Below are positions 1-62,839 of a stretch of 62,839 bases of DNA, one piece after another. A model generated the notes under the pieces. That model did not search any database and was not told where the DNA came from. It was given only the letters and a program-made list of their open reading frames with translations. Both the position numbers and the translations under genes were made by a program. This stretch comes from a virus: IMG/VR virus record IMGVR_UViG_3300047548_001519, positions 1-62,839 of that record; one strand, given 5' to 3'. Positions within the stretch are counted from its first letter, which is position 1. Every line of letters starts with the position of its first letter.

Positions 1-21
1 AATGTAGTGATATTGGTGCAT
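1..21 (-). CDS. Start of a truncated late gene
   Basis: Only the first seven codons (MHQYHYI) lie in the window. The start is set by an AGGAG ribosome binding site 8 nt upstream of the ATG and a late-type TATAAATA box about 25 nt upstream. The product cannot be recognised. Confidence 0.6.
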
Positions 22-43
22 TAAGTTATCTCCTGTATAGGAG

Positions 44-51
44 TATTTATA
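44..51 (-). promoter_or_regulatory. T4-type late promoter (TATAAATA)
   Basis: On the minus strand the sequence reads GCTATAAATACTCC, an exact match to the T4 late promoter -10 box. It precedes the truncated gene at the window edge and lies just downstream of the endolysin gene. Confidence 0.7.
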
Positions 52-91
52 GCTCAATGGACCTCATTTCGACTATATGAACAAAATATTT

Positions 92-544
92 TTACATCAA
101 TTCAAAATGCGGGCAGTCGATGAAAGGGCGTCTACCTTCACGACGACGTGAGTCTACGTAGTAGTCCATAGCATCTTGCATGGTACCATCCCATTCACGG
201 ATGTCAGGAACATTCCAAGCTCCACCCCAACGAACAGGAACACCGATCTCAATTGCACCCAACCTCATTGCGTCTGCCAGATCGTCATACAGGTTCAATT
301 CCCAAGACACTCGATCGCCGATGTACGCAACAAGGTCTACCGCCATTCCTTTGATGTGCTTGGAGTCCATGGTCTGACTAGCACCAGATGCAACAAGTTC
401 ACGTTGACGCTCTACAGTCCGCAACCCTTCAGTTACGCCGAAGTCAATTTTGGTAACTGTAATTGCAAACTGGACTACTTCTACAAGAGCTGGTTCAACT
501 CCCTCCAATCTCTGTAATGATCTTTTTGATAGTTTAAATGCCAT
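92..544 (-). CDS. M15-family L-alanyl-D-glutamate peptidase endolysin
   Basis: 150 aa, the size of single-domain phage M15 (VanY/T5 Lys-like) peptidases that cut peptidoglycan stem peptides. The zinc ligands are visible as SKHIKGMAVDLV (H and D, about residues 62-71) and CPHFEL at the C-terminus. There is no signal peptide, so it should need a holin or spanin-type release system. It overlaps the homing endonuclease upstream by 11 nt. Confidence 0.85.
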   Translation of the reverse strand: MAFKLSKRSLQRLEGVEPALVEVVQFAITVTKIDFGVTEGLRTVERQRELVASGASQTMDSKHIKGMAVDLVAYIGDRVSWELNLYDDLADAMRLGAIEIGVPVRWGGAWNVPDIREWDGTMQDAMDYYVDSRRREGRRPFIDCPHFELM

Positions 545-1211
545 TATTTTGTCTCCTCCGTTGAGCCTCTTTACTTCTAGTATTCACGTAATCCCAATCA
601 CTTATTGACGAATAAATTTCTTTTTGTTTATGATACTGTTCTGTTGTTATTTGTATAGCCTTTCCTTGTTTATCTATACATGTAATCTTACCAGGAGTTC
701 CTTTGTAGTTTTCTTTACTAGATTTCGGTCTTTTAAGCAACTTTCTTGTGTGTTCTGTAAACGATTTTGCTTTATAGTTAGGGTTTCTATCACCTTTTCT
801 CATCTCACTCCAAAGATGTTTTTGCTCATCAGAATGTTTTTTACCAAAAAAGGGATTGAGACTTCCTGTCTTACCATACATCCCATTAAGAGGGCCACTA
901 GCCCCTTTTCTATACACTCCTTTTGGAGCACCATCCATCCCATTTTCTTCTTGTAAATTGAGCCATTTAGTAGAATCAACTATATCAAAGAATGATGAAA
1001 AGAACAACGCAAATTCTTGCAACAATTCCACATCATAAAAAGGCTCCGACACCCACAAAGTTTTTACATGGGATGGGCCGTGCTTTTTGATGTGTCTCAA
1101 CCAATGAGTGCCAGACCCTTTATACTGATGTATATTTTCTTTAGTCGTTCTACCAAAATAATACTTGTCGGTTAGTTCGTGACGCTTGATATAAAGATAT
1201 GTTGGGGTCAT
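534..1211 (-). CDS. GIY-YIG homing endonuclease (Seg-like)
   Basis: 225 aa. The N-terminus carries a GIY-YIG-like core (TYLYIKRHELTDKYYFGRT), and the middle has NUMOD3-like repeats (GPLNGMYGKTGSLNPFFGKKHS) that bind DNA in T4 Seg enzymes. Its ATG overlaps the phoH stop codon as ATGA, with a GGAG 8 nt upstream, so it is translationally coupled to phoH. It probably makes site-specific double-strand cuts that spread its own gene. It sits next to another mobile element, the phoH intein. Confidence 0.8.
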   Translation of the reverse strand: MTPTYLYIKRHELTDKYYFGRTTKENIHQYKGSGTHWLRHIKKHGPSHVKTLWVSEPFYDVELLQEFALFFSSFFDIVDSTKWLNLQEENGMDGAPKGVYRKGASGPLNGMYGKTGSLNPFFGKKHSDEQKHLWSEMRKGDRNPNYKAKSFTEHTRKLLKRPKSSKENYKGTPGKITCIDKQGKAIQITTEQYHKQKEIYSSISDWDYVNTRSKEAQRRRQNNGI

Positions 1212-3025
1212 AAGTCGACTCCAACTTTATTACATGCGATAATCCAATCACGAACTAAACTACTTCTTACGATATCATCTACAACAAATTCTATGTGTGT
1301 AAATGAAGGCATTGTTTTAGCAATCTCGAGAAATTGCTTTACCCCACTTACATCGTTTCTCGATTTATTTAAATCAGTTTGTCTATAATCACCACACCAG
1401 ATAATTTTGGAACGATATCCCACTCGTGTCATCACTGTTGAAATTTCACTCCAATTCATGTTCTGGCATTCATCCACGATAATGATTGCATCATCGAACG
1501 ATTGCCCTCGAATAAACGATGTAGAGATGAACTCAATATATCCTTGCTCTTCTAGTCTTTGGTATGCGTCTGGTCTTCCGAATAGAGTGTGACAGATTTG
1601 TTGATAAGGTTGACGATAGATTTGAGTCTTCTCTTCGAGGTCACCGGGCAGATGACCGACTTCCCTTGACGGGACTGCAGAACGGACAATAATAATCTTA
1701 TCGAATGGATTTGATTTGTCGAGTACTTCTTCGATTGCCTTGTAGAGAGCAACGAAGGTATTGTGTGTGACAATGTAGTCATCTGTTACATAGAGATGGT
1801 CCTCACTATCGATCATAATACACTGAGCTTCTTCCTCCCCAACCACTTCAATAGAGCTAACTCGTCTACGCAATTCAACCCGCCCGTGTGCAAATTGTTC
1901 TGGTAATCTGTCCTGCTTACGAGGAAGGGAAAATAGCAGTTTGGGTGTCGGATGTGCAATGTGTAGGGTATAAGCCCTCTTGCCTGCTTTTGTTTCTCCA
2001 AGGTATGAATAGTGTGGAACTCGGTGTGTGATGGTACATGTTGCGCCTACAGACCAAAGGAGCTGTTGTACATCCAAGGCTAGTTGATGACTTACCGTTG
2101 TGTATGATACAGTACCTCGTTTACCCACAGTACCATCAGTATCTAACAACCCCCTAATCAACTCAAGCCGTTGTTGCAAACTACACTGATTATAAGAGCT
2201 GGGGATGAACTTTTCTGCTGATGTACAGCCATATAATCCTAGCTCACTTAACATCTGTTTGTAAAAGTTAGTAAAGTGACCTTTTGTGTTGATGTGGGTT
2301 TGATTCTTTTGTATAATTGCAAACTCTATGTCTCCACGCTGTGACAGCGTATACCCTTCATCCAACTCACTTGTTACTTTTTCTATGATATGGCTGTCAG
2401 CAGATGTTAGGGAAATATGATGTGTCATCCCTCCATCTCCAAGCAGTGCTCCTAACACGTATGGGGTGATAGGTAAGGCACAGTCAATACCAGGAGTGGG
2501 TGTAATCATGTCGACTGAAACAGATCTACCAGAGTCAATCACACTTAGTATATCTAATGTATTCACCACATGGTACTGTGCTTTTCGACCGTTATTATCT
2601 GGATACCAAACACCCCAGAGATGCTCTGCACAAGCTCTCGTTGAGCTGCCATCGTGGAAGGTAATCTGGAATATTTCCTTCTTACCCTGCGGAAATATTC
2701 CCGTAATAGGAGCCAGGTCACCTTTAGGTGTTACAACAAGATCTCCAACATTGAGGTCTCCCATCAGCTTCCAACTTGATGGTGTTAGAATTTTTGCATC
2801 TAGGGGTTGGGCTTTACCAGTTCCTGCCACACCGTGGAGAGCTATAAAGTAGTCACCTTGTTTGTATGCATCAAAGAATTTTTTCTGGTTGTCGGTTAGG
2901 GGATCAAAAGTTTTTAAATCATCAATTCTAAGTTTTAGATGGTTGTTTGGTTTTGGTTTGTCAAATTTCTCTTCCGGTTGTACTAGCTCAGTCACGTTAT
3001 CATGCTTCTGTTGTCGTCTGGCCAT
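1208..3025 (-). CDS. phoH: PhoH-like ATPase with an in-frame intein
   Basis: 605 aa, of which about 254 are PhoH extein. PhoH is a RecA-fold P-loop ATPase common in T4-like and marine phages; its role there is unsettled (phosphate starvation or RNA metabolism). Walker A is GVAGTGK/TF, split by the intein after K71. Walker B is IIIVDECQNM, and the C-terminal part IIWCGDYRQTDLN is typical of the family. Splicing would rebuild GVAGTGKTF exactly. It is followed by a coupled homing endonuclease. Confidence 0.92.
   Translation of the reverse strand: MARRQQKHDNVTELVQPEEKFDKPKPNNHLKLRIDDLKTFDPLTDNQKKFFDAYKQGDYFIALHGVAGTGKAQPLDAKILTPSSWKLMGDLNVGDLVVTPKGDLAPITGIFPQGKKEIFQITFHDGSSTRACAEHLWGVWYPDNNGRKAQYHVVNTLDILSVIDSGRSVSVDMITPTPGIDCALPITPYVLGALLGDGGMTHHISLTSADSHIIEKVTSELDEGYTLSQRGDIEFAIIQKNQTHINTKGHFTNFYKQMLSELGLYGCTSAEKFIPSSYNQCSLQQRLELIRGLLDTDGTVGKRGTVSYTTVSHQLALDVQQLLWSVGATCTITHRVPHYSYLGETKAGKRAYTLHIAHPTPKLLFSLPRKQDRLPEQFAHGRVELRRRVSSIEVVGEEEAQCIMIDSEDHLYVTDDYIVTHNTFVALYKAIEEVLDKSNPFDKIIIVRSAVPSREVGHLPGDLEEKTQIYRQPYQQICHTLFGRPDAYQRLEEQGYIEFISTSFIRGQSFDDAIIIVDECQNMNWSEISTVMTRVGYRSKIIWCGDYRQTDLNKSRNDVSGVKQFLEIAKTMPSFTHIEFVVDDIVRSSLVRDWIIACNKVGVDL
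1760..2812 (-). mobile_element. Class-3-type intein with LAGLIDADG endonuclease in PhoH Walker A
   Basis: The intein spans about residues 72-422 (351 aa). It begins with Ala (AQPLDAKILTP), not Cys or Ser, and ends IVTHN before extein Thr. Trp in EHLW (block B), Cys402 in block F (QCIMIDSEDHLYVTDD) and Thr420 in block G match the WCT triad of class 3 inteins, which splice through a branched block F Cys intermediate. Two dodecapeptide motifs, YVLGALLGDGGM and LIRGLLDTDGTV, mark a DOD homing endonuclease. Both look intact. Confidence 0.88.
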
Positions 3026-3037
3026 AAATTCTCCATC

Positions 3038-3280
3038 TTAGATATCGGCGATAGTATTTAGTCTACTCCCCGGCGCTCTTGAGTGGATTTTTTGCAGCAC
3101 TTCTTTGAATCCTCCATCAACTTTTCTTACCCCAAGTCGTACAGGGTCACCTAGATTCATTGTAGAATGAAAAGATTCAAAATCTGGGTTTTCTTTAAGA
3201 AAATCTTCCTTCTCAGCAATTTTCATTTGCTTTTCAATTACTTCCCCAGTTTTTGTATTTTTAAATTGATATGTTGGCAC
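3038..3280 (-). CDS. FmdB-like small protein (PTYQF family)
   Basis: 80 aa from a GTG start, chosen because GAGGAG lies 6 nt upstream and the product then begins (M)PTYQFKNTKTGE, the usual beginning of this phage family. FmdB-family proteins normally have a CxxC zinc ribbon after this strand; this one has none. The C-terminus is charged (VLQKIHSRAPGSRLN). Function unknown; widespread in T4-like phages. Confidence 0.6.
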   Translation of the reverse strand: MPTYQFKNTKTGEVIEKQMKIAEKEDFLKENPDFESFHSTMNLGDPVRLGVRKVDGGFKEVLQKIHSRAPGSRLNTIADI

Positions 3281-3290
3281 TACAATCTCC

Positions 3291-3602
3291 TCAAGCCAAG
3301 AATGCACCAATAAGAAAAATTACAAACAAAATAATTATTCCCAAAGCCATAAGAAATGATCCACCGCTAGCCTGGCTTGGATTGCTTTTTGATTTTTTAT
3401 CATAGCTAACCCACCGAACCCCGTTACCCAAATTTACAGTTAGCCTTGATGGGTGTCCTTTACCACCAAGAAGGTTTCCTGTGTTGTATGTAACATTGCT
3501 GGCTGCTTTTACAGAAGCAGAAGCTCGTGGTCCTCTTTTACTATAAGAACCATTCAGCCAACCATCTTTTCCTTTTGTTCGTTTACGTACTTGAAGTCCC
3601 AT
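3291..3602 (-). CDS. DUF4236-like protein with C-terminal membrane segment
   Basis: 103 aa. The N-terminal half (LQVRKRTKGKDGWLNGSYS, then GPRASASVKAASNVTYN) resembles the short beta-rich DUF4236 fold. The C-terminus has one strong transmembrane helix (about residues 82-103). It overlaps the upstream membrane-protein gene by 1 nt. Function unknown. Confidence 0.55.
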   Translation of the reverse strand: MGLQVRKRTKGKDGWLNGSYSKRGPRASASVKAASNVTYNTGNLLGGKGHPSRLTVNLGNGVRWVSYDKKSKSNPSQASGGSFLMALGIIILFVIFLIGAFLA

Positions 3603-3889
3603 TACATTAGCATCCTAAAGAGACCGACAGAGTCGATCGTTGTTAATAACAAATAATTGGCAAGCATTCCAAATGACTTTCTTGTCCAAGCTGCCCAAGC
3701 ATACATCGAACAACCAAGGATCCATATTGGATAAAGAATCATCAAAGGTGGATTGGGAACAGTCAGTGCCATGGCGAGTGCACAACCAATTGACATTGCC
3801 CAGGCCAACAATTCAATTACAAATCGTACACGATGAGAATTCCAATCTTCTTTTATCCATGCAAATGTGTTGTAGAAGAGATCGTTCAT
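3602..3889 (-). CDS. Small membrane protein, about three helices
   Basis: 95 aa with hydrophobic segments at about residues 24-45, 49-66 and 74-92. It overlaps both neighbours by 1-4 nt in a tight operon. No family recognised. Confidence 0.55.
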   Translation of the reverse strand: MNDLFYNTFAWIKEDWNSHRVRFVIELLAWAMSIGCALAMALTVPNPPLMILYPIWILGCSMYAWAAWTRKSFGMLANYLLLTTIDSVGLFRMLM

Positions 3890-4410
3890 TTGATTGGCCA
3901 GTGTTTGTTGAATCGTTCAAAATAGAACATCAGTTCTTCTTTATCATCGTCAAAATACTCACCAACATAATCAGACCTCACCGCTGAGTGTATATTCTCA
4001 CATAACGCAATTAATGTCAAATCTTTCCGCTCGTACCCAAAAGAGTACAATACATCCAACATCCATTTCCAGTTACCACCTCGAATAATTCCAGCTTCAA
4101 CAAGGACTAGCTTTTTGGGGAGTCCCATTTCAAATCGACGCCATTTAAACTCAGCCTCAAATTTCTTGATATAGAAGTCTGGACTCTCATCAGGATATGC
4201 TACGTCGACAGGAATGATTGGAATGATCTCTCCATCGCGTGACCACATATGTGCGAAATGCATTGCGACAGTTGCTGAATAGTCCGGAGAAGCCATAATA
4301 ATAGCTGTATCTTTTGGATCCAATCCTACCGTATCCACCACAGTGAGGAGACGATTGATCAACTCATGTTCTTTTTGCCTGGTGATAAACTTAAGCGGTC
4401 TTCTGGTCAT
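3886..4410 (-). CDS. Unknown protein with phosphoribosyltransferase-like sequence
   Basis: 174 aa. The segment TAIIMASPDYSATVAMHFAHMW and the later LVLVEAGIIRGGNWKWML have the alternating strand/helix look of a Rossmann or PRTase-type fold, with GIIRGGN where a PRPP loop could lie. The acidic DD/TT signature of true PRTases is missing, so function is not assigned. It overlaps its upstream neighbour by 20 nt. Confidence 0.5.
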   Translation of the reverse strand: MTRRPLKFITRQKEHELINRLLTVVDTVGLDPKDTAIIMASPDYSATVAMHFAHMWSRDGEIIPIIPVDVAYPDESPDFYIKKFEAEFKWRRFEMGLPKKLVLVEAGIIRGGNWKWMLDVLYSFGYERKDLTLIALCENIHSAVRSDYVGEYFDDDKEELMFYFERFNKHWPIK

Positions 4411-4576
4411 TTAGGGGTTCCTCTAGAGCGTCCAACACACAATCCTCAGTAGAAAGGATATCCTGATAGTCGGCCGGTGGTTTTTTTTTGGAAAAAATTC
4501 GGTCCCAATTGCTCTCGAATGTTTCCTGGTCTACGGAAAATGGTCTTGGAGCAGATCCTTTTCCTCCGTCACTCAT
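4391..4576 (-). CDS. Small unknown protein
   Basis: 61 aa, charged, beginning MSDGGKGSAPRPFSVDQETF. The ATG follows TAGGAGATAC. It is the first gene after a terminator and overlaps the next gene by 20 nt. The N-terminal GGKGSAPRP motif recurs in small proteins of T4-like phages, from general knowledge. Confidence 0.5.
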   Translation of the reverse strand: MSDGGKGSAPRPFSVDQETFESNWDRIFSKKKPPADYQDILSTEDCVLDALEEPLNDQKTA

Positions 4577-4590
4577 ATGTATCTCCTAAT

Positions 4591-4616
4591 AAAAAGAGCC
4601 ACCGAAGTGGCTCTTG
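4591..4616 (-). terminator. Rho-independent terminator
   Basis: On the minus strand AAGAGCCAC-TTCG-GTGGCTCTT is followed by TTTT: a perfect 9-bp stem with a UUCG tetraloop and a U run. It ends the transcript of the gene at 4638-5012. Confidence 0.85.
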
Positions 4617-4637
4617 TAGTTAATTATTGTGGACAGA

Positions 4638-5012
4638 TCACTTCTTAACACTGTAGAAGTATGTCGATGCAGCTGCTTTCGAGAGACCAAGTTCCTTGGT
4701 AAACAACTCGATCATTGCGCCTCGACTCTGGTCCTGAGCCTTATTATATAGCTCTTTTGCACGCGACATCTTTGTCGACTTAGGTGCTTTAGCCGGTTTC
4801 TGCTTTGCGGTTGCCTTCTTCACTTTAGCCAAGGTGTCCTCAGCTGCTTCTACAGGCTCAACATCCTCTGTCAGGTCCATCGTAAGAAGGTTCTCAATAT
4901 CACCTTCAGCTTCCGGATACTTCTGAATGAGAATGTCACGAGCCTCGTCTGCTGAGTAGGACTGCGTGAGGTGCTTGTACATGGACTTAATTACTTGTTC
5001 ACTGATAGCCAT
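4638..5012 (-). CDS. Unknown DNA-binding-like protein with a Lys/Ala linker
   Basis: 124 aa. An N-terminal helical region (residues 1-45) and a Lys/Pro/Ala linker (about 63-82) lead to a C-terminal domain of about 40 aa, MSRAKELYNKAQDQSRGAMI then LGLSKAAASTYFYSVKK, that looks like a helix-turn-helix. It is a single-gene unit: sigma70 promoter at 5057-5085, AGGAG site, terminator at 4591-4616. A regulatory or nucleoid role is plausible but inferred. Confidence 0.6.
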   Translation of the reverse strand: MAISEQVIKSMYKHLTQSYSADEARDILIQKYPEAEGDIENLLTMDLTEDVEPVEAAEDTLAKVKKATAKQKPAKAPKSTKMSRAKELYNKAQDQSRGAMIELFTKELGLSKAAASTYFYSVKK

Positions 5013-5056
5013 AATATAAATCTCCTGATATGATGTAAAGTTTGTACTACTTGGTC

Positions 5057-5085
5057 ACTATAAAACAAATTCGAATTAATGTCAA
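5057..5085 (-). promoter_or_regulatory. Sigma70-type early promoter
   Basis: On the minus strand, TTGACA - 17 bp - TATAGT, upstream of the gene at 4638-5012. It begins right after the stop codon of the previous gene. Confidence 0.75.
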
Positions 5086-5268
5086 CTACTCTTGTGCATC
5101 GTACTCAAAATAACCGTAATGTGTGCAGAACTCTTTCACTTCTCTCTCGGAAATCCAGCAAAGGATACTTTGCAGAACTTCACGAGCATCAATCAACTCA
5201 TCATCTACAGCTTCCAACAACGCTACCGTAAAAGCTCGGTGTCTTGCCAAATCAATTGCCATGTTCAT
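5086..5268 (-). CDS. Small unknown protein
   Basis: 60 aa, acidic and helical (VALLEAVDDELIDAREVLQS), with an AGGAGAT site before the ATG. No family recognised. It lies in a run of small genes, each behind its own strong promoter, typical of early host-takeover functions. Confidence 0.55.
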   Translation of the reverse strand: MNMAIDLARHRAFTVALLEAVDDELIDAREVLQSILCWISEREVKEFCTHYGYFEYDAQE

Positions 5269-5275
5269 CTCCTAA

Positions 5276-5509
5276 TCAAGCCCAATTCTTTTTGTCACCG
5301 TACAACTCATTCCACTCGTACCCAGCAGTGTATGCTTCCAATTGTTCGGCAGTCATCTCATCTTCAGAGTACTTCTTGCTATTGTAGGTAGCGCCCTCGA
5401 AGTAATGAGGATCATACCCACGGCCGTAGAAACTGTCTGCTGAACCACGATCAAAAGGACCACCGTGACGCTGATCGTATCGCTTAGTTGCTTCATAATC
5501 TATTGTCAT
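5276..5509 (-). CDS. Small unknown acidic protein
   Basis: 77 aa from the ATG at 5509, chosen because AAGGAAAT precedes it and because a longer frame would run through the promoter at 5540-5568. Sequence MTIDYEATKRYDQRHGGPFD, rich in Tyr, Gly and acidic residues. It resembles short RGYDPHYFEG-type phage proteins. Function unknown. Confidence 0.6.
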   Translation of the reverse strand: MTIDYEATKRYDQRHGGPFDRGSADSFYGRGYDPHYFEGATYNSKKYSEDEMTAEQLEAYTAGYEWNELYGDKKNWA

Positions 5510-5539
5510 TTTATTTCCTTGTTTGTTCACTGTAAATAC

Positions 5540-5568
5540 ATTATAAATTAATTCGGAATTTTGGTCAA
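5540..5568 (-). promoter_or_regulatory. Sigma70-type early promoter
   Basis: TTGACC - 17 bp - TATAAT on the minus strand, 31 nt before the start codon at 5509. The -10 box is a perfect consensus. Confidence 0.85.
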
Positions 5569-5622
5569 CGATCACAAACCTGCCAGATGCTGCTCGATTT
5601 GACGACGATACTCTTCGTGTCA

Positions 5623-5808
5623 TTAGTATGCTCCTTCTTCCATCTGTTGGTTTGTAAGTTCTTCAACACCCGCTGACATACCGAGTCCTTCAAACATAGC
5701 AGCTAACTCATAAACACTGGGGGAGTGTCCTTCGTACAGGACCTTGTCCTCTTTCATAACAACTACCCAGTCTCCTGTGCCCAAACTGTTGGTAATAATC
5801 CTAATCAT
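5623..5808 (-). CDS. Small unknown protein
   Basis: 61 aa from the ATG at 5808 (MIRIITNSLGTGDWVVVMKE). AAAGGAGT lies just upstream, and the promoter at 5851-5879 sits inside any longer frame. Short beta-rich N-terminus, acidic C-terminus. No family recognised. Confidence 0.6.
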   Translation of the reverse strand: MIRIITNSLGTGDWVVVMKEDKVLYEGHSPSVYELAAMFEGLGMSAGVEELTNQQMEEGAY

Positions 5809-5850
5809 ACTGACTCCTTTGAGTTGATAAATGTTACCAGTTGATCTACC

Positions 5851-5879
5851 ATTGTCCCAGATAATTAAATTTTGGTCAA
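5851..5879 (-). promoter_or_regulatory. Sigma70-type early promoter
   Basis: TTGACC - 17 bp - GACAAT on the minus strand, before the gene at 5623-5808. Confidence 0.7.
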
Positions 5880-5884
5880 CCACC

Positions 5885-6037
5885 TTAGGCAGGGAAAAAG
5901 TCTGCATATCCGCCTGTCCCGCCTAGATGTGCCCAATCTTGATAAATCTCGTGCATGAAAGAACCAGAAACGCCAGTGTACAGTTTGCGATAAACCTCTT
6001 TGCCTTTGCTGTTGTAAACAACTAGGAAGTATCTCAT
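5885..6037 (-). CDS. Small unknown protein
   Basis: 50 aa, MRYFLVVYNSKGKEVYRKLY to the C-terminus YADFFPA. An AGGAG site lies 8 nt before the ATG, with its own promoter at 6073-6101. The stop codon falls just before the next promoter. No family recognised. Confidence 0.65.
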   Translation of the reverse strand: MRYFLVVYNSKGKEVYRKLYTGVSGSFMHEIYQDWAHLGGTGGYADFFPA

Positions 6038-6072
6038 TTTTTTGCTCCTGTTAATTTCTTTACTGTAATTTC

Positions 6073-6101
6073 ATTATCCCCGATCTGGTCATTTTGGTCA
6101 A
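6073..6101 (-). promoter_or_regulatory. Sigma70-type early promoter
   Basis: TTGACC - 17 bp - GATAAT on the minus strand. The -35 box overlaps the stop codon of the gene at 6098-6205. Confidence 0.75.
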
Positions 6102-6205
6102 CTGATCAAAGCCCAAATTACACAAAAAATTAACAAAAGTTCTGCCACGGACATTAAAATTATCGTAGTCCAATCCTTAAAGATACTTTGGGGATGCGGT
6201 TTCAT
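6098..6205 (-). CDS. Single-pass membrane miniprotein
   Basis: 35 aa, MKPHPQSIFKDWTTIILMSV then AELLLIFCVIWALIS: a short polar head and one transmembrane helix. It has no clear Shine-Dalgarno but lies 28 nt downstream of a sigma70-type promoter. Function unknown. Confidence 0.5.
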   Translation of the reverse strand: MKPHPQSIFKDWTTIILMSVAELLLIFCVIWALIS

Positions 6206-6232
6206 GGTGTAATTTTGTTCAATTGATGACTG

Positions 6233-6261
6233 ATTGTATCAAGTAAACAAATTAACGTCAA
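6233..6261 (-). promoter_or_regulatory. Sigma70-type early promoter
   Basis: TTGACG - 17 bp - TACAAT on the minus strand, before the membrane miniprotein at 6098-6205. Confidence 0.7.
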
Positions 6262-6265
6262 CAGG

Positions 6266-6421
6266 TCAGGTCTGCGGGGGAGTTTGTGGTGTTCGGGTTT
6301 GTAAAAACCGATAGAAATTCACGAAGTACGCAAACGCTTTGGGCTGATGAATAGGGTTTGGTACGGAACCAAATTCTTTGATCAAATTATTGTAGAGGTC
6401 GATTGCTTCTTTGTCAGTCAT
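6266..6421 (-). CDS. Small unknown protein coupled to ClpP
   Basis: 51 aa, MTDKEAIDLYNNLIKEFGSV at the start and a Pro/Thr-rich tail. Its ATG overlaps the clpP-like stop codon (ATGA), so it is probably translationally coupled. Function unknown; an adaptor or modulator for the neighbouring protease would be speculation. Confidence 0.6.
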   Translation of the reverse strand: MTDKEAIDLYNNLIKEFGSVPNPIHQPKAFAYFVNFYRFLQTRTPQTPPQT

Positions 6422-6987
6422 ATGATTGAATCTGCAATATTAAATTTTAGCGCTTCTTCAGCAGACATATAGGTATCAGAGGGCCGCAATAGTTGTGATT
6501 TGATCTTTGATCTAACCAGACCAGTCGCTTGTTGCAGGATGTCAATCATTCTACTATTGCATCGCTCACCCTCAGCCATAGACGCCTTCAAGTCATGGTG
6601 CTTCCCTTGCATCTCGTCAGAGTATTGGTGACACATGAAACTAGTGTGCGACATTGCGTACCTGTGACCTTTCTCACCTGAAGCAAATATCAACAAGGCA
6701 GCACTCATCACAGATCCAACACCAATCACGTGGATTGGATGGACACTATGTTTCATCACGTCAATTAAAGCAAACGAAGAGTACAGATCGCCACCTGTCG
6801 AATTGATGTAGAGAGTAAGTGGTCTTATGGAGGTTGCGTTGAAATTCTCATACAAAATCCACTTGATGCACTTTTCAATGTTCTCCTCATCAATCTCTCC
6901 AGAAAGAAAATGCGTACGATTCTCAAGTAGTGTTGAGTCTACTCGATCGCTAACATTGAATTCTGAAGCGGCAGGAGGTCGTTTCAT
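6418..6987 (-). CDS. clpP: ClpP-like serine protease
   Basis: 189 aa, close to bacterial ClpP in length. The catalytic triad is visible: Ser in GVGSVMSAALLIFASGEKGHR (about residue 96), His in FMCHQ (about 121), and Asp in RPSDTYMSAEEAL (about 170). ClpP forms a barrel that degrades proteins fed by Clp ATPases. No phage Clp ATPase is seen, so it may use a host one or work alone. It is not beside the capsid genes, so a prohead-protease role is unlikely. It overlaps genes on both sides by ATGA. Confidence 0.85.
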   Translation of the reverse strand: MKRPPAASEFNVSDRVDSTLLENRTHFLSGEIDEENIEKCIKWILYENFNATSIRPLTLYINSTGGDLYSSFALIDVMKHSVHPIHVIGVGSVMSAALLIFASGEKGHRYAMSHTSFMCHQYSDEMQGKHHDLKASMAEGERCNSRMIDILQQATGLVRSKIKSQLLRPSDTYMSAEEALKFNIADSII

Positions 6988-7136
6988 CTAACGTAGTAAT
7001 AGTATGGTGCGTAGTAAGGAGCGTAATAAACTGCGGGTTGAGGATAGTATGTGTAAGGAGCATAGTAGTATCCAGCTGGATAAGCAACGCATCCACCTAG
7101 CAATCCTACCACCAACATGGCTAGTAATATTTTCAT
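6984..7136 (-). CDS. Tyr/Pro-rich small lipoprotein
   Basis: 50 aa. A type II signal peptide MKILLAMLVVGLLGGC with a good lipobox (LLGGC, Cys16) is followed by a Tyr/Pro/Ala-rich tail (YYYAPYTYYPQP). The ATG follows AAGGACTAAAT. It would be lipid-anchored in the envelope. It overlaps the ClpP start. Confidence 0.75.
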   Translation of the reverse strand: MKILLAMLVVGLLGGCVAYPAGYYYAPYTYYPQPAVYYAPYYAPYYYYVR

Positions 7137-7149
7137 ATTTAGTCCTTAG

Positions 7150-7701
7150 TTAATGAAGCCTTGAGTAAGCTGGTAATGATTGTTTAAGAAACTGGAGTTG
7201 ATCTGCGAGGATATTTCTGTTCTTGAGTATCATTGCTTCCTCTCGTGTTGGTACATATGGCACATAGAGAAGTTTCATATCTGTCTCTTCAAGAAGAGAA
7301 TTCGCCTTACGATGGTTACATCTTTTACAAGCAGTAACACAATTCATCCAGCTATGCTCACCACCTCGTGATTTAGGAACAATGTGATCGTTAGTTAGCT
7401 GATATGATAAAAAGTGACCACCACAATATGCACAAACGTGTAGATCTCTTCCGAACAAGTTGTAGTTCGTTAGCGATGGAGTCTTAAAGGCAGGACGGTG
7501 ATCTCCGCGAACAGCCATGATGGAGGAAAACGTGATTGACGATTGCTTTCCAGTAAGACGATTTGTCCCGCCATACTTTGTCCAATCATACTCCCCCATT
7601 TCCCACACGACATAGTTTTTAGCTTTGTATGTAACAGCCTCTTGCCACGTCGCCCAATGATGAGGCACTCCTTGTTCATTGAGGGCCAAAACCAACGCCA
7701 T
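7150..7701 (-). CDS. HNH endonuclease
   Basis: 183 aa. The zinc-bound HNH motif is complete: CAYCGG, then LTNDHIVPKSRGGEHSW with the catalytic His, then NCVTACKRCNHRKAN. This resembles a chromosomally widespread bacterial HNH family more than intron-type enzymes. A homing, host-DNA-degrading or packaging-related role cannot be told apart. It overlaps the macro-like gene by 26 nt. Confidence 0.8.
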   Translation of the reverse strand: MALVLALNEQGVPHHWATWQEAVTYKAKNYVVWEMGEYDWTKYGGTNRLTGKQSSITFSSIMAVRGDHRPAFKTPSLTNYNLFGRDLHVCAYCGGHFLSYQLTNDHIVPKSRGGEHSWMNCVTACKRCNHRKANSLLEETDMKLLYVPYVPTREEAMILKNRNILADQLQFLKQSLPAYSRLH

Positions 7702-8095
7702 TTAGTTGATACTCCGTTAGATAAGGTTTCCATTGTTCTGCAAAACTGCAGTTATCGTTACACCCTTTGAAGAGTGGGGCAATATCACGATCCTTATATC
7801 CAGCAAGTCCACAGCCGATCCTTGTAACAAAAAAATGAACTGAAGGATACTCGTGGGTGATCTTGATAAACCTATCAATATATAGCTTGATGTGTTCGAT
7901 CTTCATTGTAGCAACATCATGGTCTTTAGTTGGAATTGCATATGATCTACCTGCAGCTCCAACGCCTTGACCGTACCGAGCACCATACCTCAGAGCTTGC
8001 TTAGCAGCACCTGCACCGTGAATTCCTGCTAAGTTTGAACCGAAAACAAAAACCTCGTTTTCACGAGGCTGTGAACCGTCTTTGTGAAATTTCAT
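7676..8095 (-). CDS. Macro-domain-like phage protein
   Basis: 139 aa. The start NEVFVFGSNLAGIHGAGAAK and the downstream FFVTRIGCGLAGYKDRDIAP are the hallmarks of a conserved phage and bacterial family with a macro-domain-like fold. Macro domains bind or hydrolyse ADP-ribose derivatives, so a role against host ADP-ribosylation or NAD-derived signals is possible but inferred. Confidence 0.65.
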   Translation of the reverse strand: MKFHKDGSQPRENEVFVFGSNLAGIHGAGAAKQALRYGARYGQGVGAAGRSYAIPTKDHDVATMKIEHIKLYIDRFIKITHEYPSVHFFVTRIGCGLAGYKDRDIAPLFKGCNDNCSFAEQWKPYLTEYQLNGVGFGPQ

Positions 8096-8102
8096 AACAA
8101 CC

Positions 8103-8483
8103 TCATCGATCTGGAACCATCACGGTTCTTGTACAATTGCAATCAGGAAAGTACATATCCACTGCTCTGTATCTTGGACTATATGGTGTTCCAGGAGGAG
8201 GTACTCCAGGAGGCACAATAGCTATCGGTCTAGGATAACTTGGAGCGGGAATAACTGGATATGCTGGATATCCATATCCTACAGGTGGACCATACACAGG
8301 AGGTGCATATACTGGTGGTGGGGCGTACACAGGAGGTGCGAGAGCACCTGCCAGCAGCTGTATACCAATTACACTTGCAGCACCAATTAACGCACCCTGC
8401 TCACGATCCCCCCAAGCCATGGCTGGAGATCCCGCTGTTAAGGTCGTCGCTACTAACAGTACTGCGGTTAATATTTTACGCAT
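8103..8483 (-). CDS. Secreted Pro/Tyr-rich protein
   Basis: 126 aa. A clear Sec signal peptide ends at SPAMA-WG. A glycine-zipper-like segment GALIGAASVIGIQLLAGAL follows, then imperfect PPVYAPPPVYAPPVYGPP repeats, then a C-terminal domain with two Cys (DCNCTRTVMVP). Probably periplasmic or outer-membrane associated. AGGAG precedes the ATG. Confidence 0.7.
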   Translation of the reverse strand: MRKILTAVLLVATTLTAGSPAMAWGDREQGALIGAASVIGIQLLAGALAPPVYAPPPVYAPPVYGPPVGYGYPAYPVIPAPSYPRPIAIVPPGVPPPGTPYSPRYRAVDMYFPDCNCTRTVMVPDR

Positions 8484-8496
8484 TGTAGGCTCCTAA

Positions 8497-8628
8497 TTAT
8501 TTTCCAAACACATAACCAACAAACAAGATCAGAACAGGCAGTACAATGATAGATGCCCCTGCAATAAATTCACCAACGATTTCAGTTTTCGTCAAACCAG
8601 CTTCACGCATTTCACGAATAATATTCAT
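8497..8628 (-). CDS. Single-pass membrane miniprotein
   Basis: 43 aa from the ATG at 8628, behind AAGGAGCACCCA. A longer frame would run through the promoter at 8660-8688. The sequence has an amphipathic start and a helix IIVLPVLILFVGYVFGK. Could be an inner-membrane modulator; function unknown. Confidence 0.6.
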   Translation of the reverse strand: MNIIREMREAGLTKTEIVGEFIAGASIIVLPVLILFVGYVFGK

Positions 8629-8659
8629 TGGGTGCTCCTTATTTGTCCACTGTAAAGAT

Positions 8660-8688
8660 AGTATAAAATAAATTATCTTAAAGGTCAA
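8660..8688 (-). promoter_or_regulatory. Sigma70-type early promoter
   Basis: TTGACC - 17 bp - TATACT on the minus strand, about 31 nt before the ATG at 8628. Confidence 0.75.
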
Positions 8689-8721
8689 CAGCAGGTAACC
8701 TATTGATGTATAAGAAAAATT

Positions 8722-9297
8722 CTACAAAGTATAAAAAATGTGCCGGCCAATTTGGACTGTTTTGATCATTGTTTTATTCCAACGAGGATTTACATAGTCT
8801 GCATGGAAGAACAAAGCGCCTCCAGTAAAATCTAGAACCTGGTGCCGTTGCGCATACAATCTTACAGCAATGCTACGTGCAAGTCTATACTCCTGTGAGC
8901 TTGTATCCAAGGCTAACGCTTTCCTAGAGCAGTACCATGAGAATTGACAGACGTTAGCCTTTTTCTGATACACAACTTCACATACCGTAGGAGGAAAGTT
9001 ACGATGTCCTGCACGATTCATTGTGACTAATCCTACAGCCTTCATACCATAGTAACCTTGATTCTTAGCTTCATGGTACATATTGGTTGCTAGGCAATCA
9101 ACTTGTTGGCGGTCAGCTTTAGTCAAGTCTTCGTAATAGTATTCCCTCTCTCTTAGAGAAGATTTGAGTGGGTTGGCAAGTTCAACAATGTAAACAGTTG
9201 CCGTTGATAGTGGTAGTGTCCAAAAATATACAATGCACGTGAACGATATTAAAAAAGAGGACAAGAATACCGCTAATGAAACTTTTAAGTTTTTCAT
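8722..9297 (-). CDS. SleB-type cell wall hydrolase with N-terminal membrane anchor
   Basis: 191 aa. The N-terminal helix (residues 7-30) is a signal anchor or uncleaved signal. The hydrolase_2/SleB core follows: CLATNMYHEAKNQGYYGMKA with the catalytic Glu, then VGLVTMNRAGH and VYQKKANVCQFSWYC. Such enzymes cut the glycan strand. The helix could give release-type (SAR-like) control. With the M15 endolysin and spanins, it gives the phage at least three wall or envelope lysis functions. Confidence 0.8.
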   Translation of the reverse strand: MKNLKVSLAVFLSSFLISFTCIVYFWTLPLSTATVYIVELANPLKSSLREREYYYEDLTKADRQQVDCLATNMYHEAKNQGYYGMKAVGLVTMNRAGHRNFPPTVCEVVYQKKANVCQFSWYCSRKALALDTSSQEYRLARSIAVRLYAQRHQVLDFTGGALFFHADYVNPRWNKTMIKTVQIGRHIFYTL

Positions 9298-9353
9298 TAT
9301 TTTCTTCCTGTGGAAAATAGGTTGGCAGTTTTACGGGTCTGCCAACCTAGCTG

Positions 9354-9797
9354 TTAAAAGCGATATTTGACGCCACCAGTCAACACGTTAGCGTTGTTCT
9401 GGCTATTCTGGGCGAATTGATATGCATAATCTGCGGTGAGAGAAACATTCTTGCTGACAGGAATTTCTACGCCAATGCCAACAAGACCTGCTGAACCTTC
9501 ATTCCTCGACTGATTCAAATAAGCATAACCAACTTTACCCGATATTACAAAAGATTTGCTTTGGTAGACATCATATGAACCAACCAAAGTCCAACGGTTC
9601 TGGTCACCTTGGCTAAGCCATGCCTGAGCATAACCAGCTGTTAGACCCACTTTACCCCACTTCTCTCCAACAGTCACACCAGCAAGACCCCCATTATTGG
9701 ATCCAGTAGCGCCACCACCAACTACGCCAACTTCCAAAGCGGATGCTGTAGTTGCTGCTGCGGTAAGTGCGACTGCAATTGCCATTTTACGAATCAT
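9354..9797 (-). CDS. Outer-membrane beta-barrel protein
   Basis: 147 aa. A signal peptide ends at TASA-LE. Amphipathic strands follow, ending in the porin-type C-terminal aromatic signature VLTGGVKYRF. The size fits an eight-stranded barrel. Such proteins could alter the infected cell surface, for example superinfection exclusion (inference). It lies 29 nt downstream of the tmRNA coding piece, with its own TAGGAGAT site. Confidence 0.7.
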   Translation of the reverse strand: MIRKMAIAVALTAAATTASALEVGVVGGGATGSNNGGLAGVTVGEKWGKVGLTAGYAQAWLSQGDQNRWTLVGSYDVYQSKSFVISGKVGYAYLNQSRNEGSAGLVGIGVEIPVSKNVSLTADYAYQFAQNSQNNANVLTGGVKYRF

Positions 9798-9825
9798 AGT
9801 ATCTCCTATAGTTAATAAAGTACTA

Positions 9826-9993
9826 GCTGATTGGGTAATAAGGTTCAGCTAGCAAAACCCCAGCTCAGCATGCACTAGGCAGCTAAAGCAAATCGCTCAT
9901 CATTGGCGTTTATAGTTTTTGCTTGATTTACGGTCATCGCCTACCGGATCGTCCATATCTCTACTTGTTACCCTGTCGAATCTAGTCATCCCC
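9826..9993 (-). ncRNA. ssrA: tmRNA coding piece of a circularly permuted ssrA gene
   Basis: The piece starts GGGGATGACTAGATTCGACA, matching the canonical tmRNA 5' end and D-loop. The tag frame is GCC AAT GAT GAG CGA TTT GCT TTA GCT GCC TAG, giving ANDERFALAA and a stop at about 9877-9909. The 5' strand GGGGATG pairs with CATCTCC of the upstream acceptor piece (one G-U). Helix P2 forms between CAGGGTA (9969-9975) and TATCCTG (10157-10163). The 3' end is not fixed; a CTAGCTGA/TCAGCTAG hairpin lies at about 9826-9855. tmRNA rescues stalled ribosomes and tags the proteins for proteolysis. Confidence 0.9.
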
Positions 9994-9994
9994 A

Positions 9995-10114
9995 TCAAAA
10001 TAAACCTTTTACTACTCCAAATGTAATGGCAAATAGTGGGATCAATATAATTGATGCGGCTAGCAACAATACAAACACCCAAACACATCTAAAGAATAAT
10101 TTTATATATTTCAT
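9995..10114 (-). CDS. Membrane miniprotein inside the tmRNA intervening segment
   Basis: 39 aa, MKYIKLFFRCVWVFVLLLAA then SIILIPLFAITFGVVKGLF: one long hydrophobic helix with basic ends. The ORF fills almost all of the 132-nt segment between the mature acceptor end (10126) and the coding-piece 5' end (9993). There is no clear Shine-Dalgarno, so translation is uncertain. An unselected AT-rich spacer could also encode such a frame. Confidence 0.4.
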   Translation of the reverse strand: MKYIKLFFRCVWVFVLLLAASIILIPLFAITFGVVKGLF

Positions 10115-10125
10115 AAAGTCTATTT

Positions 10126-10192
10126 TGGTGGAGATGGTGGGATTCGCACCCACGTCCAGGATACCTTTGGATCAACTTCGTACGATCATAAT
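10126..10192 (-). ncRNA. ssrA: tmRNA acceptor piece (upstream half of permuted ssrA)
   Basis: It lies upstream of the coding piece on the minus strand. It contains a T-arm (GTGGG-TGCGAAT-CCCAC) and ends CATCTCC-A-CCA with an encoded CCA. The acceptor strand pairs fully with GGGGATG of the coding piece, and TATCCTG forms P2. The 5' end is taken just after the stop codon of the upstream gene. This order (3' part before 5' part) is the hallmark of two-piece tmRNAs. Confidence 0.88.
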
Positions 10193-10477
10193 CTATGACT
10201 GCTTTGGTGTACCACCCATACTGATGACGCACATAATTCCTTTTACTATTTCTGTCTTTGTTACTGTATACGACTTTGTCTCTAAGTTTTGCCAAAGAGA
10301 TACGACTATTGTAGCACTTTCAACAGCAGACCACAACTTCATTTCACCGTAGGATTCTATCCATTTGGTCACATCTTCTGTTGAAGAGCAGATAGCGCTC
10401 ATCTTAACATGCTGTACAGAGGGCTGGGCAAAAGCCATCAATGGAACAAATAAAAGCCCTAGAAAGTATTTGCGCAT
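10193..10477 (-). CDS. Small secreted protein
   Basis: 94 aa with a Sec signal peptide (MRKYFLGLLFVPLMAFA-QP) and two Cys after it (AICSS, GIMCV). A late-type TATAAATA box precedes it, so gene and tmRNA may share a late transcript. Function unknown. Confidence 0.65.
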   Translation of the reverse strand: MRKYFLGLLFVPLMAFAQPSVQHVKMSAICSSTEDVTKWIESYGEMKLWSAVESATIVVSLWQNLETKSYTVTKTEIVKGIMCVISMGGTPKQS

Positions 10478-10501
10478 GGCTTTTCCTAGAGTGAGTATTT
10501 T

Positions 10502-10509
10502 TATTTATA
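10502..10509 (-). promoter_or_regulatory. T4-type late promoter (TATAAATA)
   Basis: TTATAAATAAAAATACTC on the minus strand, between tRNA-Leu and the secreted-protein gene. It is the nearest promoter-like signal upstream of the permuted tmRNA. Confidence 0.6.
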
Positions 10510-10517
10510 AGAATGAT

Positions 10518-10606
10518 TGGTGCGAGTGGCCGGACTTGAACCGGCAAGACCTTTTACAGTCGGTGGGTTTTAAGCCCACTGTGTTTGCCTATTTCACCAC
10601 ACTCGC
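10518..10606 (-). tRNA. tRNA-Leu(UAA)
   Basis: Type II cloverleaf with 7-bp acceptor GCGAGTG/CACTCGC, anticodon arm GTGGGCTTAAAACCCAC (TAA), long variable arm, T-arm GCCGGTTCAAGTCCGGC and encoded CCA. Confidence 0.93.
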
Positions 10607-10616
10607 GAAGTACTAA

Positions 10617-12140
10617 TTATATAATAATGTTGGCAAAATATCCACTTAAATTAATGGTTATTTGGGGTTCTTCGGGTTCCACTCCCTCTTCTTCAAGTTC
10701 TACTTTGTACCCCCAAAGATACTCAAGATAGTGGATGACTTCCAATTTCTTGTCCGTTAATTTTTCATCATTTCTTGGGGTGTATCTCAACACTAATCTT
10801 CTTGTGGTCTTGAGGTTTGCATTCACAACTTGAATATCTGGAACAAACCTTGAGAGACTATACTGTGCACTTAGTGTGCGTCTAATCGAATCATACCCTC
10901 TTTTATCTTGTATGCCAGATATTGTGACATAATCATCATGCTCATTGTTGGTAATTTCAAACAACTTCCATTTGCGTATGATTGCTGGACTTAGGAATTG
11001 CGCAACAAAGCTTTCATCTCGATAATTCTTTACTGCATCTAAGACTGTTGGTAACCAAGGCTGCCCTGCCATATGTGGGAAGTACTCTTCATCTTCCTTT
11101 GTCGGATTCTCGCATATTCTTTTGATGTCTGTAAACATATCAAACCCAAGAGCGTATGGATTGAATCCAGAGTAGTACTTGTGATCGTGAGGTAGTTGTC
11201 TCAGCACGGAACTGTGGCTATGAATGAACTCCATATATTGACCATCTGATAACTGACCCTTCTCCCATAGCCTATTCATAATATAGTAGTGAGTAAAGGA
11301 AGCAAACCCTTCATTCATCAGCTTAGTTTGATACTGAGGGTAGAAATATTGCGAGAGTTTACGAACAATCCTTACAATCTCTCTTTGCCATGACTCTAAA
11401 ACAGGACTATTCTTTTCGATGAAGTAGAGAATGTTTTCTTGAGGTTCTTTAGGGAAGACGTCATCGTCTTCATCATCTACCTCAATCTTACCGGAAGGCG
11501 GCAAGGTTCTCCAAAGGTCGTTAGCCATCTTTTGGACGTACTCTTCACGCTCCTTCTGCATCTCCTGTTCTTTTTTCTTACTCAATTTTGTTGGTCGTTT
11601 ATAACGATCCACACCATACATCATCAACGCGTGGCAAGCGTCTAACGTAAGCTCAACTTCCTGTACACCGTATGACTCTTCACACTTTGCAATATAGTTT
11701 TTAGCAAACTGCAGGTAGTCAACAATTGATTCTGCATCCGTCCATTGACGAAACAAATAGTTGTTCTTAAAGAAGTGATTGTGGCCATAGGCTGCATGAG
11801 CAATCACAAGAGCCTGCATCGTCATAGAATTCTCTTCCATGAGATATGAAATGCAAGGTGAACTGTTAATTACAATCTCATATGCAAGGCCAGAATGTCC
11901 TTTCCTGTAGCCGTACATATCCCTCAAGAAATGCTTTCCGAAACTCCAATGGGTGTACATTAAAGGAAGACCGTGACTTGAGTATGCGTCAAGCATCTGA
12001 TCACTACCAATAATCTCAATCTGATTAGGATACACATCAAGATGCAATTCTTCAAGTGCAATCTCGCGAATTGCATCTTCAGCAATCCTCAACCGATCGA
12101 ACGTCCAATCGTTTGTGTCAAATAACAGCTTTGAGATCAT
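10617..12140 (-). CDS. SpoVR/YcgB-family protein
   Basis: 507 aa, the usual length of YcgB/SpoVR. Family-typical stretches include the HWSFGKHFLRDMYGYRKGHS region, YEIVINSSPCISYLMEENS, FASFTHYYIMNRLWEKGQLS and the GFNPYALGFDMFTDIKR region. It is the third gene of the PrkA-YeaH-SpoVR set, which is co-regulated in bacteria under nitrogen, stationary-phase or sporulation stress. The biochemical role is unknown. It overlaps the YeaH stop codon by 4 nt. Confidence 0.9.
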   Translation of the reverse strand: MISKLLFDTNDWTFDRLRIAEDAIREIALEELHLDVYPNQIEIIGSDQMLDAYSSHGLPLMYTHWSFGKHFLRDMYGYRKGHSGLAYEIVINSSPCISYLMEENSMTMQALVIAHAAYGHNHFFKNNYLFRQWTDAESIVDYLQFAKNYIAKCEESYGVQEVELTLDACHALMMYGVDRYKRPTKLSKKKEQEMQKEREEYVQKMANDLWRTLPPSGKIEVDDEDDDVFPKEPQENILYFIEKNSPVLESWQREIVRIVRKLSQYFYPQYQTKLMNEGFASFTHYYIMNRLWEKGQLSDGQYMEFIHSHSSVLRQLPHDHKYYSGFNPYALGFDMFTDIKRICENPTKEDEEYFPHMAGQPWLPTVLDAVKNYRDESFVAQFLSPAIIRKWKLFEITNNEHDDYVTISGIQDKRGYDSIRRTLSAQYSLSRFVPDIQVVNANLKTTRRLVLRYTPRNDEKLTDKKLEVIHYLEYLWGYKVELEEEGVEPEEPQITINLSGYFANIII

Positions 12141-13408
12141 ACGGATTCCTTTGCAAATAAGGATTTAAACACTTTCCAGATATCTTCTGTATAAAACACT
12201 GTCCTCATAGCAAGGTGTTTAAATTCGTCAGCAACAGGACTATATGACTCCCAAAGGTCTGTATTTGTGTCTGAACCAAGTTGGTACACTCTACCAATTT
12301 CAATGTAAGCGAAGTATTGTGTCAAAGGCATCAACTCTGTGATTGTTTTTGTCGCTTCCTCCGAATCATCACTATAGTTATCACCATCAGATGACTGAGC
12401 AATGTAGATGTTCCAGTCGTTAGATGGATATCTACGCTCGATGATCTCTTTTGTTAGCTTAAGAGCAGATGAAACAATTGTTCCACCAGATCGTTGACCG
12501 TAGAAGAATTCTTCCTCATCTACCTCATCAGCTTCTTCGTGGTGACGAATGAATACAATATCTACTTTCTCATACTTACGATGAAGGAACATATGTAATA
12601 GAAAAAAGAATCTTTTTGCAAGATCTTTCTCTCTTTGTCCCATCGAGGCTGATACATCCATCAAACAAAACATCACAGCTTTGGTTGTTGGTTTAGGCAC
12701 TTGTGTGAAGTTGCGATAGCGAACATCAAAAGGATCTAGCCAAGGAATTGCTACTTGTTTTCTTTTCAGTTCATCCAGTTCAATTTTTAGCTTTTGTACA
12801 AGCTCAGCATCCTTATCGATGATTGCCTGATCAATCTTCTTTTCAAGCTCCTCGATTTCTTCATTCTTTGGTCTATGAAGTCCAGTACGCCTACCCATAC
12901 TATTTTTCAACGATCTAACAACATCCAGTTGAGATGGGTTGCCCGTGTTAGTATATCCCGCTCGTTTCATTTGCGTTTTGGTAACATCTTTAATTTGCTT
13001 TTTGACGAGGTCAGGAAGCTCAAGATCTTCGAAAATGAAATCGATGAACTCATCCTTACTAAGGATGAACTCAAACTCATCCTCGGCATCTACGCCAGTA
13101 CCGCCTTTTGTCCCTCGTCTCCCTCCCCCTTGAGGAGGTTTATCCTCAGTATCACCTTCGATGTATTCCTTATTGCCTGGCATGACATATTTCTTATCAC
13201 CAGTCTTTGGATCTACTTGAAACTGAGGTTCTCCGATACCTTTCACCCGAACACGTATTTTATTGTTCTGAATGTCAGCAATATTACCACCATCAATAGC
13301 CTTCTTAACAACTCTCTTAATCTGCTCTTTACTACGTTCAATAAAGCGCTGACGGTTCTTGATAGTTTTATCTCGTGGATTGAGACGTCGATCGATGATC
13401 GTTGACAT
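12137..13408 (-). CDS. YeaH/YhbH-family (DUF444) protein with VWA domain
   Basis: 423 aa, like bacterial YeaH. The N-terminus has the family motif RFIERSKEQIKRVVKKAI. The centre has a Gly-rich segment, and the C-terminal VWA domain has a MIDAS motif in VMFCLMDVSASMGQREKDLA. It probably bridges PrkA kinase and SpoVR (inference from conserved operon order). Confidence 0.9.
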   Translation of the reverse strand: MSTIIDRRLNPRDKTIKNRQRFIERSKEQIKRVVKKAIDGGNIADIQNNKIRVRVKGIGEPQFQVDPKTGDKKYVMPGNKEYIEGDTEDKPPQGGGRRGTKGGTGVDAEDEFEFILSKDEFIDFIFEDLELPDLVKKQIKDVTKTQMKRAGYTNTGNPSQLDVVRSLKNSMGRRTGLHRPKNEEIEELEKKIDQAIIDKDAELVQKLKIELDELKRKQVAIPWLDPFDVRYRNFTQVPKPTTKAVMFCLMDVSASMGQREKDLAKRFFFLLHMFLHRKYEKVDIVFIRHHEEADEVDEEEFFYGQRSGGTIVSSALKLTKEIIERRYPSNDWNIYIAQSSDGDNYSDDSEEATKTITELMPLTQYFAYIEIGRVYQLGSDTNTDLWESYSPVADEFKHLAMRTVFYTEDIWKVFKSLFAKESV

Positions 13409-13416
13409 GATTACAC

Positions 13417-15372
13417 CTACGCTGATTTACGTACACGCATATACCACTCAACGAGACGGCGAATCTGTCTCGGTGTATATCCACGCTGCTCCATCCGCGA
13501 AATAAAGTCATTGTGTTTCTTTTCCAGGTCTTTATCTTTCTTGCTATCAAAAGAGATAACAGGCAACAAGTCCTCTACCTGGCTAAACATCTTCTTCTCG
13601 ATTACATCTCGAAGAATACTGTAGCTGGTCCATGTTGGGTTGTTACCATTGTTCTCAGGCTTAGCGCGCGCACGCAAACAGAAGTTTACGATCTCATTAC
13701 GGAAGTCTTTTGGATTAGCAATTCCAGCTGGCTTTTCAATCTTCTCAAGCTCATCATTCAACAAAGAACGATCCATCAAGAGACCAGTGTCTGGATCCTT
13801 AAACTCAACATCCTGAATCCAGGCATCAGCGTACTCAACGTAGCGATCAAACAAATTCTGGCCATATTCGGAATACGATTCCAAGTATGCTTTCTGAACT
13901 TCATTACCCAAGAACTCAGCATATCGAGTTGCAAGTTCACCCTTGATGAGAGATAACAGCTCCTGCTCTTTCTCACCACCAAACTGTTCACGCTTAATTG
14001 CATTCTCGAGAACGTACATCAGATGAACTGGATCAGCAGCAATCTCTTCTGGAGTGAAGTTAAATGTCTGTGAAAGAATCTTATATGCAAATCGAGTAGA
14101 GATTCCTTCCATTCCTTCATCAACACCAGCTACATCACGATACTCTTGAATTGACTTAGCTTTTGGATCAGACTCTTTGATGTTCTCGCCGTTGTACACT
14201 CGCATCTTGCTATACAACGTACTATTTTCATGATCTTTCAAACGAGTGAGGACACTAAATTGAGCAAGCATCTCGAGCGTCTGAGGTGCACAAGGAGCTT
14301 CTGTGAGACCAGAGCTCTTGATCATTTTTTGATAGATTTTCTGCTCTTCATCAACACGCAAACAATATGGAACCTTGATGACGCAAATACGATCTAGGAA
14401 TGCTTCGTTGTTCTTGTTGTTGCGGAATGTCTGCCACTCGCTCTCATTCGAGTGCGCCAACACGATACCTTGGAAGGGTATTGCAGAAATAGCTTCTGTT
14501 CCTGTGTAGTTGCCCTCTTGGGTAGCGGTGAGTAGAGGATGAAGAACCTTAATAGGTGCTTTAAACATTTCAACAAATTCAAGCAGACCTTGGTTAGCAC
14601 GGCAGAGTCCTCCAGAATAGCTGTATGCATCTGTATCGTTTTGGCTAAACTTTTCTAGTTTGCGAATGTCTACTTTTCCAACAAGAGTGGAAATGTCTTG
14701 ATTATTCTCATCGCCTGGTTCTGTTTTCATCACACCAATCTGTTCCAGCTTACTTGGTTGCAGACGAACAACGCGAAACTGATCGATGTCACCACCTGAT
14801 TGCTTCAATCGCTTTAGAGCCCATGGACTCATAATCGTATTCAAGTAACGACGATCGATGTGATACTTCTTTTCCAACACCTCAACATACTCAGGCGAAG
14901 AAAACAAGCCAAGAGGACTTTCAAACACTGGACTTATCTCAATAGTACCATCAGCGTGCTGGAATGCTAATGCGTAAATGGGATTTACTTCCATTAATTC
15001 TTTCAACTTCTCAGCCAGAGAGCTTTTGCCTCCTCCAACTGGTCCAAGAAGATACAGAATTTGCTTACGCTCTTCAAGCCCTTGAGCAGCATGTCGGAAG
15101 TAACCAACAATGCGCTCGATGGCATCTTCCATTCCGTAAAATTCTTTGAATGCAGGATAGACGCGAAGCGTTCTGTTTGAAAAGATCCTGCTTAGACGAG
15201 CATCTTTGCTGGTGTCAACCAATTCCGGTTCACCAATTGCAGCAACCATGCGCTCTGCTGCAGAAGCGTACATCATCTTATCTTTTTTACACAAATCAAG
15301 ATACTCATCAACAGTCATTGACTTGCTGATGGTTTTCTCGAAGTTCTTTTTAAACAAATTGGAAATCGACAT
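13417..15372 (-). CDS. prkA: PrkA/YeaG-family serine protein kinase
   Basis: 651 aa, matching bacterial PrkA (about 640). The N-terminal AAA+ domain has Walker A GPVGGGKSSLAEKL (about 110-123); the middle keeps PrkA blocks such as the region around NQGLLEFVEMFKAP and ILAHSNE-like VLAHSNESEW. The C-terminal part is the kinase-like domain. PrkA responds to starvation in bacteria. With YeaH and SpoVR it forms a complete stress cassette, so the phage may hold the host in a chosen physiological state (inference). Confidence 0.92.
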   Translation of the reverse strand: MSISNLFKKNFEKTISKSMTVDEYLDLCKKDKMMYASAAERMVAAIGEPELVDTSKDARLSRIFSNRTLRVYPAFKEFYGMEDAIERIVGYFRHAAQGLEERKQILYLLGPVGGGKSSLAEKLKELMEVNPIYALAFQHADGTIEISPVFESPLGLFSSPEYVEVLEKKYHIDRRYLNTIMSPWALKRLKQSGGDIDQFRVVRLQPSKLEQIGVMKTEPGDENNQDISTLVGKVDIRKLEKFSQNDTDAYSYSGGLCRANQGLLEFVEMFKAPIKVLHPLLTATQEGNYTGTEAISAIPFQGIVLAHSNESEWQTFRNNKNNEAFLDRICVIKVPYCLRVDEEQKIYQKMIKSSGLTEAPCAPQTLEMLAQFSVLTRLKDHENSTLYSKMRVYNGENIKESDPKAKSIQEYRDVAGVDEGMEGISTRFAYKILSQTFNFTPEEIAADPVHLMYVLENAIKREQFGGEKEQELLSLIKGELATRYAEFLGNEVQKAYLESYSEYGQNLFDRYVEYADAWIQDVEFKDPDTGLLMDRSLLNDELEKIEKPAGIANPKDFRNEIVNFCLRARAKPENNGNNPTWTSYSILRDVIEKKMFSQVEDLLPVISFDSKKDKDLEKKHNDFISRMEQRGYTPRQIRRLVEWYMRVRKSA

Positions 15373-15461
15373 CTTGGCTCCCGCTCAACTATGATCCAAA
15401 ACTATTTAGTACAAGAAAAATAACGAATCTCTTTTATTGTATAATTTTGCGAGATGTCTAA

Positions 15462-15492
15462 AAAGGTGGGGGGCGTTGCACCCCCCGTTTTG
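15462..15492 (-). terminator. Rho-independent terminator
   Basis: On the minus strand, GGGGGG-TGCAACG-CCCCCC followed by ACCTTTTT, directly after the winged-helix gene and before prkA. Confidence 0.8.
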
Positions 15493-15494
15493 AA

Positions 15495-15767
15495 TTAACG
15501 CTGTCCTACAACACCAAGTGCTTTAAGCATTACACGACCTGCACGGAGCATAGTGCGGGTTGGGGTGCTGTGGCGATAGAAATACTTTACACGACCTTTA
15601 GTGTCGACTTCACGATTGGAGTAAATAACATAACCTTCATCGCGAATCTCACTAATGCGAGCTGCAACAGTCTTGCGGGTTGTGCCCAACTGTGCTGCTA
15701 GCTGTGCTGCAGTCTTCTGTTTGCCTTCTTGAACAAGCGCTTCAAAAATTTTCTGCTTCATACTCAT
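15495..15767 (-). CDS. Winged helix-turn-helix DNA-binding protein
   Basis: 90 aa. A clear HTH is KTAAQLAAQLGTTRKTVAAR (about residues 18-37), followed by a wing (EGYVIYSNREVDTKGRVKYF). The gene is a stand-alone unit with its own promoter and terminator, upstream of prkA and downstream of tRNA-Gly. A partly palindromic GGTACC/CCAATTGG block lies between its promoter and start codon, so autoregulation is plausible. Targets are unknown. Confidence 0.8.
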   Translation of the reverse strand: MSMKQKIFEALVQEGKQKTAAQLAAQLGTTRKTVAARISEIRDEGYVIYSNREVDTKGRVKYFYRHSTPTRTMLRAGRVMLKALGVVGQR

Positions 15768-15793
15768 GTTTCAATTTCTCCTAATATTAAAAT

Positions 15794-15843
15794 GTACCCA
15801 ATTGGTACCCTTACAGTATCGCACATTTTACTTTAACTTGCAA
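15794..15843 (-). promoter_or_regulatory. Promoter and candidate operator of the winged-helix gene
   Basis: TTGCAA - 17 bp - GATACT (15815-15843) on the minus strand, with an extended TGC before the -10. Just downstream, GGGTACCAATTGGGTAC (15794-15810) contains two overlapping palindromes (GGTACC and CCAATTGG), placed where a repressor would block elongation or initiation. Confidence 0.55.
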
Positions 15844-15865
15844 CAAATAAAATGTGCAATAAACT

Positions 15866-15940
15866 TGGAGCGGGATACCGGATTCGAACCGGTGACGAAC
15901 AGCTTGGAAGGCTGACACTCTACCCCTGAGTTAATCCCGC
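15866..15940 (-). tRNA. tRNA-Gly(UCC)
   Basis: Acceptor GCGGGAT/ATCCCGC, anticodon arm CAGCCTTCCAAGCTG (TCC), T-arm CCGGTTCGAATCCGG, discriminator T, encoded CCA. Confidence 0.93.
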
Positions 15941-15941
15941 A

Positions 15942-16502
15942 TTACATTGATGGTCCATTACCATTCTTAAAACCAATCTGACCACCTTCCGCTTCAATTC
16001 GTTTGATTACTTCCTCGAAAAGAATTGGAGCAAAGTCTGTCTGTTCAACACATACACAATGATACCGTGTATCGATAACTTTGTCAATCTTAACTCGATT
16101 GGCATGGAGATGCCCGTGAATGTTTGTTCCAAACCGGCCAAGACTTTCTGGATGGATGGGAATATGACTAAGAATCATTCCGTTCATAACATGATATGCA
16201 CGAAGCTCACGAAAGTATTGTCTGTACTCCTCATCACGGAAGATGTCATGGTTACCACGAATCAGAACCTTGTCACCGTTCAAGCGAGTGAGTGTAGATA
16301 ATGCCTTACGGTTAATTACTACATCGCCAAGATGATACACTTTGTCGTTGGGACGCACACGATCGTTCCAGCGTTTGATCATTTCTTCATCCATCTCTGC
16401 TGGATCATCCCAAGGACGGAGCTTTGATCCATCATCTCTTAAGAATCGGCATACACCAGCATGACCAAAATGCGTATCGCTAACAAGCCATACAGCAGGC
16501 AT
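15942..16502 (-). CDS. Calcineurin-like metallophosphoesterase
   Basis: 186 aa from the ATG at 16502, chosen for the GGAG 7 nt upstream; a longer frame would run into tRNA-Pro. Metal-binding motifs in order: SDTHFGH (D-x-H), YHLGDVV (GD), LIRGNHD (GNHD), ILSHIP and GHLHANR. This is the YfcE/MJ0936-type phosphodiesterase fold. Substrate unknown. It lies between two tRNA genes in the same direction. Confidence 0.85.
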   Translation of the reverse strand: MPAVWLVSDTHFGHAGVCRFLRDDGSKLRPWDDPAEMDEEMIKRWNDRVRPNDKVYHLGDVVINRKALSTLTRLNGDKVLIRGNHDIFRDEEYRQYFRELRAYHVMNGMILSHIPIHPESLGRFGTNIHGHLHANRVKIDKVIDTRYHCVCVEQTDFAPILFEEVIKRIEAEGGQIGFKNGNGPSM

Positions 16503-16525
16503 TATGCTTCTCCATAATAAATTAG

Positions 16526-16601
16526 TGGTCTCCGTACTAGGATTTGAACCTAGACCGCTGCGCCCCAAACGCACCACGCTACCTGATTACGCCATACGGA
16601 G
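16526..16601 (-). tRNA. tRNA-Pro(UGG)
   Basis: Acceptor CTCCGTA/TACGGAG, anticodon loop with TGG (GTGCGTTTGGGGCGC), T-arm CTAGGTTCAAATCCTAG, encoded CCA. Confidence 0.93.
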
Positions 16602-16608
16602 TTAAATT

Positions 16609-16684
16609 TGGTGCCGGTAACAGGGGTCGAACCCGTGACCTTCGCATTACAAATGCGCTGCTCTACCAACTGAGCTACACCGGC
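16609..16684 (-). tRNA. tRNA-Thr(UGU)
   Basis: Acceptor GCCGGTG/TACCGGC, anticodon arm CGCATTTGTAATGCG (TGT), T-arm ACGGGTTCGACCCCTGT, encoded CCA. Confidence 0.93.
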
Positions 16685-16701
16685 ATGTTTCTATTTAGCA
16701 T

Positions 16702-16785
16702 TGGTGAGAGTACTGTCATATCCTTTTAAGACCTAAACGAGAGGTCTCCTGACATACCTCTAGAACCACCACAGTTCTATTCTCC
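16702..16785 (-). ncRNA. tRNA-like element with encoded CCA but no canonical T-arm
   Basis: Between tRNA-Thr and tRNA-Arg. 5' GAGAATA can pair with 3' TACTCTC (one mismatch), followed by ACCA. A GAAC-TGTGGTG-GTTC arm sits at the D position, and AGACCT-CTCGTTT-AGGTCT is a perfect 6-bp stem with a 7-nt loop. No TTCRA T-loop is present. Either a degenerate tRNA or a dedicated small RNA. Confidence 0.45.
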
Positions 16786-16788
16786 GAA

Positions 16789-16867
16789 TGAGAGTGAGTA
16801 ATATGCAGGATCGTATTTCACCACGACAGTCTGGCTGCTGGTTAGGCATTTTGCCCTAGGACTCTCA
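16789..16867 (-). ncRNA. Cryptic cloverleaf-like element
   Basis: A perfect 7-bp terminal stem TGAGAGT/ACTCTCA encloses three arms: TAGG/CCTA (16843-16858), CAG/CTG (16827-16840) and TCGT-GGTGAAAT-ACGA (16811-16826). This is the topology of a tRNA without a canonical T-loop or CCA. It abuts the previous tRNA-like element. Possibly a decayed tRNA. Confidence 0.4.
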
Positions 16868-16882
16868 ACAATGCTAACTGGC

Positions 16883-16952
16883 CCGGCCGCCAGGAATCGA
16901 ACCTGGATCACAAGATTAGAAGTCATGTGTACTATCCATTGTACTACGGCCA
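16883..16952 (-). tRNA. tRNA-Arg(UCU)
   Basis: Acceptor TGGCCGT/GCGGCCG (two G-U pairs), anticodon TCT in ATGACTTCTAATCTTG, T-arm CCAGGTTCGATTCCTGG. CCA does not appear to be encoded directly after the discriminator, unlike its neighbours. The D-arm is short. Confidence 0.85.
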
Positions 16953-16955
16953 GCG

Positions 16956-17031
<76 letters not shown>

Positions 17032-17039
17032 GTACTATT

Positions 17040-17116
17040 TGGCGGACCCGACGAGACTCGAACTCGCAACTTCTGCCGTGACAGGGCAGTGCTCTAACCA
17101 ATTGAACTACGGGTCC
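17040..17116 (-). tRNA. tRNA-Asp(GUC)
   Basis: Acceptor GGACCCG/CGGGTCC, anticodon arm CTGCCCTGTCACGGCAG (GTC), T-arm GCGAGTTCGAGTCTCGT, encoded CCA. Confidence 0.94.
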
Positions 17117-17124
17117 TAAAACAA

Positions 17125-17148
17125 AATAGCCTCCATATGGAGGCTATT
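17125..17148 (-). terminator. Terminator-like hairpin in the tRNA leader
   Basis: AATAGCCTCC-ATAT-GGAGGCTATT followed on the minus strand by TTGTTTT: a perfect 10-bp stem with a U-rich tail. It lies about 40 nt downstream of the promoter at 17187-17215 and just before tRNA-Asp. It may attenuate tRNA transcription or end transcripts coming from the hairpin array. Confidence 0.7.
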
Positions 17149-17186
17149 GAAAATTCTTAACAAATGTGCTCTCATATTGTTCGATT

Positions 17187-17215
17187 ATTATATATGCTCA
17201 TTTGTGTAAAGTCAA
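17187..17215 (-). promoter_or_regulatory. Sigma70-type promoter of the tRNA cluster
   Basis: TTGACT - 17 bp - TATAAT on the minus strand, reading toward the six tRNAs at 15866-17116. Confidence 0.85.
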
Positions 17216-17219
17216 CTGG

Positions 17220-17385
17220 TTAATCTGGTTCCTCTTCTACGTGCTCAATAATGCGATAATGTTCTGCAGTGGACATTAGCAAATTTCTGAAATTATCTCT
17301 TGCCTCTACCAGTTTTTCGTACCCTTGTCCGCCTTGGGCACTTACTGACGTACCCCGCGGTAGTTTGAATTTGCTGTGTTGTCAT
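17220..17385 (-). pseudogene. Frame-disrupted small ORF
   Basis: The frame from ATG (17385) reads MTTQQIQTTAGYV. A +1 shift near GTCAGTAAG continues as SAQGGQGYEKLVEARDNFRN and on to IIEHVEEEPD and a stop at 17220. The second part looks like real protein, but neither frame is open throughout and there is no ribosome binding site. Could be a decayed gene, a programmed frameshift or a chance frame. Its start lies in the 3' arm of the inverted repeat 17361-17565. Confidence 0.35.
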
Positions 17386-17565
17386 GTTATAGATGCCTTC
17401 ACCGTACATCGTTTGATTTTAACAGCTAACCTTATTCTCTATGCGTCCAAAGAGTATTTGGCTTCGACCAACTCCTGATTACAAGTATGCGCTCATGTAA
17501 CCACTCAGAGATTCACTATCCTGCGATCACAGGAATTTTCCATAACAACACAGCAAATTCAACTA
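17361..17565 (-). ncRNA. Large hairpin module M0
   Basis: 17361-17386 and 17541-17565 form a near-perfect inverted repeat of about 25 bp around GAATTTGCTGTGTTGT, with one bulge. Its one sequence mismatch is a G-U pair only in minus-strand RNA. The 154-nt interior holds more small hairpins (CCTG-TGATCG-CAGG and an arm around GGTCGAAGCC) and no gene. 17566-17661 carries CCTAC-GGTT-GTAGG and CAGAATAA/TTATTCTG hairpins. Function unknown. Confidence 0.5.
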
Positions 17566-17661
17566 CTTATCCTACGGTTGTAGGAACTATAATTGTTCTT
17601 AAATTGCGATAACTATCCATATTACTATAACAGAATAAGGATTATTCTGGAATACTAAGAA

Positions 17662-17742
17662 CTATTCAATCAACATCATTAGAGTCACAACCCAACTAAA
17701 CACTGTAATACAGACTGCAATAAAGAGATAATATGGTAGCAT
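17662..17742 (-). CDS. Single-pass membrane miniprotein within the RNA array
   Basis: 26 aa, MLPYYLFIAVCITVFSWVVT then LMMLIE, one hydrophobic helix. AGAGGA lies 8 nt before the ATG, and a TTGACA box lies 8 nt further up. It is the only frame in 17.4-18.7 kb with a good ribosome binding site. Confidence 0.45.
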   Translation of the reverse strand: MLPYYLFIAVCITVFSWVVTLMMLIE

Positions 17743-17768
17743 AGAACATTCCTCTTGTCAACTGCATT

Positions 17769-18683
17769 ATATTGAAACATACTGGCTGACTGGATGTACG
17801 CATTTAACTTTGGAACTTAATCCAACTGCACCAATACGCTTCAATATGGTGTCCCTATCGTTACCGGTCAGGGCTATTGTCGGGACTTCGTAGAACCCGA
17901 TCATGACATTGTGTATGACTAGTACACCTGTTTCAATCACATCCTCTACTACTAACCATATTGAAGCACACTGTCGCCAAGGCCGGTTATGATCCGTCTC
18001 TATGTACTAGGCGTTTAGTACATCGCATCACCAGATGCTTGTTCCTTAAATGTGCTTCAATATGATTACTCATATCGATCTTAACGATCTCCCACTGCTC
18101 ACGACTGCTTCCCAATTTCCCGTCAATCTGCACCTGTGGTCAGGCAAAGATCCTCATCGGCCCTGCCTTCTAGAGCAGGTGATCCTTGGGAAAGGACTCT
18201 TAGGCCTAAACCTGCCTAAGATCAGGCACTGCTATATTGAAACACACTCGGTGCTGATCAGGCACTTACAGGAATCGAACCTGCCACCCCGAGACTCAGA
18301 GCTGTATCCAACGAACCAATGCGCTTGGTCTGAATGTGCTTCAATATAGCCCGACTGGGGCTCATACATTGTACTACCGGTAGTACAATTGTACTACCCT
18401 TTAACGGAACAGTCGGCACTCCGTATGGCACCGGTTTTTCCCTAAAAGGTAAATTTCCACCACCGGAAGGACAAGTTTCGAACCTTGTTACCATATTGAA
18501 ACACACTCAACTTTCCTCTACCCTTGCCCGGCAAATCCGGCACAACAGCAGGATCTTGGTCAAATGTGCTTCAATATGGTAAACACCGAGTAGCATACAG
18601 GCGCACCCGCCCATATACCTTAAACTCTTATCCGCTTGATCTAGATTTTACACCACATCAAGTTTCGGTGTTACCATATTGAC
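17769..18683 (-). ncRNA. Array of hairpin-bounded RNA modules with tRNA-like motifs
   Basis: Alternating copies of ATATTGAARCACAC and its complement occur on the plus strand at 17769-17782/17835-17847 (U1), 17958-17971/18051-18063 (U2), 18234-18247/18335-18347 (U3) and 18493-18506/18565-18577 (U4). Part of the motif (ATATTGA, 18676-18682) closes a further module from about 18571. Mismatches between arms become G-U pairs only in minus-strand RNA, and U1 has a compensatory C-G to U-A change. Interiors and spacers contain T-arm-like pieces (GCAGGTTCGATTCCTGT at 18265-18281; ACAAGGTTCGAAACTTGT at 18471-18488; CGGGTTCTACGAAGTCCCG). No canonical tRNA or gene is found. Confidence 0.6.
18368..18398. 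repeat. Overlapping perfect palindromes
   Basis: ATTGTACTACC and its complement alternate three times, giving a 22-bp palindrome (18368-18389) overlapping a 20-bp one (18379-18398). It can form alternative hairpins or a cruciform between modules U3 and U4. Confidence 0.85.
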
Positions 18684-18746
18684 TAGTGTTTTGAGGTCAC
18701 CAGTCTGATAGATCACTATCACCTGTTACGTTATAATCAGCAGTGA

Positions 18747-19013
18747 TCATGCTTCCTCCTTCATGCCCATTGCACGAGCAGCGATAACGCCTGCTTTGTT
18801 CAAATACAGCACACGGTTGCGGGTAGCAGTTACAACGTATAAGCAGCCTTCTGCATCATCTGCCCGAGCGTCAAACTTTACGTTTGGATCCTTAAGCAGG
18901 GCAGTGATAGCCATCTTGCGGGCACGTTCGCCTTCGTTGTAGGTACCGTTGCAGCCGCACATGCAGCCTGGTTTACCGGAATAGCTACGGGTAGTTTGAT
19001 TTACTGTAAGCAT
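18747..19013 (-). CDS. Small unknown protein with a Gly-Cys motif
   Basis: 88 aa from the ATG at 19013, chosen for GGAGCG upstream and the promoter at 19046-19074 inside any longer frame. The N-terminus has CMCGCNGTY, and the rest is basic and beta-like (LYVVTATRNRVLYLNKAG). A similar CxCGC segment occurs in other phage small proteins. Function unknown. Confidence 0.6.
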   Translation of the reverse strand: MLTVNQTTRSYSGKPGCMCGCNGTYNEGERARKMAITALLKDPNVKFDARADDAEGCLYVVTATRNRVLYLNKAGVIAARAMGMKEEA

Positions 19014-19045
19014 CTTTCGCTCCTGTTTTGCTAGTGTATGTGTCA

Positions 19046-19074
19046 ATTATACAGCCAAAATCGCTAGATGTCAA
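19046..19074 (-). promoter_or_regulatory. Sigma70-type early promoter
   Basis: TTGACA - 17 bp - TATAAT on the minus strand: both boxes are perfect consensus with optimal spacing. Confidence 0.92.
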
Positions 19075-19084
19075 CCAAAAAATG

Positions 19085-19324
19085 CTAGACCAAACCCTGA
19101 AGCAATTGGCTAACCCACATTGGCTTATTGGCATCAACGACTGTTCCTGTGTTGGTCTCTATACGAACACGAACAATACGGTCAGGATTGCCAAAGCGTG
19201 TACTGACAGGATCAACTTTCAATACAGTACTGATATAGTAGAAATAACCGTTTCCGGAAGTAAGTTGAGTATCACTACCGAAACGGTCACCTACTTTAAC
19301 TTGATCATATGTTGGGTTAAACAT
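19085..19324 (-). CDS. Small unknown protein
   Basis: 79 aa, MFNPTYDQVKVGDRFGSDTQ at the start; predicted beta-rich. It has its own consensus promoter and GGGAGCGAG ribosome binding site. No family recognised. Confidence 0.6.
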   Translation of the reverse strand: MFNPTYDQVKVGDRFGSDTQLTSGNGYFYYISTVLKVDPVSTRFGNPDRIVRVRIETNTGTVVDANKPMWVSQLLQGLV

Positions 19325-19355
19325 CTCTCGCTCCCTGTTGTTTCACTATAACTAC

Positions 19356-19384
19356 ATTATACAACTAAGTCTGAATATAGTCAA
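19356..19384 (-). promoter_or_regulatory. Sigma70-type early promoter
   Basis: TTGACT - 17 bp - TATAAT on the minus strand, before the gene at 19085-19324. Confidence 0.88.
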
Positions 19385-19500
19385 GTTGTATTTTTACAAC
19401 AGTTGCTTATTTACAACACCATATTGAAACACACTATGCCTTTACCTCAAATCCGTCGCCCGCAAAAGGGGCCGGAATCGAACAGAGCATTTCTTCAAAC
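19385..19500 (-). ncRNA. Short promoter-driven RNA with T-arm-like start and array repeat
   Basis: Downstream of the promoter at 19510-19538 the RNA reads TGTTCGATTCCGGCCCC, then CTTTTGC and GGGCGACGG (a CCGGCCC/GGGC..CGG hairpin), then AGTGTGTTTCAATATGG (the array repeat, 19421-19436), and ends at GTTGTA-AAAA-TACAAC (19385-19400). It encodes no ORF. It looks like an isolated member of the array at 17769-18683. Confidence 0.5.
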
Positions 19501-19509
19501 AACAAGATC

Positions 19510-19538
19510 ATTATATACCTGTTTACTATAAAAGTCAA
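19510..19538 (-). promoter_or_regulatory. Sigma70-type promoter driving a non-coding segment
   Basis: TTGACT - 17 bp - TATAAT on the minus strand. The next 115 nt contain no gene, only the tRNA-like and hairpin segment. Confidence 0.85.
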
Positions 19539-19542
19539 CCGA

Positions 19543-20019
19543 TTATTTACCACAATTTTTGTCGGGATAGTACTGCGATGTATACTGCTCGATGTCGACC
19601 TCACACCTCTTTAGGAAGTCCACACCGTTATCGTTCTTGTACACATCGCGATAAAACACTCTTCGTATTCCTGCTCCATATATTAGTTTAGCACATTCAA
19701 TACAAGGAGCATGAGTACAAAATAAATAGGCACCATCACCTCCGTCACTAGAACGGGCAAGTTTTGATATAGCGTTAGCTTCAGCATGGATTGTTTCATC
19801 TTTTGTCCTCAATGTAATTGAACCATCATCGTTAACGATTTCGTTTTCACAGTTGTTATCCCAACCTGAAGGTGGATTGTTATACCCAATGGATATGATA
19901 CGGTTGTCTTTTACCACAACTGCACCTACTCTCAATCGGCGCGATGAGGAGAGCTGAGCAAAACGCTCGGCTACATCCATAAAAGCGTCGATCCATTTAG
20001 TCTTCATGTCGAGGAGCAT
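19543..20019 (-). CDS. dCMP deaminase
   Basis: 158 aa. The zinc sites are HAEANAI (His and catalytic Glu) and PCIEC, as in T4 Cd and ComEB. It supplies dUMP for ThyX. The start could also be 12 nt downstream (MKTKWIDAFM); neither has a strong ribosome binding site. It overlaps the upstream gene by 23 nt. Confidence 0.9.
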   Translation of the reverse strand: MLLDMKTKWIDAFMDVAERFAQLSSSRRLRVGAVVVKDNRIISIGYNNPPSGWDNNCENEIVNDDGSITLRTKDETIHAEANAISKLARSSDGGDGAYLFCTHAPCIECAKLIYGAGIRRVFYRDVYKNDNGVDFLKRCEVDIEQYTSQYYPDKNCGK

Positions 20020-20215
20020 TTATCAAGTGCACAAGAGCTTGGTACTCACCTTCCGTTAATGAAACTCTCTCTTGTCTATTCTTGCTAGAAATAATGATAT
20101 CATATCCTTCGCCGTTATACCAGTCGGTAATCTCAATATAGTCATTATCACCTGCGTGGTGACAAAATGGTTTGAGTTCGGCGAAGATACTTTCACGTTT
20201 ATAAAACCTACTCAT
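19997..20215 (-). CDS. Small unknown protein
   Basis: 72 aa, MSRFYKRESIFAELKPFCHH at the start, acidic and basic mixed, with a YDIIISSKN strand. It overlaps the dCMP deaminase start. No family recognised. Confidence 0.5.
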   Translation of the reverse strand: MSRFYKRESIFAELKPFCHHAGDNDYIEITDWYNGEGYDIIISSKNRQERVSLTEGEYQALVHLINAPRHED

Positions 20216-20270
20216 AATCTAAATATCCTTTTCGCTAATTTCTGAGCCCAGTTAAATTTCCAACGCTCTC

Positions 20271-20786
20271 TTACAGGACTACTCGGGGGCTTTGGGACTT
20301 GCGAGGTCTGCCCCTGGACCCTGCGGATTTTTTTACTTCAACCTCCTCCGCTTTGAGTTCATCCTTAGAGAGCTGAGGAATGTATCCAGCATCTGCAACT
20401 GCTTGCCTTGTAATGTTAGGATAGAGATCCGTCAGCTTCTGATCCTTAATTGCAATTAGAATCTTGCACTCATCCGGATGTAAACCTTCAAGCAGTTGAA
20501 TAAACATCGTCTCACGTCGAACAGCACTGATATCTTCTCTGCAGAAGTTTTGGAATTTCTTAGTCTCAGAAATAAACCTAGCTGGAGTCATTCCAAGAGG
20601 CTCTGCAGCTTCTTTGAATGGTGGCGTTCCATCTGGAAGCCTAAACTTACCAGCAGCCGTGAATGCACACCAGAAGATCACGTGCAGAGGACTTCCCTGA
20701 AGATCCTCGTTCTTTTTGTAGGTAGTCTGAAGCAATGACGGATTGTCATTGATTTCTTTCAACACCTCTGTTACATATTTTGCCAT
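20271..20786 (-). CDS. Conserved T4-like phage protein (DUF6433-like)
   Basis: 171 aa, helical, beginning MAKYVTEVLKEINDNPSLLQ. It resembles a protein conserved in T4-like and cyanomyovirus genomes near DNA metabolism genes. The C-terminus is a basic AT-hook-like tail (GSRGRPRKSQSPR). The GRPRK motif suggests DNA contact. Confidence 0.6.
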   Translation of the reverse strand: MAKYVTEVLKEINDNPSLLQTTYKKNEDLQGSPLHVIFWCAFTAAGKFRLPDGTPPFKEAAEPLGMTPARFISETKKFQNFCREDISAVRRETMFIQLLEGLHPDECKILIAIKDQKLTDLYPNITRQAVADAGYIPQLSKDELKAEEVEVKKSAGSRGRPRKSQSPRVVL

Positions 20787-20801
20787 TAAAATTCCTTTTA
20801 T

Positions 20802-20878
20802 TATAAATAGGAGTAGGTCGCGGAGCTGTAACTCCCACCTACACTACCCATTTATCAGTTATTTTATAGGAAAACAAC
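20802..20878 (+). promoter_or_regulatory. Late promoter and structured leader of a homing endonuclease
   Basis: TATAAATA (20802-20809) is followed after 3 nt by the hairpin GTAGGT-CGC-GGAG...CTCC-C-ACCTAC (20813-20842). The same architecture precedes the genes at 25670, 56375 and 57575. Unlike them, this copy lacks the CTAACATCT...AGGAGA tail. Confidence 0.75.
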
Positions 20879-21586
20879 ATGGACAGCAACTTTATTTACT
20901 GTGTTTATCTCACAACATATCGTGGAAATAAACTCCCTCCCTTCTACATCGGATCTTCCAGTATTGATAGAATAACTAAAGGATATCACGGTTCTGTGTT
21001 GTCCAAAAAGTACTCCGATATATGGAAAACCGAGTTACGTATCAACCCCCATCTATTCAAAACACAAATAATATCTAAACATACAAACCGCAAAGAAGCT
21101 CTTGCGAAAGAAAATTATATTCAAAAAACACTAAATGTAATAAAGTCTCCTTTATATATCAACCAAGCAATTGCTCAAATTAATGGATATGCTGGACACG
21201 ATGTTTCGGGTGTATGTAATCCTATGTATGGACAAGGTCACAAAGTAAAGGGTATGAAAAATGGTAGATATGGAGATAGCAGAACTACCTTTAAGGATAA
21301 AAACGGTAATAATATCTTCACATCACCACAAGATCCAAGAGTTGTTTCTGGCGATCTTATTGGAATAGGCACCAACGGCAATAAAATTAGCATTACTAAA
21401 CTTTCTGCAAAATTTCCCAATTGCAAAAAACAAACTCGTGGTGAGTTGTACAAACACATATATGATTGCTATATATCCTCAAAACTAAAGCGAACCATAT
21501 TTTGCAAAAATCACTCGCTTGATTACAATACCTTCTTAAAAATCATCAAGGTCGTTGAGGAGCAATCTACAGCGATATTTAATTAA
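20879..21586 (+). CDS. GIY-YIG homing endonuclease (antisense to operon)
   Basis: 235 aa. GIY-YIG core FIYCVYLTTYRGNKLPPFYIGSS at the N-terminus, with the family Arg/Glu further on (ALAKENYIQ). The middle has a NUMOD3-like NPMYGQGHKVKGMKNGRYG, and the C-terminus probably binds DNA. It lies on the plus strand and overlaps the 3' end of RNase H by 51 nt. It is driven by a late promoter. Confidence 0.8.
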   Translation: MDSNFIYCVYLTTYRGNKLPPFYIGSSSIDRITKGYHGSVLSKKYSDIWKTELRINPHLFKTQIISKHTNRKEALAKENYIQKTLNVIKSPLYINQAIAQINGYAGHDVSGVCNPMYGQGHKVKGMKNGRYGDSRTTFKDKNGNNIFTSPQDPRVVSGDLIGIGTNGNKISITKLSAKFPNCKKQTRGELYKHIYDCYISSKLKRTIFCKNHSLDYNTFLKIIKVVEEQSTAIFN

Positions 21587-22441
21587 ATAATTCATCACGC
21601 TCATTTTATCGCCCTTTGGAGTATTGTTAATAAAACAATTTATTACGGACTGCTCTACTTGGTGAGGTATTGCTGATAAATCAACCAGCGACGTATTGCG
21701 ATCCCAATTACGTCGTTCCTCATCATTGATGCAGGCATCTCGACCACGGGCGATAAAATCTGCAAGTCTTTTACTTGTCATTTTGCTTTGACGTGTTCCC
21801 TCTGTCACCAGTGCATCATCTCTTGACAATATATTTGGAATACCATCCCCCGAATCACCCTTTGCAATATGCTCAGCAAGGTATGCTATTGGATCATCAC
21901 ATTGTACCATCTTCTTTTGGATTGGACTATACTGCTTTACATTATCATACTTGTGAAGCTGTTTAAAGTCACCATCAGACGATACTATCATGATTGGCTG
22001 CTTCTGTTCAAAAAAGAAGTAGTCCTCTAGATGGTTTGTTTGTGACCACTTACAAATAGTAGCTACAATGTCATCTGCCTCAATATGGTCGAGATGAATC
22101 ACCTTGTAAGGAAAGTGAGCTGCAATATCCTCCCTTATCTGGGAGATGGTATCAAAGATCAGTTTCCAATCGAGATCGGACTGCGAACGAGCTTTGCTTC
22201 GGCCAGCTTTGTAGTAAGGGAAGATGTCCTTTCTCCAGTACTGCTTACCGTCACATGCAAGAATGATATCACCATACTGTTGACCAAACTTCTTCTTGTA
22301 GAATTTGAGCCCAGTAAGGATAGCATGACGAATAATATTCACAGCTTCCGGATTGTTTGCTTCCTTCTTCAGGTCTGCTTGGAATTGAAAGATGTTGGAT
22401 AGTGCCACTTGGCTGTAGTCTAGGATAATAATTTTAGTCAC
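21536..22441 (-). CDS. rnh: RNase H / 5'-3' exonuclease (T4 Rnh-like)
   Basis: 301 aa, like T4 Rnh (305). The FEN/PIN metal-binding acids are seen as IILDYSQ, LACDGKQYWRKDIFPYYKAG, HIEADDIVA and IVSSDGDFKQL, then GDSGDGIPN as the H3TH-like loop. It removes RNA primers and flaps during lagging-strand synthesis. The last residues (LLNDLDDF) lie in the overlap with the antisense homing endonuclease. Confidence 0.9.
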   Translation of the reverse strand: MTKIIILDYSQVALSNIFQFQADLKKEANNPEAVNIIRHAILTGLKFYKKKFGQQYGDIILACDGKQYWRKDIFPYYKAGRSKARSQSDLDWKLIFDTISQIREDIAAHFPYKVIHLDHIEADDIVATICKWSQTNHLEDYFFFEQKQPIMIVSSDGDFKQLHKYDNVKQYSPIQKKMVQCDDPIAYLAEHIAKGDSGDGIPNILSRDDALVTEGTRQSKMTSKRLADFIARGRDACINDEERRNWDRNTSLVDLSAIPHQVEQSVINCFINNTPKGDKMSVMNYLIKYRCRLLLNDLDDF

Positions 22442-22445
22442 CTTT

Positions 22446-23555
22446 TCAGTTAACAGCTAGAAGAACCATCTCTTCAGTAATCCGAGCTCGAGGACTTGAG
22501 ACCTTTGCGCGAACTGCCTTCCAAGCATTTGCCATTGCACGCTTGCCCATCGATGTGAGTCCTTTGAAGAACTCTTCTGGCTTACGTAGCGTTTTCACTT
22601 CAGACGTCTTAGTATCATAGTTAGAGATAGACATACCACTAACACTGAGGTATCCACCATCCGCTCCACGATATACAATCAGCTTTCGTTTCTCTGGCAC
22701 ATACACCCAAAGCTCTGTGGATCCAATGATCTTAGCTGGATCAATCGACTTCAATTTCAACTCAGGATACTCACGCATATACTTCATCTTCTTCACAACT
22801 ACGGATGCTGGCTTAGCCTTACGAGCACGAGGCTTGCGTTGAGCTTTAGCAGATACCGTCTGTTGGGTACAGTCATCAATAATCGACTGAATGAATGCAA
22901 TGAATCGACGAAGCTCAATCCGACCGAAGTTAGAATATCCTTCTTTTAGCTGATCGTCTTTGCCTTGTTGGACTTCCGTAAGTTCTTTGATCATGGGCTT
23001 GTAGAATTCACCTATCTTCTTAGCAACAGCACCCGACACTTGATTAGATGCAAGATAGTTCTTAGCAACAAACGTTGTACCTTTGGTAGTTGCGTACTCA
23101 TCGATAGCTGCATCAAACTCTGCTGCATGTGTACGAGCTGCTTCAAGCATTCGATCTTGAATTGATATAGGAGTGGGAATAGCAGCATTGATGACAGCAG
23201 GCTCTGCCACTTTTGTTTTGGAATGAGCTTTCTTAATTTTCTCAAGACTAATCATAACACGCTCAACTTCACTTAGCTCAACATGCTGTTCAGTGAGAAC
23301 AAGACGACCAATTACACCAACTGGTCGGATCTCGATGAATGATGCTTTTGAAAGAGGTTGTGTATACTCCTTCAACCCCATCTTTTTGATGTACACCTCA
23401 GCTGCTTTACGGTAGTCCTTTTCTTCCCAATTAGCATTGTACCAATTAAGAGCTTTAACAAGGTCTACTCGATAGTTGTCTTTAGAAACCCGAGGCTCAT
23501 CACCTCGGAGTTTTGTCATTGACTCTTCCAGACTCATTTTACGTTTAACTGCCAT
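22446..23555 (-). CDS. Conserved phage protein of unknown function
   Basis: 369 aa. N-terminal helical part, a basic linker (AKAQRKPRARKAKPASVVVKK, about 236-256) and a C-terminal beta domain with WVYVPEKRKLIVYRGADGGY. It resembles a large protein common to T4-like cyanomyoviruses beside rnh/dsbA. It has its own consensus promoter. Nucleic-acid binding is inferred from charge. Confidence 0.6.
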   Translation of the reverse strand: MAVKRKMSLEESMTKLRGDEPRVSKDNYRVDLVKALNWYNANWEEKDYRKAAEVYIKKMGLKEYTQPLSKASFIEIRPVGVIGRLVLTEQHVELSEVERVMISLEKIKKAHSKTKVAEPAVINAAIPTPISIQDRMLEAARTHAAEFDAAIDEYATTKGTTFVAKNYLASNQVSGAVAKKIGEFYKPMIKELTEVQQGKDDQLKEGYSNFGRIELRRFIAFIQSIIDDCTQQTVSAKAQRKPRARKAKPASVVVKKMKYMREYPELKLKSIDPAKIIGSTELWVYVPEKRKLIVYRGADGGYLSVSGMSISNYDTKTSEVKTLRKPEEFFKGLTSMGKRAMANAWKAVRAKVSSPRARITEEMVLLAVN

Positions 23556-23581
23556 AATGGATCTCCATTCAAAGAATATCT

Positions 23582-23610
23582 ATTATAATATAGTCTGGAA
23601 TTTATGTCAA
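23582..23610 (-). promoter_or_regulatory. Sigma70-type early promoter
   Basis: TTGACA - 17 bp - TATAAT on the minus strand, before the gene at 22446-23555. Confidence 0.88.
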
Positions 23611-23617
23611 CAGCTTG

Positions 23618-23884
23618 TCACTCGCCTTTTTGGCCAGTGATCTCTTCATAGAGCATTTCAAACTGTTCGTGGTTGGCTACTTCTTCTTGGAAGTTCTGTT
23701 TGTGATACACACGTGCCATCTTAGCAATCTGTTTCTTGGAAAGGTTGTCCTTAAATTCCTCAAACAAGTCTGCTTTGATATCTTTAATAAGATCACGTTC
23801 GGATTCAATCCGAGTCATACTATTGCTAATCTCTTGCAATGCATCTTTAATCTTTTTGCGGTCGGCTGGGGAACTAATAGTCAT
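23618..23884 (-). CDS. dsbA: DsbA-like dsDNA-binding protein
   Basis: 88 aa from the ATG at 23884 (GGAGTG 8 nt upstream), matching T4 DsbA (89 aa). Sequence from MTISSPADRKKIKDALQEI, then LIKDIKADLFEEF, and QIAKMARVYHKQNFQEE. In T4, DsbA binds dsDNA near late promoters. Here it would fit the TATAAATA late promoters of the window. Confidence 0.8.
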   Translation of the reverse strand: MTISSPADRKKIKDALQEISNSMTRIESERDLIKDIKADLFEEFKDNLSKKQIAKMARVYHKQNFQEEVANHEQFEMLYEEITGQKGE

Positions 23885-23900
23885 TTTCACACTCCATTGT

Positions 23901-24194
23901 TTAAATTTCATTTGTACTACTAATACTAAATTTTACTTCTTTCACTGAGTCGAGTTTAAAAGATCTCCATTCCTGGATGTCAAGGTCGAACACTCTTTGC
24001 GTGGTATCAGTAGTGCTGCGACCTGTCCCTTTAGGCTTTTTCTCAGCTGGGATGTGGTCTTCAATGAGTGTGCAGTGCATGGTACGGTCTGTACCGTCTG
24101 CTTTGGTGAAAGTAATACACAAATTTTCGACGTTTCGGTCATGTAACAATCCTTGAATGTACTCTTTTGTAAATTTAAGATCTGTTGATTCCAT
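23901..24194 (-). CDS. DUF2693-like SH3-fold protein
   Basis: 97 aa from the ATG at 24194. The pattern VENLCITFTKADGTDRTMHC, then VFDLDIQEWRSFKLDSVKEV, is typical of a small phage family that encodes a WYL/SH3-like barrel. Function unknown; found in many T4-like genomes. Confidence 0.65.
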   Translation of the reverse strand: MESTDLKFTKEYIQGLLHDRNVENLCITFTKADGTDRTMHCTLIEDHIPAEKKPKGTGRSTTDTTQRVFDLDIQEWRSFKLDSVKEVKFSISSTNEI

Positions 24195-24202
24195 AATGTA
24201 TT

Positions 24203-24373
24203 TCACTCCTTTCTATATTCTATTGGACTTATGTCCCTCAAATCATCCTGCCTGTACTCATAATCACCTATTTCTTCATCCATTCGTCTTCGGAGTTCCT
24301 CTTCAATTTGTCGTAACTTCATGATACGCTTAACATCTTTGAGCTCTTGTTGAAGATCGAATGACATACCCAT
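24203..24373 (-). CDS. Small charged coiled-coil protein
   Basis: 56 aa, MGMSFDLQQELKDVKRIMKL, then RQIEEELRRRMDEEIGDYEY: strongly helical and charged. GGAG lies 7 nt before the ATG. It ends just before the DUF2693-like gene. Confidence 0.6.
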   Translation of the reverse strand: MGMSFDLQQELKDVKRIMKLRQIEEELRRRMDEEIGDYEYRQDDLRDISPIEYRKE

Positions 24374-24382
24374 ATACTTCTC

Positions 24383-24598
24383 CTATACGAATAATCCTAC
24401 AAAATACACTAAAAATAAAGTCATATTTACCACTACAAGACTTAGCTCACGAATTCGAATTGACCAAATTAGCCACAACAAGGTGGCCACATTTGCAATC
24501 CAAATGTTCAATGGAGTAATGTCTAAACTGGTAAGTATGGCAAATATCACCAGGAGGACAGTTGCTGTCCACTTCAACCAAAAATTAAATGTTTTCAT
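24383..24598 (-). CDS. Small membrane protein (2-3 helices)
   Basis: 71 aa, hydrophobic throughout, with helices at about 7-25, 30-47 and 52-70. Promoter at 24605-24633. Similar short proteins occur in cyanomyoviruses; function unknown. Confidence 0.6.
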   Translation of the reverse strand: MKTFNFWLKWTATVLLVIFAILTSLDITPLNIWIANVATLLWLIWSIRIRELSLVVVNMTLFLVYFVGLFV

Positions 24599-24604
24599 AC
24601 GTCA

Positions 24605-24633
24605 ATCTTATACCAATTAACGTATTAAGTCAA
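24605..24633 (-). promoter_or_regulatory. Sigma70-type promoter
   Basis: TTGACT - 17 bp - TAAGAT on the minus strand, overlapping the 3' end of the large membrane protein gene and preceding the gene at 24383. Confidence 0.6.
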
Positions 24634-25589
24634 TACTTCTTTTTTGGTCTGGATTTCCAATACTGATCGCCTGGTTCGAAGGCAGGATGCTCTTTTACGT
24701 CTTTAGAACTCTCTACAGGAGCAGACTGTTCAGATTCTGGAGTCACTGTGGGCTCCGTTTTCTCAACAATTTTTTTCTTCAAGACCACATTTGTTTGTTT
24801 TGGGATAGTAGAAGGAATAGTCCGTTCTACAGGAGGAGATTGTTTGCTTTTATTTTGTGCAAGTGACCAGTTAGCTGCTATCAACATGAGAACAGCTAAC
24901 GGATCGAATACTGCTACAATTAGGATGGTAACCCAACGGACTGCTTTTTCGAGGAGCGCCGTGTCCGACGTGGCTTCGTCGCCGTAGATGAGAGCTGCGA
25001 TGTATTTGATTGGTCCGACTTCGGCTTCGACTTTGCGGAGCGAGGCTGACTGGACGGACTTTTCTTCGTTGAGCTTGGCAATGGTGGATTGACTGGACTG
25101 GATTTGATCGAGGAGGATTCCTCGTTCTTTTTGTTGCTGTTGTCTGGCTTGGACACTTCGGGTGACGTTTCCAAGTTGCGTGAACTTATCAACTTGCGCA
25201 TCCAGTTGAGTAATTGCTTTACGAGCTGCATCTATATTCTCCCTTTCGGTTTTAATTTTTTCATCGATCAACGCTACATTAGCTGCAATGTCTCCTGTTG
25301 GAGTGCCTTGTTCGATATGAGCTTTTGACAAGAATCCAAAAATCCCCATTGATGTCAAAAACATTAACACAATCAACGCTAGTGTCAAATACGATTTCAA
25401 CAAGAAAGGAGCTGGTCTCCAATTCCTATACAACCATGAAGCGACAACAAGTTTAGAGGACTCTAAGAGAGACCCCATCACTATGATTGGTATTGGAGCA
25501 GCTGCAAAAATAGCAACTAATCCAAAAATGGCATAGAATGCTGCAACACCCGACAACGCGAGTGCGCATAGTAAAAGTAAGTAAGTCAA
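24630..25589 (-). CDS. Membrane protein with periplasmic coiled coil
   Basis: 319 aa. Four probable helices (about 5-30, 32-52, 67-88 and 214-240) bracket a long coiled coil (about 105-185, with IDEKIKTERENIDAARKAIT). A Pro/Lys-rich cytoplasmic tail follows. Conserved in T4-like cyanophages, role unknown. Confidence 0.65.
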   Translation of the reverse strand: MTYLLLLCALALSGVAAFYAIFGLVAIFAAAPIPIIVMGSLLESSKLVVASWLYRNWRPAPFLLKSYLTLALIVLMFLTSMGIFGFLSKAHIEQGTPTGDIAANVALIDEKIKTERENIDAARKAITQLDAQVDKFTQLGNVTRSVQARQQQQKERGILLDQIQSSQSTIAKLNEEKSVQSASLRKVEAEVGPIKYIAALIYGDEATSDTALLEKAVRWVTILIVAVFDPLAVLMLIAANWSLAQNKSKQSPPVERTIPSTIPKQTNVVLKKKIVEKTEPTVTPESEQSAPVESSKDVKEHPAFEPGDQYWKSRPKKKY

Positions 25590-25601
25590 AACACAAATCC
25601 T

Positions 25602-25669
25602 TATAAATAAAGGTAGGTCGCGATATGGGGATATCCACCTACTCTAACATCTATCTAGGAGACGTCAGC
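25602..25669 (+). promoter_or_regulatory. Late promoter and structured leader of a homing endonuclease
   Basis: TATAAATA (25602-25609), then GTAGGT-CGC-GATAT-GGGG-ATATC-C-ACCTAC (25613-25642), then CTCTAACATCTATCTAGGAGACGTCAGC up to the start codon. Same fold and tail as the leaders at 56304 and 57507. Confidence 0.85.
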
Positions 25670-26218
25670 ATGGATATTTATTATGTATATGCTTACATTC
25701 GATCAAAAAATTCATCAACAGCTAAGGCTGGAACACCATATTATATTGGTAAAGGCAAAGGCAAGCGCAGATTCCAACGTCATCACAGCGTCTCAGTCCC
25801 CAAAGATCACACTAAAATTATTATTTTAGAATCAAACTTATCTGAAATTGGCGCACTAGCAATAGAACGTCGTATGATCAGGTGGTGGGGCAGAAAAGAC
25901 CAAGGGTCTGGAATTCTCCACAATAGAACTGATGGTGGCGACGGTCTTACAGGCGTTTCGGGAGAAAACCACCCTCGATGGGGGAAACCACGACCCGATC
26001 TAGCCGAAAGAAATAAGCAAAGAGCTGGGTCAAAATGGCCGTCTGATACACCCCACTACAACACAGGTAAAGTACGATCAGCTGAGACTAGGCTCAAACA
26101 AAAAAATGCACCTCGTAAACCTCACTCAGAAGAAACAAAAGCCAAAATGAGGCTTGCTGCTTTAAGGAGATATCAACGATCTGATATGATTTCTGTGGAC
26201 CCTACAATTCACGATTGA
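25670..26218 (+). CDS. GIY-YIG homing endonuclease (antisense to operon)
   Basis: 182 aa from the ATG at 25670 (AGGAG 11 nt upstream). The GIY-YIG core is [10 protein letters not shown]...[18 protein letters not shown], with the catalytic Glu in [19 protein letters not shown]3-like [19 protein letters not shown] lies in the middle, with [11 protein letters not shown] at the C-terminus. It overlaps the 3' end of the gene at 26162 by 57 nt. Confidence 0.82.
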
Positions 26219-26569
26219 ATTGTACCACTTATCTGGATGTTCTAACACTCGCCTATCAAACTGTTCGCGAGCTTCAAGGTAGTTTGCAGTTCCTTTGTTT
26301 AAACAAAAATATAAAATTTCACGCTTGAATGATTCCTCTCCAAGCTTCTCCACTTCTTGTTTTAATTCTTCGGAAGAGGACCAGTATTCTCTCCAGTCCG
26401 ATTCTACTTTATATCTTTTTTTCTTGCCTTTGACTTGTTTAGTCTTGGCAAATTTTGTAAGTTTCAAACCAATATATTGTTTACCATTAACCAGATTAGT
26501 TATCAGATAAACAAAGGCTGTATATTTAGGATCTATTTCCTCTACAGGTTGGTTTTGATATAACCACAT
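26162..26569 (-). CDS. GIY-YIG-type putative endonuclease
   Basis: 135 aa. [21 protein letters not shown] is a clear GIY-YIG core, and later [13 protein letters not shown] carries the Glu. No NUMOD motif, unlike the homing enzymes. The family is conserved at this kind of position in T4-like phages, so it may be a core repair or host-DNA nuclease. Start overlaps the previous stop (TAATG). Confidence 0.7.
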
Positions 26570-26718
26570 TATTCGTCGTCGATTTCGTCTTCTTCATCGT
26601 ATATATCTGACCCACATACAGGGCAGCAAACGATATCTTGATATTCATAATCTGTTCCTTTCACTGTTATTTTGCCTTCAGCACCGCAATGTTCGCACTC
26701 GAATTGTTTTACAACCAT
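26569..26718 (-). CDS. Zinc-ribbon miniprotein
   Basis: 49 aa with CEHC and CPVC separated by about 20 residues, a classic zinc ribbon, and an acidic tail (DEEDEIDDE). GAGGG precedes the ATG. Function unknown. Confidence 0.7.
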   Translation of the reverse strand: MVVKQFECEHCGAEGKITVKGTDYEYQDIVCCPVCGSDIYDEEDEIDDE

Positions 26719-26720
26719 TA

Positions 26721-26966
26721 CTACCCTCTTATTTTTAGATTGAGTGTAAAATTTTCAACCACGAGCTTTACTACCGTGGCAAACATAATCTCATTAAAAT
26801 TAGGTTCATTATATTTATCTTTAAACATTTCTAGCACATTTAAAGTCATCAATCGATACGTCTCTTCCTCAGAGATGGCAAGCATGCCCCAATCAATAGG
26901 GTCTTCTGCTTCCACCTCTTGTGCAAGTTCAGATATCAATTCAACATATTCAGGGGTGATTTGCAT
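26721..26966 (-). CDS. Conserved small phage protein
   Basis: 81 aa, helical, MQITPEYVELISELAQEVEA then EDPIDWGMLAISEEETYRLM. Similar short proteins are common near nrd genes in T4-like phages. No function known. Confidence 0.6.
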   Translation of the reverse strand: MQITPEYVELISELAQEVEAEDPIDWGMLAISEEETYRLMTLNVLEMFKDKYNEPNFNEIMFATVVKLVVENFTLNLKIRG

Positions 26967-26967
26967 A

Positions 26968-27177
26968 TTACTCCGTATCTAAGATCAACTCTATTGCTTT
27001 AAGCTCTGGATTCCATTTAAGTTTAACAACTTCTCTGAACCCTTCTGGTGTCCAGACAATAGCTGGCATGTGTATATATGTCTTATGCAGACTACCACTA
27101 GATTTATCTGAGTGATCAGCCCAAAGTTGTTGTATTTCGTGATACAAGTCGTATGCGTCCACATTACCTCCAAACAT
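26968..27177 (-). CDS. Small unknown protein
   Basis: 69 aa, with VWTPEGFREVVKLKWNPELK in the C-terminal half. It overlaps the nrdB stop by 14 nt. No family recognised. Confidence 0.55.
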   Translation of the reverse strand: MFGGNVDAYDLYHEIQQLWADHSDKSSGSLHKTYIHMPAIVWTPEGFREVVKLKWNPELKAIELILDTE

Positions 27178-28147
27178 TACCCCAGGATCCTGTTAAAGAT
27201 CCTTTCGAATATGCTGTTGCACGTTGCTCAAAAAAGTTAGCATGTTCTGGAGCGTTAAGAATCTCCTCAACCCATGGTAGAGGATTGTTCTTCACTTTAA
27301 AGATCCCTTTCATACCCAATCCAATCAAGCGACGATCTGCAATGTAACGGATGTACTGTTTCACTTCTTCAATCGTCAATCCCTCAACCCCACCAGTCTC
27401 AAAAGCAAGATCAATGAACTTGTCTTCCAGCTCTACCATCTTCTCAGCAATGGTATATAGCTGGCTCTTAAGTTCGTCTGTCCAAATCTCGCGATGCTCC
27501 TTCAAGAACTCCTTAAACAGCCATGTCATTCCTTCAACGTGGACTGACTCATCTTTGATTGACCAGGCAATGATCTGTCCCATACCATTCATCTTGTTAT
27601 AGCGAGTAAAATTCAATAGCATAATGAACGAGCTGAACAACTGCATCCCTTCCGTGAAGGCAGAGAAAGCAGCAATCTGCTGAACAATCATCTTCTCATC
27701 AGTACCCATGAACTCCTCAATGAAGTCATGCTTCTCCTTCATTGCCTCATATTCCATGAATGCCTTGTATGTCGTTTCTGGCATACCAAGAGTATCAATC
27801 AAATGACTATATGCTTGAATATGAATGGCTTCACGAGCAGCGAAGCTCAACAACATCATTCGGATTTCTGGCTTTGGAAACAAAGGAATGTACTTGTTAG
27901 CATATGCACCAGCAACATCCACATCCGATTGTGTAAACAATCTAAAGATCTGAGTGAGGAAGTGCTTCTCTTGTTTTGTTAACTTATTCTTCCAATCTAG
28001 AACGTCTTGGTTCATTGGAACTTCTGTGGGGAGCCAATGCATAGACTCGTGCATTTCGTAAAATTTATACGCTTCAGGGTATTCATGAGGCTTGTAATAA
28101 TTTCTCGGTTCAAATAATGATTTACTGCGTTTCTTAATTGCATTCAT
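27164..28147 (-). CDS. nrdB: Class I ribonucleotide reductase small subunit
   Basis: 327 aa. Diiron ligand motifs are visible: DWKNKLTKQEKHFLTQI, then AAREAIHIQAYSH (EAIHxxxY), then EGMQLFSSF and KDESVHVEGM (DExxH). The end ATAYSKGSLTGSWGNVW fits the C-terminal tail that docks to NrdA. A GIY-YIG endonuclease gene lies between nrdB and nrdA. Confidence 0.93.
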   Translation of the reverse strand: MNAIKKRSKSLFEPRNYYKPHEYPEAYKFYEMHESMHWLPTEVPMNQDVLDWKNKLTKQEKHFLTQIFRLFTQSDVDVAGAYANKYIPLFPKPEIRMMLLSFAAREAIHIQAYSHLIDTLGMPETTYKAFMEYEAMKEKHDFIEEFMGTDEKMIVQQIAAFSAFTEGMQLFSSFIMLLNFTRYNKMNGMGQIIAWSIKDESVHVEGMTWLFKEFLKEHREIWTDELKSQLYTIAEKMVELEDKFIDLAFETGGVEGLTIEEVKQYIRYIADRRLIGLGMKGIFKVKNNPLPWVEEILNAPEHANFFEQRATAYSKGSLTGSWGNVWR

Positions 28148-28875
28148 TTTACATCAATCCTTTTCTTTGCTTCTGACATTTTCTGTTTTGTTTCTCTACT
28201 AAGCGTTCTATTCTTAAGTGAATTAGAACGTTTTTTCTTTGTTTCTTCTGAATGTTTTAATGCACCTTTTATCCAACCCTCGCCAGGACAATCAATACTG
28301 CGTTTCATATGAGTTCCATTATTCCACCAGAATTTACCCCTCACATTGGTATTCCCCTTTGATTTTTCTGCAGCATGCTGTTTCTGCTCGTCTGTTAAAA
28401 CTCTACCAGCGGCGTATCTGTTGCCTATTTGTTTTTGTCTACATAATTCTTTATGGTACTCTGTTCGCTCATATGGAATTAAAAAATTATGTGTCCCTTC
28501 TGAAACTCTTTTATTAGCAATCTCTATCATTTTTTGACGCTTTGATTCGGAGTTTGCTCTTAGAATTGAATCCTCATCTAGTAATATACCAGGTGCGATG
28601 TTTCTATTATAAAATTTCTTTATGAAGGTATCCTTTCCAAGTTTTCTATAGCAGTATCGTAAAACTTTATGCTCAAACATCCTGGCATCTTTCATCTCTA
28701 CCACTTTAACAACTTCAAATGAATCTTTTCCATCTTCCATGATCAACTGATGAATTGTCTTAGATGATGTGAAGTATTTTCTAAAAAATAAGCTGGGATC
28801 GGCATTTCTACCGTACTGGCATCCCACATATACCATACCAGTATTCTTATGTCTTATTCTGTAGTAGTATTGCAT
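28144..28875 (-). CDS. GIY-YIG homing endonuclease between nrdA and nrdB
   Basis: 243 aa. Core YYYRIRHKNTGMVYVGCQYG, Glu-bearing MFEHKVLRYCYRKLG, then repeated NUMOD-like motifs (RVLTDEQKQHAAEKSKGNTN; ALKHSEETKKKRSNSL; LSRETKQKMSEAKKR). It overlaps the nrdB start by 4 nt. Its ribosome binding site and start codon are in a hairpin (see 28871-28937). Confidence 0.85.
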   Translation of the reverse strand: MQYYYRIRHKNTGMVYVGCQYGRNADPSLFFRKYFTSSKTIHQLIMEDGKDSFEVVKVVEMKDARMFEHKVLRYCYRKLGKDTFIKKFYNRNIAPGILLDEDSILRANSESKRQKMIEIANKRVSEGTHNFLIPYERTEYHKELCRQKQIGNRYAAGRVLTDEQKQHAAEKSKGNTNVRGKFWWNNGTHMKRSIDCPGEGWIKGALKHSEETKKKRSNSLKNRTLSRETKQKMSEAKKRIDVK

Positions 28876-28937
28876 TGAGATCTCCTTAATAGATGCATTG
28901 GTCTATTTATAATCTTGGAGATCTCAATGCATCTATT
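28871..28937 (-). promoter_or_regulatory. RBS-sequestering hairpin with late promoter in its loop
   Basis: TGCATTGAGATCTCC just after the nrdA stop (28917-28931) is perfectly complementary to GGAGATCTCAATGCA (28871-28885), which holds the Shine-Dalgarno and ATG of the endonuclease. The loop contains TATAAATA (28904-28911, minus strand). A competing pairing, AATAGATGCATTG with CAATGCATCTATT (28925-28937 with 28888-28900), is also perfect. Transcripts from nrdA would hide the RBS, while late transcripts starting in the loop would expose it. Confidence 0.85.
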
Positions 28938-30751
28938 CAACCTTCACACGCAAAACAAACTGGCTCATCTGATTTCAACATATCTTTCATGTCTTCAATA
29001 CGTTCACGTTCAACTTTCTTTCCAACTTTATCTGCCTTACGCATATTATCTGAACGACAATAGTAAAGTGATTTCAATCCCATCTTCCAAGCCATTAAAT
29101 GAACTAGGTGTAAGTATTCGACGTTTGATGTTGGGCTAAAGAACAAATTCAACGACTGAGCTTGACAGATGTACGGTTGACGATCTGCTGCATGCTGAAT
29201 TAACCATGTTTGATCAATCTCCATAGATGTCTTGAACACATCTTTTTCCCAATCATCTAAACATTCAAGTCCAGCAACGGAACCATCGTTAGCAACAATG
29301 TCACGCCATACATCTGGTGTGTTCTGACCTTTCTTCTCAAGTAAAGCTTCTAGGTACTTGTTCTTATGAACTTGTGTGCCATTCACACCTTTCTCAAGGT
29401 AGACGTTTGCACGATAAGGTTCAATCGATGGGGAAGTATTTAGGATAATTGAACTCGATGCATTTGGAGCAACAGCAAACAAGTGAGCGTTACGAACTGG
29501 TGTAGCTGACCCTTCCGAATCAGGACATGGACCACGTTCTTCTGCAAGAGAAACGGTTTTAGCTTTTGCTTCTGCATTAAGCTTTTCCCAGATCTTCTTA
29601 TTGAGACCAATTGCCATTGGAGATTCAAAAGGAATGTTCTTACTTTGCAGCAGAGCATGCCATCCGAGCATTCCAATGCCAATTGACCGTTCTTGTTGAG
29701 CAGAGTGTACAGCATTAGCAATCTCTGGAAAGTTTTTACCCTTCTCACAGAAAACTGTAATCACATTGTCTAACATCTCAACGACGTCAGCAATAAACTG
29801 CTTGTCATCCTTCCAGTCTTCATACTTCTCAGCATTGATTGACGACAAGCAGCACACAAAAGTACGGTCATCATCAGTAGCCAAAGAAATCTCAGAGCAA
29901 AGGTTAGATCCTCTATTCTTTAAACCCTTAGCTTTTTGGAATTCAGGAAGTGCTTTATTAGCTGTATCAATAAACCAGAGATAAGGCTCACCTGTCTCCA
30001 TACGAATAGATAGTAAGCGTTCCCACAACTCTCTTGCCGACACATACTCAACTACTTCACCAGTGTTAGGATTCACTAAAGGAAACTGATCAAGTACTTC
30101 TTTCTGCTCATCTGTCAGATCTGATCCATGCAGAGATAGCTTTTCGATACGTTGCATGAAGTCATCTGTAACGTTGACCCCATGGTGTAGGTTCAAACAC
30201 TTGCGATTTGGATCACCACCTGTTGGCTTTCTCATCTCAAGAAAGTCAATGATCTCTGGATGGTTGATATCCAAATAGGCAGCTGTTGCACCACGACGTG
30301 TAGTTCCTTGCTTGAATGCTAGCGTATCAACGTCGTATGTCTTCAAGTGAGGAATAATCCCTGAAGACTTCTTGTCGCCAGGACGCAACCCAACGTGAAG
30401 ACCAACTCCACCACCAACCACTGCCAACATACGCGTCTCGGATGATGTATCGAGAATAGATCTCATCGAATCACCCAAATAAGAGGCAAAGCAAGAAATT
30501 GGAAGTGAGCGTGGTGTTTTACCGTAGCTTAGAATTGGTGTGGCATACGACAACCACATCTTAGAAGAATATTCATACAAACGCTGAGCATGCTCTGGAT
30601 TGGATGAAAACGTTTTTGAAACATAAGCAAATCTTTCTTGAGGAGACTTCTCCCCTTCATGCAAATAACCATCTTTAAGTCTTGATAATCCTGATTCTGA
30701 AAACAAATTGTCGCGCGAATAGTCGACAGTAATACCGTGAACAACGTCCAT
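28937..30751 (-). CDS. nrdA: Class I ribonucleotide reductase large subunit
   Basis: 604 aa, shorter than typical NrdA (about 750) because the N-terminal ATP-cone is absent. Core motifs: PISCFASYLGDSM with the catalytic-site Cys, NLCSEISLATDDD, ERSIGIGMLGWHAL and the C-terminal CFACEG redox pair. Loss of the ATP cone suggests loss of the dATP off-switch, as in some phage and parasitic NrdA (inference). Confidence 0.92.
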   Translation of the reverse strand: MDVVHGITVDYSRDNLFSESGLSRLKDGYLHEGEKSPQERFAYVSKTFSSNPEHAQRLYEYSSKMWLSYATPILSYGKTPRSLPISCFASYLGDSMRSILDTSSETRMLAVVGGGVGLHVGLRPGDKKSSGIIPHLKTYDVDTLAFKQGTTRRGATAAYLDINHPEIIDFLEMRKPTGGDPNRKCLNLHHGVNVTDDFMQRIEKLSLHGSDLTDEQKEVLDQFPLVNPNTGEVVEYVSARELWERLLSIRMETGEPYLWFIDTANKALPEFQKAKGLKNRGSNLCSEISLATDDDRTFVCCLSSINAEKYEDWKDDKQFIADVVEMLDNVITVFCEKGKNFPEIANAVHSAQQERSIGIGMLGWHALLQSKNIPFESPMAIGLNKKIWEKLNAEAKAKTVSLAEERGPCPDSEGSATPVRNAHLFAVAPNASSSIILNTSPSIEPYRANVYLEKGVNGTQVHKNKYLEALLEKKGQNTPDVWRDIVANDGSVAGLECLDDWEKDVFKTSMEIDQTWLIQHAADRQPYICQAQSLNLFFSPTSNVEYLHLVHLMAWKMGLKSLYYCRSDNMRKADKVGKKVERERIEDMKDMLKSDEPVCFACEG

Positions 30752-30763
30752 ACCTACCTCTTA

Positions 30764-31447
30764 TTATTCTGTTACGAAATTATTTGCTAAAGGAAAAATT
30801 TCTGAAATCACTCGTGCACATTGACGAGCAATCTCCATGTGTTCTTTTTGAGTACCATTACCAGATCTTACTTCAATGAAATGAACCCACGACCGCAAAG
30901 TGCCATTGACGTACATTCGAGAAACAGTCAGACCCTCAGGCAGAACTGCTCTTGCCTGTTCCTTTGCGATTCCATTATTTACCGCCCATTGATACGCCTT
31001 GTTCGCTGCTTCAATCACTTCTCGTTGATGCCAGGACCATTGCTCTTTTAAATTTGCAGATTGTAATGTACCTTCTTCAATGCTGATTGAATTTTGTCTG
31101 TTATTGGGATCTTGAAGTCTTGGTTCACGAAAAACAAAATCCAAATCCTTAGTTGGATCTGCATAACGTTGACTAAACTCTTGAAAAGAAAAAGAACGAT
31201 GACGAAGAATCTGTCTTGCAATATCCCTTGTGGTTTCAACTTCCATGCACGCCGATACAACTTCAAGAGGGCTCCAGTGGGCATGTTTGATTAGATATTT
31301 AATTAATTTTTCGGAGGTTTCAGTGTTGTATTGATTTGAGGGATTTGAAACTCTAGCACAAAAAGCCACTAAATCTTGAGCATTCCGTATACCCTCTTGT
31401 TTAAATTCTTCAGTTGGTTGGCTGTATGATACAAGACGGACTTTCAT
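30764..31447 (-). CDS. thyX: Flavin-dependent thymidylate synthase
   Basis: 227 aa with the ThyX signature RHRSFSFQEFSQRY (about residues 82-95) and the C-terminal LRSWVHFIEVRSGNGTQKEH. It makes dTMP from dUMP with FAD and methylenetetrahydrofolate. It overlaps the upstream gene by 4 nt and works with the dCMP deaminase. Confidence 0.95.
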   Translation of the reverse strand: MKVRLVSYSQPTEEFKQEGIRNAQDLVAFCARVSNPSNQYNTETSEKLIKYLIKHAHWSPLEVVSACMEVETTRDIARQILRHRSFSFQEFSQRYADPTKDLDFVFREPRLQDPNNRQNSISIEEGTLQSANLKEQWSWHQREVIEAANKAYQWAVNNGIAKEQARAVLPEGLTVSRMYVNGTLRSWVHFIEVRSGNGTQKEHMEIARQCARVISEIFPLANNFVTE

Positions 31448-31671
31448 CGTAGTTCTTTCCTTGCATTCGTCAAGATTTCAATAAAACGATCAATCTCTTT
31501 TGCGGACAGATTCATCTCAAACCTATTCTGTAAAAGTTTAGGATTCTTAGCTCCAGTCCATTCCGTTTGAAACTTAAGCGATATCATATTGTCGATGATT
31601 GGGGTTACATCGACCCAATGAGAGTAATCTTTCTCAGTAATTTGATATTTAATCATTAGCACTTCCTCCAT
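31444..31671 (-). CDS. Small unknown protein
   Basis: 75 aa, with KYQITEKDYSHWVDVTPIID, beta then helix. It overlaps the primase end by 16 nt and the thyX start by 4 nt. No family recognised. Confidence 0.5.
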   Translation of the reverse strand: MEEVLMIKYQITEKDYSHWVDVTPIIDNMISLKFQTEWTGAKNPKLLQNRFEMNLSAKEIDRFIEILTNARKELR

Positions 31672-32675
31672 GTTGTAAATCGTAGCTGTGCTTCCGCACC
31701 ACTGTATGTATTTGCATTGATGATGTCGACAATATCTTTAGGAGACTTACCAGACAACACCATCTCATTAATATCCTTTTCTACTACTATATCAGGCCAA
31801 AGGCAGACACTAAATCCTCGATCAATCGTTCTCTTGATCAAGTTGGTGAGTTCTTTTGATCTAGGTTCATTATCATATACAACAGTCGCATTCGTCTTGA
31901 GTTTATCAATCGAGGGACTGTTGAACGATGATCCGGATACAGCAATGCTGTTGGGAATGAAGAGAGAGTCAATAGGTCCTTCTAGTATATAGATCCGTTT
32001 AGAGTAGTTTAAACGCTCAAGACCAAATATTTTTTCTGCTTCTTCATCCAACTTAACAGTGTAGTATTTAGGATCTTCCTTACCAAACGCTCTGCCCTGA
32101 AAAGCAAAACATTTGCCATATTCATTAAAGAAAGGAATAATTAGTCTTGGATGCTCGGCATCATAACTCTTAAACTTGTTTGGTACACACTTATTGACAA
32201 AATGCATGAATCTAGGAGCAAAGTATAGTAAATGGAAAACACTTGAAGGAATTTTCCTTTTAATACAATACTTTACAGCTGGATGAGTAATAGACAAGTT
32301 GTCCAAACGCTTGATCGAATCAAGAACAGAATCCGTTAGTTCTGGAGCCTTAATGATTTCCGGAACGGACTCTTCCTCTTTCTTTACAAATATGGGAGTT
32401 TGATTCTCTTTGTAGTTCTCAAGCACATACTCTTGATGCAGGTTAGGATCAAGATACTTGATAAAACTACCTAGATTGGTTGAATAACCGCAATTGTGAC
32501 ATTTAACGAACAAACCCGTCTTGACTCGAAAAATGTACAGACGAGCTTTGAATTGGTTTGTTTTGGAATCACCACACACGACACAACTTGCGTTCCACAA
32601 GTACTCTGATTTGTGTTTGAAATTTCGAAGTCGCGTGCCAAGCATGTTTGCATACTTCACGTCAACAAAAAGCAT
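31656..32675 (-). CDS. 61: DNA primase (T4 gp61-like)
   Basis: 339 aa from the ATG at 32675 (GGAGATATT upstream), matching T4 gp61 (342). N-terminal zinc finger CVVCGDSKTNQ...VKCHNCG (about 31-62), then a TOPRIM-like region: RIYILEGPIDSLFIPNSIAV and ATVVYDNEPRS. It synthesises primers for lagging-strand replication with the gp41 helicase. Confidence 0.85.
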   Translation of the reverse strand: MLFVDVKYANMLGTRLRNFKHKSEYLWNASCVVCGDSKTNQFKARLYIFRVKTGLFVKCHNCGYSTNLGSFIKYLDPNLHQEYVLENYKENQTPIFVKKEEESVPEIIKAPELTDSVLDSIKRLDNLSITHPAVKYCIKRKIPSSVFHLLYFAPRFMHFVNKCVPNKFKSYDAEHPRLIIPFFNEYGKCFAFQGRAFGKEDPKYYTVKLDEEAEKIFGLERLNYSKRIYILEGPIDSLFIPNSIAVSGSSFNSPSIDKLKTNATVVYDNEPRSKELTNLIKRTIDRGFSVCLWPDIVVEKDINEMVLSGKSPKDIVDIINANTYSGAEAQLRFTTWRKC

Positions 32676-32697
32676 AATATCTCCATAATGATCGTCT

Positions 32698-32726
32698 ATG
32701 ATACACGACGATCCATTACAAATCAA
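32698..32726 (-). promoter_or_regulatory. Possible sigma70-type promoter of the primase
   Basis: TTGATT - 17 bp - TATCAT on the minus strand, about 25 nt before the ATG. Weaker consensus than the early promoters. Confidence 0.4.
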
Positions 32727-32791
32727 GCGTAAAATAAAGTTGACTGATAATATATGGCCCCTGTAGAATTTTCTATGTGGGGTTGCATGTA

Positions 32792-32926
32792 TTACAGCTG
32801 CTTAAGTGCCTGTGGTCTCTCTAAGAGTTCTGGTGGTACTTTAAGGATCAATTGATCTTTGTTAGCTACTTCTGGTGATGCGCATCCAGCAAGAACGAAG
32901 ATAGCTAGTAACATAACGTATTTCAT
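32792..32926 (-). CDS. Rz1-like outer-membrane spanin lipoprotein
   Basis: 44 aa. Lipobox FVLAGC (Cys15), then a short periplasmic tail with VPPELLERP. The ATG overlaps the stop of the Rz-like gene, the usual arrangement. With the Rz-like protein it would fuse inner and outer membranes at lysis. Confidence 0.75.
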   Translation of the reverse strand: MKYVMLLAIFVLAGCASPEVANKDQLILKVPPELLERPQALKQL

Positions 32927-33465
32927 TTTGTCAATTCCTTCTGCCTCTTTTGGTACTCTATCACAAGGTCTTGAAGAGCATTCAATCGAGCAATTAATTC
33001 ATTACAACGATAATAGTTCTCAGCAATTACAGCTGCAGCATTATTCAATGTCCTGTTAGAAGGTCTTTCTGGATTCTGAGGAGGAGGGTCCAAAGAAAGT
33101 CCAGAAGCAGATCTGTTGTGCAACTCTACAAATCCTTCCGGTATTGTACACTGAGTCTTAACAGGAACAAAACGATCGACATACTGAGTGACCACTTGAG
33201 GATTGTTCTTTAACTTTTCAATCTCATCTCTATATCGCTTTACTTCATCACGATACTCATCACGCAGCTTAGAGATCTCTTCATCATATTCCTGTTGCTT
33301 TTGTGCGACCTCATCTTGCCATTTACGCTTCTCTTCAGCATACTTAGCTTCCGTCAAATCGACGCCATCCATACGGCCTTTGATGTAAGTGCCGCCTAAG
33401 AGCAAAACTGCAGCCAGAGCTGCAGCAAGGTACTTAACAAGAGGAATAGAAAATAATTGTATCAT
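32923..33465 (-). CDS. Rz-like inner-membrane spanin
   Basis: 180 aa. An N-terminal helix (about 10-27, YLAAALAAVLLLGGTYIKG) and a long periplasmic coiled coil (about 38-90, KWQDEVAQKQQEYDEEISKL), with two Cys in the distal part. Overlaps the Rz1-like gene by 4 nt. Confidence 0.78.
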   Translation of the reverse strand: MIQLFSIPLVKYLAAALAAVLLLGGTYIKGRMDGVDLTEAKYAEEKRKWQDEVAQKQQEYDEEISKLRDEYRDEVKRYRDEIEKLKNNPQVVTQYVDRFVPVKTQCTIPEGFVELHNRSASGLSLDPPPQNPERPSNRTLNNAAAVIAENYYRCNELIARLNALQDLVIEYQKRQKELTK

Positions 33466-34247
33466 GTGATCATCTTATTGTTAACTTGTTTAGCAGGTCT
33501 CTTGATCCTTGACCAATTGCCCCCGCCACGACGGTTGAATCTAATTGACTTCGTGTTTTTCCCGTTGTGGAGAATGATTACGCCATTAGGATTCTTCTTT
33601 GCAAAATTATATATCATCTTTTGACCCTCGTCTTCGAGGTTCAGATACTCAGCCCACTTGCGAAACTTAGCTTTTCCGTCTGTAAACTTATTATACACTT
33701 CGTCATTCACTGTGAAACGAGCAAAACGACGTGGTTTCTTTTTAGCACGGATCACCGGTTCATCTGTAGAAACTCTTTGACCAGTAACATTCGCAATTCC
33801 ACCTAAAGGAGAAGAAGGAGCGCCACCTGGACCAAGAATACCACCAATCCCCTCTTCACATAGGATGAAATCTTGGACGACAAGTTGTTCCTCAACTAAT
33901 ACAACTCCTTCATCTAACATCTTAACGATGTGATGTAATTTTTCTTCGTTAATGGTTGTGGACCTTGTTTTATATGCTTCTTTAATAAGAAACAAAGCAG
34001 CAACCAAGTTTTTTAGTTTAGATTCCCCGCCAGGCAACTTATTAATAATTTTTTTCATATTAAACACAAGACGAGTTAGATAGTTATAAGCATCTTTCTG
34101 TTCTTGTGTCGTAAAGTCTTTTGCTTTGATTAAGTTTTTGCCTTGAGCATCAATAATACCTAGTTTAAATGCTTCCGTCTCACCAAATGGCTTTACCATC
34201 ATTGAAAGAACTCGATAAGCAATTAGGTTGTCAATAATTTGTGACAT
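33462..34247 (-). CDS. Conserved virion-region protein
   Basis: 261 aa. The N-terminal helical domain (MSQIIDNLIAYRVLSMMVKP) is followed by a Gly/Pro-rich hinge (GIGGILGPGGAPSSPLGGI) and a basic C-terminal domain (NRRGGGNWSRIKRP). Similar proteins occur in the structural region of T4-like cyanophages; exact role unknown. Confidence 0.6.
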   Translation of the reverse strand: MSQIIDNLIAYRVLSMMVKPFGETEAFKLGIIDAQGKNLIKAKDFTTQEQKDAYNYLTRLVFNMKKIINKLPGGESKLKNLVAALFLIKEAYKTRSTTINEEKLHHIVKMLDEGVVLVEEQLVVQDFILCEEGIGGILGPGGAPSSPLGGIANVTGQRVSTDEPVIRAKKKPRRFARFTVNDEVYNKFTDGKAKFRKWAEYLNLEDEGQKMIYNFAKKNPNGVIILHNGKNTKSIRFNRRGGGNWSRIKRPAKQVNNKMIT

Positions 34248-34628
34248 TTAAATATCCTTTAGTGCTGCAATGACTTTATCATCTAGCTGCAATTCACTTA
34301 ATTTAATATTGAACTCTGGTACTGCTTCAGGCATACGCTCAAGATAAACAAGAAACGTAGCTAATACATCCCAGTATTGTCTATCAATTTTAAAAAACAG
34401 TAGTTCGGTAGTAACAATACCAAACAAATTATATAGCACGATAATATGATTTAGAATCAACCTCTCTTTCAAATCATTATTGTCTTTATAACGACTGAAT
34501 AATTTTTTCAAATACGCAAACCGCTTTAAATCTTCCTCGAACTCTGCTAGTGACGTGCACTGAGAGTTGTCGTAATGATGCATCGCAATCAAAATAAAAT
34601 TATTCTCATTAATGGGTTGTTCAATCAT
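34248..34628 (-). CDS. Conserved small phage protein (DUF7207-like)
   Basis: 126 aa, all-helical, acidic. Features: LKRFAYLKKLFSRYKDNNDL then LILNHIIVLYNLFG. This resembles a family conserved in T4-like phages next to head genes. Function unknown. Confidence 0.6.
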   Translation of the reverse strand: MIEQPINENNFILIAMHHYDNSQCTSLAEFEEDLKRFAYLKKLFSRYKDNNDLKERLILNHIIVLYNLFGIVTTELLFFKIDRQYWDVLATFLVYLERMPEAVPEFNIKLSELQLDDKVIAALKDI

Positions 34629-34630
34629 AT

Positions 34631-34655
34631 TGTAGAGGAGGGGTTGCCCCCTCCT
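34631..34655 (-). terminator. Hairpin after the head decoration gene
   Basis: GGAGGGGG-CAA-CCCCTCC on the minus strand, just after the stop codon at 34662. There is no U run, so it may be a processing or stability element and not a true terminator. Confidence 0.45.
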
Positions 34656-34661
34656 TCATTA

Positions 34662-35516
34662 TTAAGCAGTAATAGTCAGAGTTGCTGCGTCAGAAGTTAA
34701 TGTTACTGCACCCGAAGTAACAACTGCACGGAACTGATTACCAGTCACGAACAGAGGACTTGTAGTGGCAACAGTCAGATCAAACGCTGTCTCTCCTACA
34801 ATGTCAGTCCAAGTGGTACCATCAGTTGAAGATTGCCATTGAATTGTTGCTGCTGGGCCACCTGTGCCTACATAATCAACTGCGAAATTCGCATCGGTAA
34901 GAGCATCAACTGTTGTGTCTTGTGGTTGCTCAGTGATCGTCAGAAATGCTTCAACAGTTAAGGTAACTGCATCAGACGCAACAGATTGAGCGCCAACAAG
35001 AGACACTACCACACGATACTTATCACCATTATCATCAGCAACGGCAGTAGCACCTGTTGTGTAAGAAGCCGAAGTAGCTCCTGGGATGTTGGTGTAGGTT
35101 GCTAGATTGGTAGACTCAGCTTTCTGCCACTGATATGTCAGTGTGCCGGTACCAGTACGTGTAGCTGTTACGCTGAATGTAGCGGTTGCTGGCTCAACGA
35201 CAGATACGTCTACTGGAGCTACAGTGATTGTAATCTCAGGTGCCAAAGTGTCGTTGTCGCCACTCGTAAAGTCACCAGCAAATGCAACCAAAACTTCAGC
35301 CTTGTGACGTGTGTTACCTTGAGCGTCAGTGTATGTGCGATATTCTGTCCAGCCTGGAGTTTTAATTCCTTTGGCGCGGTTATCTGCAGCAGCAGCTTCC
35401 GCGACATCAACACCAGCTGTGGCGTCTTTGTCTGAAACTGTCTGTTCGTTTCTCAGTGTGTCGCTGAGGTATTTTGGCTTGCCAGCCTCGTTATCTACTT
35501 TGCCCCAAAGTGCCAT
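34662..35516 (-). CDS. Head-decoration-like protein with two Ig-like domains
   Basis: 284 aa. N-terminal domain MALWGKVDNEAGKPKYLSDT is a family-typical phage head-associated start. Two Ig-like beta domains follow, about 96-192 and 193-284, each with a core Trp (LTYQWQKAE; ATIQWQSSTDG). Ho-type decoration proteins use such domains on the capsid surface. Placement among virion genes supports this. Confidence 0.7.
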   Translation of the reverse strand: MALWGKVDNEAGKPKYLSDTLRNEQTVSDKDATAGVDVAEAAAADNRAKGIKTPGWTEYRTYTDAQGNTRHKAEVLVAFAGDFTSGDNDTLAPEITITVAPVDVSVVEPATATFSVTATRTGTGTLTYQWQKAESTNLATYTNIPGATSASYTTGATAVADDNGDKYRVVVSLVGAQSVASDAVTLTVEAFLTITEQPQDTTVDALTDANFAVDYVGTGGPAATIQWQSSTDGTTWTDIVGETAFDLTVATTSPLFVTGNQFRAVVTSGAVTLTSDAATLTITA

Positions 35517-35528
35517 TTGTATATCTCC

Positions 35529-37667
35529 TTATTGTGTGCGAGCGCCTGACTTCGATCCTGCAGGACGTCCGCGGCCACGCTTTTCGGTTGGTTTAACTTC
35601 TGCTGCTCCGTCATCCTCTCCATCCATCTTGCCAAGAACTTCCATTTTATGGCCTTGAGGAGTATGAGTCACTTTACGTCCTGTTCCATCAGGAGTAATG
35701 GTGGTAAACGTAGCTTTTCCACTGGTATATTTATCATCAACAACTTTATGACCGGCTTTACGGTGAGACTTGATCTTATCCATAAAATCGCTGTAGGAAA
35801 TCATGGCTTCTTCGAGATCAATGTCTTCTTTGACTTGTTTAATGTTTTTCTTATCTAATTGAATTGACTTGGAACGAGCTGTCGATGCATCGTAGTCATA
35901 ATCTACGGTATACGTTTTTGGCGCACCTTTATAGAGACCATGACGAATCTCACCAACTCTACCAGTCTTACCGTGATAATCATTGCCTGGGGAGTGAATG
36001 GTAACTTTAGAACCTAGCTTGATTGCTTCTTCGAGATCGACTTCTTCCTTCGCCATTTTCTCACTAGCTTTCATCATTCCACTGAAACGTTTAGCAGCTT
36101 TAGCTTTTGCTTCTTCACCTGGTTTAATTAAGTTGGCAAGGTTCTCTTTTGCGGCCTTACCCATGTAGCTTTTCAACGTGTCTTTTGAAAGCTCATCAAT
36201 CTGCTCAACTTCTTCCTTAGCCATTTCTTTTTTGGTTTTTTGAACAGCCATACGAGCAAGATGTTTCACCTTCGACATTTCTGTGTGTTTAGCGCCAGAC
36301 TTATCTGTCACTGGAGAAGGCTCAGATTTCTTCCATTTTTCTTCTTTTTTCCAGGCTTCAGCTTCATCAAGATCTATCTCTTCTTTTTTAACACCACGAC
36401 CAACCATAACGTCAGCGTGTGTAATCTTGTCTTTTGGTTCAGCAAGAGCAGCAAGAGATTTCTCTTTAGCAGTCTTAGGAATGGTGTGTGGCTTGTCTTC
36501 TTCAGACATTTTGCGTTTGTGGTTGTTGTGATACTCAGCGTGCATGACTTTAACTTTCTCAGTCATTACACGACGAACAGTACCACCAAAGTCAACATCA
36601 TACCACTCGATCAAGCCATTTGCATCTGGCTCAGCATGTGATCCTTCAACCACAAAGCCCTCACCAAAACGCTCTGAGTAAACGTGCTTAGCGCAGTAGT
36701 GCATACCTTCGGTTTCTTCTTTGGTCAGCTTGCTGGTTGCAGTAGCAATGCCTTTTAGACGCTTGTCGATTTTGCTACCGGAAACGTTTGCGGCTGTTTT
36801 GCTCTTGCCCACTTGAGCGCGACCCAGCATATTACCGTGGCGTGCAACATCCATAGCAGCAGCGTTGATGTAGTTTTGCTTAGCAGCAGTGCTAATCTCG
36901 TCGAGCTCTTCAGCTTCTTCAGCAACTTTCTTAGCGGTAGCTGTTGCAATGGCCATTTTCTTGCTCATTGGCATATCAGGATTTTCGCGCTCGATTGCCT
37001 TAGCAACTTCTTCGCGCTTTTTCATTTCAGCTGGGGTCAGCTTTTTTTCTTCCAGACCTGACCTAAAATCTGCCTTGCCTTCAATGGCGGCAAGGTACTG
37101 TTCCATTGATGACATGGTGTCTCCTTGTTGTTCTTCATTTAAACTTTTATGGTAATCTACAGCTGCATCTTTAGCATCTTTGAAATTATAGGCTTTTTTA
37201 ACACGCTTACCATTGTGACGAACTGCATACCCAAACGTCGATCCATCTAAAGTTATACCTGTAGGGGATCCTTGAAAATGTAATTCATGTTCAGCCGAAG
37301 ATGTCCCTAAATTATTACCTTGCCACTGACGACCGGTTTTTCTCTTAAATGAATAAGTCTCATCAATCTGCTCGACCTCTTCTTGAACCTTTACGGTATC
37401 AACTTTAGCGTACTTGTTGCTCTTGGCCATTTTGTAATGCATATCCATGGCTTGTTTCTTAGTTGGATATTTTGCAGATCTAAACGTCTCACCTTCTTTT
37501 GTCTTTGCGACAACTTGGTGAGCTTCTTCAATTTCAGTTTCTTCTTTTTTCAAGGCTGGACACGTACCACCTTGCGAAGGAGGAACATGGACTGTTCCAC
37601 AACGACTACAATAAGTCGCTTTTGCTTCAAGTTGCAACGAGGACGTGAGATCCTTAAAAGACTTCAT
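35529..37667 (-). CDS. Modular internal-virion protein with repeated protease-site motifs
   Basis: 712 aa. N-terminus MKSFKDLTSSLQLEA resembles the T4 capsid-targeting sequence (MKTYQEFI...E/A). A zinc-ribbon-like CSRCGTV...GGTC follows. Similar linkers recur: EEVEQIDET (~96), EEAEELDEIS (~250), EEIDLDEAEA (~430), EEVEQIDELS (~490), EEVDLEEAIK (~545) and EDIDLEEAMI (~615). These fit the (L/I)xE sites cut by T4-type prohead protease gp21. It may be cut into several small domains inside the head. Confidence 0.6.
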   Translation of the reverse strand: MKSFKDLTSSLQLEAKATYCSRCGTVHVPPSQGGTCPALKKEETEIEEAHQVVAKTKEGETFRSAKYPTKKQAMDMHYKMAKSNKYAKVDTVKVQEEVEQIDETYSFKRKTGRQWQGNNLGTSSAEHELHFQGSPTGITLDGSTFGYAVRHNGKRVKKAYNFKDAKDAAVDYHKSLNEEQQGDTMSSMEQYLAAIEGKADFRSGLEEKKLTPAEMKKREEVAKAIERENPDMPMSKKMAIATATAKKVAEEAEELDEISTAAKQNYINAAAMDVARHGNMLGRAQVGKSKTAANVSGSKIDKRLKGIATATSKLTKEETEGMHYCAKHVYSERFGEGFVVEGSHAEPDANGLIEWYDVDFGGTVRRVMTEKVKVMHAEYHNNHKRKMSEEDKPHTIPKTAKEKSLAALAEPKDKITHADVMVGRGVKKEEIDLDEAEAWKKEEKWKKSEPSPVTDKSGAKHTEMSKVKHLARMAVQKTKKEMAKEEVEQIDELSKDTLKSYMGKAAKENLANLIKPGEEAKAKAAKRFSGMMKASEKMAKEEVDLEEAIKLGSKVTIHSPGNDYHGKTGRVGEIRHGLYKGAPKTYTVDYDYDASTARSKSIQLDKKNIKQVKEDIDLEEAMISYSDFMDKIKSHRKAGHKVVDDKYTSGKATFTTITPDGTGRKVTHTPQGHKMEVLGKMDGEDDGAAEVKPTEKRGRGRPAGSKSGARTQ

Positions 37668-37668
37668 A

Positions 37669-38118
37669 TTACTCTCCGAATGATTTTGATGTTGCTGTCA
37701 ACATCCAGCCATGCTTGGCATGCGTATCTAAACGACCTGCTAAGAAGTCCATCAGACCTTGATTATTAGCTTGTTCGGCCAAATTAAAAGCAGCATTAAG
37801 ACTTTCAATCACTGATCCGTTTGCTCTTTGCAAAGAAGCAATCATATCTCTAACGCTAACACGTCTTGTTTCATCTTCCGTGCATGTTGTGTTACGTAAC
37901 ACCTCTGCTAAAGAGACAGGACCATATGCATTAATCGCTCTCATCTGTTCAGCAATTGGATCAACGGCTCCATGCAGTTCTTCATAAAGGTCACCAAAGA
38001 ATTCATGGAATTGAGGAAAAAACATTCCTTCAACATTCCAGTGCGAAGCGTGAGCTTTAAAATACATCACCATTGTGTTAGATAAAACAATTTGGAGAGC
38101 TGCTTGTAATGGGTTCAT
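37669..38118 (-). CDS. Dps-like ferritin
   Basis: 149 aa from the ATG at 38118 (AAGGAAAC upstream). It has the Dps ferroxidase pattern: SNTMVMYFKAHASHWNVEG, FFPQFHEFFGDLYEELHGAV and DPIAEQMRAINAYGPVSL, with conserved His, Asp and Glu. Dps proteins form 12-mers that store iron and can protect DNA. It lies between genes with capsid-targeting-like N-termini, so a head-internal or late role is possible. Confidence 0.82.
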   Translation of the reverse strand: MNPLQAALQIVLSNTMVMYFKAHASHWNVEGMFFPQFHEFFGDLYEELHGAVDPIAEQMRAINAYGPVSLAEVLRNTTCTEDETRRVSVRDMIASLQRANGSVIESLNAAFNLAEQANNQGLMDFLAGRLDTHAKHGWMLTATSKSFGE

Positions 38119-38135
38119 TTTTGTTTCCTTTTTTG

Positions 38136-38504
38136 TTACCACATCTTGCATGACCAAAATCTGGCTTTTGTCTTCGGACCTGGATTATCGCAATTATGTC
38201 TTGCTCTGAATGATCTGCGACGTTCTGGGTCGTGCTTTTTTATTGTCATATTAGGATCACCAAAGTTAACTTTTTTGATGTTTCCTGTTTCAGGGTCCTT
38301 CACATATACTTTTGATTTTTTAACATCGCCTTGCATAGGTTTATTTAGCGGAACCTCTCTTCCTTGGTACTCCGCTTCATTAATCTCTTCTTCAGGAATA
38401 CAGTTAGGAACTTCTTTTCCGCCTTTTTTCTTCATTCCAAGTTGATGATATCCCTTCCAACAAGGATCCTCAGCTTCTTTTAGGTACTCTTTGAATGATA
38501 ACAT
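38136..38504 (-). CDS. Small internal-virion protein with capsid-targeting-like N-terminus
   Basis: 122 aa. N-terminus MLSFKEYLKEAED; a Cys-bearing segment (PCWKGYHQLGMKKKGGKEVP) follows; then an EEEINEAE site and the conserved C-terminal module VPLNKPMQGDVKKSKVYVKD, ending in RARHNCDNPGPKTKARFWS. This C-terminal module is common in T4-like marine phages. Function unknown. Confidence 0.65.
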   Translation of the reverse strand: MLSFKEYLKEAEDPCWKGYHQLGMKKKGGKEVPNCIPEEEINEAEYQGREVPLNKPMQGDVKKSKVYVKDPETGNIKKVNFGDPNMTIKKHDPERRRSFRARHNCDNPGPKTKARFWSCKMW

Positions 38505-40318
38505 TAGGTGCTCGCTGCAGGTGTAGGTTGAGACTTTTTGGAGTGACTCAAACGATCGTTTTCAATCTTCTTCACTCTTGGTAACATTCTCATAGCTAAT
38601 CTATCAATAAGAGCTTTGCGTGACTGCAACATTTTCTCAATACGCTCTTTTTCAGCAACTGACATTTTGGATATCGATTTCTTAGCAATTCTTTCTTTCA
38701 ACGTTTTAACTGCCAATCTACGAGCGCGCTTTGTCAATGTCTTAACATCTGACCGGCGCTTGAGAGCAATCTGCATTCTGCGCTCACGCTTTGCTTTTGA
38801 GCGTAAGAAGCGAATTTTGGCTTTCATTCTTTCAAGACGAGACAGAACTTCATTTAAAGCTTCTTCGTTCATTTCCTCTTCTTCGTCTTCAACTTCTTCA
38901 CCAGTTTCAGTATCGACAATCATTAACTCATCTGGATCATAAGCATCCAATACATCCTCTTCATCCTCAAGCTCAGCAGCCATTTTTTCCAACTCATCAT
39001 CAGAAAAATCAACCTCTTCTTTTACATCATTCTGCTTATCGCCATCGCCAAAAACAATTTCATGAGCTCTGTGTTTACGACCTCTTTTATCAGTTTTGTA
39101 ATCGGCTGTTTCAACTTCGTCAACTTCTTCAGCATTGACTTCTTCTGTCTTATAAGCAACTTTCATTCTACGTAGCTGATCTTCAGCTGGGTCGTGCAAG
39201 GAATGACCAACTTGAGTCTGAGGCTGAGTATCGACAACATCCATTTCTGCTGGAGCTAGAGCTGGCTCTACTCCCTTAGGCTGAGACATTCCTGTTCCTA
39301 CAGGTACAATGCCTTTGTTTACTTTCGTGAGTTCAGCATAGTCTTTGAACTTTAAGATACCTTTAGCCAAGTTATACTCCGTATTTTTGTTTACTTCCGT
39401 TGCTTGTTCGTTTACTTGTTTAGATATGACTGATGCATCAATCTTAATACCAACATCGCCAGCTAAAGTGACCATCTTTTTAAGGACAGCGACAAACTCT
39501 GGTGTCATTCTTTTTGATTTGACTTTGCGGAATGCTTGATTAACAGCTTGATCTGGAGACATTGATTCTACTTTTTCAACACCAAGCATATCTGCAATGA
39601 CACGAGCTACCTTAACTTTATCAGATAAACGAATTGTTTTATCGGTTAACTCTTCTTTAATCTGTTGGTCACTATCTGCAACTGCATATTTTTTACGTAA
39701 ATCTTTGTAGGTATCGTAAGCGTCTTTAATTTTACGCATATCAGTAGATTTTACGCCGAGCATAAAAGATCGAGCGTTATCGAGATGCATTTTTGCATTA
39801 TCATGCCTTCCAGCACGATATGCTTTAGAGGCTGCGTTGACCTTCTGAATAAACCTCGTTGCCGATTCATTAATCTGATCACCTTGAGGAATATATGAGT
39901 CTGCCATTTCAGCTCCAGCTGTAGAAGGGGTATATTTTGTTTCCATGTCCTGAAGCTCATGTTCATGCATATGCCAGTAATCCATATGGTGCATAAATTC
40001 ACCAATCTTATGAAGGTGGTTTCTAGCTTCGGCGTGTGCTTGCTTCCATTGGTTTATTTCTTTTTCATCTGGAGCCTTTCCTTGCTCCAGGTGCATATCA
40101 TTCAGCTTCATGTAAGTGTCGGTCGCTTTAAGAGCATGTAATACTCCTTCACGATCCAGGATTTCACCCCGCTTAACTTTCTCAATGGTTGATTGAAAAG
40201 CTTTAGCGGCATCAGCGGAGTGATGAAGATTCTTAGTTGTATACCCCATGAAAGTAATCTCTTCCGGAGCATAACCAGGTTTAACGTCTTCTTTAATTGT
40301 TTCTTTGAATGACTTCAT
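38504..40318 (-). CDS. Internal-virion protein with acidic linkers and basic core
   Basis: 604 aa. N-terminus MKSFKETIKEDVKPG (capsid-targeting-like). Helical, with acidic linkers (VDEVETADY; FSDDELEKMAAELEDEEDVL; EEVEDEEEEMNEEALNEV) and a strongly basic C-terminus (KRRSDVKTLTKRARRLAVKT) likely to bind DNA. It overlaps the downstream gene by 1 nt. Possible scaffold or core protein; not assigned. Confidence 0.6.
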   Translation of the reverse strand: MKSFKETIKEDVKPGYAPEEITFMGYTTKNLHHSADAAKAFQSTIEKVKRGEILDREGVLHALKATDTYMKLNDMHLEQGKAPDEKEINQWKQAHAEARNHLHKIGEFMHHMDYWHMHEHELQDMETKYTPSTAGAEMADSYIPQGDQINESATRFIQKVNAASKAYRAGRHDNAKMHLDNARSFMLGVKSTDMRKIKDAYDTYKDLRKKYAVADSDQQIKEELTDKTIRLSDKVKVARVIADMLGVEKVESMSPDQAVNQAFRKVKSKRMTPEFVAVLKKMVTLAGDVGIKIDASVISKQVNEQATEVNKNTEYNLAKGILKFKDYAELTKVNKGIVPVGTGMSQPKGVEPALAPAEMDVVDTQPQTQVGHSLHDPAEDQLRRMKVAYKTEEVNAEEVDEVETADYKTDKRGRKHRAHEIVFGDGDKQNDVKEEVDFSDDELEKMAAELEDEEDVLDAYDPDELMIVDTETGEEVEDEEEEMNEEALNEVLSRLERMKAKIRFLRSKAKRERRMQIALKRRSDVKTLTKRARRLAVKTLKERIAKKSISKMSVAEKERIEKMLQSRKALIDRLAMRMLPRVKKIENDRLSHSKKSQPTPAAST

Positions 40319-41096
40319 GGATCCACTTACTCTGTGTTTTGCCGTCTTGATCTTTAACCAACAAATAATTGGTCCCTCTTTTTATTATTTCAAACTGCTC
40401 GCCAGCTGATTCTACAATCTCACCTACGTTATATATTTCACCACGGAAATAACTTTCGCGTAAGGTATCAACAGGTAATGCAATTTGTTCTTTAATTGGG
40501 TCTAATCCCATTCCTCCCCGCACATCATTCATTAGACGTCTAGCGTCAATTGCGCGAACGGTTCCTGGAAGACCTTTTTTAAACTGCTCAAAGTCGCCTT
40601 TTGAGGCTAGTGTTCTCATTTTGGAAGCAGACATTCCAGATGCGTCATCAGCATCAGGGTCACGCTCACCAGCAGAAACGACTTTGACGGAATCAAACTT
40701 AAATTCAGTTCCGTTATATTTTTCTAAAATCTTGGTATACTCTGGAACTCGATCGGATCCAGCAACCATAATTAGATTCTTATATCTTTTATTTAATGAT
40801 TTTACAGCTTCGATAAACGTACGCTCTTGCTCATTAGCACCTTTAAAATTCGTGTTTGGGAACATCAAATTCAAATAATGGAGTTTTCTGTCCACAGAAA
40901 GTGGATTCTTTTTAGCGTCTTGGGTACGGGATGCATAGATGACGTGGTCAGCCTTTGATTGCTGAGCCAGTTTTTTCACCATCTTCACCAATAATAAATG
41001 GCCAGCTGTTGGAGGGTTGAATCTACCAAAAGCAAACACTATAGTTTTTGATGGTAGAGATTCTACCAACTGTCTATATTTTTTCATTTGACCCAT
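40293..41096 (-). CDS. Cytidylyltransferase-like nucleotidyltransferase
   Basis: 267 aa. HxGH-type nucleotide-binding motif FGRFNPPTAGHLLL and downstream GMSASKMRTLASKG (ISSTxxR-like) are the hallmarks of the NMNAT/PPAT-like superfamily. C-terminal SH3-like segment EQFEIIKRGTNYLLVKDQDG. Found next to internal-protein genes. Substrate unknown. A late promoter (41117-41124) precedes it. Confidence 0.75.
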   Translation of the reverse strand: MGQMKKYRQLVESLPSKTIVFAFGRFNPPTAGHLLLVKMVKKLAQQSKADHVIYASRTQDAKKNPLSVDRKLHYLNLMFPNTNFKGANEQERTFIEAVKSLNKRYKNLIMVAGSDRVPEYTKILEKYNGTEFKFDSVKVVSAGERDPDADDASGMSASKMRTLASKGDFEQFKKGLPGTVRAIDARRLMNDVRGGMGLDPIKEQIALPVDTLRESYFRGEIYNVGEIVESAGEQFEIIKRGTNYLLVKDQDGKTQSKWIHEVIQRNN

Positions 41097-41116
41097 CTAT
41101 GTAAATGTACTGCTAT

Positions 41117-41124
41117 TATTTATA
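41117..41124 (-). promoter_or_regulatory. T4-type late promoter (TATAAATA)
   Basis: TTATTATAAATAATAGC on the minus strand, 21 nt before the ATG of the nucleotidyltransferase. Confidence 0.7.
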
Positions 41125-41129
41125 ATAAT

Positions 41130-42704
41130 TTACAGGGCAATCTCGGAAACTGTTAATAAAACAGATGGAATTGCTGGACAAAATGCAGTAGCAGCAGGAG
41201 CAACAATACGAACACCGGTATCAGATACTGCCCACATAATCTGGAAATAATCGTTTGGCTGCATCGTAGGAGATATATCCCAAGCAGCAACATCATATAC
41301 GTTATTACCTGTGATCGTTTTTCTAGTAGCAGAGTCTGGAATATCGACGCCGTTTTTACGGAACCAAATCCACACATCTTTGGCACTTGCGCTAGTAGAA
41401 GCTAACTGAATTGAAAATTTAAAATTATACAGTCCAGAATTCTCTGCAATAATATGGGAAGTGTCAGTGCCTATTCTGAACCCGTTTGCAACTTCTGTTG
41501 TATCAAACGTGACTGCTTTTGGAGTGTTAATTTGTGTTTGTATTTGATTAGTTTTATCTGCAAATGTGCCGTAATGTAGTCTTGGGAAGATTGTGGGACG
41601 AACCAGAAGAATACCCGTTGTCGCATCTTTTTTCAACACAGCCGCAACTGATACCACAATTTGTGGAGCGGTTGGTTTGAATTTAGTCATCTTTCCAGGC
41701 AACGTTGGATGAACGTAGAGGATATCCCCTTCGTTCCACACTTCTCCGACATCAGATCCTGTTGTGTTGGTATCACGAACTTTTCCAAGAACAGTCGCTC
41801 GTCCAGTGCTACTGTTCACAATATCTGATGTGACTACACCAACCGTGTATAGAGGAGGGACAGTACCATCAGCAAGATGTGGCACGACTTGTGGAACATA
41901 ATCGCCATTCGAATAGGCACCAGAAAATCTAACCACAGTTCCATTTGTTAGCGTAGACCCGGTATCATTTCTAACTTGGATGTATTGTTCTAATCCTAAT
42001 TGAAGAGTGGTATTATCTTCTTGAATGACGTCCAGACACTTCTCATCTACATTCCAATAAACCGTCCCTGGAAATAGAATATCGTCTCCTGGACCATCTA
42101 GATTAAACTGAAGATAGTCGAGAACACCAATCTCTTGTGCGTTAGGATTATCAAATGTAAACTTGCTGGTTGCTTGATCATACCGCAAATAGCGGCCATT
42201 TTGTATAGAGGAACGATTGATATCGTCGAGATACCGAAGCTTCGTTTCACCAGATCCCGGACCAAGAGCAGCAATTTTCCCTATCGATTGTTCCAGAAAC
42301 TTTATTTTTTCTTGAATCGCTTTGAAATTTGGATCTACTTTGTCAGGGTCTGGTTGTTGAAACGAAGCATTCCGGCGAAGATATTTATCAATTTCTGCTT
42401 GAGAATAGACTTGTGAAGCTGGTTTTACCTCAGGTGTGTCCACCTCTGTAAGCATCTGAGGTTCAACATATTGTCCGTCTTCAAATAGAAACTCACCAAC
42501 AACTTCACGTGTTGGTTCATCTGGAATTACAATTTCCTCTTCAATCCACTCATTTGTTTCTTTTGGTGGATTGGTAGACAAGAATGGGTTGTTGTTTTTA
42601 ATGTCTTCTTGCAAACGGAGCAACAACTTTTTACCAGGATGGTTTTCAATAGCCTGCTTCTTAGCTTCCGCTAACTGAGCTAATAGTTGTTCGAGATCAT
42701 TCAT
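41130..42704 (-). CDS. Virion structural protein with C-terminal jelly-roll-like domain
   Basis: 524 aa. N-terminal helical and acidic region with a coiled coil (KAIQEKIKFLEQSIGKIAAL, about 129-148), then a beta-rich stretch with hydrophobic/Gly repeats, and a C-terminal domain (about 390-524) like the TNF/C1q-like heads of fibre proteins (TSHIIAENSGLYNFKFSIQL). Probably a fibre, whisker or head-surface protein. Confidence 0.6.
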   Translation of the reverse strand: MNDLEQLLAQLAEAKKQAIENHPGKKLLLRLQEDIKNNNPFLSTNPPKETNEWIEEEIVIPDEPTREVVGEFLFEDGQYVEPQMLTEVDTPEVKPASQVYSQAEIDKYLRRNASFQQPDPDKVDPNFKAIQEKIKFLEQSIGKIAALGPGSGETKLRYLDDINRSSIQNGRYLRYDQATSKFTFDNPNAQEIGVLDYLQFNLDGPGDDILFPGTVYWNVDEKCLDVIQEDNTTLQLGLEQYIQVRNDTGSTLTNGTVVRFSGAYSNGDYVPQVVPHLADGTVPPLYTVGVVTSDIVNSSTGRATVLGKVRDTNTTGSDVGEVWNEGDILYVHPTLPGKMTKFKPTAPQIVVSVAAVLKKDATTGILLVRPTIFPRLHYGTFADKTNQIQTQINTPKAVTFDTTEVANGFRIGTDTSHIIAENSGLYNFKFSIQLASTSASAKDVWIWFRKNGVDIPDSATRKTITGNNVYDVAAWDISPTMQPNDYFQIMWAVSDTGVRIVAPAATAFCPAIPSVLLTVSEIAL

Positions 42705-43425
42705 TTATTTTTACCAATTTAAAAATTATTGCGTGTTTTTTACTATAATATTCTCTATTTTCTTTTGCAGATTTTGTAAGGTTTGGGTAAATTGAAATAT
42801 ACCCAGCATTTTTTAAAAACATTCGTACATTATTTCCTTCGAAAACCAAATCATTATTAATAAAAAGACGCCAGTTTTTTGTATTACAAATGTAATCTAC
42901 ACCACGAGTTTTTGGATTGGATACGTTTTCCTCAATTAACTTTCTTCCAACACTCCATCCCGTGGGTTGATTGTGAGATAAAACTGACTCGTTGGTTTGT
43001 GGGTTATAGAACCACTTTCTACCAACCATGCTTTTTTTTCTTTTTTCAATTGCTTCGGGAGAATGGGTGTTCTCGTTGTAAGGACAAGTGTTTTTACTTT
43101 TTAAAGTGTTGCTTATTTTAGCCCGTACATCATCGGTCAAATGGTTTCTAGGAGGGGTATCGCCTCCAGGAATTATATTCCATCCTTGATGTTTGTCTGG
43201 TCTATACAGTTTTTCAAGTGCAACAACTTCTTCACGTGTATTACATTCATGCAGAATTATAATTTCAATATCATTATAAATCTCTAAAGCTCGTTTCAAA
43301 TGTGGATTATCATTTCTTGTTTTGTGATTAACAAACCTTTTGATCGGATTGTTGCTGATTCCAATATAACCCTCTGTATAGGGATCGTTAAATTCTTTTC
43401 TTTTTATCCAGTAGACGTATTCCAT
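42697..43425 (-). CDS. GIY-YIG homing endonuclease
   Basis: 242 aa from the ATG at 43425 (AAGGAGGAGATT). Core YVYWIKRKEFNDPYTEGYIG, then catalytic-Glu region EEVVALEKLYRPDKHQGWN, and a DRB-type C-terminus with NTKNWRLFINND. A GATAAATA late-type box (43443-43450) lies upstream. It overlaps the structural gene by 8 nt and sits between two virion genes. Confidence 0.8.
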   Translation of the reverse strand: MEYVYWIKRKEFNDPYTEGYIGISNNPIKRFVNHKTRNDNPHLKRALEIYNDIEIIILHECNTREEVVALEKLYRPDKHQGWNIIPGGDTPPRNHLTDDVRAKISNTLKSKNTCPYNENTHSPEAIEKRKKSMVGRKWFYNPQTNESVLSHNQPTGWSVGRKLIEENVSNPKTRGVDYICNTKNWRLFINNDLVFEGNNVRMFLKNAGYISIYPNLTKSAKENREYYSKKHAIIFKLVKINE

Positions 43426-43442
43426 AATCTCCTCCTTATTCT

Positions 43443-43450
43443 TATTTATC
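43443..43450 (-). promoter_or_regulatory. Late-type promoter (GATAAATA)
   Basis: One mismatch from TATAAATA on the minus strand, 18 nt before the homing endonuclease ATG. Confidence 0.5.
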
Positions 43451-43477
43451 ACAAGAATAATTTTTAAAGAAGGATTA

Positions 43478-44722
43478 TCAACGAGTTTTGTCAAAACCTT
43501 TAATTATTTCAGCAGAAAAATTGTTGCGTGAAAATTCCATACGATCCACAATCTTTACTGCACCACCCTTTAAGTGATCAATTGCCACAAACCCTTCAAC
43601 GCCAGTTGCTTTGAATCCACTAGCAGTTTTAACAAACGTGTTGATGTGACCAGCCTGATTCATCTTTGCAATGATTGGACCTTTAACATCTGCTATCATA
43701 TTAGATAACTGAAATATTTTTACGATATTTTGCTTATCGTGATTTGCAAAGAACGCAAGAATCTTCTTGCGCTTTTCTTCTTGAGCAGACTTACCCTTCT
43801 CCGTTTTCTTGGTCTCAATCTCTTTCTGATAACGGTCGTAAATCCATTTAAACAAACCATCCACATGCTGAGAAGGGTTGATTTTTACTCCTTCACGGAC
43901 CTTTGTATTGTTGTAAGTCTTGACTAGCATTGAAAGATCGGGATCGTTACTAATTCCATTGATTGTTGCTGCTGGAATTTGATTAAACAATTTACCGATT
44001 GCAGACAACATCTCTGTCACATGCGTTGTTTCTGCTTGAGTGAATGTTGCGGTTCCGGAATAATCTTTATAGTTAGCATCATCCATCCACACCGACGATA
44101 CGTGTGTTAGATGAGTTACAATCGATTTACCAAAAGATGCTTGCATAGTCTCAAATGAATTGCCAGTATACGTTGTATGCCAGACGACTCCTATTTTAGC
44201 TGCACGGATCTTCTTTGCAAGGTCACTCTCATAGGGAACAGCATACACAATTGTATTTGGATGAAAGGTTGTGTATTTTTGACCGTCAATTGTTTCTGTT
44301 TTGAGATCTGCAGCGGTGAACATTAAATCACCCTGAAACACACCAGATTTGATTCCAAGTTTCTTGAACTCAGCGAGAGCAATCTTTAATTTGACAGCCA
44401 GATCGCCCTCTGTATCAACATCAACTTCAGCTGCAGTTTTATATATTTTAGGATTCTTATTGAAAACACCTTTCTTTGCAACAAAGAATTTACCATCAGA
44501 TGGATCCACACCAGCAAAGACAGCAGGAGCACCATCCCACTTCACAGTCGCAGTAACTTTGGAAGCAGAGCTACCAGCTAACATATCACGGAGATCACGA
44601 AGAAAGTTAATTGCCTTTCTTGTGCCATCAACCCCCTCATTGAAGATCAAATCCTCAATGTGCTCCATATGGACGTTCTTTTCTTCGTCCAGCTGTTTGA
44701 TGAATCCTTTTAGAGTTCTCAT
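43478..44722 (-). CDS. Putative nucleotidyltransferase/ligase-like internal protein
   Basis: 414 aa. N-terminus MRTLKGFIKQLDEE is capsid-targeting-like. The block ATVKWDGAPAVFAGVDPSDG holds KWDG, matching motif I (KxDG) of the DNA/RNA ligase nucleotidyltransferase superfamily; SGVFQGDLMFT and GGAVKIVDR could be later motifs. Conserved in T4-like marine phages. Enzyme activity is inferred, not proven. Confidence 0.6.
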   Translation of the reverse strand: MRTLKGFIKQLDEEKNVHMEHIEDLIFNEGVDGTRKAINFLRDLRDMLAGSSASKVTATVKWDGAPAVFAGVDPSDGKFFVAKKGVFNKNPKIYKTAAEVDVDTEGDLAVKLKIALAEFKKLGIKSGVFQGDLMFTAADLKTETIDGQKYTTFHPNTIVYAVPYESDLAKKIRAAKIGVVWHTTYTGNSFETMQASFGKSIVTHLTHVSSVWMDDANYKDYSGTATFTQAETTHVTEMLSAIGKLFNQIPAATINGISNDPDLSMLVKTYNNTKVREGVKINPSQHVDGLFKWIYDRYQKEIETKKTEKGKSAQEEKRKKILAFFANHDKQNIVKIFQLSNMIADVKGPIIAKMNQAGHINTFVKTASGFKATGVEGFVAIDHLKGGAVKIVDRMEFSRNNFSAEIIKGFDKTR

Positions 44723-44731
44723 ATTGATATC

Positions 44732-46114
44732 TTAGTAAATTTTAATGAAAAAACCGTTGTCGGTTGATATTTTCTTTGCGCCAGCAATCATATTGTTAAC
44801 AATAGGAGATATTTTATCTGCATTAGTAACAAAGAAATACATCATCTTCAATCCCTGTATTTTCATACACAAAGTCTCTGCATCTGCAAAGTTCTTTTTG
44901 GCGTCTTGGATGAGTACCTCAAATTGAGGCTTTGTGAGTTTGTTATTGAATGTAACTTTAGGTGATTTAATGACGGTTTGGTACCAAGACCAAACCTCAT
45001 TAATTCTAGCTGGAGTAAACGCACCAAAAGGATCAGAAGATGGACCAAAAAATGATATCGACGATATACGACTATCGCCATACTCAGCCATCACCTTATC
45101 CACGACGCCGGTAGGAACCTTACCTACACGTCCCCCGGAGATAGATCCATCGCTTGTAATTTCTGTTTGAGTAATACCGTACCCATGCGGAAACCCTCTA
45201 ACCTGCATCGATATGTCTTTACCCGTATCATTGTTCTTGAATACAAACAACCCAATCTCTTTGCCCTTGAGCGACAAATCGCAATTAAATCTATTAATCG
45301 AAATGTCGTATGGTTTTAAAGCATTAGCTCCAGGCACATTTGTGTATTCAATTTTTGCAGGGATGGTTGTCAGCTGCTTCAAAGATATTGGATACACCAA
45401 TTTCTTTTTGTAAAAATCGTACAATCTTGCATTAAACACTGGCACCAAATCCGCACCATAATCTTTTACAATCTGATTCAATTCTTTGACAACATTATTA
45501 AATTTTGTCTCGTCAACAACCCAGACATCTGCCGGGTTCCAGGAATCTTTTTTCAATTTAGCTTTGGCTACAAAAGAATCAATTACTTTTTTGAATTCGG
45601 ATGTGTCGGTAGCATCGTGGAGGAGGTGGAATTTCGAAATCGAGCTAGGCCTTAATACCTTCTCAACAGCTTCTTTAGTATGATCAAAAGTCATCTTCCA
45701 TGCTTGAAAAGCAACCAAATCATCAATAAAAATTTGCTGCCCAGTATCTTCAGGAGTCTTAATTTTACTCGTTAACGACAACACTGTAGCAAGTTCACCA
45801 GCGTCAGCCAGCTTCTTACCCAAAGCGTTTCTGTTGCTCGTTTGCTTCTTACTTGAAACAATGAACCTAATTTTGGACTCTTTAAACTGCAAATCTAAGT
45901 TTTTACCAACTATTTTTGCTTTAAATTTTTTAGATGGGAATTCGACGTTGCTATCCGTCGTTTTAGCACTAATGTTTATGACGTTCTTTCCTATCTTATA
46001 CGAACTTTCACCAAAAAACGCTTCATCTGGCAGCTTCAATGAAGATAGCTGCTTCTTTGCATCAGCATCTTTAATTACTGCTATAAATTTGGTAAAAGGT
46101 AGTTCGTATGCCAC
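44732..46114 (-). CDS. Large conserved virion-region protein
   Basis: 460 aa. Starts with MAYELPFTKFIAVIKDADAK; mixed alpha/beta, basic, with WNPADVWVVDETKFNNVVKE in the middle. Resembles a protein found with the ligase-like neighbour in T4-like cyanophages. No catalytic motif seen. GATAAATA at 46144-46151 precedes it. Confidence 0.55.
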   Translation of the reverse strand: MAYELPFTKFIAVIKDADAKKQLSSLKLPDEAFFGESSYKIGKNVINISAKTTDSNVEFPSKKFKAKIVGKNLDLQFKESKIRFIVSSKKQTSNRNALGKKLADAGELATVLSLTSKIKTPEDTGQQIFIDDLVAFQAWKMTFDHTKEAVEKVLRPSSISKFHLLHDATDTSEFKKVIDSFVAKAKLKKDSWNPADVWVVDETKFNNVVKELNQIVKDYGADLVPVFNARLYDFYKKKLVYPISLKQLTTIPAKIEYTNVPGANALKPYDISINRFNCDLSLKGKEIGLFVFKNNDTGKDISMQVRGFPHGYGITQTEITSDGSISGGRVGKVPTGVVDKVMAEYGDSRISSISFFGPSSDPFGAFTPARINEVWSWYQTVIKSPKVTFNNKLTKPQFEVLIQDAKKNFADAETLCMKIQGLKMMYFFVTNADKISPIVNNMIAGAKKISTDNGFFIKIY

Positions 46115-46143
46115 ATTAATTCCTAAAGGTGAAATTCATCTTG

Positions 46144-46151
46144 TATTTATC
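46144..46151 (-). promoter_or_regulatory. Late-type promoter (GATAAATA)
   Basis: CGGATAAATACAAG on the minus strand, 30 nt before the ATG at 46114; one mismatch from TATAAATA. Confidence 0.55.
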
Positions 46152-46164
46152 CGAAAGAAACATC

Positions 46165-46329
46165 TCACGGTTGCCTGGGAGTAACGGGACACTCCTCATT
46201 GGGAGTTGGACAAGGATCTCTAAACCTATCCACACCACATTTTGAGCATATTAGAGTAGGTTTTAAATCTAGTGGTTTACCATTGAGAACGAATCCTATT
46301 TGGTCTTTAACGCTGGTCTTGTCTTTCAT
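46165..46329 (-). CDS. Zinc-binding-like miniprotein
   Basis: 54 aa, MKDKTSVKDQIGFVLNGKPL at the start, then ICSKCG and PCPTPNEECP. Four Cys suggest a zinc or disulfide fold. The ATG overlaps the helicase stop (TAATG). Confidence 0.6.
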   Translation of the reverse strand: MKDKTSVKDQIGFVLNGKPLDLKPTLICSKCGVDRFRDPCPTPNEECPVTPRQP

Positions 46330-47717
46330 TAGTATTTGAAATCGTCAAATGAGGTTGAATGGTCTCGTTTGCCAAAATTGCTCTTGTCAAACACCGGTGT
46401 ATCGTCGTGCCCTGCATCTGTTAGACCTTCCTGTGCAGAGTCCTCTACATCGTACAACTTCATCTTGGATCGGTCAACACCGATGACGAATCTCTTGTAG
46501 TAGGACGGATCGGAGTATCGGTTTTTCAATTGCTTGATCATAATTTGATTCAACTGATCCAACTCCTCAGAACGAATCAATGCAATCATCAAGTCTGCTG
46601 TTGCAGGCAAGCCAAATGACTCAGAAGTGTCCGTCAGTTCAACGTCTGAATTATTGAAACCGCTTCTTGTAGTCTGAGTAGCAGTCAAGATTGGAAGATT
46701 GTACTCTACAGCCAAACCACGAAGCTCTTCAGCAATGCTCTTGATATAAAGATATGAGTTAACAGAAGCACCCATCTTCAATCGAGCACTGGTACAAATA
46801 TTTAAGTAGTCAATAATTACAATATCAGGGACGAACTCTTTCTTGCCTTTCAGTTCTTCTAACAAGGCACGGAAATGACCTGAATGAGCAGATGCCGTTG
46901 GATACTCTTTGATGATTAGTTTGCCCTGAGTCTTCTGAGCAATCTTACCAACTCGAGTATCAAACACTTTCTTATCAATGACTTTCAACTCATCCAAGCT
47001 TAGGTTCATCAGGTTAGCATCAATCCTCTCAGCAATCTTCTCTTCAGCCATCTCCAAAGTGATGTAAAGAACATTCCGTCCTTGAAGAAGAGTGGAGGCA
47101 GCTACGTGACACATAAACAATGATTTACCAGCATTAGTGCCAGCCAGAATCACATTCAAGCTCTTTCTACTCAATCCACCAGAAGTGATCTTGTTCAACA
47201 TATCAAGATCAAAAGGCAGCTTCTCTTCTTGACGATGATAGAATTCATATCGTGCATCAGCATCTTGTATATAGTCGTGACCAACATTCTGATCAAACGA
47301 TACAGACAAAGCATCTTGCAGGATCTTAGGAATAGCGTCTTGGTTATGTTTTGCGTCCTTTCCTTCGATGATCTTGATGCTATCCAAAATAGCATTGTAG
47401 ACAGCACGATTCTTACAGAATGTTTCCGTGTGCTCAATCATCCAGTCAAGATTCGTATTATCCTCGCCAAGAGTATCGACTACCTTTATAGTCTCAAGAA
47501 GCTCTTTATCCGTCAAATCTTTACGGTTTGACAACTCGATCTTAATGATGTCTTGTGTAGGCAGTTTGTTGTATTTGTTAAAGAAGTTGAGCGATTCCTC
47601 AATAATTACCTTGTCGAACTTGTCGGAAAAGTATGTAGGAGAAACGAAAGGAGCCACCTTTCTAGTGAACTCCTCGTTCCATATCAAATTAGCTAGGATC
47701 TTACTTTCTAATCTCAT
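46329..47717 (-). CDS. 41: Replicative DNA helicase (T4 gp41/DnaB-like)
   Basis: 462 aa. RecA-fold core with Walker A LAGTNAGKSLFM (about 193-204), Walker B VIIDYLNI, and DnaB-type SxSx motif TATQTTRSGFNNSDVELTDT. Unwinds the leading strand and recruits gp61 primase. Overlaps the next gene upstream by 4 nt. Confidence 0.93.
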   Translation of the reverse strand: MRLESKILANLIWNEEFTRKVAPFVSPTYFSDKFDKVIIEESLNFFNKYNKLPTQDIIKIELSNRKDLTDKELLETIKVVDTLGEDNTNLDWMIEHTETFCKNRAVYNAILDSIKIIEGKDAKHNQDAIPKILQDALSVSFDQNVGHDYIQDADARYEFYHRQEEKLPFDLDMLNKITSGGLSRKSLNVILAGTNAGKSLFMCHVAASTLLQGRNVLYITLEMAEEKIAERIDANLMNLSLDELKVIDKKVFDTRVGKIAQKTQGKLIIKEYPTASAHSGHFRALLEELKGKKEFVPDIVIIDYLNICTSARLKMGASVNSYLYIKSIAEELRGLAVEYNLPILTATQTTRSGFNNSDVELTDTSESFGLPATADLMIALIRSEELDQLNQIMIKQLKNRYSDPSYYKRFVIGVDRSKMKLYDVEDSAQEGLTDAGHDDTPVFDKSNFGKRDHSTSFDDFKY

Positions 47718-48007
47718 GTACCACCAGTGTAAACAATATCATTAGTTTGAAGCTTTTCTGTGATCAAGTCCAGGAGAAGATCCCCTGCGTATTGTTCGAA
47801 GGCCTTCATATCATCCGGCACCTTCTTAGAAAAAAAGTTTATATCAAAAGAGAGCTTAAGTTCATCATTACCCTCATCAGGCAGCAATTCCACCCTACCG
47901 TATTGGTATACTATACCAGTGTACGGTGGGTCGATCAACTCTATGTATTGATCATCAACTATCTTGTATGGCTTCATCATCTTCTTCCACATTGGCCAGT
48001 TCTTCAT
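47714..48007 (-). CDS. Small unknown protein between uvsX and gene 41
   Basis: 97 aa, mixed beta/alpha with DPPYTGIVYQYGRVELLPDE. The position matches T4 gene 40 but there is no clear similarity. It overlaps the uvsX end by 53 nt. Confidence 0.55.
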   Translation of the reverse strand: MKNWPMWKKMMKPYKIVDDQYIELIDPPYTGIVYQYGRVELLPDEGNDELKLSFDINFFSKKVPDDMKAFEQYAGDLLLDLITEKLQTNDIVYTGGT

Positions 48008-49049
48008 CGATAGATTCGTCAGACATCATCTGGCCAGATCCAACCTGATAGTTGTTCTTAACCCAGATCTGAAAAGCCTTGGATGTTAGAACTGGTAACC
48101 AAAACTCTTTGGAATCCGTATCAGCAAGACGCCACTTACGATCCTCAATTTCACCTGTAGTCACATCAACGCGACTGTACCAACCATTAGATGGCTTGAC
48201 TACTAGCTTAGCTTCCAGAGCCATCTCAAGTAAACCAGACCACTTAGAGAGTCCACCATCAAATGTAACTGTGACAGGGATCTTTGATTTTTCCTTTACG
48301 TAACGAGACTTCTCAACGTTAATGATAAAGTTCCATCCAGCAAGCTCTGTACCATCTTTTTCTTGCTGTTTGCCAATGAAAAATACCGTGTTAGCGCTAT
48401 ACATTGGACCAGTTCCACCAGACATAATGGTCTTAGGGTACAATGCCTGTTCTTGATATGTGTGGTTAACTACTATGCAAGGAATGTCTTTTGTTGCAAA
48501 GTGGGGAGTAATAATACGGAACAATCCTTTAAGAGTTTTGGCGCGTGTCATGTCTGCTACTGACTTGCCGTCAAGTGCATCCTCGACCTCTTTCTTTGAA
48601 GCTAAGTTGCCAATAGAGTCAATAAAAATAATAACTTTATCACCTCGATTAATCTCTTCCAATCTTTTTACAAGGTCAAATTTCAATTGTTCGATGTGTT
48701 CCACAGGTACGTGCAATACACGGTCTGTATCAATTCCAATAGTGCTAATATAATCAGGCGTTATTCCAAATTCTGAATCAATGAATAGGCATATCGACTC
48801 AGGATATCTTTTCATATAGGATTTTACCATAATTAATCCAAACATAGACTTAAAATGTCTACTAGGACCCGCTAAGATAGTCAATCCAGGTGTCAATCCT
48901 CCCTCTAACTTCCCAGACAAGGCTATATTAAGAGCTGGGATATCCGTTTGAATCATATCTTTGTCATTGAAAAATGACGACTTACTGATTGTTTCAGCTG
49001 TCTTAATTGAACCTGCTTTTTTGATTCGCTCTAATAGTGCATTATTCAT
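47955..49049 (-). CDS. uvsX: UvsX RecA-like recombinase
   Basis: 364 aa. Walker A is degenerate (LAGPSRHFKSMFGL), as in T4 UvsX; Walker B KVIIFIDSIGN. Ends in a long acidic tail (DEELANVEEDDEAIQDS) like T4 UvsX. Strand exchange and recombination-dependent replication. An HNH homing endonuclease lies directly upstream, overlapping by 8 nt. Confidence 0.93.
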   Translation of the reverse strand: MNNALLERIKKAGSIKTAETISKSSFFNDKDMIQTDIPALNIALSGKLEGGLTPGLTILAGPSRHFKSMFGLIMVKSYMKRYPESICLFIDSEFGITPDYISTIGIDTDRVLHVPVEHIEQLKFDLVKRLEEINRGDKVIIFIDSIGNLASKKEVEDALDGKSVADMTRAKTLKGLFRIITPHFATKDIPCIVVNHTYQEQALYPKTIMSGGTGPMYSANTVFFIGKQQEKDGTELAGWNFIINVEKSRYVKEKSKIPVTVTFDGGLSKWSGLLEMALEAKLVVKPSNGWYSRVDVTTGEIEDRKWRLADTDSKEFWLPVLTSKAFQIWVKNNYQVGSGQMMSDESIDEELANVEEDDEAIQDS

Positions 49050-49704
49050 GTAGATCTCCTATTATATAATTCCAATTGCTCCACTGTGGAGATGTGCTTT
49101 TTACTCTGTATGTTACTGTCCCCGAAACAACTCCATAATATTGAGCAGCTAATTGCATGCTATCAAATATTCCATCTGGCGTCGTGATTTGTTTTTGGAG
49201 TTTTATTTTATGAGTTTTACGAAATTTGTCACTAAACATACCAAGTTTATTCTGGGTTGTTGTACGTCTTCCTTTATTTCTTGCAATGGTCATTTCTTCA
49301 TAAGATAATCGGTGAAACCCCAATCTATTATCTCTACTGTTTATGCCAGCGATTATTCCTGACCTACGCTGTCTGTCAGCATATCCTTGTGGATCTTTAT
49401 CTCTATATTGTTTGTGGTGAGCATACCCACCTGCAGCTGAAAATAGCTTGTGGTTTTCGGCCAATACACTTCTACCATACTTCATTAAATTATACGCTAA
49501 GATATTACCTAACACACCGTTTAATTTAAATCGGAGTTTGTGTACTATACGATGCTCTTTTTGAGTTAACCAGACTTGATGACCGTCACTTTGACCGCCT
49601 TCACAACGTGGTATGATGTGATGTGATTCGTATACAACATCTAGGATCTTGGATCTACAAGATGCACGTTGTATGATTGAGTTATGTATATTTTGATAAT
49701 TCAT
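49042..49704 (-). CDS. HNH homing endonuclease
   Basis: 220 aa. HNH motif ESHHIIPRCEGGQSDGHQVW with the following LTQKEHRIVHKL, then a NUMOD/IENR-like region and a C-terminal helix-turn-helix (QITTPDGIFDSMQLAAQYYG). Located between DNA polymerase and uvsX, a common insertion site. A CATAAATA late-like box lies upstream at 49754-49761. Confidence 0.82.
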   Translation of the reverse strand: MNYQNIHNSIIQRASCRSKILDVVYESHHIIPRCEGGQSDGHQVWLTQKEHRIVHKLRFKLNGVLGNILAYNLMKYGRSVLAENHKLFSAAGGYAHHKQYRDKDPQGYADRQRRSGIIAGINSRDNRLGFHRLSYEEMTIARNKGRRTTTQNKLGMFSDKFRKTHKIKLQKQITTPDGIFDSMQLAAQYYGVVSGTVTYRVKSTSPQWSNWNYIIGDLHE

Positions 49705-49721
49705 GGGTTCCTTGTTGATTG

Positions 49722-49745
49722 TTTTAAAGAGGGGAACTACCCCTC
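49722..49745 (-). terminator. Terminator after DNA polymerase
   Basis: GAGGGG-TAGTT-CCCCTC followed by TTTAAAAC on the minus strand, between gene 43 and the homing endonuclease. Confidence 0.7.
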
Positions 49746-49797
49746 ACTTTGTATTTATGTATATAAATTGACATTCTACAGAAATATTTTGTATAAA

Positions 49798-52302
49798 TCA
49801 ACTGAACCAATCTTCCAAAGAAGATTTCTGTTCAGAACTCCAACCTAGTGAATCAAGAATGTTCTGAACGGCATCCTTGAATGTCTTCTCGAACATTGTA
49901 TCATAGTCAACGTATTTTGACAAATTAAACTCTTCTGGCAACTTATCAACAAACGAGATGCAGTCTTCGTTGAATGGATTAGGTGTTCTCAGATATGTGA
50001 ACTTGACCTTGTCCCCTTCTCGAATCAAAGGATACTTCTTGGTCAATCCCATCTTGTTAACATAGTGGTTGTACAATAAAGCACCACGAACATGGATTGG
50101 CGTTCCCTTTGAATATATAGAAGTTGCACTTTGATACTTTTTCACATCACTAATTCCTCGAGGAAAGGCCACCTCTTCTACAGATAGCTTCTCGAATTCT
50201 GTTTTATACTTAGCCACATACAGCTGTACATCTGCCTCAGTACCACGAAGAATTGTATTCAATGAGTCCTTGAGCTTATCACGAATCACGGCCGGTGTAC
50301 TAGATTTAACCATCTGCAGACCCATGATCTTGAGTTGAGGTTCCTTGTACTGCACCCCCTCTGAGTTGTGTACTGACATCACATAACGCTTCTTACTAAC
50401 AGAGATCATAACATCAGCAAGGTTTTCTCGCTTCATTTGCATCTTCTGCTCATACGCATTCATGTAGTCAGCTAACGCTTGGTATGACTCGTCAATGACA
50501 GGTTGAATCTTCTGCTCAGCAATCTTATCCATAAACTCGATGACCTTCTCTGTAGGAAGATCTACCTTACCACTTGCACCGTATACTTTCTGAACTAAGT
50601 CGTTCAAAGTTAATACAACAGAGTCAGTGTCAATTAGAACAATACGATCAACATCTTCTGTCTTTAAAATCTTGTTGAAGTATTGGTTAAGTCTATTAGC
50701 AATCCAACGAATAGATAGCTGACCGCTAATAGTGATCCCCTCTGCAATTCGCATATCGAAGTAACGGAAGTATGCATTACCACAGGCACCATAAGCACTG
50801 TTCAGCAAGATCTTCATCGCCATCTGCAGATTGTTGAGTCGACTAATCTCCATCTGCCACTTTGCGTCACCAGAGTTAGCATACTCTTGCTTAGCTTTCA
50901 GCATCTCCTTCTTGTAGATTACTCGACGATCATAATACAATTGCATTAGAGTTGGTAGCAGACCTCTCTTATCACGTCTAAAGCACCAACCGTTAGCAGC
51001 AACAGCGAAGTCATTATCATGTGCTTGAGACAAATCACATTTCTGCTCAAGTAAGCCATCAACAGATACATCCAGACGAAGATCCGTGATGGTCTCTGGA
51101 CTCATGTTGTATTGCATAATCAAGTGTGGATACAGACTGTTCAAGTCGAACGATACGTTCCAATGATGCTTACCAACCAATGGATCTTTTACATATGCGC
51201 CTTCATACGCTTGGGACTTTGTTCCGTCCTTACGACGAGGAATAACAATCTTTTGATCATTCAGATAATTGTAGATGATGATGTCCCAGGTCTTCACTGG
51301 ACTGAACACATCTTCGTAGTTGACCTTAGCATCATATGCCATAGTCAATACAAGATCCATCAACTTCATTTTTGCGTCTAGCTTATCAACCAACTCCACA
51401 TCTCGAATGTTATAATCTACGAATGTTTGCCAGTGATTGGTATAGAAGTCTTTGAAAGATGTTCCTGGATTCTCTAACTTACGTTCACCAAGCTCAACAT
51501 ACGCAATGTAATCCAACTTGTAGGACTCTTGAGCGGAGTATGTAAACTTCTTGTATAGATCAAGATAGTCGAGAGAAGCGACCCCCATGATATATGTCTT
51601 GACTGCTGTGCGTCCACCTAGATCAACATCTCGCTGATTAACAACACCCCATGGCGATAACTTCTTAGCAAGTTGTTCACCAACGACATGAACCAATCTA
51701 TTATAGAGATATGTGACGTCAAACAATGAACTGTTCCAACCAGTTATAGCATCTGGACAATTATGTTGCCACCACGAAATGAAGTCTTTGAGCATGGACT
51801 GCTCTGACGAAAACTCTCGATACTCTACGTGCGTTTGTGAGTTGTCATAGGCGTATGTACCCCATGTAATGATGGAATTATGACGTGTATCTTTAACAGA
51901 TATTAGCAGGATCCGTTCACCAGCTGTTGCTGGATCCGGAAACCCACTCTCAACCTCTGTCTCGATATCAACTGTGAATACTTTGATGTCGTTTGGTGAC
52001 CACCGAATCTCACCTGGCCACTCTTCTGCAATATATTGATAGACGTTACCTGGTGATTCGTATACGTCGAATCCATGGACGTCTTTATATCTTTCAACGA
52101 ACTCCTTACAGTCGTTGATTGATCCAGGCTGAATAGCTTCAACACGTGTTCCGTCTAACGTACGCCATGGAGATGTGGGTGACTTGTTAGATATCCAAAC
52201 TGTTGGAGAGAATGGAACCTTACCACTGTAACGCTGTCCATCTTTTACTCCCCGAACATAAATCTGATTACCACGCTGTGATACATTTGTGTACAAAATC
52301 AT
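49798..52302 (-). CDS. 43: Family B DNA polymerase (T4 gp43-like)
   Basis: 834 aa. Exonuclease motifs VFTVDIETE, ITGWNSSLFDV and YNIRDVELVD; polymerase motifs FDLNSLYPHLIMQYN (A), KILLNSAYGACGN (B) and VLIDTDSVVL (C). Ends with a short C-terminal helix like the clamp-binding tip. No intein or split seen. Confidence 0.96.
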   Translation of the reverse strand: MILYTNVSQRGNQIYVRGVKDGQRYSGKVPFSPTVWISNKSPTSPWRTLDGTRVEAIQPGSINDCKEFVERYKDVHGFDVYESPGNVYQYIAEEWPGEIRWSPNDIKVFTVDIETEVESGFPDPATAGERILLISVKDTRHNSIITWGTYAYDNSQTHVEYREFSSEQSMLKDFISWWQHNCPDAITGWNSSLFDVTYLYNRLVHVVGEQLAKKLSPWGVVNQRDVDLGGRTAVKTYIMGVASLDYLDLYKKFTYSAQESYKLDYIAYVELGERKLENPGTSFKDFYTNHWQTFVDYNIRDVELVDKLDAKMKLMDLVLTMAYDAKVNYEDVFSPVKTWDIIIYNYLNDQKIVIPRRKDGTKSQAYEGAYVKDPLVGKHHWNVSFDLNSLYPHLIMQYNMSPETITDLRLDVSVDGLLEQKCDLSQAHDNDFAVAANGWCFRRDKRGLLPTLMQLYYDRRVIYKKEMLKAKQEYANSGDAKWQMEISRLNNLQMAMKILLNSAYGACGNAYFRYFDMRIAEGITISGQLSIRWIANRLNQYFNKILKTEDVDRIVLIDTDSVVLTLNDLVQKVYGASGKVDLPTEKVIEFMDKIAEQKIQPVIDESYQALADYMNAYEQKMQMKRENLADVMISVSKKRYVMSVHNSEGVQYKEPQLKIMGLQMVKSSTPAVIRDKLKDSLNTILRGTEADVQLYVAKYKTEFEKLSVEEVAFPRGISDVKKYQSATSIYSKGTPIHVRGALLYNHYVNKMGLTKKYPLIREGDKVKFTYLRTPNPFNEDCISFVDKLPEEFNLSKYVDYDTMFEKTFKDAVQNILDSLGWSSEQKSSLEDWFS

Positions 52303-52359
52303 TCCTCATATCAATAGAATCATATAATATTATCCCTCATCACGTGATAAAAATCCATC

Positions 52360-53661
52360 TCATTTAATGTCCTTTGATGAGTCTGCCTCTGTCTTATCTA
52401 GTCTAAATTCCAAAAACACGGGAAGAAACAAAGAATCAACATCCGATTTCTTGTCAGTGATCCGAGCATTATACTTGATAGCAACAATCTGACCAATCAC
52501 ATCAGGCTTAATATTGTCTCGATCTTCATCACTGAACCCAGTACCCAGGCCAACTCTAACTAAACCATCAGCTGATTCAAGGACCAATGCGCCCATACGT
52601 CCAACGTTTTTTCCTGTACCCTCAACCCAGTCAACAATCTTTAGGTCACACTCAAGTTCACCTTTGAATTTGATCTGATGCTTGGATCGTTTGTTCTCCC
52701 AGATCATGTCTCTGGTCTTGAGAATGATTCCTTCTTGACCTTGAGCAAGATACTGTTCAAACAAGGTCTGAGCTTCGTCAATGCTATTTACTGTCTTCAT
52801 TTCAACAAGATCAACACGATGGTTGCTTGCATGAGTAATAGCAGACGACAACAGTCGTAGACGCTCTTCGTACGATCTCCTGCATACACCAGCCTCAAAG
52901 TCGCTCAACGGAATCATATCCCAAAGAGTTGCACATACAAGTTCACCTTCAGATTCTGATTGAGTTCCTTTCACTGCTTTGTTGAGAATGCCGTTACCTG
53001 TCTTACGATCAAGAATCCGACCATTCTCTTTGATTAGCAACTCACCATCGAACACTACATTCTGGCCAGCTGCCATGTAGATGAATGGAAGTTCAAACAA
53101 TGGATCTGCAATCTGAATCTCTTTACCATTACGCGAACGGAACTCAACAGCACCATTACGTACGATGGCATTGAACCGCATCCCATCCAACTTCAATTGA
53201 ACGTATGCTGGAAATTTAACTTTATCAACCAGCTTCTGGTCATATGCAGACGCGAGCATGCAAGGATACTCAGCAATCAGACCTGGCCACACTTTGTTAG
53301 CAGTGCTATCACTAACACCACACTTGAGATCCTTCTGAATAATGCGTTCAATGACTTGAGCATCTTCAGTATCAAGATCACTAAGCAGCTTTGCCAGGAA
53401 CTCGATAGCTGCATTACCGGTAACCGTACGAGAGGACAGCATTGCCAGACCGTCTAGGGCAGCATCAAGAGACCCTGCTAGGGTAGCTGGGGCGGGCTTA
53501 TAGGAGGGAATCTTGCGAATGTAGAAATTCACCATTGAATTAACAGCTAAGAACACCACGCGCTTCAGTGTATGATTGTCCTTGTATGACTCTAGCAATT
53601 TAATTTTGTCATTTCTACCAGAAAGTTCTGAAATTTCAGTTAAGATTTTATAAATACTCAT
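52360..53661 (-). CDS. 30: ATP-dependent DNA ligase (T4 gp30-like)
   Basis: 433 aa. Adenylated Lys in YVQLKLDGMRFN (motif I, about 155), VVFDGELLI (III), EGIILK (IV) and later IKFKGELECD (V). Seals nicks in lagging-strand synthesis and recombination. Its promoter overlaps the start of a divergent homing endonuclease. Confidence 0.94.
   Translation of the reverse strand: MSIYKILTEISELSGRNDKIKLLESYKDNHTLKRVVFLAVNSMVNFYIRKIPSYKPAPATLAGSLDAALDGLAMLSSRTVTGNAAIEFLAKLLSDLDTEDAQVIERIIQKDLKCGVSDSTANKVWPGLIAEYPCMLASAYDQKLVDKVKFPAYVQLKLDGMRFNAIVRNGAVEFRSRNGKEIQIADPLFELPFIYMAAGQNVVFDGELLIKENGRILDRKTGNGILNKAVKGTQSESEGELVCATLWDMIPLSDFEAGVCRRSYEERLRLLSSAITHASNHRVDLVEMKTVNSIDEAQTLFEQYLAQGQEGIILKTRDMIWENKRSKHQIKFKGELECDLKIVDWVEGTGKNVGRMGALVLESADGLVRVGLGTGFSDEDRDNIKPDVIGQIVAIKYNARITDKKSDVDSLFLPVFLEFRLDKTEADSSKDIK
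53649..53656 (+). promoter_or_regulatory. T4-type late promoter (TATAAATA), plus strand
   Basis: TATAAATA on the plus strand, within the start of the ligase gene. It drives the divergent homing endonuclease at 53711. Confidence 0.65.
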
Positions 53662-53688
53662 GATGTATCCTTTTACTCAATTATACAA

Positions 53689-53717
53689 ATTATACTTTAA
53701 AGGAAATTTAATGTCAA
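53689..53717 (-). promoter_or_regulatory. Sigma70-type promoter of the ligase gene
   Basis: TTGACA - 17 bp - TATAAT on the minus strand, 28 nt upstream of the ligase ATG. Its -35 box overlaps the ATG of the divergent endonuclease. Confidence 0.85.
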
Positions 53718-54379
53718 CACACGTAGTATATTGGATCCACAACGACTTGATGGTGAATTACAAAGATCAAGGATACGTAGGAGTCACTAACAACCTAGAG
53801 AGACGAACAAAACATCATTTTTCAAACCTTCGAAATAATCGACATATTAACCCTTACCTCCAACATGCATTTAATCAAAATAATAACATGGTTGTCGTAG
53901 TTTTGTATGAAGGTAATGAGCAAGAATGTTATGAATTTGAAAGAAGTGCTCGTCCATCGTGTAATGTTGGTTGGAACCTAATTGAGGGAGGATCTGCGCC
54001 TCCAAGAGGTTATCGAAAATACACCACATTGTCAGAAGAACACAAAGCCAAACTCCGAGATAATCATAAAGGCATGTCTGGTAAATATCACTCAAGTGAA
54101 ACAAAAACAAAAATGTCAATTGCAGCATCAAACCGAACAACCTCAGACAAAACCAGAGAATCTATATCTAACTCAAAGAAAGGTGAGAACAACCCAAATT
54201 TTAATAAGCCCAGGTCGCAAGAAGTGAAAGATAAAATACGAAAAACAAACAAGACTATGGTTGAAATTCGTCATGAATATTCATCTGTTACTGGAATACC
54301 ATATAAACAAGTGTCAAAAAAGGATGCTAATTTTTGTTTGTATGTTGATCGATGTAGGGAGGAAGGACGATTCGATTGA
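53711..54379 (+). CDS. GIY-YIG homing endonuclease (antisense)
   Basis: 222 aa from the ATG at 53711 (AAAGGAAAT 6 nt upstream). Core VVYWIHNDLMVNYKDQGYVG, Glu in NEQECYEFERSARPSC, and NUMOD3-like GMSGKYHSSETKTKMS with KKGENNPNFNKPRSQE. Its core resembles that of the enzyme at 42697. It lies divergent to the ligase. Confidence 0.83.
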   Translation: MSTHVVYWIHNDLMVNYKDQGYVGVTNNLERRTKHHFSNLRNNRHINPYLQHAFNQNNNMVVVVLYEGNEQECYEFERSARPSCNVGWNLIEGGSAPPRGYRKYTTLSEEHKAKLRDNHKGMSGKYHSSETKTKMSIAASNRTTSDKTRESISNSKKGENNPNFNKPRSQEVKDKIRKTNKTMVEIRHEYSSVTGIPYKQVSKKDANFCLYVDRCREEGRFD

Positions 54380-54413
54380 TCATAATCAATCCAAAAATAA
54401 TAATAAAAGTCAA

Positions 54414-54436
54414 CTGGGGGATTGACCCCCAGTTTT
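54414..54436. terminator. Bidirectional terminator
   Basis: CTGGGGG-ATTGA-CCCCCAG with TTTT on the plus side, between two convergent genes (54379 plus, 54439 minus). Confidence 0.75.
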
Positions 54437-54438
54437 AC

Positions 54439-54627
54439 TTAGATTTCTGATCCCATTTCTAGATCATGAATTGCATCTTCATCGTTTTGATCAATCACAA
54501 AGTCGAAACATTCCGACAATTCTGTCATTTCTTCTTTTTCAATTTTATTGAATTTAGAAGTTTTGGTGTTTGAGAAGGCTTTTTGGATTAAGTTTAGTTG
54601 AGCATTGGAGAGGATGATTGTAGGCAT
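54439..54627 (-). CDS. Small unknown acidic protein
   Basis: 62 aa from the ATG at 54627 (AAGGAACC), within its own promoter unit. MPTIILSNAQLNLIQKAFSN then acidic C-terminus (DQNDEDAIHDLEMG). No family recognised. Confidence 0.6.
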   Translation of the reverse strand: MPTIILSNAQLNLIQKAFSNTKTSKFNKIEKEEMTELSECFDFVIDQNDEDAIHDLEMGSEI

Positions 54628-54655
54628 TTTTGGTTCCTTTTTTGACAGAACCGTC

Positions 54656-54684
54656 ATTATCTCATGGTGCCCAATTAATGTCAA
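54656..54684 (-). promoter_or_regulatory. Sigma70-type early promoter
   Basis: TTGACA - 17 bp - GATAAT on the minus strand, 29 nt before the ATG at 54627. Confidence 0.82.
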
Positions 54685-54698
54685 CCGCTAAACAATTC

Positions 54699-55010
54699 TT
54701 AACGTGATGCTAATACACTCGCTGGTGCAATTTGAATCTTGGAAAACACACGATTGTATTCATCAAGAATTTGCTGTTTGAGCTCACTTGTGGAGGATAC
54801 AACAGCACTTTGATTGAGTGCAATCTCACCTTCTGCATAAGGCATGAAAGGAGCAAATCCGGTTGTCATTCTTCCATCATTAGTTGGTTGATATACTAAA
54901 GATACTACATCTTCTAAAACATATTCATTTCCTGAAACAGTTCTGAAGGATGTGACTTTTGCGATAATCTCTTCACCAGATATTAACTTAAATAATTTGA
55001 TATCATGCAT
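54699..55010 (-). CDS. Sm-like-fold phage protein
   Basis: 103 aa from the ATG at 55010. IKLFKLISGEEIIAKVTSFR is the start of a small LSm-like family conserved in T4-like cyanophages. RNA binding is an inference. Overlaps the upstream gene by 8 nt. Confidence 0.55.
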   Translation of the reverse strand: MHDIKLFKLISGEEIIAKVTSFRTVSGNEYVLEDVVSLVYQPTNDGRMTTGFAPFMPYAEGEIALNQSAVVSSTSELKQQILDEYNRVFSKIQIAPASVLASR

Positions 55011-55197
55011 ATTTTTCACCTAAAAAGTTTACAAAATTAACTACCTGCATTTCGCTACTAAAGAATTTGGCTATAACTTCATCATCATGTATGTTCTGCG
55101 CAATCAATATGAATTGAGGGTCATTGTATACCTTCGTGTACGAAAGTTTTACAATCCAATTTCCAAATCTAGTAGGGTGAAATGTAGTAAGTTCCAT
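55003..55197 (-). CDS. Small unknown protein
   Basis: 64 aa, beta-rich, MELTTFHPTRFGNWIVKLSY. Co-transcribed with the Sm-like gene and hsp20. No family recognised. Confidence 0.5.
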   Translation of the reverse strand: MELTTFHPTRFGNWIVKLSYTKVYNDPQFILIAQNIHDDEVIAKFFSSEMQVVNFVNFLGEKYA

Positions 55198-55204
55198 GTT
55201 GCTG

Positions 55205-55225
55205 AGGGGGCATTGCTGCCCCCAA
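55205..55225 (-). terminator. Hairpin after hsp20
   Basis: GGGGGC-AGCAAT-GCCCCC on the minus strand, right after the hsp20 stop. No U run, so termination is uncertain. Confidence 0.4.
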
Positions 55226-55229
55226 GTAT

Positions 55230-55766
55230 TTACAGTTTCTTAGAACGAGCTTTTTTAATTTGCTCGTGATCTTCCTCTGTAAGAAGTTGAGCATTGCCTT
55301 TTGAGAATACTGTAACTGTTGAAGGTTCATCAGCTACTTCAATCTTCTTAGGCTTCTTATGCTCAGGGATGATACGTTCAAGAGCGATCTGCAACATGCC
55401 GTTCATAAGACCAGCTCCCTTAATCTCAATTTGATCATTGAGTGCAAAGGTGCGAGTGAAGTTACGAGCAGCGATTCCGCGGAACAGATAATCTGTAGCA
55501 GGATCTTCTTTTGCATTGCCTCGAACAACTAGTTTGTCATCAACAAACTCAACTTCAATCTCTGACCTGCTAAAGCCAGCAACAGCCATTTCGATGACGT
55601 ACTTGTTGTCATCAACTTTACGGATGTTGTATGGAGGATAGTTGGGAATGTTTTTTGTGACCTCATCATGTAGTTTTGCCATTCGATTGATTTGTTCGTC
55701 AAAACCAACGAAGTACTTATCAAACAATTGCATATCACGACCAAAGACATCTTTAATGTATGTCAT
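55230..55766 (-). CDS. Hsp20 small heat-shock protein
   Basis: 178 aa. Alpha-crystallin domain with YVIEMAVAGFSRSEIEVEFV, LVVRGNAKEDPATDYLFRGI and GLMNGMLQIALERIIPE (the GxL motif). Widespread in cyanomyoviruses and T4-likes. The 200-nt upstream region is structured (55790-55965). Confidence 0.9.
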   Translation of the reverse strand: MTYIKDVFGRDMQLFDKYFVGFDEQINRMAKLHDEVTKNIPNYPPYNIRKVDDNKYVIEMAVAGFSRSEIEVEFVDDKLVVRGNAKEDPATDYLFRGIAARNFTRTFALNDQIEIKGAGLMNGMLQIALERIIPEHKKPKKIEVADEPSTVTVFSKGNAQLLTEEDHEQIKKARSKKL

Positions 55767-55789
55767 AGTTTTCTCCTTTGTTAAGCGAG

Positions 55790-55965
55790 AGTTAAAAGAA
55801 AAGTATACCCAATTGGCGTATACTAGCCGGTTACTTTATCCGGCACACACTCACAGAGGTGCAGTGAAATCTCCCTGGACGCCTTTACCGTAGCGTCAAA
55901 CAGCCCTAAGGTGGGCCAAAAACTAGTGGGGTTTTGAACTGACCCCAAACAGTCTTCCCATCCCT
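55790..55965 (-). ncRNA. Structured region upstream of hsp20
   Basis: No gene. On the minus strand it holds hairpins in series: a T-arm-like GGGGTCAGTTCAAAACCCC, GCCC-ACCTTA-GGGC, GACGC-TACGGTAAAG-GCGTC, GCCGG-ATAAAGTAA-CCGGC and GTATAC-GCCAATTGG-GTATAC. Parts (TTCAAAACCCC; GGTAAAGGC; GAGTGTGT) echo the RNA array at 17.7-19.5 kb. Could be a 5' leader controlling hsp20 or an independent RNA. Confidence 0.5.
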
Positions 55966-55971
55966 GAGAAT

Positions 55972-56085
55972 TTATTTATTAAAACGGTTCTTGATTTTTG
56001 CTGTCAATTCAGCAGCCCAAGAAGGTTGAGGAAGATTCCAACCAACAACAATACCTACAAGAACCCAAAGAATAGTGTTAAGCAT
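55972..56085 (-). CDS. Membrane miniprotein
   Basis: 37 aa, MLNTILWVLVGIVVGWNLPQ with helix at residues 4-17, then a charged tail. GGAGGAAACAA before the ATG. Overlaps the end of the upstream gene by 8 nt. Confidence 0.65.
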   Translation of the reverse strand: MLNTILWVLVGIVVGWNLPQPSWAAELTAKIKNRFNK

Positions 56086-56272
56086 TTGTTTCCTCCGCTT
56101 GATGAGGGGTCATAGATTGAATTTCTAACAACTGCGTTTCACCTTGATTTTTAATTTTTTGAATCAAGGCAGCAATTTCTTCGAAAGGATGTTTGCCCAA
56201 AGATCTCAAAATTACATTGATTTCATTTACTGTCAATTCTAATTTAAGAACAGCGTCTTGTTGATTTTCCAT
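56078..56272 (-). CDS. Conserved small phage protein
   Basis: 64 aa. LKLELTVNEINVILRSLGKH, then PFEEIAALIQKIKNQGE, is a short family conserved in T4-like cyanophages. Helical; function unknown. Confidence 0.65.
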   Translation of the reverse strand: MENQQDAVLKLELTVNEINVILRSLGKHPFEEIAALIQKIKNQGETQLLEIQSMTPHQAEETNA

Positions 56273-56303
56273 AATTTATTTTCCTCTTTTTTGGCCAATA
56301 TTA

Positions 56304-56374
56304 TATAAATAAGAATGTAGTTCGCGATGGTTGCACATCCAACTACCCTAACATCTATCTAGGAGACATCAGCT
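56304..56374 (+). promoter_or_regulatory. Late promoter and structured leader of a homing endonuclease
   Basis: TATAAATA (56304-56311), hairpin GTAGTT-CGC-GATG...CATC-C-AACTAC (56317-56346), then CCTAACATCTATCTAGGAGACATCAGC. Relative to 25602, one stem pair has switched from G-C to U-A, keeping pairing. Confidence 0.85.
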
Positions 56375-56983
56375 ATGGTATCAAGTATTTATAGAGCAAC
56401 AAACACCTTTACTAATAAAGTATATATCGGGTTTGCTATGGATTTTGTTGCCAGAATACGTCGACATAAAATCCTATACAAAACTACAAATACTAAATTT
56501 TATAATGCAATTAAAAAATACGGCTGGGATGCTTTTAAATGGGACATCCTTTACCAATCACGTGATCAGCAACACTGTCATCAAGTAATGGAATCGTTAT
56601 TTATTCAGGAATATGATTCCATTGAAAATGGGTACAACACCACTGAAGGAGGACGTGGTGTGATAGGAGCCGCTAGAAATCGAATATGGATTAACGACGG
56701 TACCAATCACAAACGAGTGCCTGAAGATTGCATTCCTGAAGGGTGGGCCATTGGAAGAGTTGGGTTACAACGCAAATTTAATACTCAATGGACCCCCAAC
56801 CGAAAACCACGCAGATCATATGCTGGAGGAAATAACCCTGCAGCAAAATCGGTATCTATTCACGGAATTCGATATGATACCATGAAAGATGCTGTCAACA
56901 ACTTAAAACTATCAGAGCCGACAATTAGACGCAGATGCAAGTCTAGCTCTTCTGAGTATGCTGATTGGTTTTATGTGTTTTAA
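56375..56983 (+). CDS. GIY-YIG homing endonuclease (antisense)
   Basis: 202 aa. GIY-YIG core SIYRATNTFTNKVYIGFAMD; Glu in QVMESLFIQEYDSIENGYN; IENR1-like C-terminal repeat (ISIHGIRYDTMKDAVNNLKL-type, with AKSVSIHGIRYDTMKDAVNN). It overlaps the regA 3' end by 41 nt and sits behind a structured late leader. Confidence 0.82.
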   Translation: MVSSIYRATNTFTNKVYIGFAMDFVARIRRHKILYKTTNTKFYNAIKKYGWDAFKWDILYQSRDQQHCHQVMESLFIQEYDSIENGYNTTEGGRGVIGAARNRIWINDGTNHKRVPEDCIPEGWAIGRVGLQRKFNTQWTPNRKPRRSYAGGNNPAAKSVSIHGIRYDTMKDAVNNLKLSEPTIRRRCKSSSSEYADWFYVF

Positions 56984-57389
56984 CCCCGATATTATATTTG
57001 GGCACCAACTCCCACTCATTTTTCTCTTTATAAGAGACGATTTTAATCTGAGATAAAACTGATTGGGTGCCTGTATTTGGTTTATTAACTAACTTCAACA
57101 ACCCCCACTCTTCCAGCAAAATAGCAATAGCATTTCGCCGTTCAACATCATTCACTGTAATATCCGAATCTTTATTATCTAAAATAAAAAGTTCTTTAAA
57201 GTGAACGATAAAATACCTACCCTGCTTATGCAAGATATGTGCTGATTGGTATAACTTCTTGTCTTTTTTTGATGCCACCCCAATACGAGTTAACGTCTCT
57301 TTCACCTTCAAGAAATTGTCCGGTGTGGGTAGCGTGATTTCTAACATAGACTCTGGAGCCCAGTCGTAGTAGATCACGTCGTTATTCAT
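56943..57389 (-). CDS. regA: RegA translational repressor
   Basis: 148 aa. MLEITLPTPDNFLKVKETLT, GRYFIVHFKELF and EWGLLKLVNKPNTGTQ closely match T4 RegA (122 aa). An extra C-terminal tail (after VPKYNIG) lies within the overlap with the antisense endonuclease. RegA binds mRNA start regions of early genes. Its start overlaps the second copy of the gene 62 end. Confidence 0.9.
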   Translation of the reverse strand: MNNDVIYYDWAPESMLEITLPTPDNFLKVKETLTRIGVASKKDKKLYQSAHILHKQGRYFIVHFKELFILDNKDSDITVNDVERRNAIAILLEEWGLLKLVNKPNTGTQSVLSQIKIVSYKEKNEWELVPKYNIGVKTHKTNQHTQKS

Positions 57390-57393
57390 TGTT

Positions 57394-57484
57394 TTCCACC
57401 TTTATCCATCTGTTGTTTTATAACATTTATTTGCTCATTGGAAAGGATAGACATAGCTTCCAGAGCCTTTTCCGTCGAGTATTT
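57394..57484 (-). repeat. Duplicated 3' end of gene 62 (copy beside regA)
   Basis: About 90 bp almost identical to 58048-58138. In frame it reads EKALEAMSILSNEQINVIKQ, then QMDKGGKQ and a stop that overlaps the regA ATG. It cannot be a full gene; it preserves the original stop/start junction with regA on the far side of the inserted homing endonuclease. Confidence 0.85.
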
Positions 57485-57506
57485 ATAAAAACAAACTGTT
57501 TGGAAT

Positions 57507-57574
57507 AATAAATAGTGTAGATCGCGAGGCTCCCAACCTCCATCTACTCTAACATCTTTCAAGGAGATATCAGC
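57507..57574 (+). promoter_or_regulatory. Late promoter and structured leader of an HNH endonuclease
   Basis: AATAAATA (57507-57514), hairpin GTAGAT-CGC-GAGG...CCTC-C-ATCTAC (57517-57547), then CTCTAACATCTTTCAAGGAGATATCAGC. Stem pair switches to A-T/U-A relative to the other leaders. Confidence 0.8.
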
Positions 57575-58078
57575 GTGACTATATATCATAAACATCATAT
57601 TGTTCCTCGCCATGCTGGAGGAACAGACGACCCAATCAATCTAGTAGAACTAACGCTTGAAGAACATGCTGAAGCGCATCGAGTATTATTTGAGCAGTTT
57701 GGCCGTTGGCAAGATCTTATTGCTTGGCGGACACTTTCCGGCCAAATATCTGTACACGAGGCTCGGGTAGAGGCTGTTCGATATGCTCTTGCAGGTAAAA
57801 AGCAATCGCCTGAGCATGTCGCAAAGCGCACGTATAAAGGCATTAAACGTAAACCTGCTTCAGAAGAAAGAAAACAAAAAGTGTCGGAAACCCTTAAAGC
57901 AATTGGACATGCTCCACCGCCAAGCGCTCGTGAAGCTGCTGCAATGTGTAATAGAGGATCTTTCTGGGTAACAGATGGAACAAAAAATAAAAAATTACGT
58001 AGAGGTGAACCAATCCCCGATGGTTGGCGAGTCGGTCGAGTCATGCCTTCCCGCCTTTATCCATCTGTTGTTTTATAG
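57575..58078 (+). CDS. HNH homing endonuclease inserted at the end of gene 62
   Basis: 167 aa from a GTG start (AAGGAGATATCAGC). HNH motif HKHHIVPRHAGGTDDPINLV, EEHAEAHRVL, then SFWVTDGTKNKKLRRGEPIP and GWRVGRVM. It overlaps the gene 62 end by 38 nt on the opposite strand. The insert is flanked by the ~90-bp duplication. Confidence 0.82.
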   Translation: MTIYHKHHIVPRHAGGTDDPINLVELTLEEHAEAHRVLFEQFGRWQDLIAWRTLSGQISVHEARVEAVRYALAGKKQSPEHVAKRTYKGIKRKPASEERKQKVSETLKAIGHAPPPSAREAAAMCNRGSFWVTDGTKNKKLRRGEPIPDGWRVGRVMPSRLYPSVVL

Positions 58079-58445
58079 CATTTATTTGCTCTCTGGAGAG
58101 GATAGACATAGCTTCCAGAGCCTTTTCCGTCGAATATTCGAAGAATGTTGAAACAGCAGTAAGGGATTCAGAAGTAATTTCTTTCTTAATCCACTTAGAA
58201 TATCGGCGTTTTTTTGTAATAGTTGAGCTTAAAAAGTCGAATTGCCACTCTACAGGAATCTGATTATGGACATTCATTGCATTTGCATACAACACTGTAT
58301 CTGGAAAGTACGATAATGCTTTATTGACTATAAACGACTTATAATCTTTCTCTGCTTGAGGATCCTCGAAAAGATCTTTTTTCTCATAATTAATCGAGTT
58401 AACGAAATCAAAAGGCGTCATCTTGTAGCTTAAATCCAGTTGCAA
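58041..58445 (-). CDS. 62: Clamp loader small subunit (gp62-like)
   Basis: 134 aa, shorter than T4 gp62 (187) but in the conserved position between 44 and regA. MTPFDFVNSINYEKKDLFED is like the cyanophage gp62 start. The last 30 residues are duplicated at 57394-57484. Forms the clamp loader with gp44. Confidence 0.78.
   Translation of the reverse strand: MQLDLSYKMTPFDFVNSINYEKKDLFEDPQAEKDYKSFIVNKALSYFPDTVLYANAMNVHNQIPVEWQFDFLSSTITKKRRYSKWIKKEITSESLTAVSTFFEYSTEKALEAMSILSREQINAIKQQMDKGGKA
58048..58138 (-). repeat. 3' end of gene 62 (copy within the gene)
   Basis: Second copy of the ~90-bp direct repeat at 57394-57484, reading EKALEAMSILSREQINAIKQ. A few synonymous and conservative differences separate the two copies. 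Confidence 0.85.
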
Positions 58446-58755
58446 CTAAGTTTTGAGGTGTGGCTGTGAAGGTGCTTTGGGGGTATCTCTCTCGAAGAAT
58501 TTTCACGATCTCTTTGTGATCTTTGCCCTGAGCTAGGAATTCACCTGTAGTTTCATTATACACATAAAATGTATCATTCTCTTTGGTGATGTGGATGTGA
58601 ACAATATATTTCTGAACTTCTTTCTGTATATGTTCTAAGGATTTCAGATATTCCTGCACTTTCTGTGTAGCAACCCACTCTCGATAGAATATTCCAAGAC
58701 GAAAGCTCGCCCAACATAATGCAGCGCCAATAATAACAATAAGAAGTTCGTTCAT
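58408..58755 (-). CDS. Small membrane-anchored phage protein
   Basis: 115 aa. N-terminal helix (about 4-20, LLIVIIGAALCWASFRLG), then soluble domain with HIHITKENDTFYVYNETTGE. Conserved between genes 44 and 62 in cyanomyoviruses. Overlaps gp62 and gp44. Confidence 0.6.
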   Translation of the reverse strand: MNELLIVIIGAALCWASFRLGIFYREWVATQKVQEYLKSLEHIQKEVQKYIVHIHITKENDTFYVYNETTGEFLAQGKDHKEIVKILRERYPQSTFTATPQNLVATGFKLQDDAF

Positions 58756-59690
58756 TGGAATTTACACTCCTTCATCACTTCGGTTAGGCAAGCAACCATA
58801 TTCAACTCATGATCTGCAACAAAAGCAGCCTTGTACTGATACTCAGCAAGAATGAGAACAAGCGCAGGTACACTTGAAGGTTCTAGGAATGTTGGTGAAT
58901 AGCTATACAATTCACGGAATATGGCGGTTGTATCTCCATCAGCATTCAATGCAACCCACTTACGCATTTCCGAGAAATCTTTTTCCTTCAATATCTTATA
59001 TAGCGTCTTGTATGATTCAGATCCTACATTAACCAGGATACCGGAATCAATCCTTCCAGATACTGAATAACGTTGTAGTTCATTGATCACACGACGAAAA
59101 TCTGGAAAGAACTTCTGTACAAGATCTGCCACTACCTTCTTATCATACTCAATCCCTTCTTGGTTCAGAATATGTAGAACTCGCTTGAAGAACCCACCAG
59201 CAACCTCCAACTTCTCCTTGTTCTGAATCTTGAAATCGATTACAGCACATCGAGAGTGCAAAGGCTCAATGATCCTATTCTTGAAGTTACAAGTCAGGAT
59301 GAACCTACAGTTGTCTGCAAACTCCTCAATGAAACCACGAAGAGCTGGCTGGAAACTTTGAGGGTTTGCATAATCAGCTTCGTCTAGGATCACTACCTTT
59401 TTGGAATCAGTTAAACTCACTGTAGATGCAAATTGAGCAATCTTTGTACGAAGGATGTCAATACCATTCTCAAGTGAAGCGTTAATGAACAGAACATCTG
59501 CCCCTACTTCATTACACATTGCCAACGCAGCTGTAGTCTTACCACATCCTGCAGGTCCGGTCAGCAGGAGATTTGGAAGCTCTCCTTTGCTGACCATTCC
59601 TTGCAACTCTTGCTTGATCCTTTCTGGAAGGATACACTCTTCAATCGTCTTTGGACGATACTTCTCCACAAACAAAAAACTATCATTCAT
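58752..59690 (-). CDS. 44: Clamp loader large subunit (gp44)
   Basis: 312 aa. AAA+ motifs: Walker A TGPAGCGKTTAALA (about 41-54), Walker B VVILDEADYA, sensor RFILTCNFKNRI, arginine-finger region LHSRCAVIDF (SRC motif). Loads gp45 onto primed DNA. Its promoter lies in the end of gp45. Confidence 0.95.
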   Translation of the reverse strand: MNDSFLFVEKYRPKTIEECILPERIKQELQGMVSKGELPNLLLTGPAGCGKTTAALAMCNEVGADVLFINASLENGIDILRTKIAQFASTVSLTDSKKVVILDEADYANPQSFQPALRGFIEEFADNCRFILTCNFKNRIIEPLHSRCAVIDFKIQNKEKLEVAGGFFKRVLHILNQEGIEYDKKVVADLVQKFFPDFRRVINELQRYSVSGRIDSGILVNVGSESYKTLYKILKEKDFSEMRKWVALNADGDTTAIFRELYSYSPTFLEPSSVPALVLILAEYQYKAAFVADHELNMVACLTEVMKECKFQ

Positions 59691-59719
59691 AACAAAACCT
59701 CCACATCACATAATGTATT

Positions 59720-59748
59720 ATTATACTACGCACTGCATCAGAAATCAA
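59720..59748 (-). promoter_or_regulatory. Sigma70-type promoter of gene 44
   Basis: TTGATT - 17 bp - TATAAT on the minus strand, 30 nt before the gene 44 ATG. Confidence 0.7.
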
Positions 59749-60400
59749 ACGTGGAGTCAAGTTCTATAGCTACAAAATAAGTAAGTTGGTTGTTTGTTGA
59801 TAGGAATCGAGCAATCTTCTTACCACCTATGGCTACGGTGTAATCAGTGGCCAACATCCTTAAGTTCTCAACTTTCAAATTAACCTTGAAGGTTTTGTCT
59901 GTAGTGCCCAACTCTGAATCAAATGTTGTACCAGTAGGATTCTTCTTATCGCCAATTGAGATCGAAATAACACTACCATCACCACTGATTGAGAAGTCTG
60001 CTACCTTGAGGATAGAAGCTACTCGTTGAATCTGCCCAAGCATTTGCTGTGAGAGGTTGAACTGAATGTCTGGTTCCGGAAACGCCTTCAATGTTGGTAC
60101 TACTGTAAGCACTTGTGAATTAGCAGCAAAGTACTTGACGGAGTTCTTACCTTCTTTGATCGTAACCGACTTGTCAGTAAAATCCAATTCAGGAGACTCG
60201 AACAAAGATAATGTACCTAGGAATTCATTAAGGTCGTAGATTCCAAAGTCGATAGGAAATTCCTCAGCAACATCTGCTTTTGCAATGATGTTCTTACCAG
60301 TGGACATAGTGACTAATGTCTTGCCGGCTTTGATCGAAAGATTGCTGTTGATAGAAGCAAAGTTCTTAAATACTGCCAGTGTTTCTTTTGAAAGTTTCAT
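59738..60400 (-). CDS. 45: Sliding clamp (gp45)
   Basis: 220 aa, like T4 gp45 (228). MKLSKETLAVFKNFASINSN start, GKNIIAKADVAEEFPIDFGI, and C-terminal YFVAIELDSTFDF are clamp-typical. Tethers polymerase and, in T4, activates late transcription. Confidence 0.93.
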   Translation of the reverse strand: MKLSKETLAVFKNFASINSNLSIKAGKTLVTMSTGKNIIAKADVAEEFPIDFGIYDLNEFLGTLSLFESPELDFTDKSVTIKEGKNSVKYFAANSQVLTVVPTLKAFPEPDIQFNLSQQMLGQIQRVASILKVADFSISGDGSVISISIGDKKNPTGTTFDSELGTTDKTFKVNLKVENLRMLATDYTVAIGGKKIARFLSTNNQLTYFVAIELDSTFDF

Positions 60401-60897
60401 TATTGAACTCCATACTTCTGATCATGTTCTTTGCCGATACCGTAATCGCCATCATACTTGTGCAGAGCTTCTGCATTGAATGAAAGATATTGACCAATGC
60501 GTGTACCCTGCTTGATCCGTGCTGGACCTGTCGTAACATGAAGTACACCTGCCATTGCACCATGATAACCTGAGTCATATAGGCCAGAGGTCAAGAACAA
60601 CCCATTACGATTCAAGGTTGAGCGAGTAATGACCCATCCTGCCTCACCTTCACCGACATGAATGATGTTTTCCATTACAACTTCGTATGATCCAGGCTCC
60701 AGTTGAAAGTAACCATCTGGTCCTGGTTGAATCTCTACACTACCGCGATGTGACTTATGGTCATTGGAGATCTCGAACATTTCTGTCTTAATTTGAAAGA
60801 CTTTACCTAAACGAAGATCCACTGCATTAGGCTGCACATCACCCTCATGTACATGAGTCAACCTCGATTTTGATTCTTTACCCATAATATGTTTCAT
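60400..60897 (-). CDS. dcd: dCTP deaminase / dUTPase-like protein
   Basis: 165 aa. Trimeric dUTPase-superfamily motifs: QPNAVDLRLGKVF, WVITRSTLNRNGLFLTSGLY (RSS/T-like), DSGYHGAMAGVLH and RIKQGTRIGQYLSF. Placed with dNMP kinase. dCTP deaminase versus dUTPase cannot be settled by eye. Confidence 0.75.
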   Translation of the reverse strand: MKHIMGKESKSRLTHVHEGDVQPNAVDLRLGKVFQIKTEMFEISNDHKSHRGSVEIQPGPDGYFQLEPGSYEVVMENIIHVGEGEAGWVITRSTLNRNGLFLTSGLYDSGYHGAMAGVLHVTTGPARIKQGTRIGQYLSFNAEALHKYDGDYGIGKEHDQKYGVQ

Positions 60898-60906
60898 AAT
60901 ATTCTC

Positions 60907-61494
60907 CTATGCCCAAAAATCTAGAATTTTATACATTGTTTCGATAGCCAACTCATTGTATTCATCAAGCGTTAAGTCTGTATTATAAACGATGAAGTTA
61001 CAAAGATCATCACTAAATTCGGTCTCTGTTACATGACCATCGAAGTCAACACCATCACGTTTGATCTTAACAATAACACCACCTAAGTTATTTCTAATTG
61101 ATGTAAGTTCATTCTCAAATCGTAGATCAGTAATGCACCAAACAGTCCCAGGATCCTTCATGATTTTATTTTCTACATATTGTACGAATTGATTAGGATC
61201 ATACCCTCTCATCATCATACCGATTTCGCGAACTACTTGACGTCCTGAAACTGCTCGGGCCTCATTATCATGGGATTCACGATCAGGAAGTGTGTACATT
61301 ACCTGAGTACGTTTGAAGTCATCGTATTCTTGTTCGTCTTTGAGACCAAAAATCCTACACACTTCATTCTTGATGGGATCAGCGTAAGCAATTTTACGAA
61401 CGTTGTGAAGAGGAAAAGCAGCTTTCACTGCTTTGTAAAATTGATCTTTACCTGATCCCTTTGCACCATGCAAACCAATAACCAATGGCATCAA
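60907..61494 (-). CDS. 1: Deoxynucleoside monophosphate kinase (T4 gp1-like)
   Basis: 195 aa. P-loop GLHGAKGSGKDQFYKAV (about 7-23), CITDLRFENEL and MYTLPDRESHDNE. Phosphorylates dNMPs to feed the dNTP pool. Overlaps the DpdA-like gene by 4 nt. Confidence 0.82.
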   Translation of the reverse strand: MMPLVIGLHGAKGSGKDQFYKAVKAAFPLHNVRKIAYADPIKNEVCRIFGLKDEQEYDDFKRTQVMYTLPDRESHDNEARAVSGRQVVREIGMMMRGYDPNQFVQYVENKIMKDPGTVWCITDLRFENELTSIRNNLGGVIVKIKRDGVDFDGHVTETEFSDDLCNFIVYNTDLTLDEYNELAIETMYKILDFWA

Positions 61495-62360
61495 TAACTC
61501 CTACACATCTTATCAATGAAGCCCATATTATACGTGATGCTTGCAATACTGTCAAAAGAAGATACTGGGCTAACATTGAAGTCCACTTCTTGTTCAAACT
61601 TGCCGTTACGTAGACCAGTTGGACTCTTATCATACTCAATGCCGTTGATGCCATGCCAGATAGCAGAAGAGCTATCCCACGAAAAGATATGTTCGTGATA
61701 TGGACGGAGAAGCTCAACCTCTTTTGGACCATCTGTCATACCAAGACAATGGAATCGTCCCATCTCCGTGTGGTACCCAAGCAAACCACGACGATCTAGT
61801 TCTTGAAAGATTGTGAATCGTGACAAGTAACGTTGCAGACGATATGCTTCATCCTTTGACCCATCTGTATGTTTGGTTTCATTTACACCCAAAGCAATCG
61901 GACATGCCAGAATAGACACACCAATATAATCGATATCATGATTAAAAATTGCCCACTCAAAGCTCTTCATCAAGCCTTCTAGGTCACCAAGCTCTGACTG
62001 AGGACAGAAGAATGTCTTGAATCCCGCTTCTTTAAACCGCGGGATGTGTAATTCTGCAGAAGTCACAGTTTTGTAATATGGTTCCTTTGGATAGTCAGAT
62101 AGGACTATAGAGTCTGCTTTGACCAGCTTACCCATATCAACGAGTTTACTGGGATCGTACATTGGCTGTCCACGCTTGAACATCTCAAACGCTGAGTTGT
62201 CAAGGTGATAAAATACAGAGGGATTCTCACGCTTGAGATTGATATAAAAGTTACGATACTCCTCATTCTCTTCTACCAAATGAGCAAGCAAAAGGTGAAC
62301 AGGATAGTGTCGAACAAATGGTAGATAAGCTACAGGGACAATATGGCAGAAGTTAATCAT
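61491..62360 (-). CDS. DpdA-like / tRNA-guanine transglycosylase-fold protein
   Basis: 289 aa. TIM-barrel features: YHLDNSAFEMFKRG, ADSIVLSDYPKEPYYKT, FFCPQSELGDLEGL, IDYIGVSILACPIALGV and LLGYHTEMGRFHCLGMTDGP. These fit phage TGT-like (DpdA) proteins that insert 7-deazaguanine into DNA, but a tRNA-modifying or other TGT-fold role is possible. Coupled to a QueD-like gene. Confidence 0.65.
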   Translation of the reverse strand: MINFCHIVPVAYLPFVRHYPVHLLLAHLVEENEEYRNFYINLKRENPSVFYHLDNSAFEMFKRGQPMYDPSKLVDMGKLVKADSIVLSDYPKEPYYKTVTSAELHIPRFKEAGFKTFFCPQSELGDLEGLMKSFEWAIFNHDIDYIGVSILACPIALGVNETKHTDGSKDEAYRLQRYLSRFTIFQELDRRGLLGYHTEMGRFHCLGMTDGPKEVELLRPYHEHIFSWDSSSAIWHGINGIEYDKSPTGLRNGKFEQEVDFNVSPVSSFDSIASITYNMGFIDKMCRSY

Positions 62361-62755
62361 TTTGTAACCTCATAAGTTTTAAATGAACCGTTCTCACCAT
62401 CTTCCGACACTTCAATCCACACTTCGCGATCAGGATACTTCTCGTTGATACTTGCAAATAAATCGTCAGATATCATTTCACAACTTTTATAATCTAGCGA
62501 CAAAACACCTTGTGTGCCAGAATACAACCCTTCAAGCCATCGTTTGAATTGAATGAATTCCACATCTCTATCATTGTGGGTGACACTAATCCATACCCTA
62601 AAGTGAAAAATATGGCGATGAGGATATCCCAAAAACGATACATCATACTCATCTCCAGTTGCAAGTGATGGATCTGTTAAAGCGGCTGGGTACTTATGAA
62701 TGCCTTCCTTGCGAAAGGTGACCCAGATCATGTTGGTGGTTTTAATTGGTTGCAT
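62357..62755 (-). CDS. queD: QueD-like 6-carboxytetrahydropterin synthase
   Basis: 132 aa from the ATG at 62755 (GGAAGGTACG). Zinc His in HRHIFHFRVW (HxH-type), DVEFIQFKRWLEGLYSG and LDYKSCEMI, then YPDREVWIEVSEDGENGSF. QueD makes the pterin precursor of preQ0. With the DpdA-like neighbour this points to 7-deazaguanine modification. Other pathway genes may lie outside the window. Confidence 0.68.
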   Translation of the reverse strand: MQPIKTTNMIWVTFRKEGIHKYPAALTDPSLATGDEYDVSFLGYPHRHIFHFRVWISVTHNDRDVEFIQFKRWLEGLYSGTQGVLSLDYKSCEMISDDLFASINEKYPDREVWIEVSEDGENGSFKTYEVTK

Positions 62756-62839
62756 CGTACCTTCCATATTTAATTGAGGATCTAACCGGATCCTTGTCAA
62801 TGTTTAGTTCTGGTTTCAACGACCTAATAAGTTGGCCTT

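Follow-up and report, generated by a model that had tools for sequence, protein, structure and literature searches.

The spacer between the two pieces of a permuted tmRNA gene (here called the IVS) is generally regarded as discarded. The locus described here raises the question of whether this segment can itself be a gene in phages. The DNA that we analysed, called the window throughout, is a 62.8-kb IMG/VR record (IMGVR_UViG_3300047548_001519, 62,839 nucleotides). It hosts a permuted tmRNA gene in which a reading frame fills nearly all of the segment between the two pieces, a frame that had gone unnoticed in an earlier, sequence-only reading of the same DNA. We propose that a T4-like phage here carries a permuted tmRNA gene, the precursor RNA of which probably also serves as the mRNA for a small protein nested in the IVS. 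We give this reading a probability of roughly 0.8.

The permuted tmRNA gene and its carrier phage

The minus strand of the window contains a permuted tmRNA gene at approximately 10187-9816, as found with Infernal and the Rfam models and with ARAGORN. The RF04321 (tmRNA_permuted) model matches 10187-9875 with 136 bits (E=1.6e-26, cut-off 47) and the RF01850 (beta_tmRNA) model matches 10232-9816 with 114.5 bits (E=4e-34, cut-off 84); ARAGORN, which is independent of Rfam, places a permuted tmRNA with the tag ANDERFALAA at 10218-9784. The assignment is close to certain. The sequence-only reading had proposed, at 9826-10192, a two-piece phage tmRNA with this tag and a stop, and had named the Rfam permuted models as the check. 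That check, now run with Infernal, and the ARAGORN call both bear the proposal out, and the span is essentially correct when compared with the limits from Rfam and ARAGORN. The features of the locus are given below, from upstream to downstream.

10502..10509, minus strand: T4-type late-promoter motif TATAAATA, between tRNA-Leu and the 94-aa ORF
10193..10477, minus strand: 94-aa ORF with a signal-peptide-like N-terminus, ending about 6 nt ahead of the acceptor piece
10126..10187, minus strand: tmRNA acceptor piece with T-arm, 3' acceptor strand and CCA (RF04321, RF01850, ARAGORN); the limit 10187 is the start of the RF04321 model, not a mapped 5' end
9994..10125, minus strand: IVS of 132 nt, expected to be missing from the mature tmRNA as in known permuted genes
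10115..10125, minus strand: 5' strand of an 11-bp helix predicted to extend the acceptor stem (pairing probabilities 0.81-1.0; MFE fold)
9995..10114, minus strand: ORF nested in the IVS, 39 aa, MKYIKLFFRCVWVFVLLLAASIILIPLFAITFGVVKGLF, with a TGA stop
9998..10008, minus strand: 3' strand of the same 11-bp helix, coinciding with the 3' end of the nested ORF (pairing probabilities)
9816..9993, minus strand: tmRNA coding piece with the GGGGATG acceptor strand, TTCGA, the 5' strand of P2 and the mRNA-like region; the 3' end is approximate (RF01850 to 9816, ARAGORN to 9784)
9875..9907, minus strand: tag frame for ANDERFALAA with a TAG stop (ARAGORN)
9354..9797, minus strand: outer-membrane beta-barrel-like ORF, directly 3' of the tmRNA

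The order on one strand is thus acceptor piece, IVS and coding piece, and the two pieces are joined by pairing in the acceptor stem and in P2, as had been described from the sequence. In our own reading, the acceptor strands GGGGATG and CATCTCC form 7 base pairs, the single G-U being G3-U70, the alanine identity pair, and an encoded CCA (CATCTCC then ACCA) closes the acceptor piece. The coding piece begins with GGGGATGACTAGATTCGACA from 9993 on the minus strand, and the tag frame GCCAATGATGAGCGATTTGCTTTAGCTGCCTAG at 9907-9875 encodes an ALAA-type degron followed by TAG. No blastn match was found between the whole tmRNA and phage records, the 94-aa ORF has no family match, and no SmpB was recognised among the window ORFs scanned, which covered part of the small ORFs.

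The window encodes homologues of T4 gp43, UvsX and the replicative helicase, of RNase H and the small subunit of RNR, and of RegA, gp62, gp44 and gp45. The carrier is therefore a T4-like phage, in agreement with the sequence-only reading, and its gp43 is nearest to those of cyanophages (~52% identity). The late-promoter motif occurs 10 times in the window, against 3.2 expected, with one copy (10509-10502) lying 5' of the 94-aa ORF. A homologue of the outer-membrane ORF with 67% identity is also found 3' of a permuted tmRNA in two other loci (L446 and L447).

Some other genes of the window deserve mention in their own right. A triad of PrkA, DUF444 (YeaH) and SpoVR (YcgB) lies at 10617-15372 on the minus strand. 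SpoVR relatives are found on at least 27 IMG/VR contigs, with DUF444 and PrkA adjoining in the same order in most of these, and among phage records the near-full-length matches are to huge uncultured phages. A PhoH protein of 605 aa (1208-3025, minus strand) has its PHROG PhoH matches at residues 423-600, and the long extra stretch before residue 423 seems to be an insert, possibly an intein. There is an Hsp20/alpha-crystallin chaperone gene at 55230-55766 (minus strand). Finally, a ClpP-like protease (6418-6987, minus strand; Pfam CLP_protease) has homologues in 16 of the fetched loci, and by eye the position of its catalytic serine looks unclear. We considered this protein as a partner of the tmRNA, but its best PHROG matches are head maturation proteases, and we therefore claim no such link.

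Phage tmRNAs of this general kind have been published. According to PMC9004378, the Melnitz phage carries a two-piece tmRNA, and a survey from 2021 found 53 two-piece structures in 18,146 phage genomes; the earlier statement that none was well described in a T4-like phage therefore fails. A tmRNA database from 2025 holds 79 phage sequences, all forms together (PMC11915505). In IMG/VR, permuted tmRNAs with the tags ANDERFALAA or ANDESFALAA occur on at least dozens of contigs; the contigs with a standard one-piece tmRNA that came from the IMG/VR tag search were excluded from the permuted set, and the ARAGORN tags of some marine loci were doubtful and were left unused. As two-piece tmRNAs of phages are both published and common in IMG/VR, the tmRNA of the window belongs to a known kind and is not novel. 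Permuted tmRNAs are also present, unannotated in the records, in Xanthomonas phages X1 (L477) and Rb1 (L479), for which ARAGORN gives the tags VAANDADYSVARYA and ANDDNFRPALRLAA, respectively. In Cupriavidus pinatubonensis (G001, the genome that hosts locus L199), five copies of a permuted tmRNA score above the cut-off.

In a tree built from the acceptor and coding pieces, the window belongs to a group of 68 sequences that are all from phages (local support 83), and the nearest rows are other phage contigs with up to 80% identity. This position lends no support to a recent capture from a betaproteobacterium, which had been suggested on the basis of the tag type. The beta-proteobacterial type itself holds insofar as beta_tmRNA is the closest covariance model, and the phage tmRNA may have an older bacterial origin.

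Reading frames in the spacers of phage tmRNA genes

The IVSs of phage tmRNA genes fall into two classes, one with an ORF and one without, the ends of the latter often pairing as a hairpin. In the ORF class a Shine-Dalgarno sequence typically follows the CCA within a few nucleotides, with the start codon some 10-16 nt past the CCA, although this sample was enriched by a search for Shine-Dalgarno sequence plus ATG, and the prevalence of the former partly reflects selection. The frame extends to the coding piece or near it, and 33 of 72 stop exactly at the TGA of the TGAT/GGG junction. Among the matches listed, 65 of the 72 non-redundant IVSs with a Shine-Dalgarno sequence and ATG have a frame that stays open until 15 nt or less before the coding piece, compared with 7.5+-2.4 expected; the search pattern did not demand an open frame. 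In a second sample, selected by tag and requiring neither a Shine-Dalgarno sequence nor an ATG, an ORF is found in 14 of the 26 IVSs that are 75 nt or longer among the matches listed (3.0+-1.6 expected).

Computational signs of selection at the codon level accompany this recurrence. Across 20 families, each with at least two distinct members, the substitutions at codon positions 1, 2 and 3 number 147, 93 and 214 (p=3e-11), a test that pairs ORFs picked by protein similarity and is thereby biased towards coding. The median dN/dS is 0.05-0.3 in most multi-member families, with two short families at 0.55 and 0.79. Some of the products can be named: the ORF in the IVS of L415 encodes a thioredoxin (PF00085, E=4e-21) and that of L370 a PGDYG protein. 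The RF04321 model matches in all 14 of the 14 IVS-ORF loci tested, Melnitz included.

Several of these families are also found as free-standing genes near the tmRNA in other phages. For example, a 62-aa family that occupies the IVS in L266, L348, L291 and L423 corresponds to the annotated gene 85 of Melnitz, which lies just ahead of the tmRNA, 102 nt upstream, and free-standing homologues of other IVS families lie 70-563 nt from the IVS in L344, L399, L407 and L441. Along the tree there are about 25 changes between presence and absence of an ORF, at least 11 of them forced. From comparative sequence evidence, a class of putative IVS genes across phages is well supported.

Further variants of the arrangement were observed. 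The IVSs of L358, L372, L374, L380, L383, L396 and L422 (159-177 nt) start with a short ORF (..GDSDEES..). In those read by eye, this ORF overlaps another frame that extends to the coding piece, so that a single IVS has two nested ORFs. In L061, L073, L093, L094 and L096 the IVS ORF lacks a stop codon close to the junction and continues into the tmRNA coding piece. In L481 and L483 the IVS is coding-like and start-less, resembles by eye the IVS ORF of L379 and is possibly a decaying nested gene.

How does the window compare with this class? Its ATG (10114) lies 12 nt past the CCA, and a single nucleotide separates its TGA (9995) from the GGGG of the coding piece; the start-codon spacing and the open frame both fit the class. 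By inspection, the 39-aa peptide has one predicted membrane span. There is no clear Shine-Dalgarno sequence, the ATG being preceded by AAATAGACTTT. No homologue was found in phages by tblastn (E up to 1), nor in viral contigs among the matches listed by two DNA pattern scans.

A reading that must be weighed seriously, and that we consider less probable than a gene, is that this is an ordinary phage permuted tmRNA and that the 39-codon frame is a chance opening in a T-rich spacer, which is untranslated. The missing Shine-Dalgarno sequence and homologues are in keeping with this, as are the nearest tmRNA relatives of the window (L111, L018 and L117), which have short IVSs of the hairpin class, and the syntenic loci L446 and L447, with short IVSs and no obvious ORF. 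Chance also easily yields hydrophobic T-rich peptides, and under loose criteria 2.6% of dinucleotide shuffles of the IVS contain such a frame (P=0.026). Against it, the start offset, the position of the TGA and the stem helix are as in the IVS-ORF class, and the probability drops to P=0.003 when placement is included (ATG at 0-based IVS offset 8-15 and a frame open to the TGA). Taken alone, the frame in the window makes a weak case; on balance we lean towards a real gene, mainly on account of its placement.

Fold, expression signals and a proposed mechanism

The two ends of an IVS pair with each other and thereby lengthen the acceptor stem, with a run of 7.4 for an end and its own partner compared with 4.1+-0.18 for swapped partners. 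In 68 ORF-class precursors the predicted unpaired probability of the Shine-Dalgarno sequence is 0.05, against 0.51 for 302 control Shine-Dalgarno sequences from the same loci, and its probability of pairing with the final 14 nt of the IVS is 0.95. The helix predicted in the window has 11 bp, with pairing probabilities of 0.81-1.0, and the start codon lies just past it and is mostly unpaired. Taken singly the fold of the window is unremarkable (z=-1.5), therefore the structural argument rests on the comparison.

Signals for expression flank many of these genes. Among the matches listed, TATAAATA lies upstream of 50 of 204 phage tmRNAs, where about 3.6 would be expected, at a near-fixed distance to the acceptor piece. 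A terminator-like hairpin follows 41/104 ORF-class genes and 6/90 others in a redundant set, compared with 4% of random stretches. Where a promoter and a terminator flank such a gene, the nested ORF may have no message other than the tmRNA precursor.

We infer translation, the cleavage sites and a folding switch as follows. By homology, host tRNA-processing enzymes would cut the transcript after the CCA and before the GGGG, and the two pieces would pair into a tmRNA that is alanylated and, together with host SmpB, frees stalled ribosomes, the ANDERFALAA tag being added to the stalled products for proteolysis. The IVS, in the window and in many other phages, would be a small gene. Since the Shine-Dalgarno sequence, in the members with better support, is complementary to the final codons of the ORF and is paired in the predicted precursor fold, loading probably takes place during RNA synthesis: the Shine-Dalgarno sequence and the start codon would emerge first, and ribosomes would load mainly on the nascent RNA. 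Once the end of the ORF has been transcribed, the helix would close, hiding the Shine-Dalgarno sequence and shutting off translation. The acceptor stem could then form and commit the RNA to tmRNA maturation. Translation and maturation would then be in competition, and each transcript would yield about one burst of protein. It is fairly likely, in our judgement, that the split tmRNA gene of many T4-like phages is such a dual RNA and protein gene, with an IVS slot that exchanges small proteins with its neighbours and a fold that, by pairing the Shine-Dalgarno sequence with the ORF end, couples one protein burst to each tmRNA.

The same fold could be read in another way, namely that translation of the IVS is regulatory: as with a leader peptide, ribosomes translating the IVS would slow or gate the maturation of the tmRNA, irrespective of the peptide sequence. 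The pairing of the Shine-Dalgarno sequence with the ORF end, the abutment of ORF ends on the coding piece and the recurrence of one architecture in many unrelated ORF families can all be accommodated in this way. That said, the low dN/dS in most families, the Pfam thioredoxin and the free-standing homologues indicate that the proteins matter, which makes a purely regulatory role improbable, although regulation and a protein role could both hold. Least likely is that the IVS ORFs are passing cargo, neighbourhood genes that recombined into the IVS and are decaying there unexpressed, as might be suggested by the families found both within and beside the IVS, the frequent gain and loss and, by inspection, the start-less remnants of an L379-type protein in L481 and L483, since codon selection and the conserved Shine-Dalgarno sequence and start spacing speak against it.

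If the preferred reading of a dual gene is correct and phages routinely encode proteins in the IVS, one transcript would give rise to a rescue RNA and a protein via mutually exclusive folds, a layout for which we found no description in searches of open-access text. It would also add tens of families of small proteins, whose genes can escape gene callers since they overlap or sit within an RNA gene, as illustrated by the unannotated frame in the Melnitz IVS. The arrangement offers a testable system for the competition between translation and tRNA-type processing, and has a bearing on why lytic phages carry a tmRNA. To our knowledge, small-protein genes that recur in the IVS of phage tmRNAs are undescribed: our text searches returned no report of protein genes in a permuted-tmRNA IVS, and as these covered open-access papers, the claim of novelty is provisional.

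Comparison with known systems

The closest described system is Melnitz (a Methylophilales phage of the Kyanoviridae, MZ577097). Like the window it is T4-like and has a permuted tmRNA with an RF04321 match, and in our own reading its 142-nt IVS hosts a frame with a Shine-Dalgarno sequence and ATG (MFKWLSKTRLVV...) that is unannotated in its record; the available excerpts of the Melnitz paper (PMC9004378) make no mention of an IVS reading frame. Unlike the window, which matches beta_tmRNA, Melnitz matches alpha_tmRNA, and a glutamine riboswitch is present at its 3' end.

The permuted tmRNAs of betaproteobacteria (RF01850; Cupriavidus, Rhodocyclaceae) resemble that of the window in their two-piece form, the ANDERFALAA tag and the model match. 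However, no IVS-ORF class was seen among the bacterial genes, and the IVS is mostly 2-47 nt long in the fetched bacterial permuted genes, compared with 132 nt in the window.

Odd inserts have been recorded in the IVS, one a tRNA-Ala gene and one a repetitive element (PMC11915505). These share with the window the presence of additional sequence within the IVS, but they are single cases and non-protein, whereas the phage frames are recurrent and their start and stop placement is fixed.

Finally, tmRNA genes with group I introns carry homing endonuclease genes (PMC11915505), and are like the window in having a protein gene within a tmRNA gene. Those endonuclease genes, however, sit within a self-splicing intron of the tmRNA T-loop, whereas in the window there is no intron, and the segment that hosts the putative gene would be removed by tRNA-type processing.
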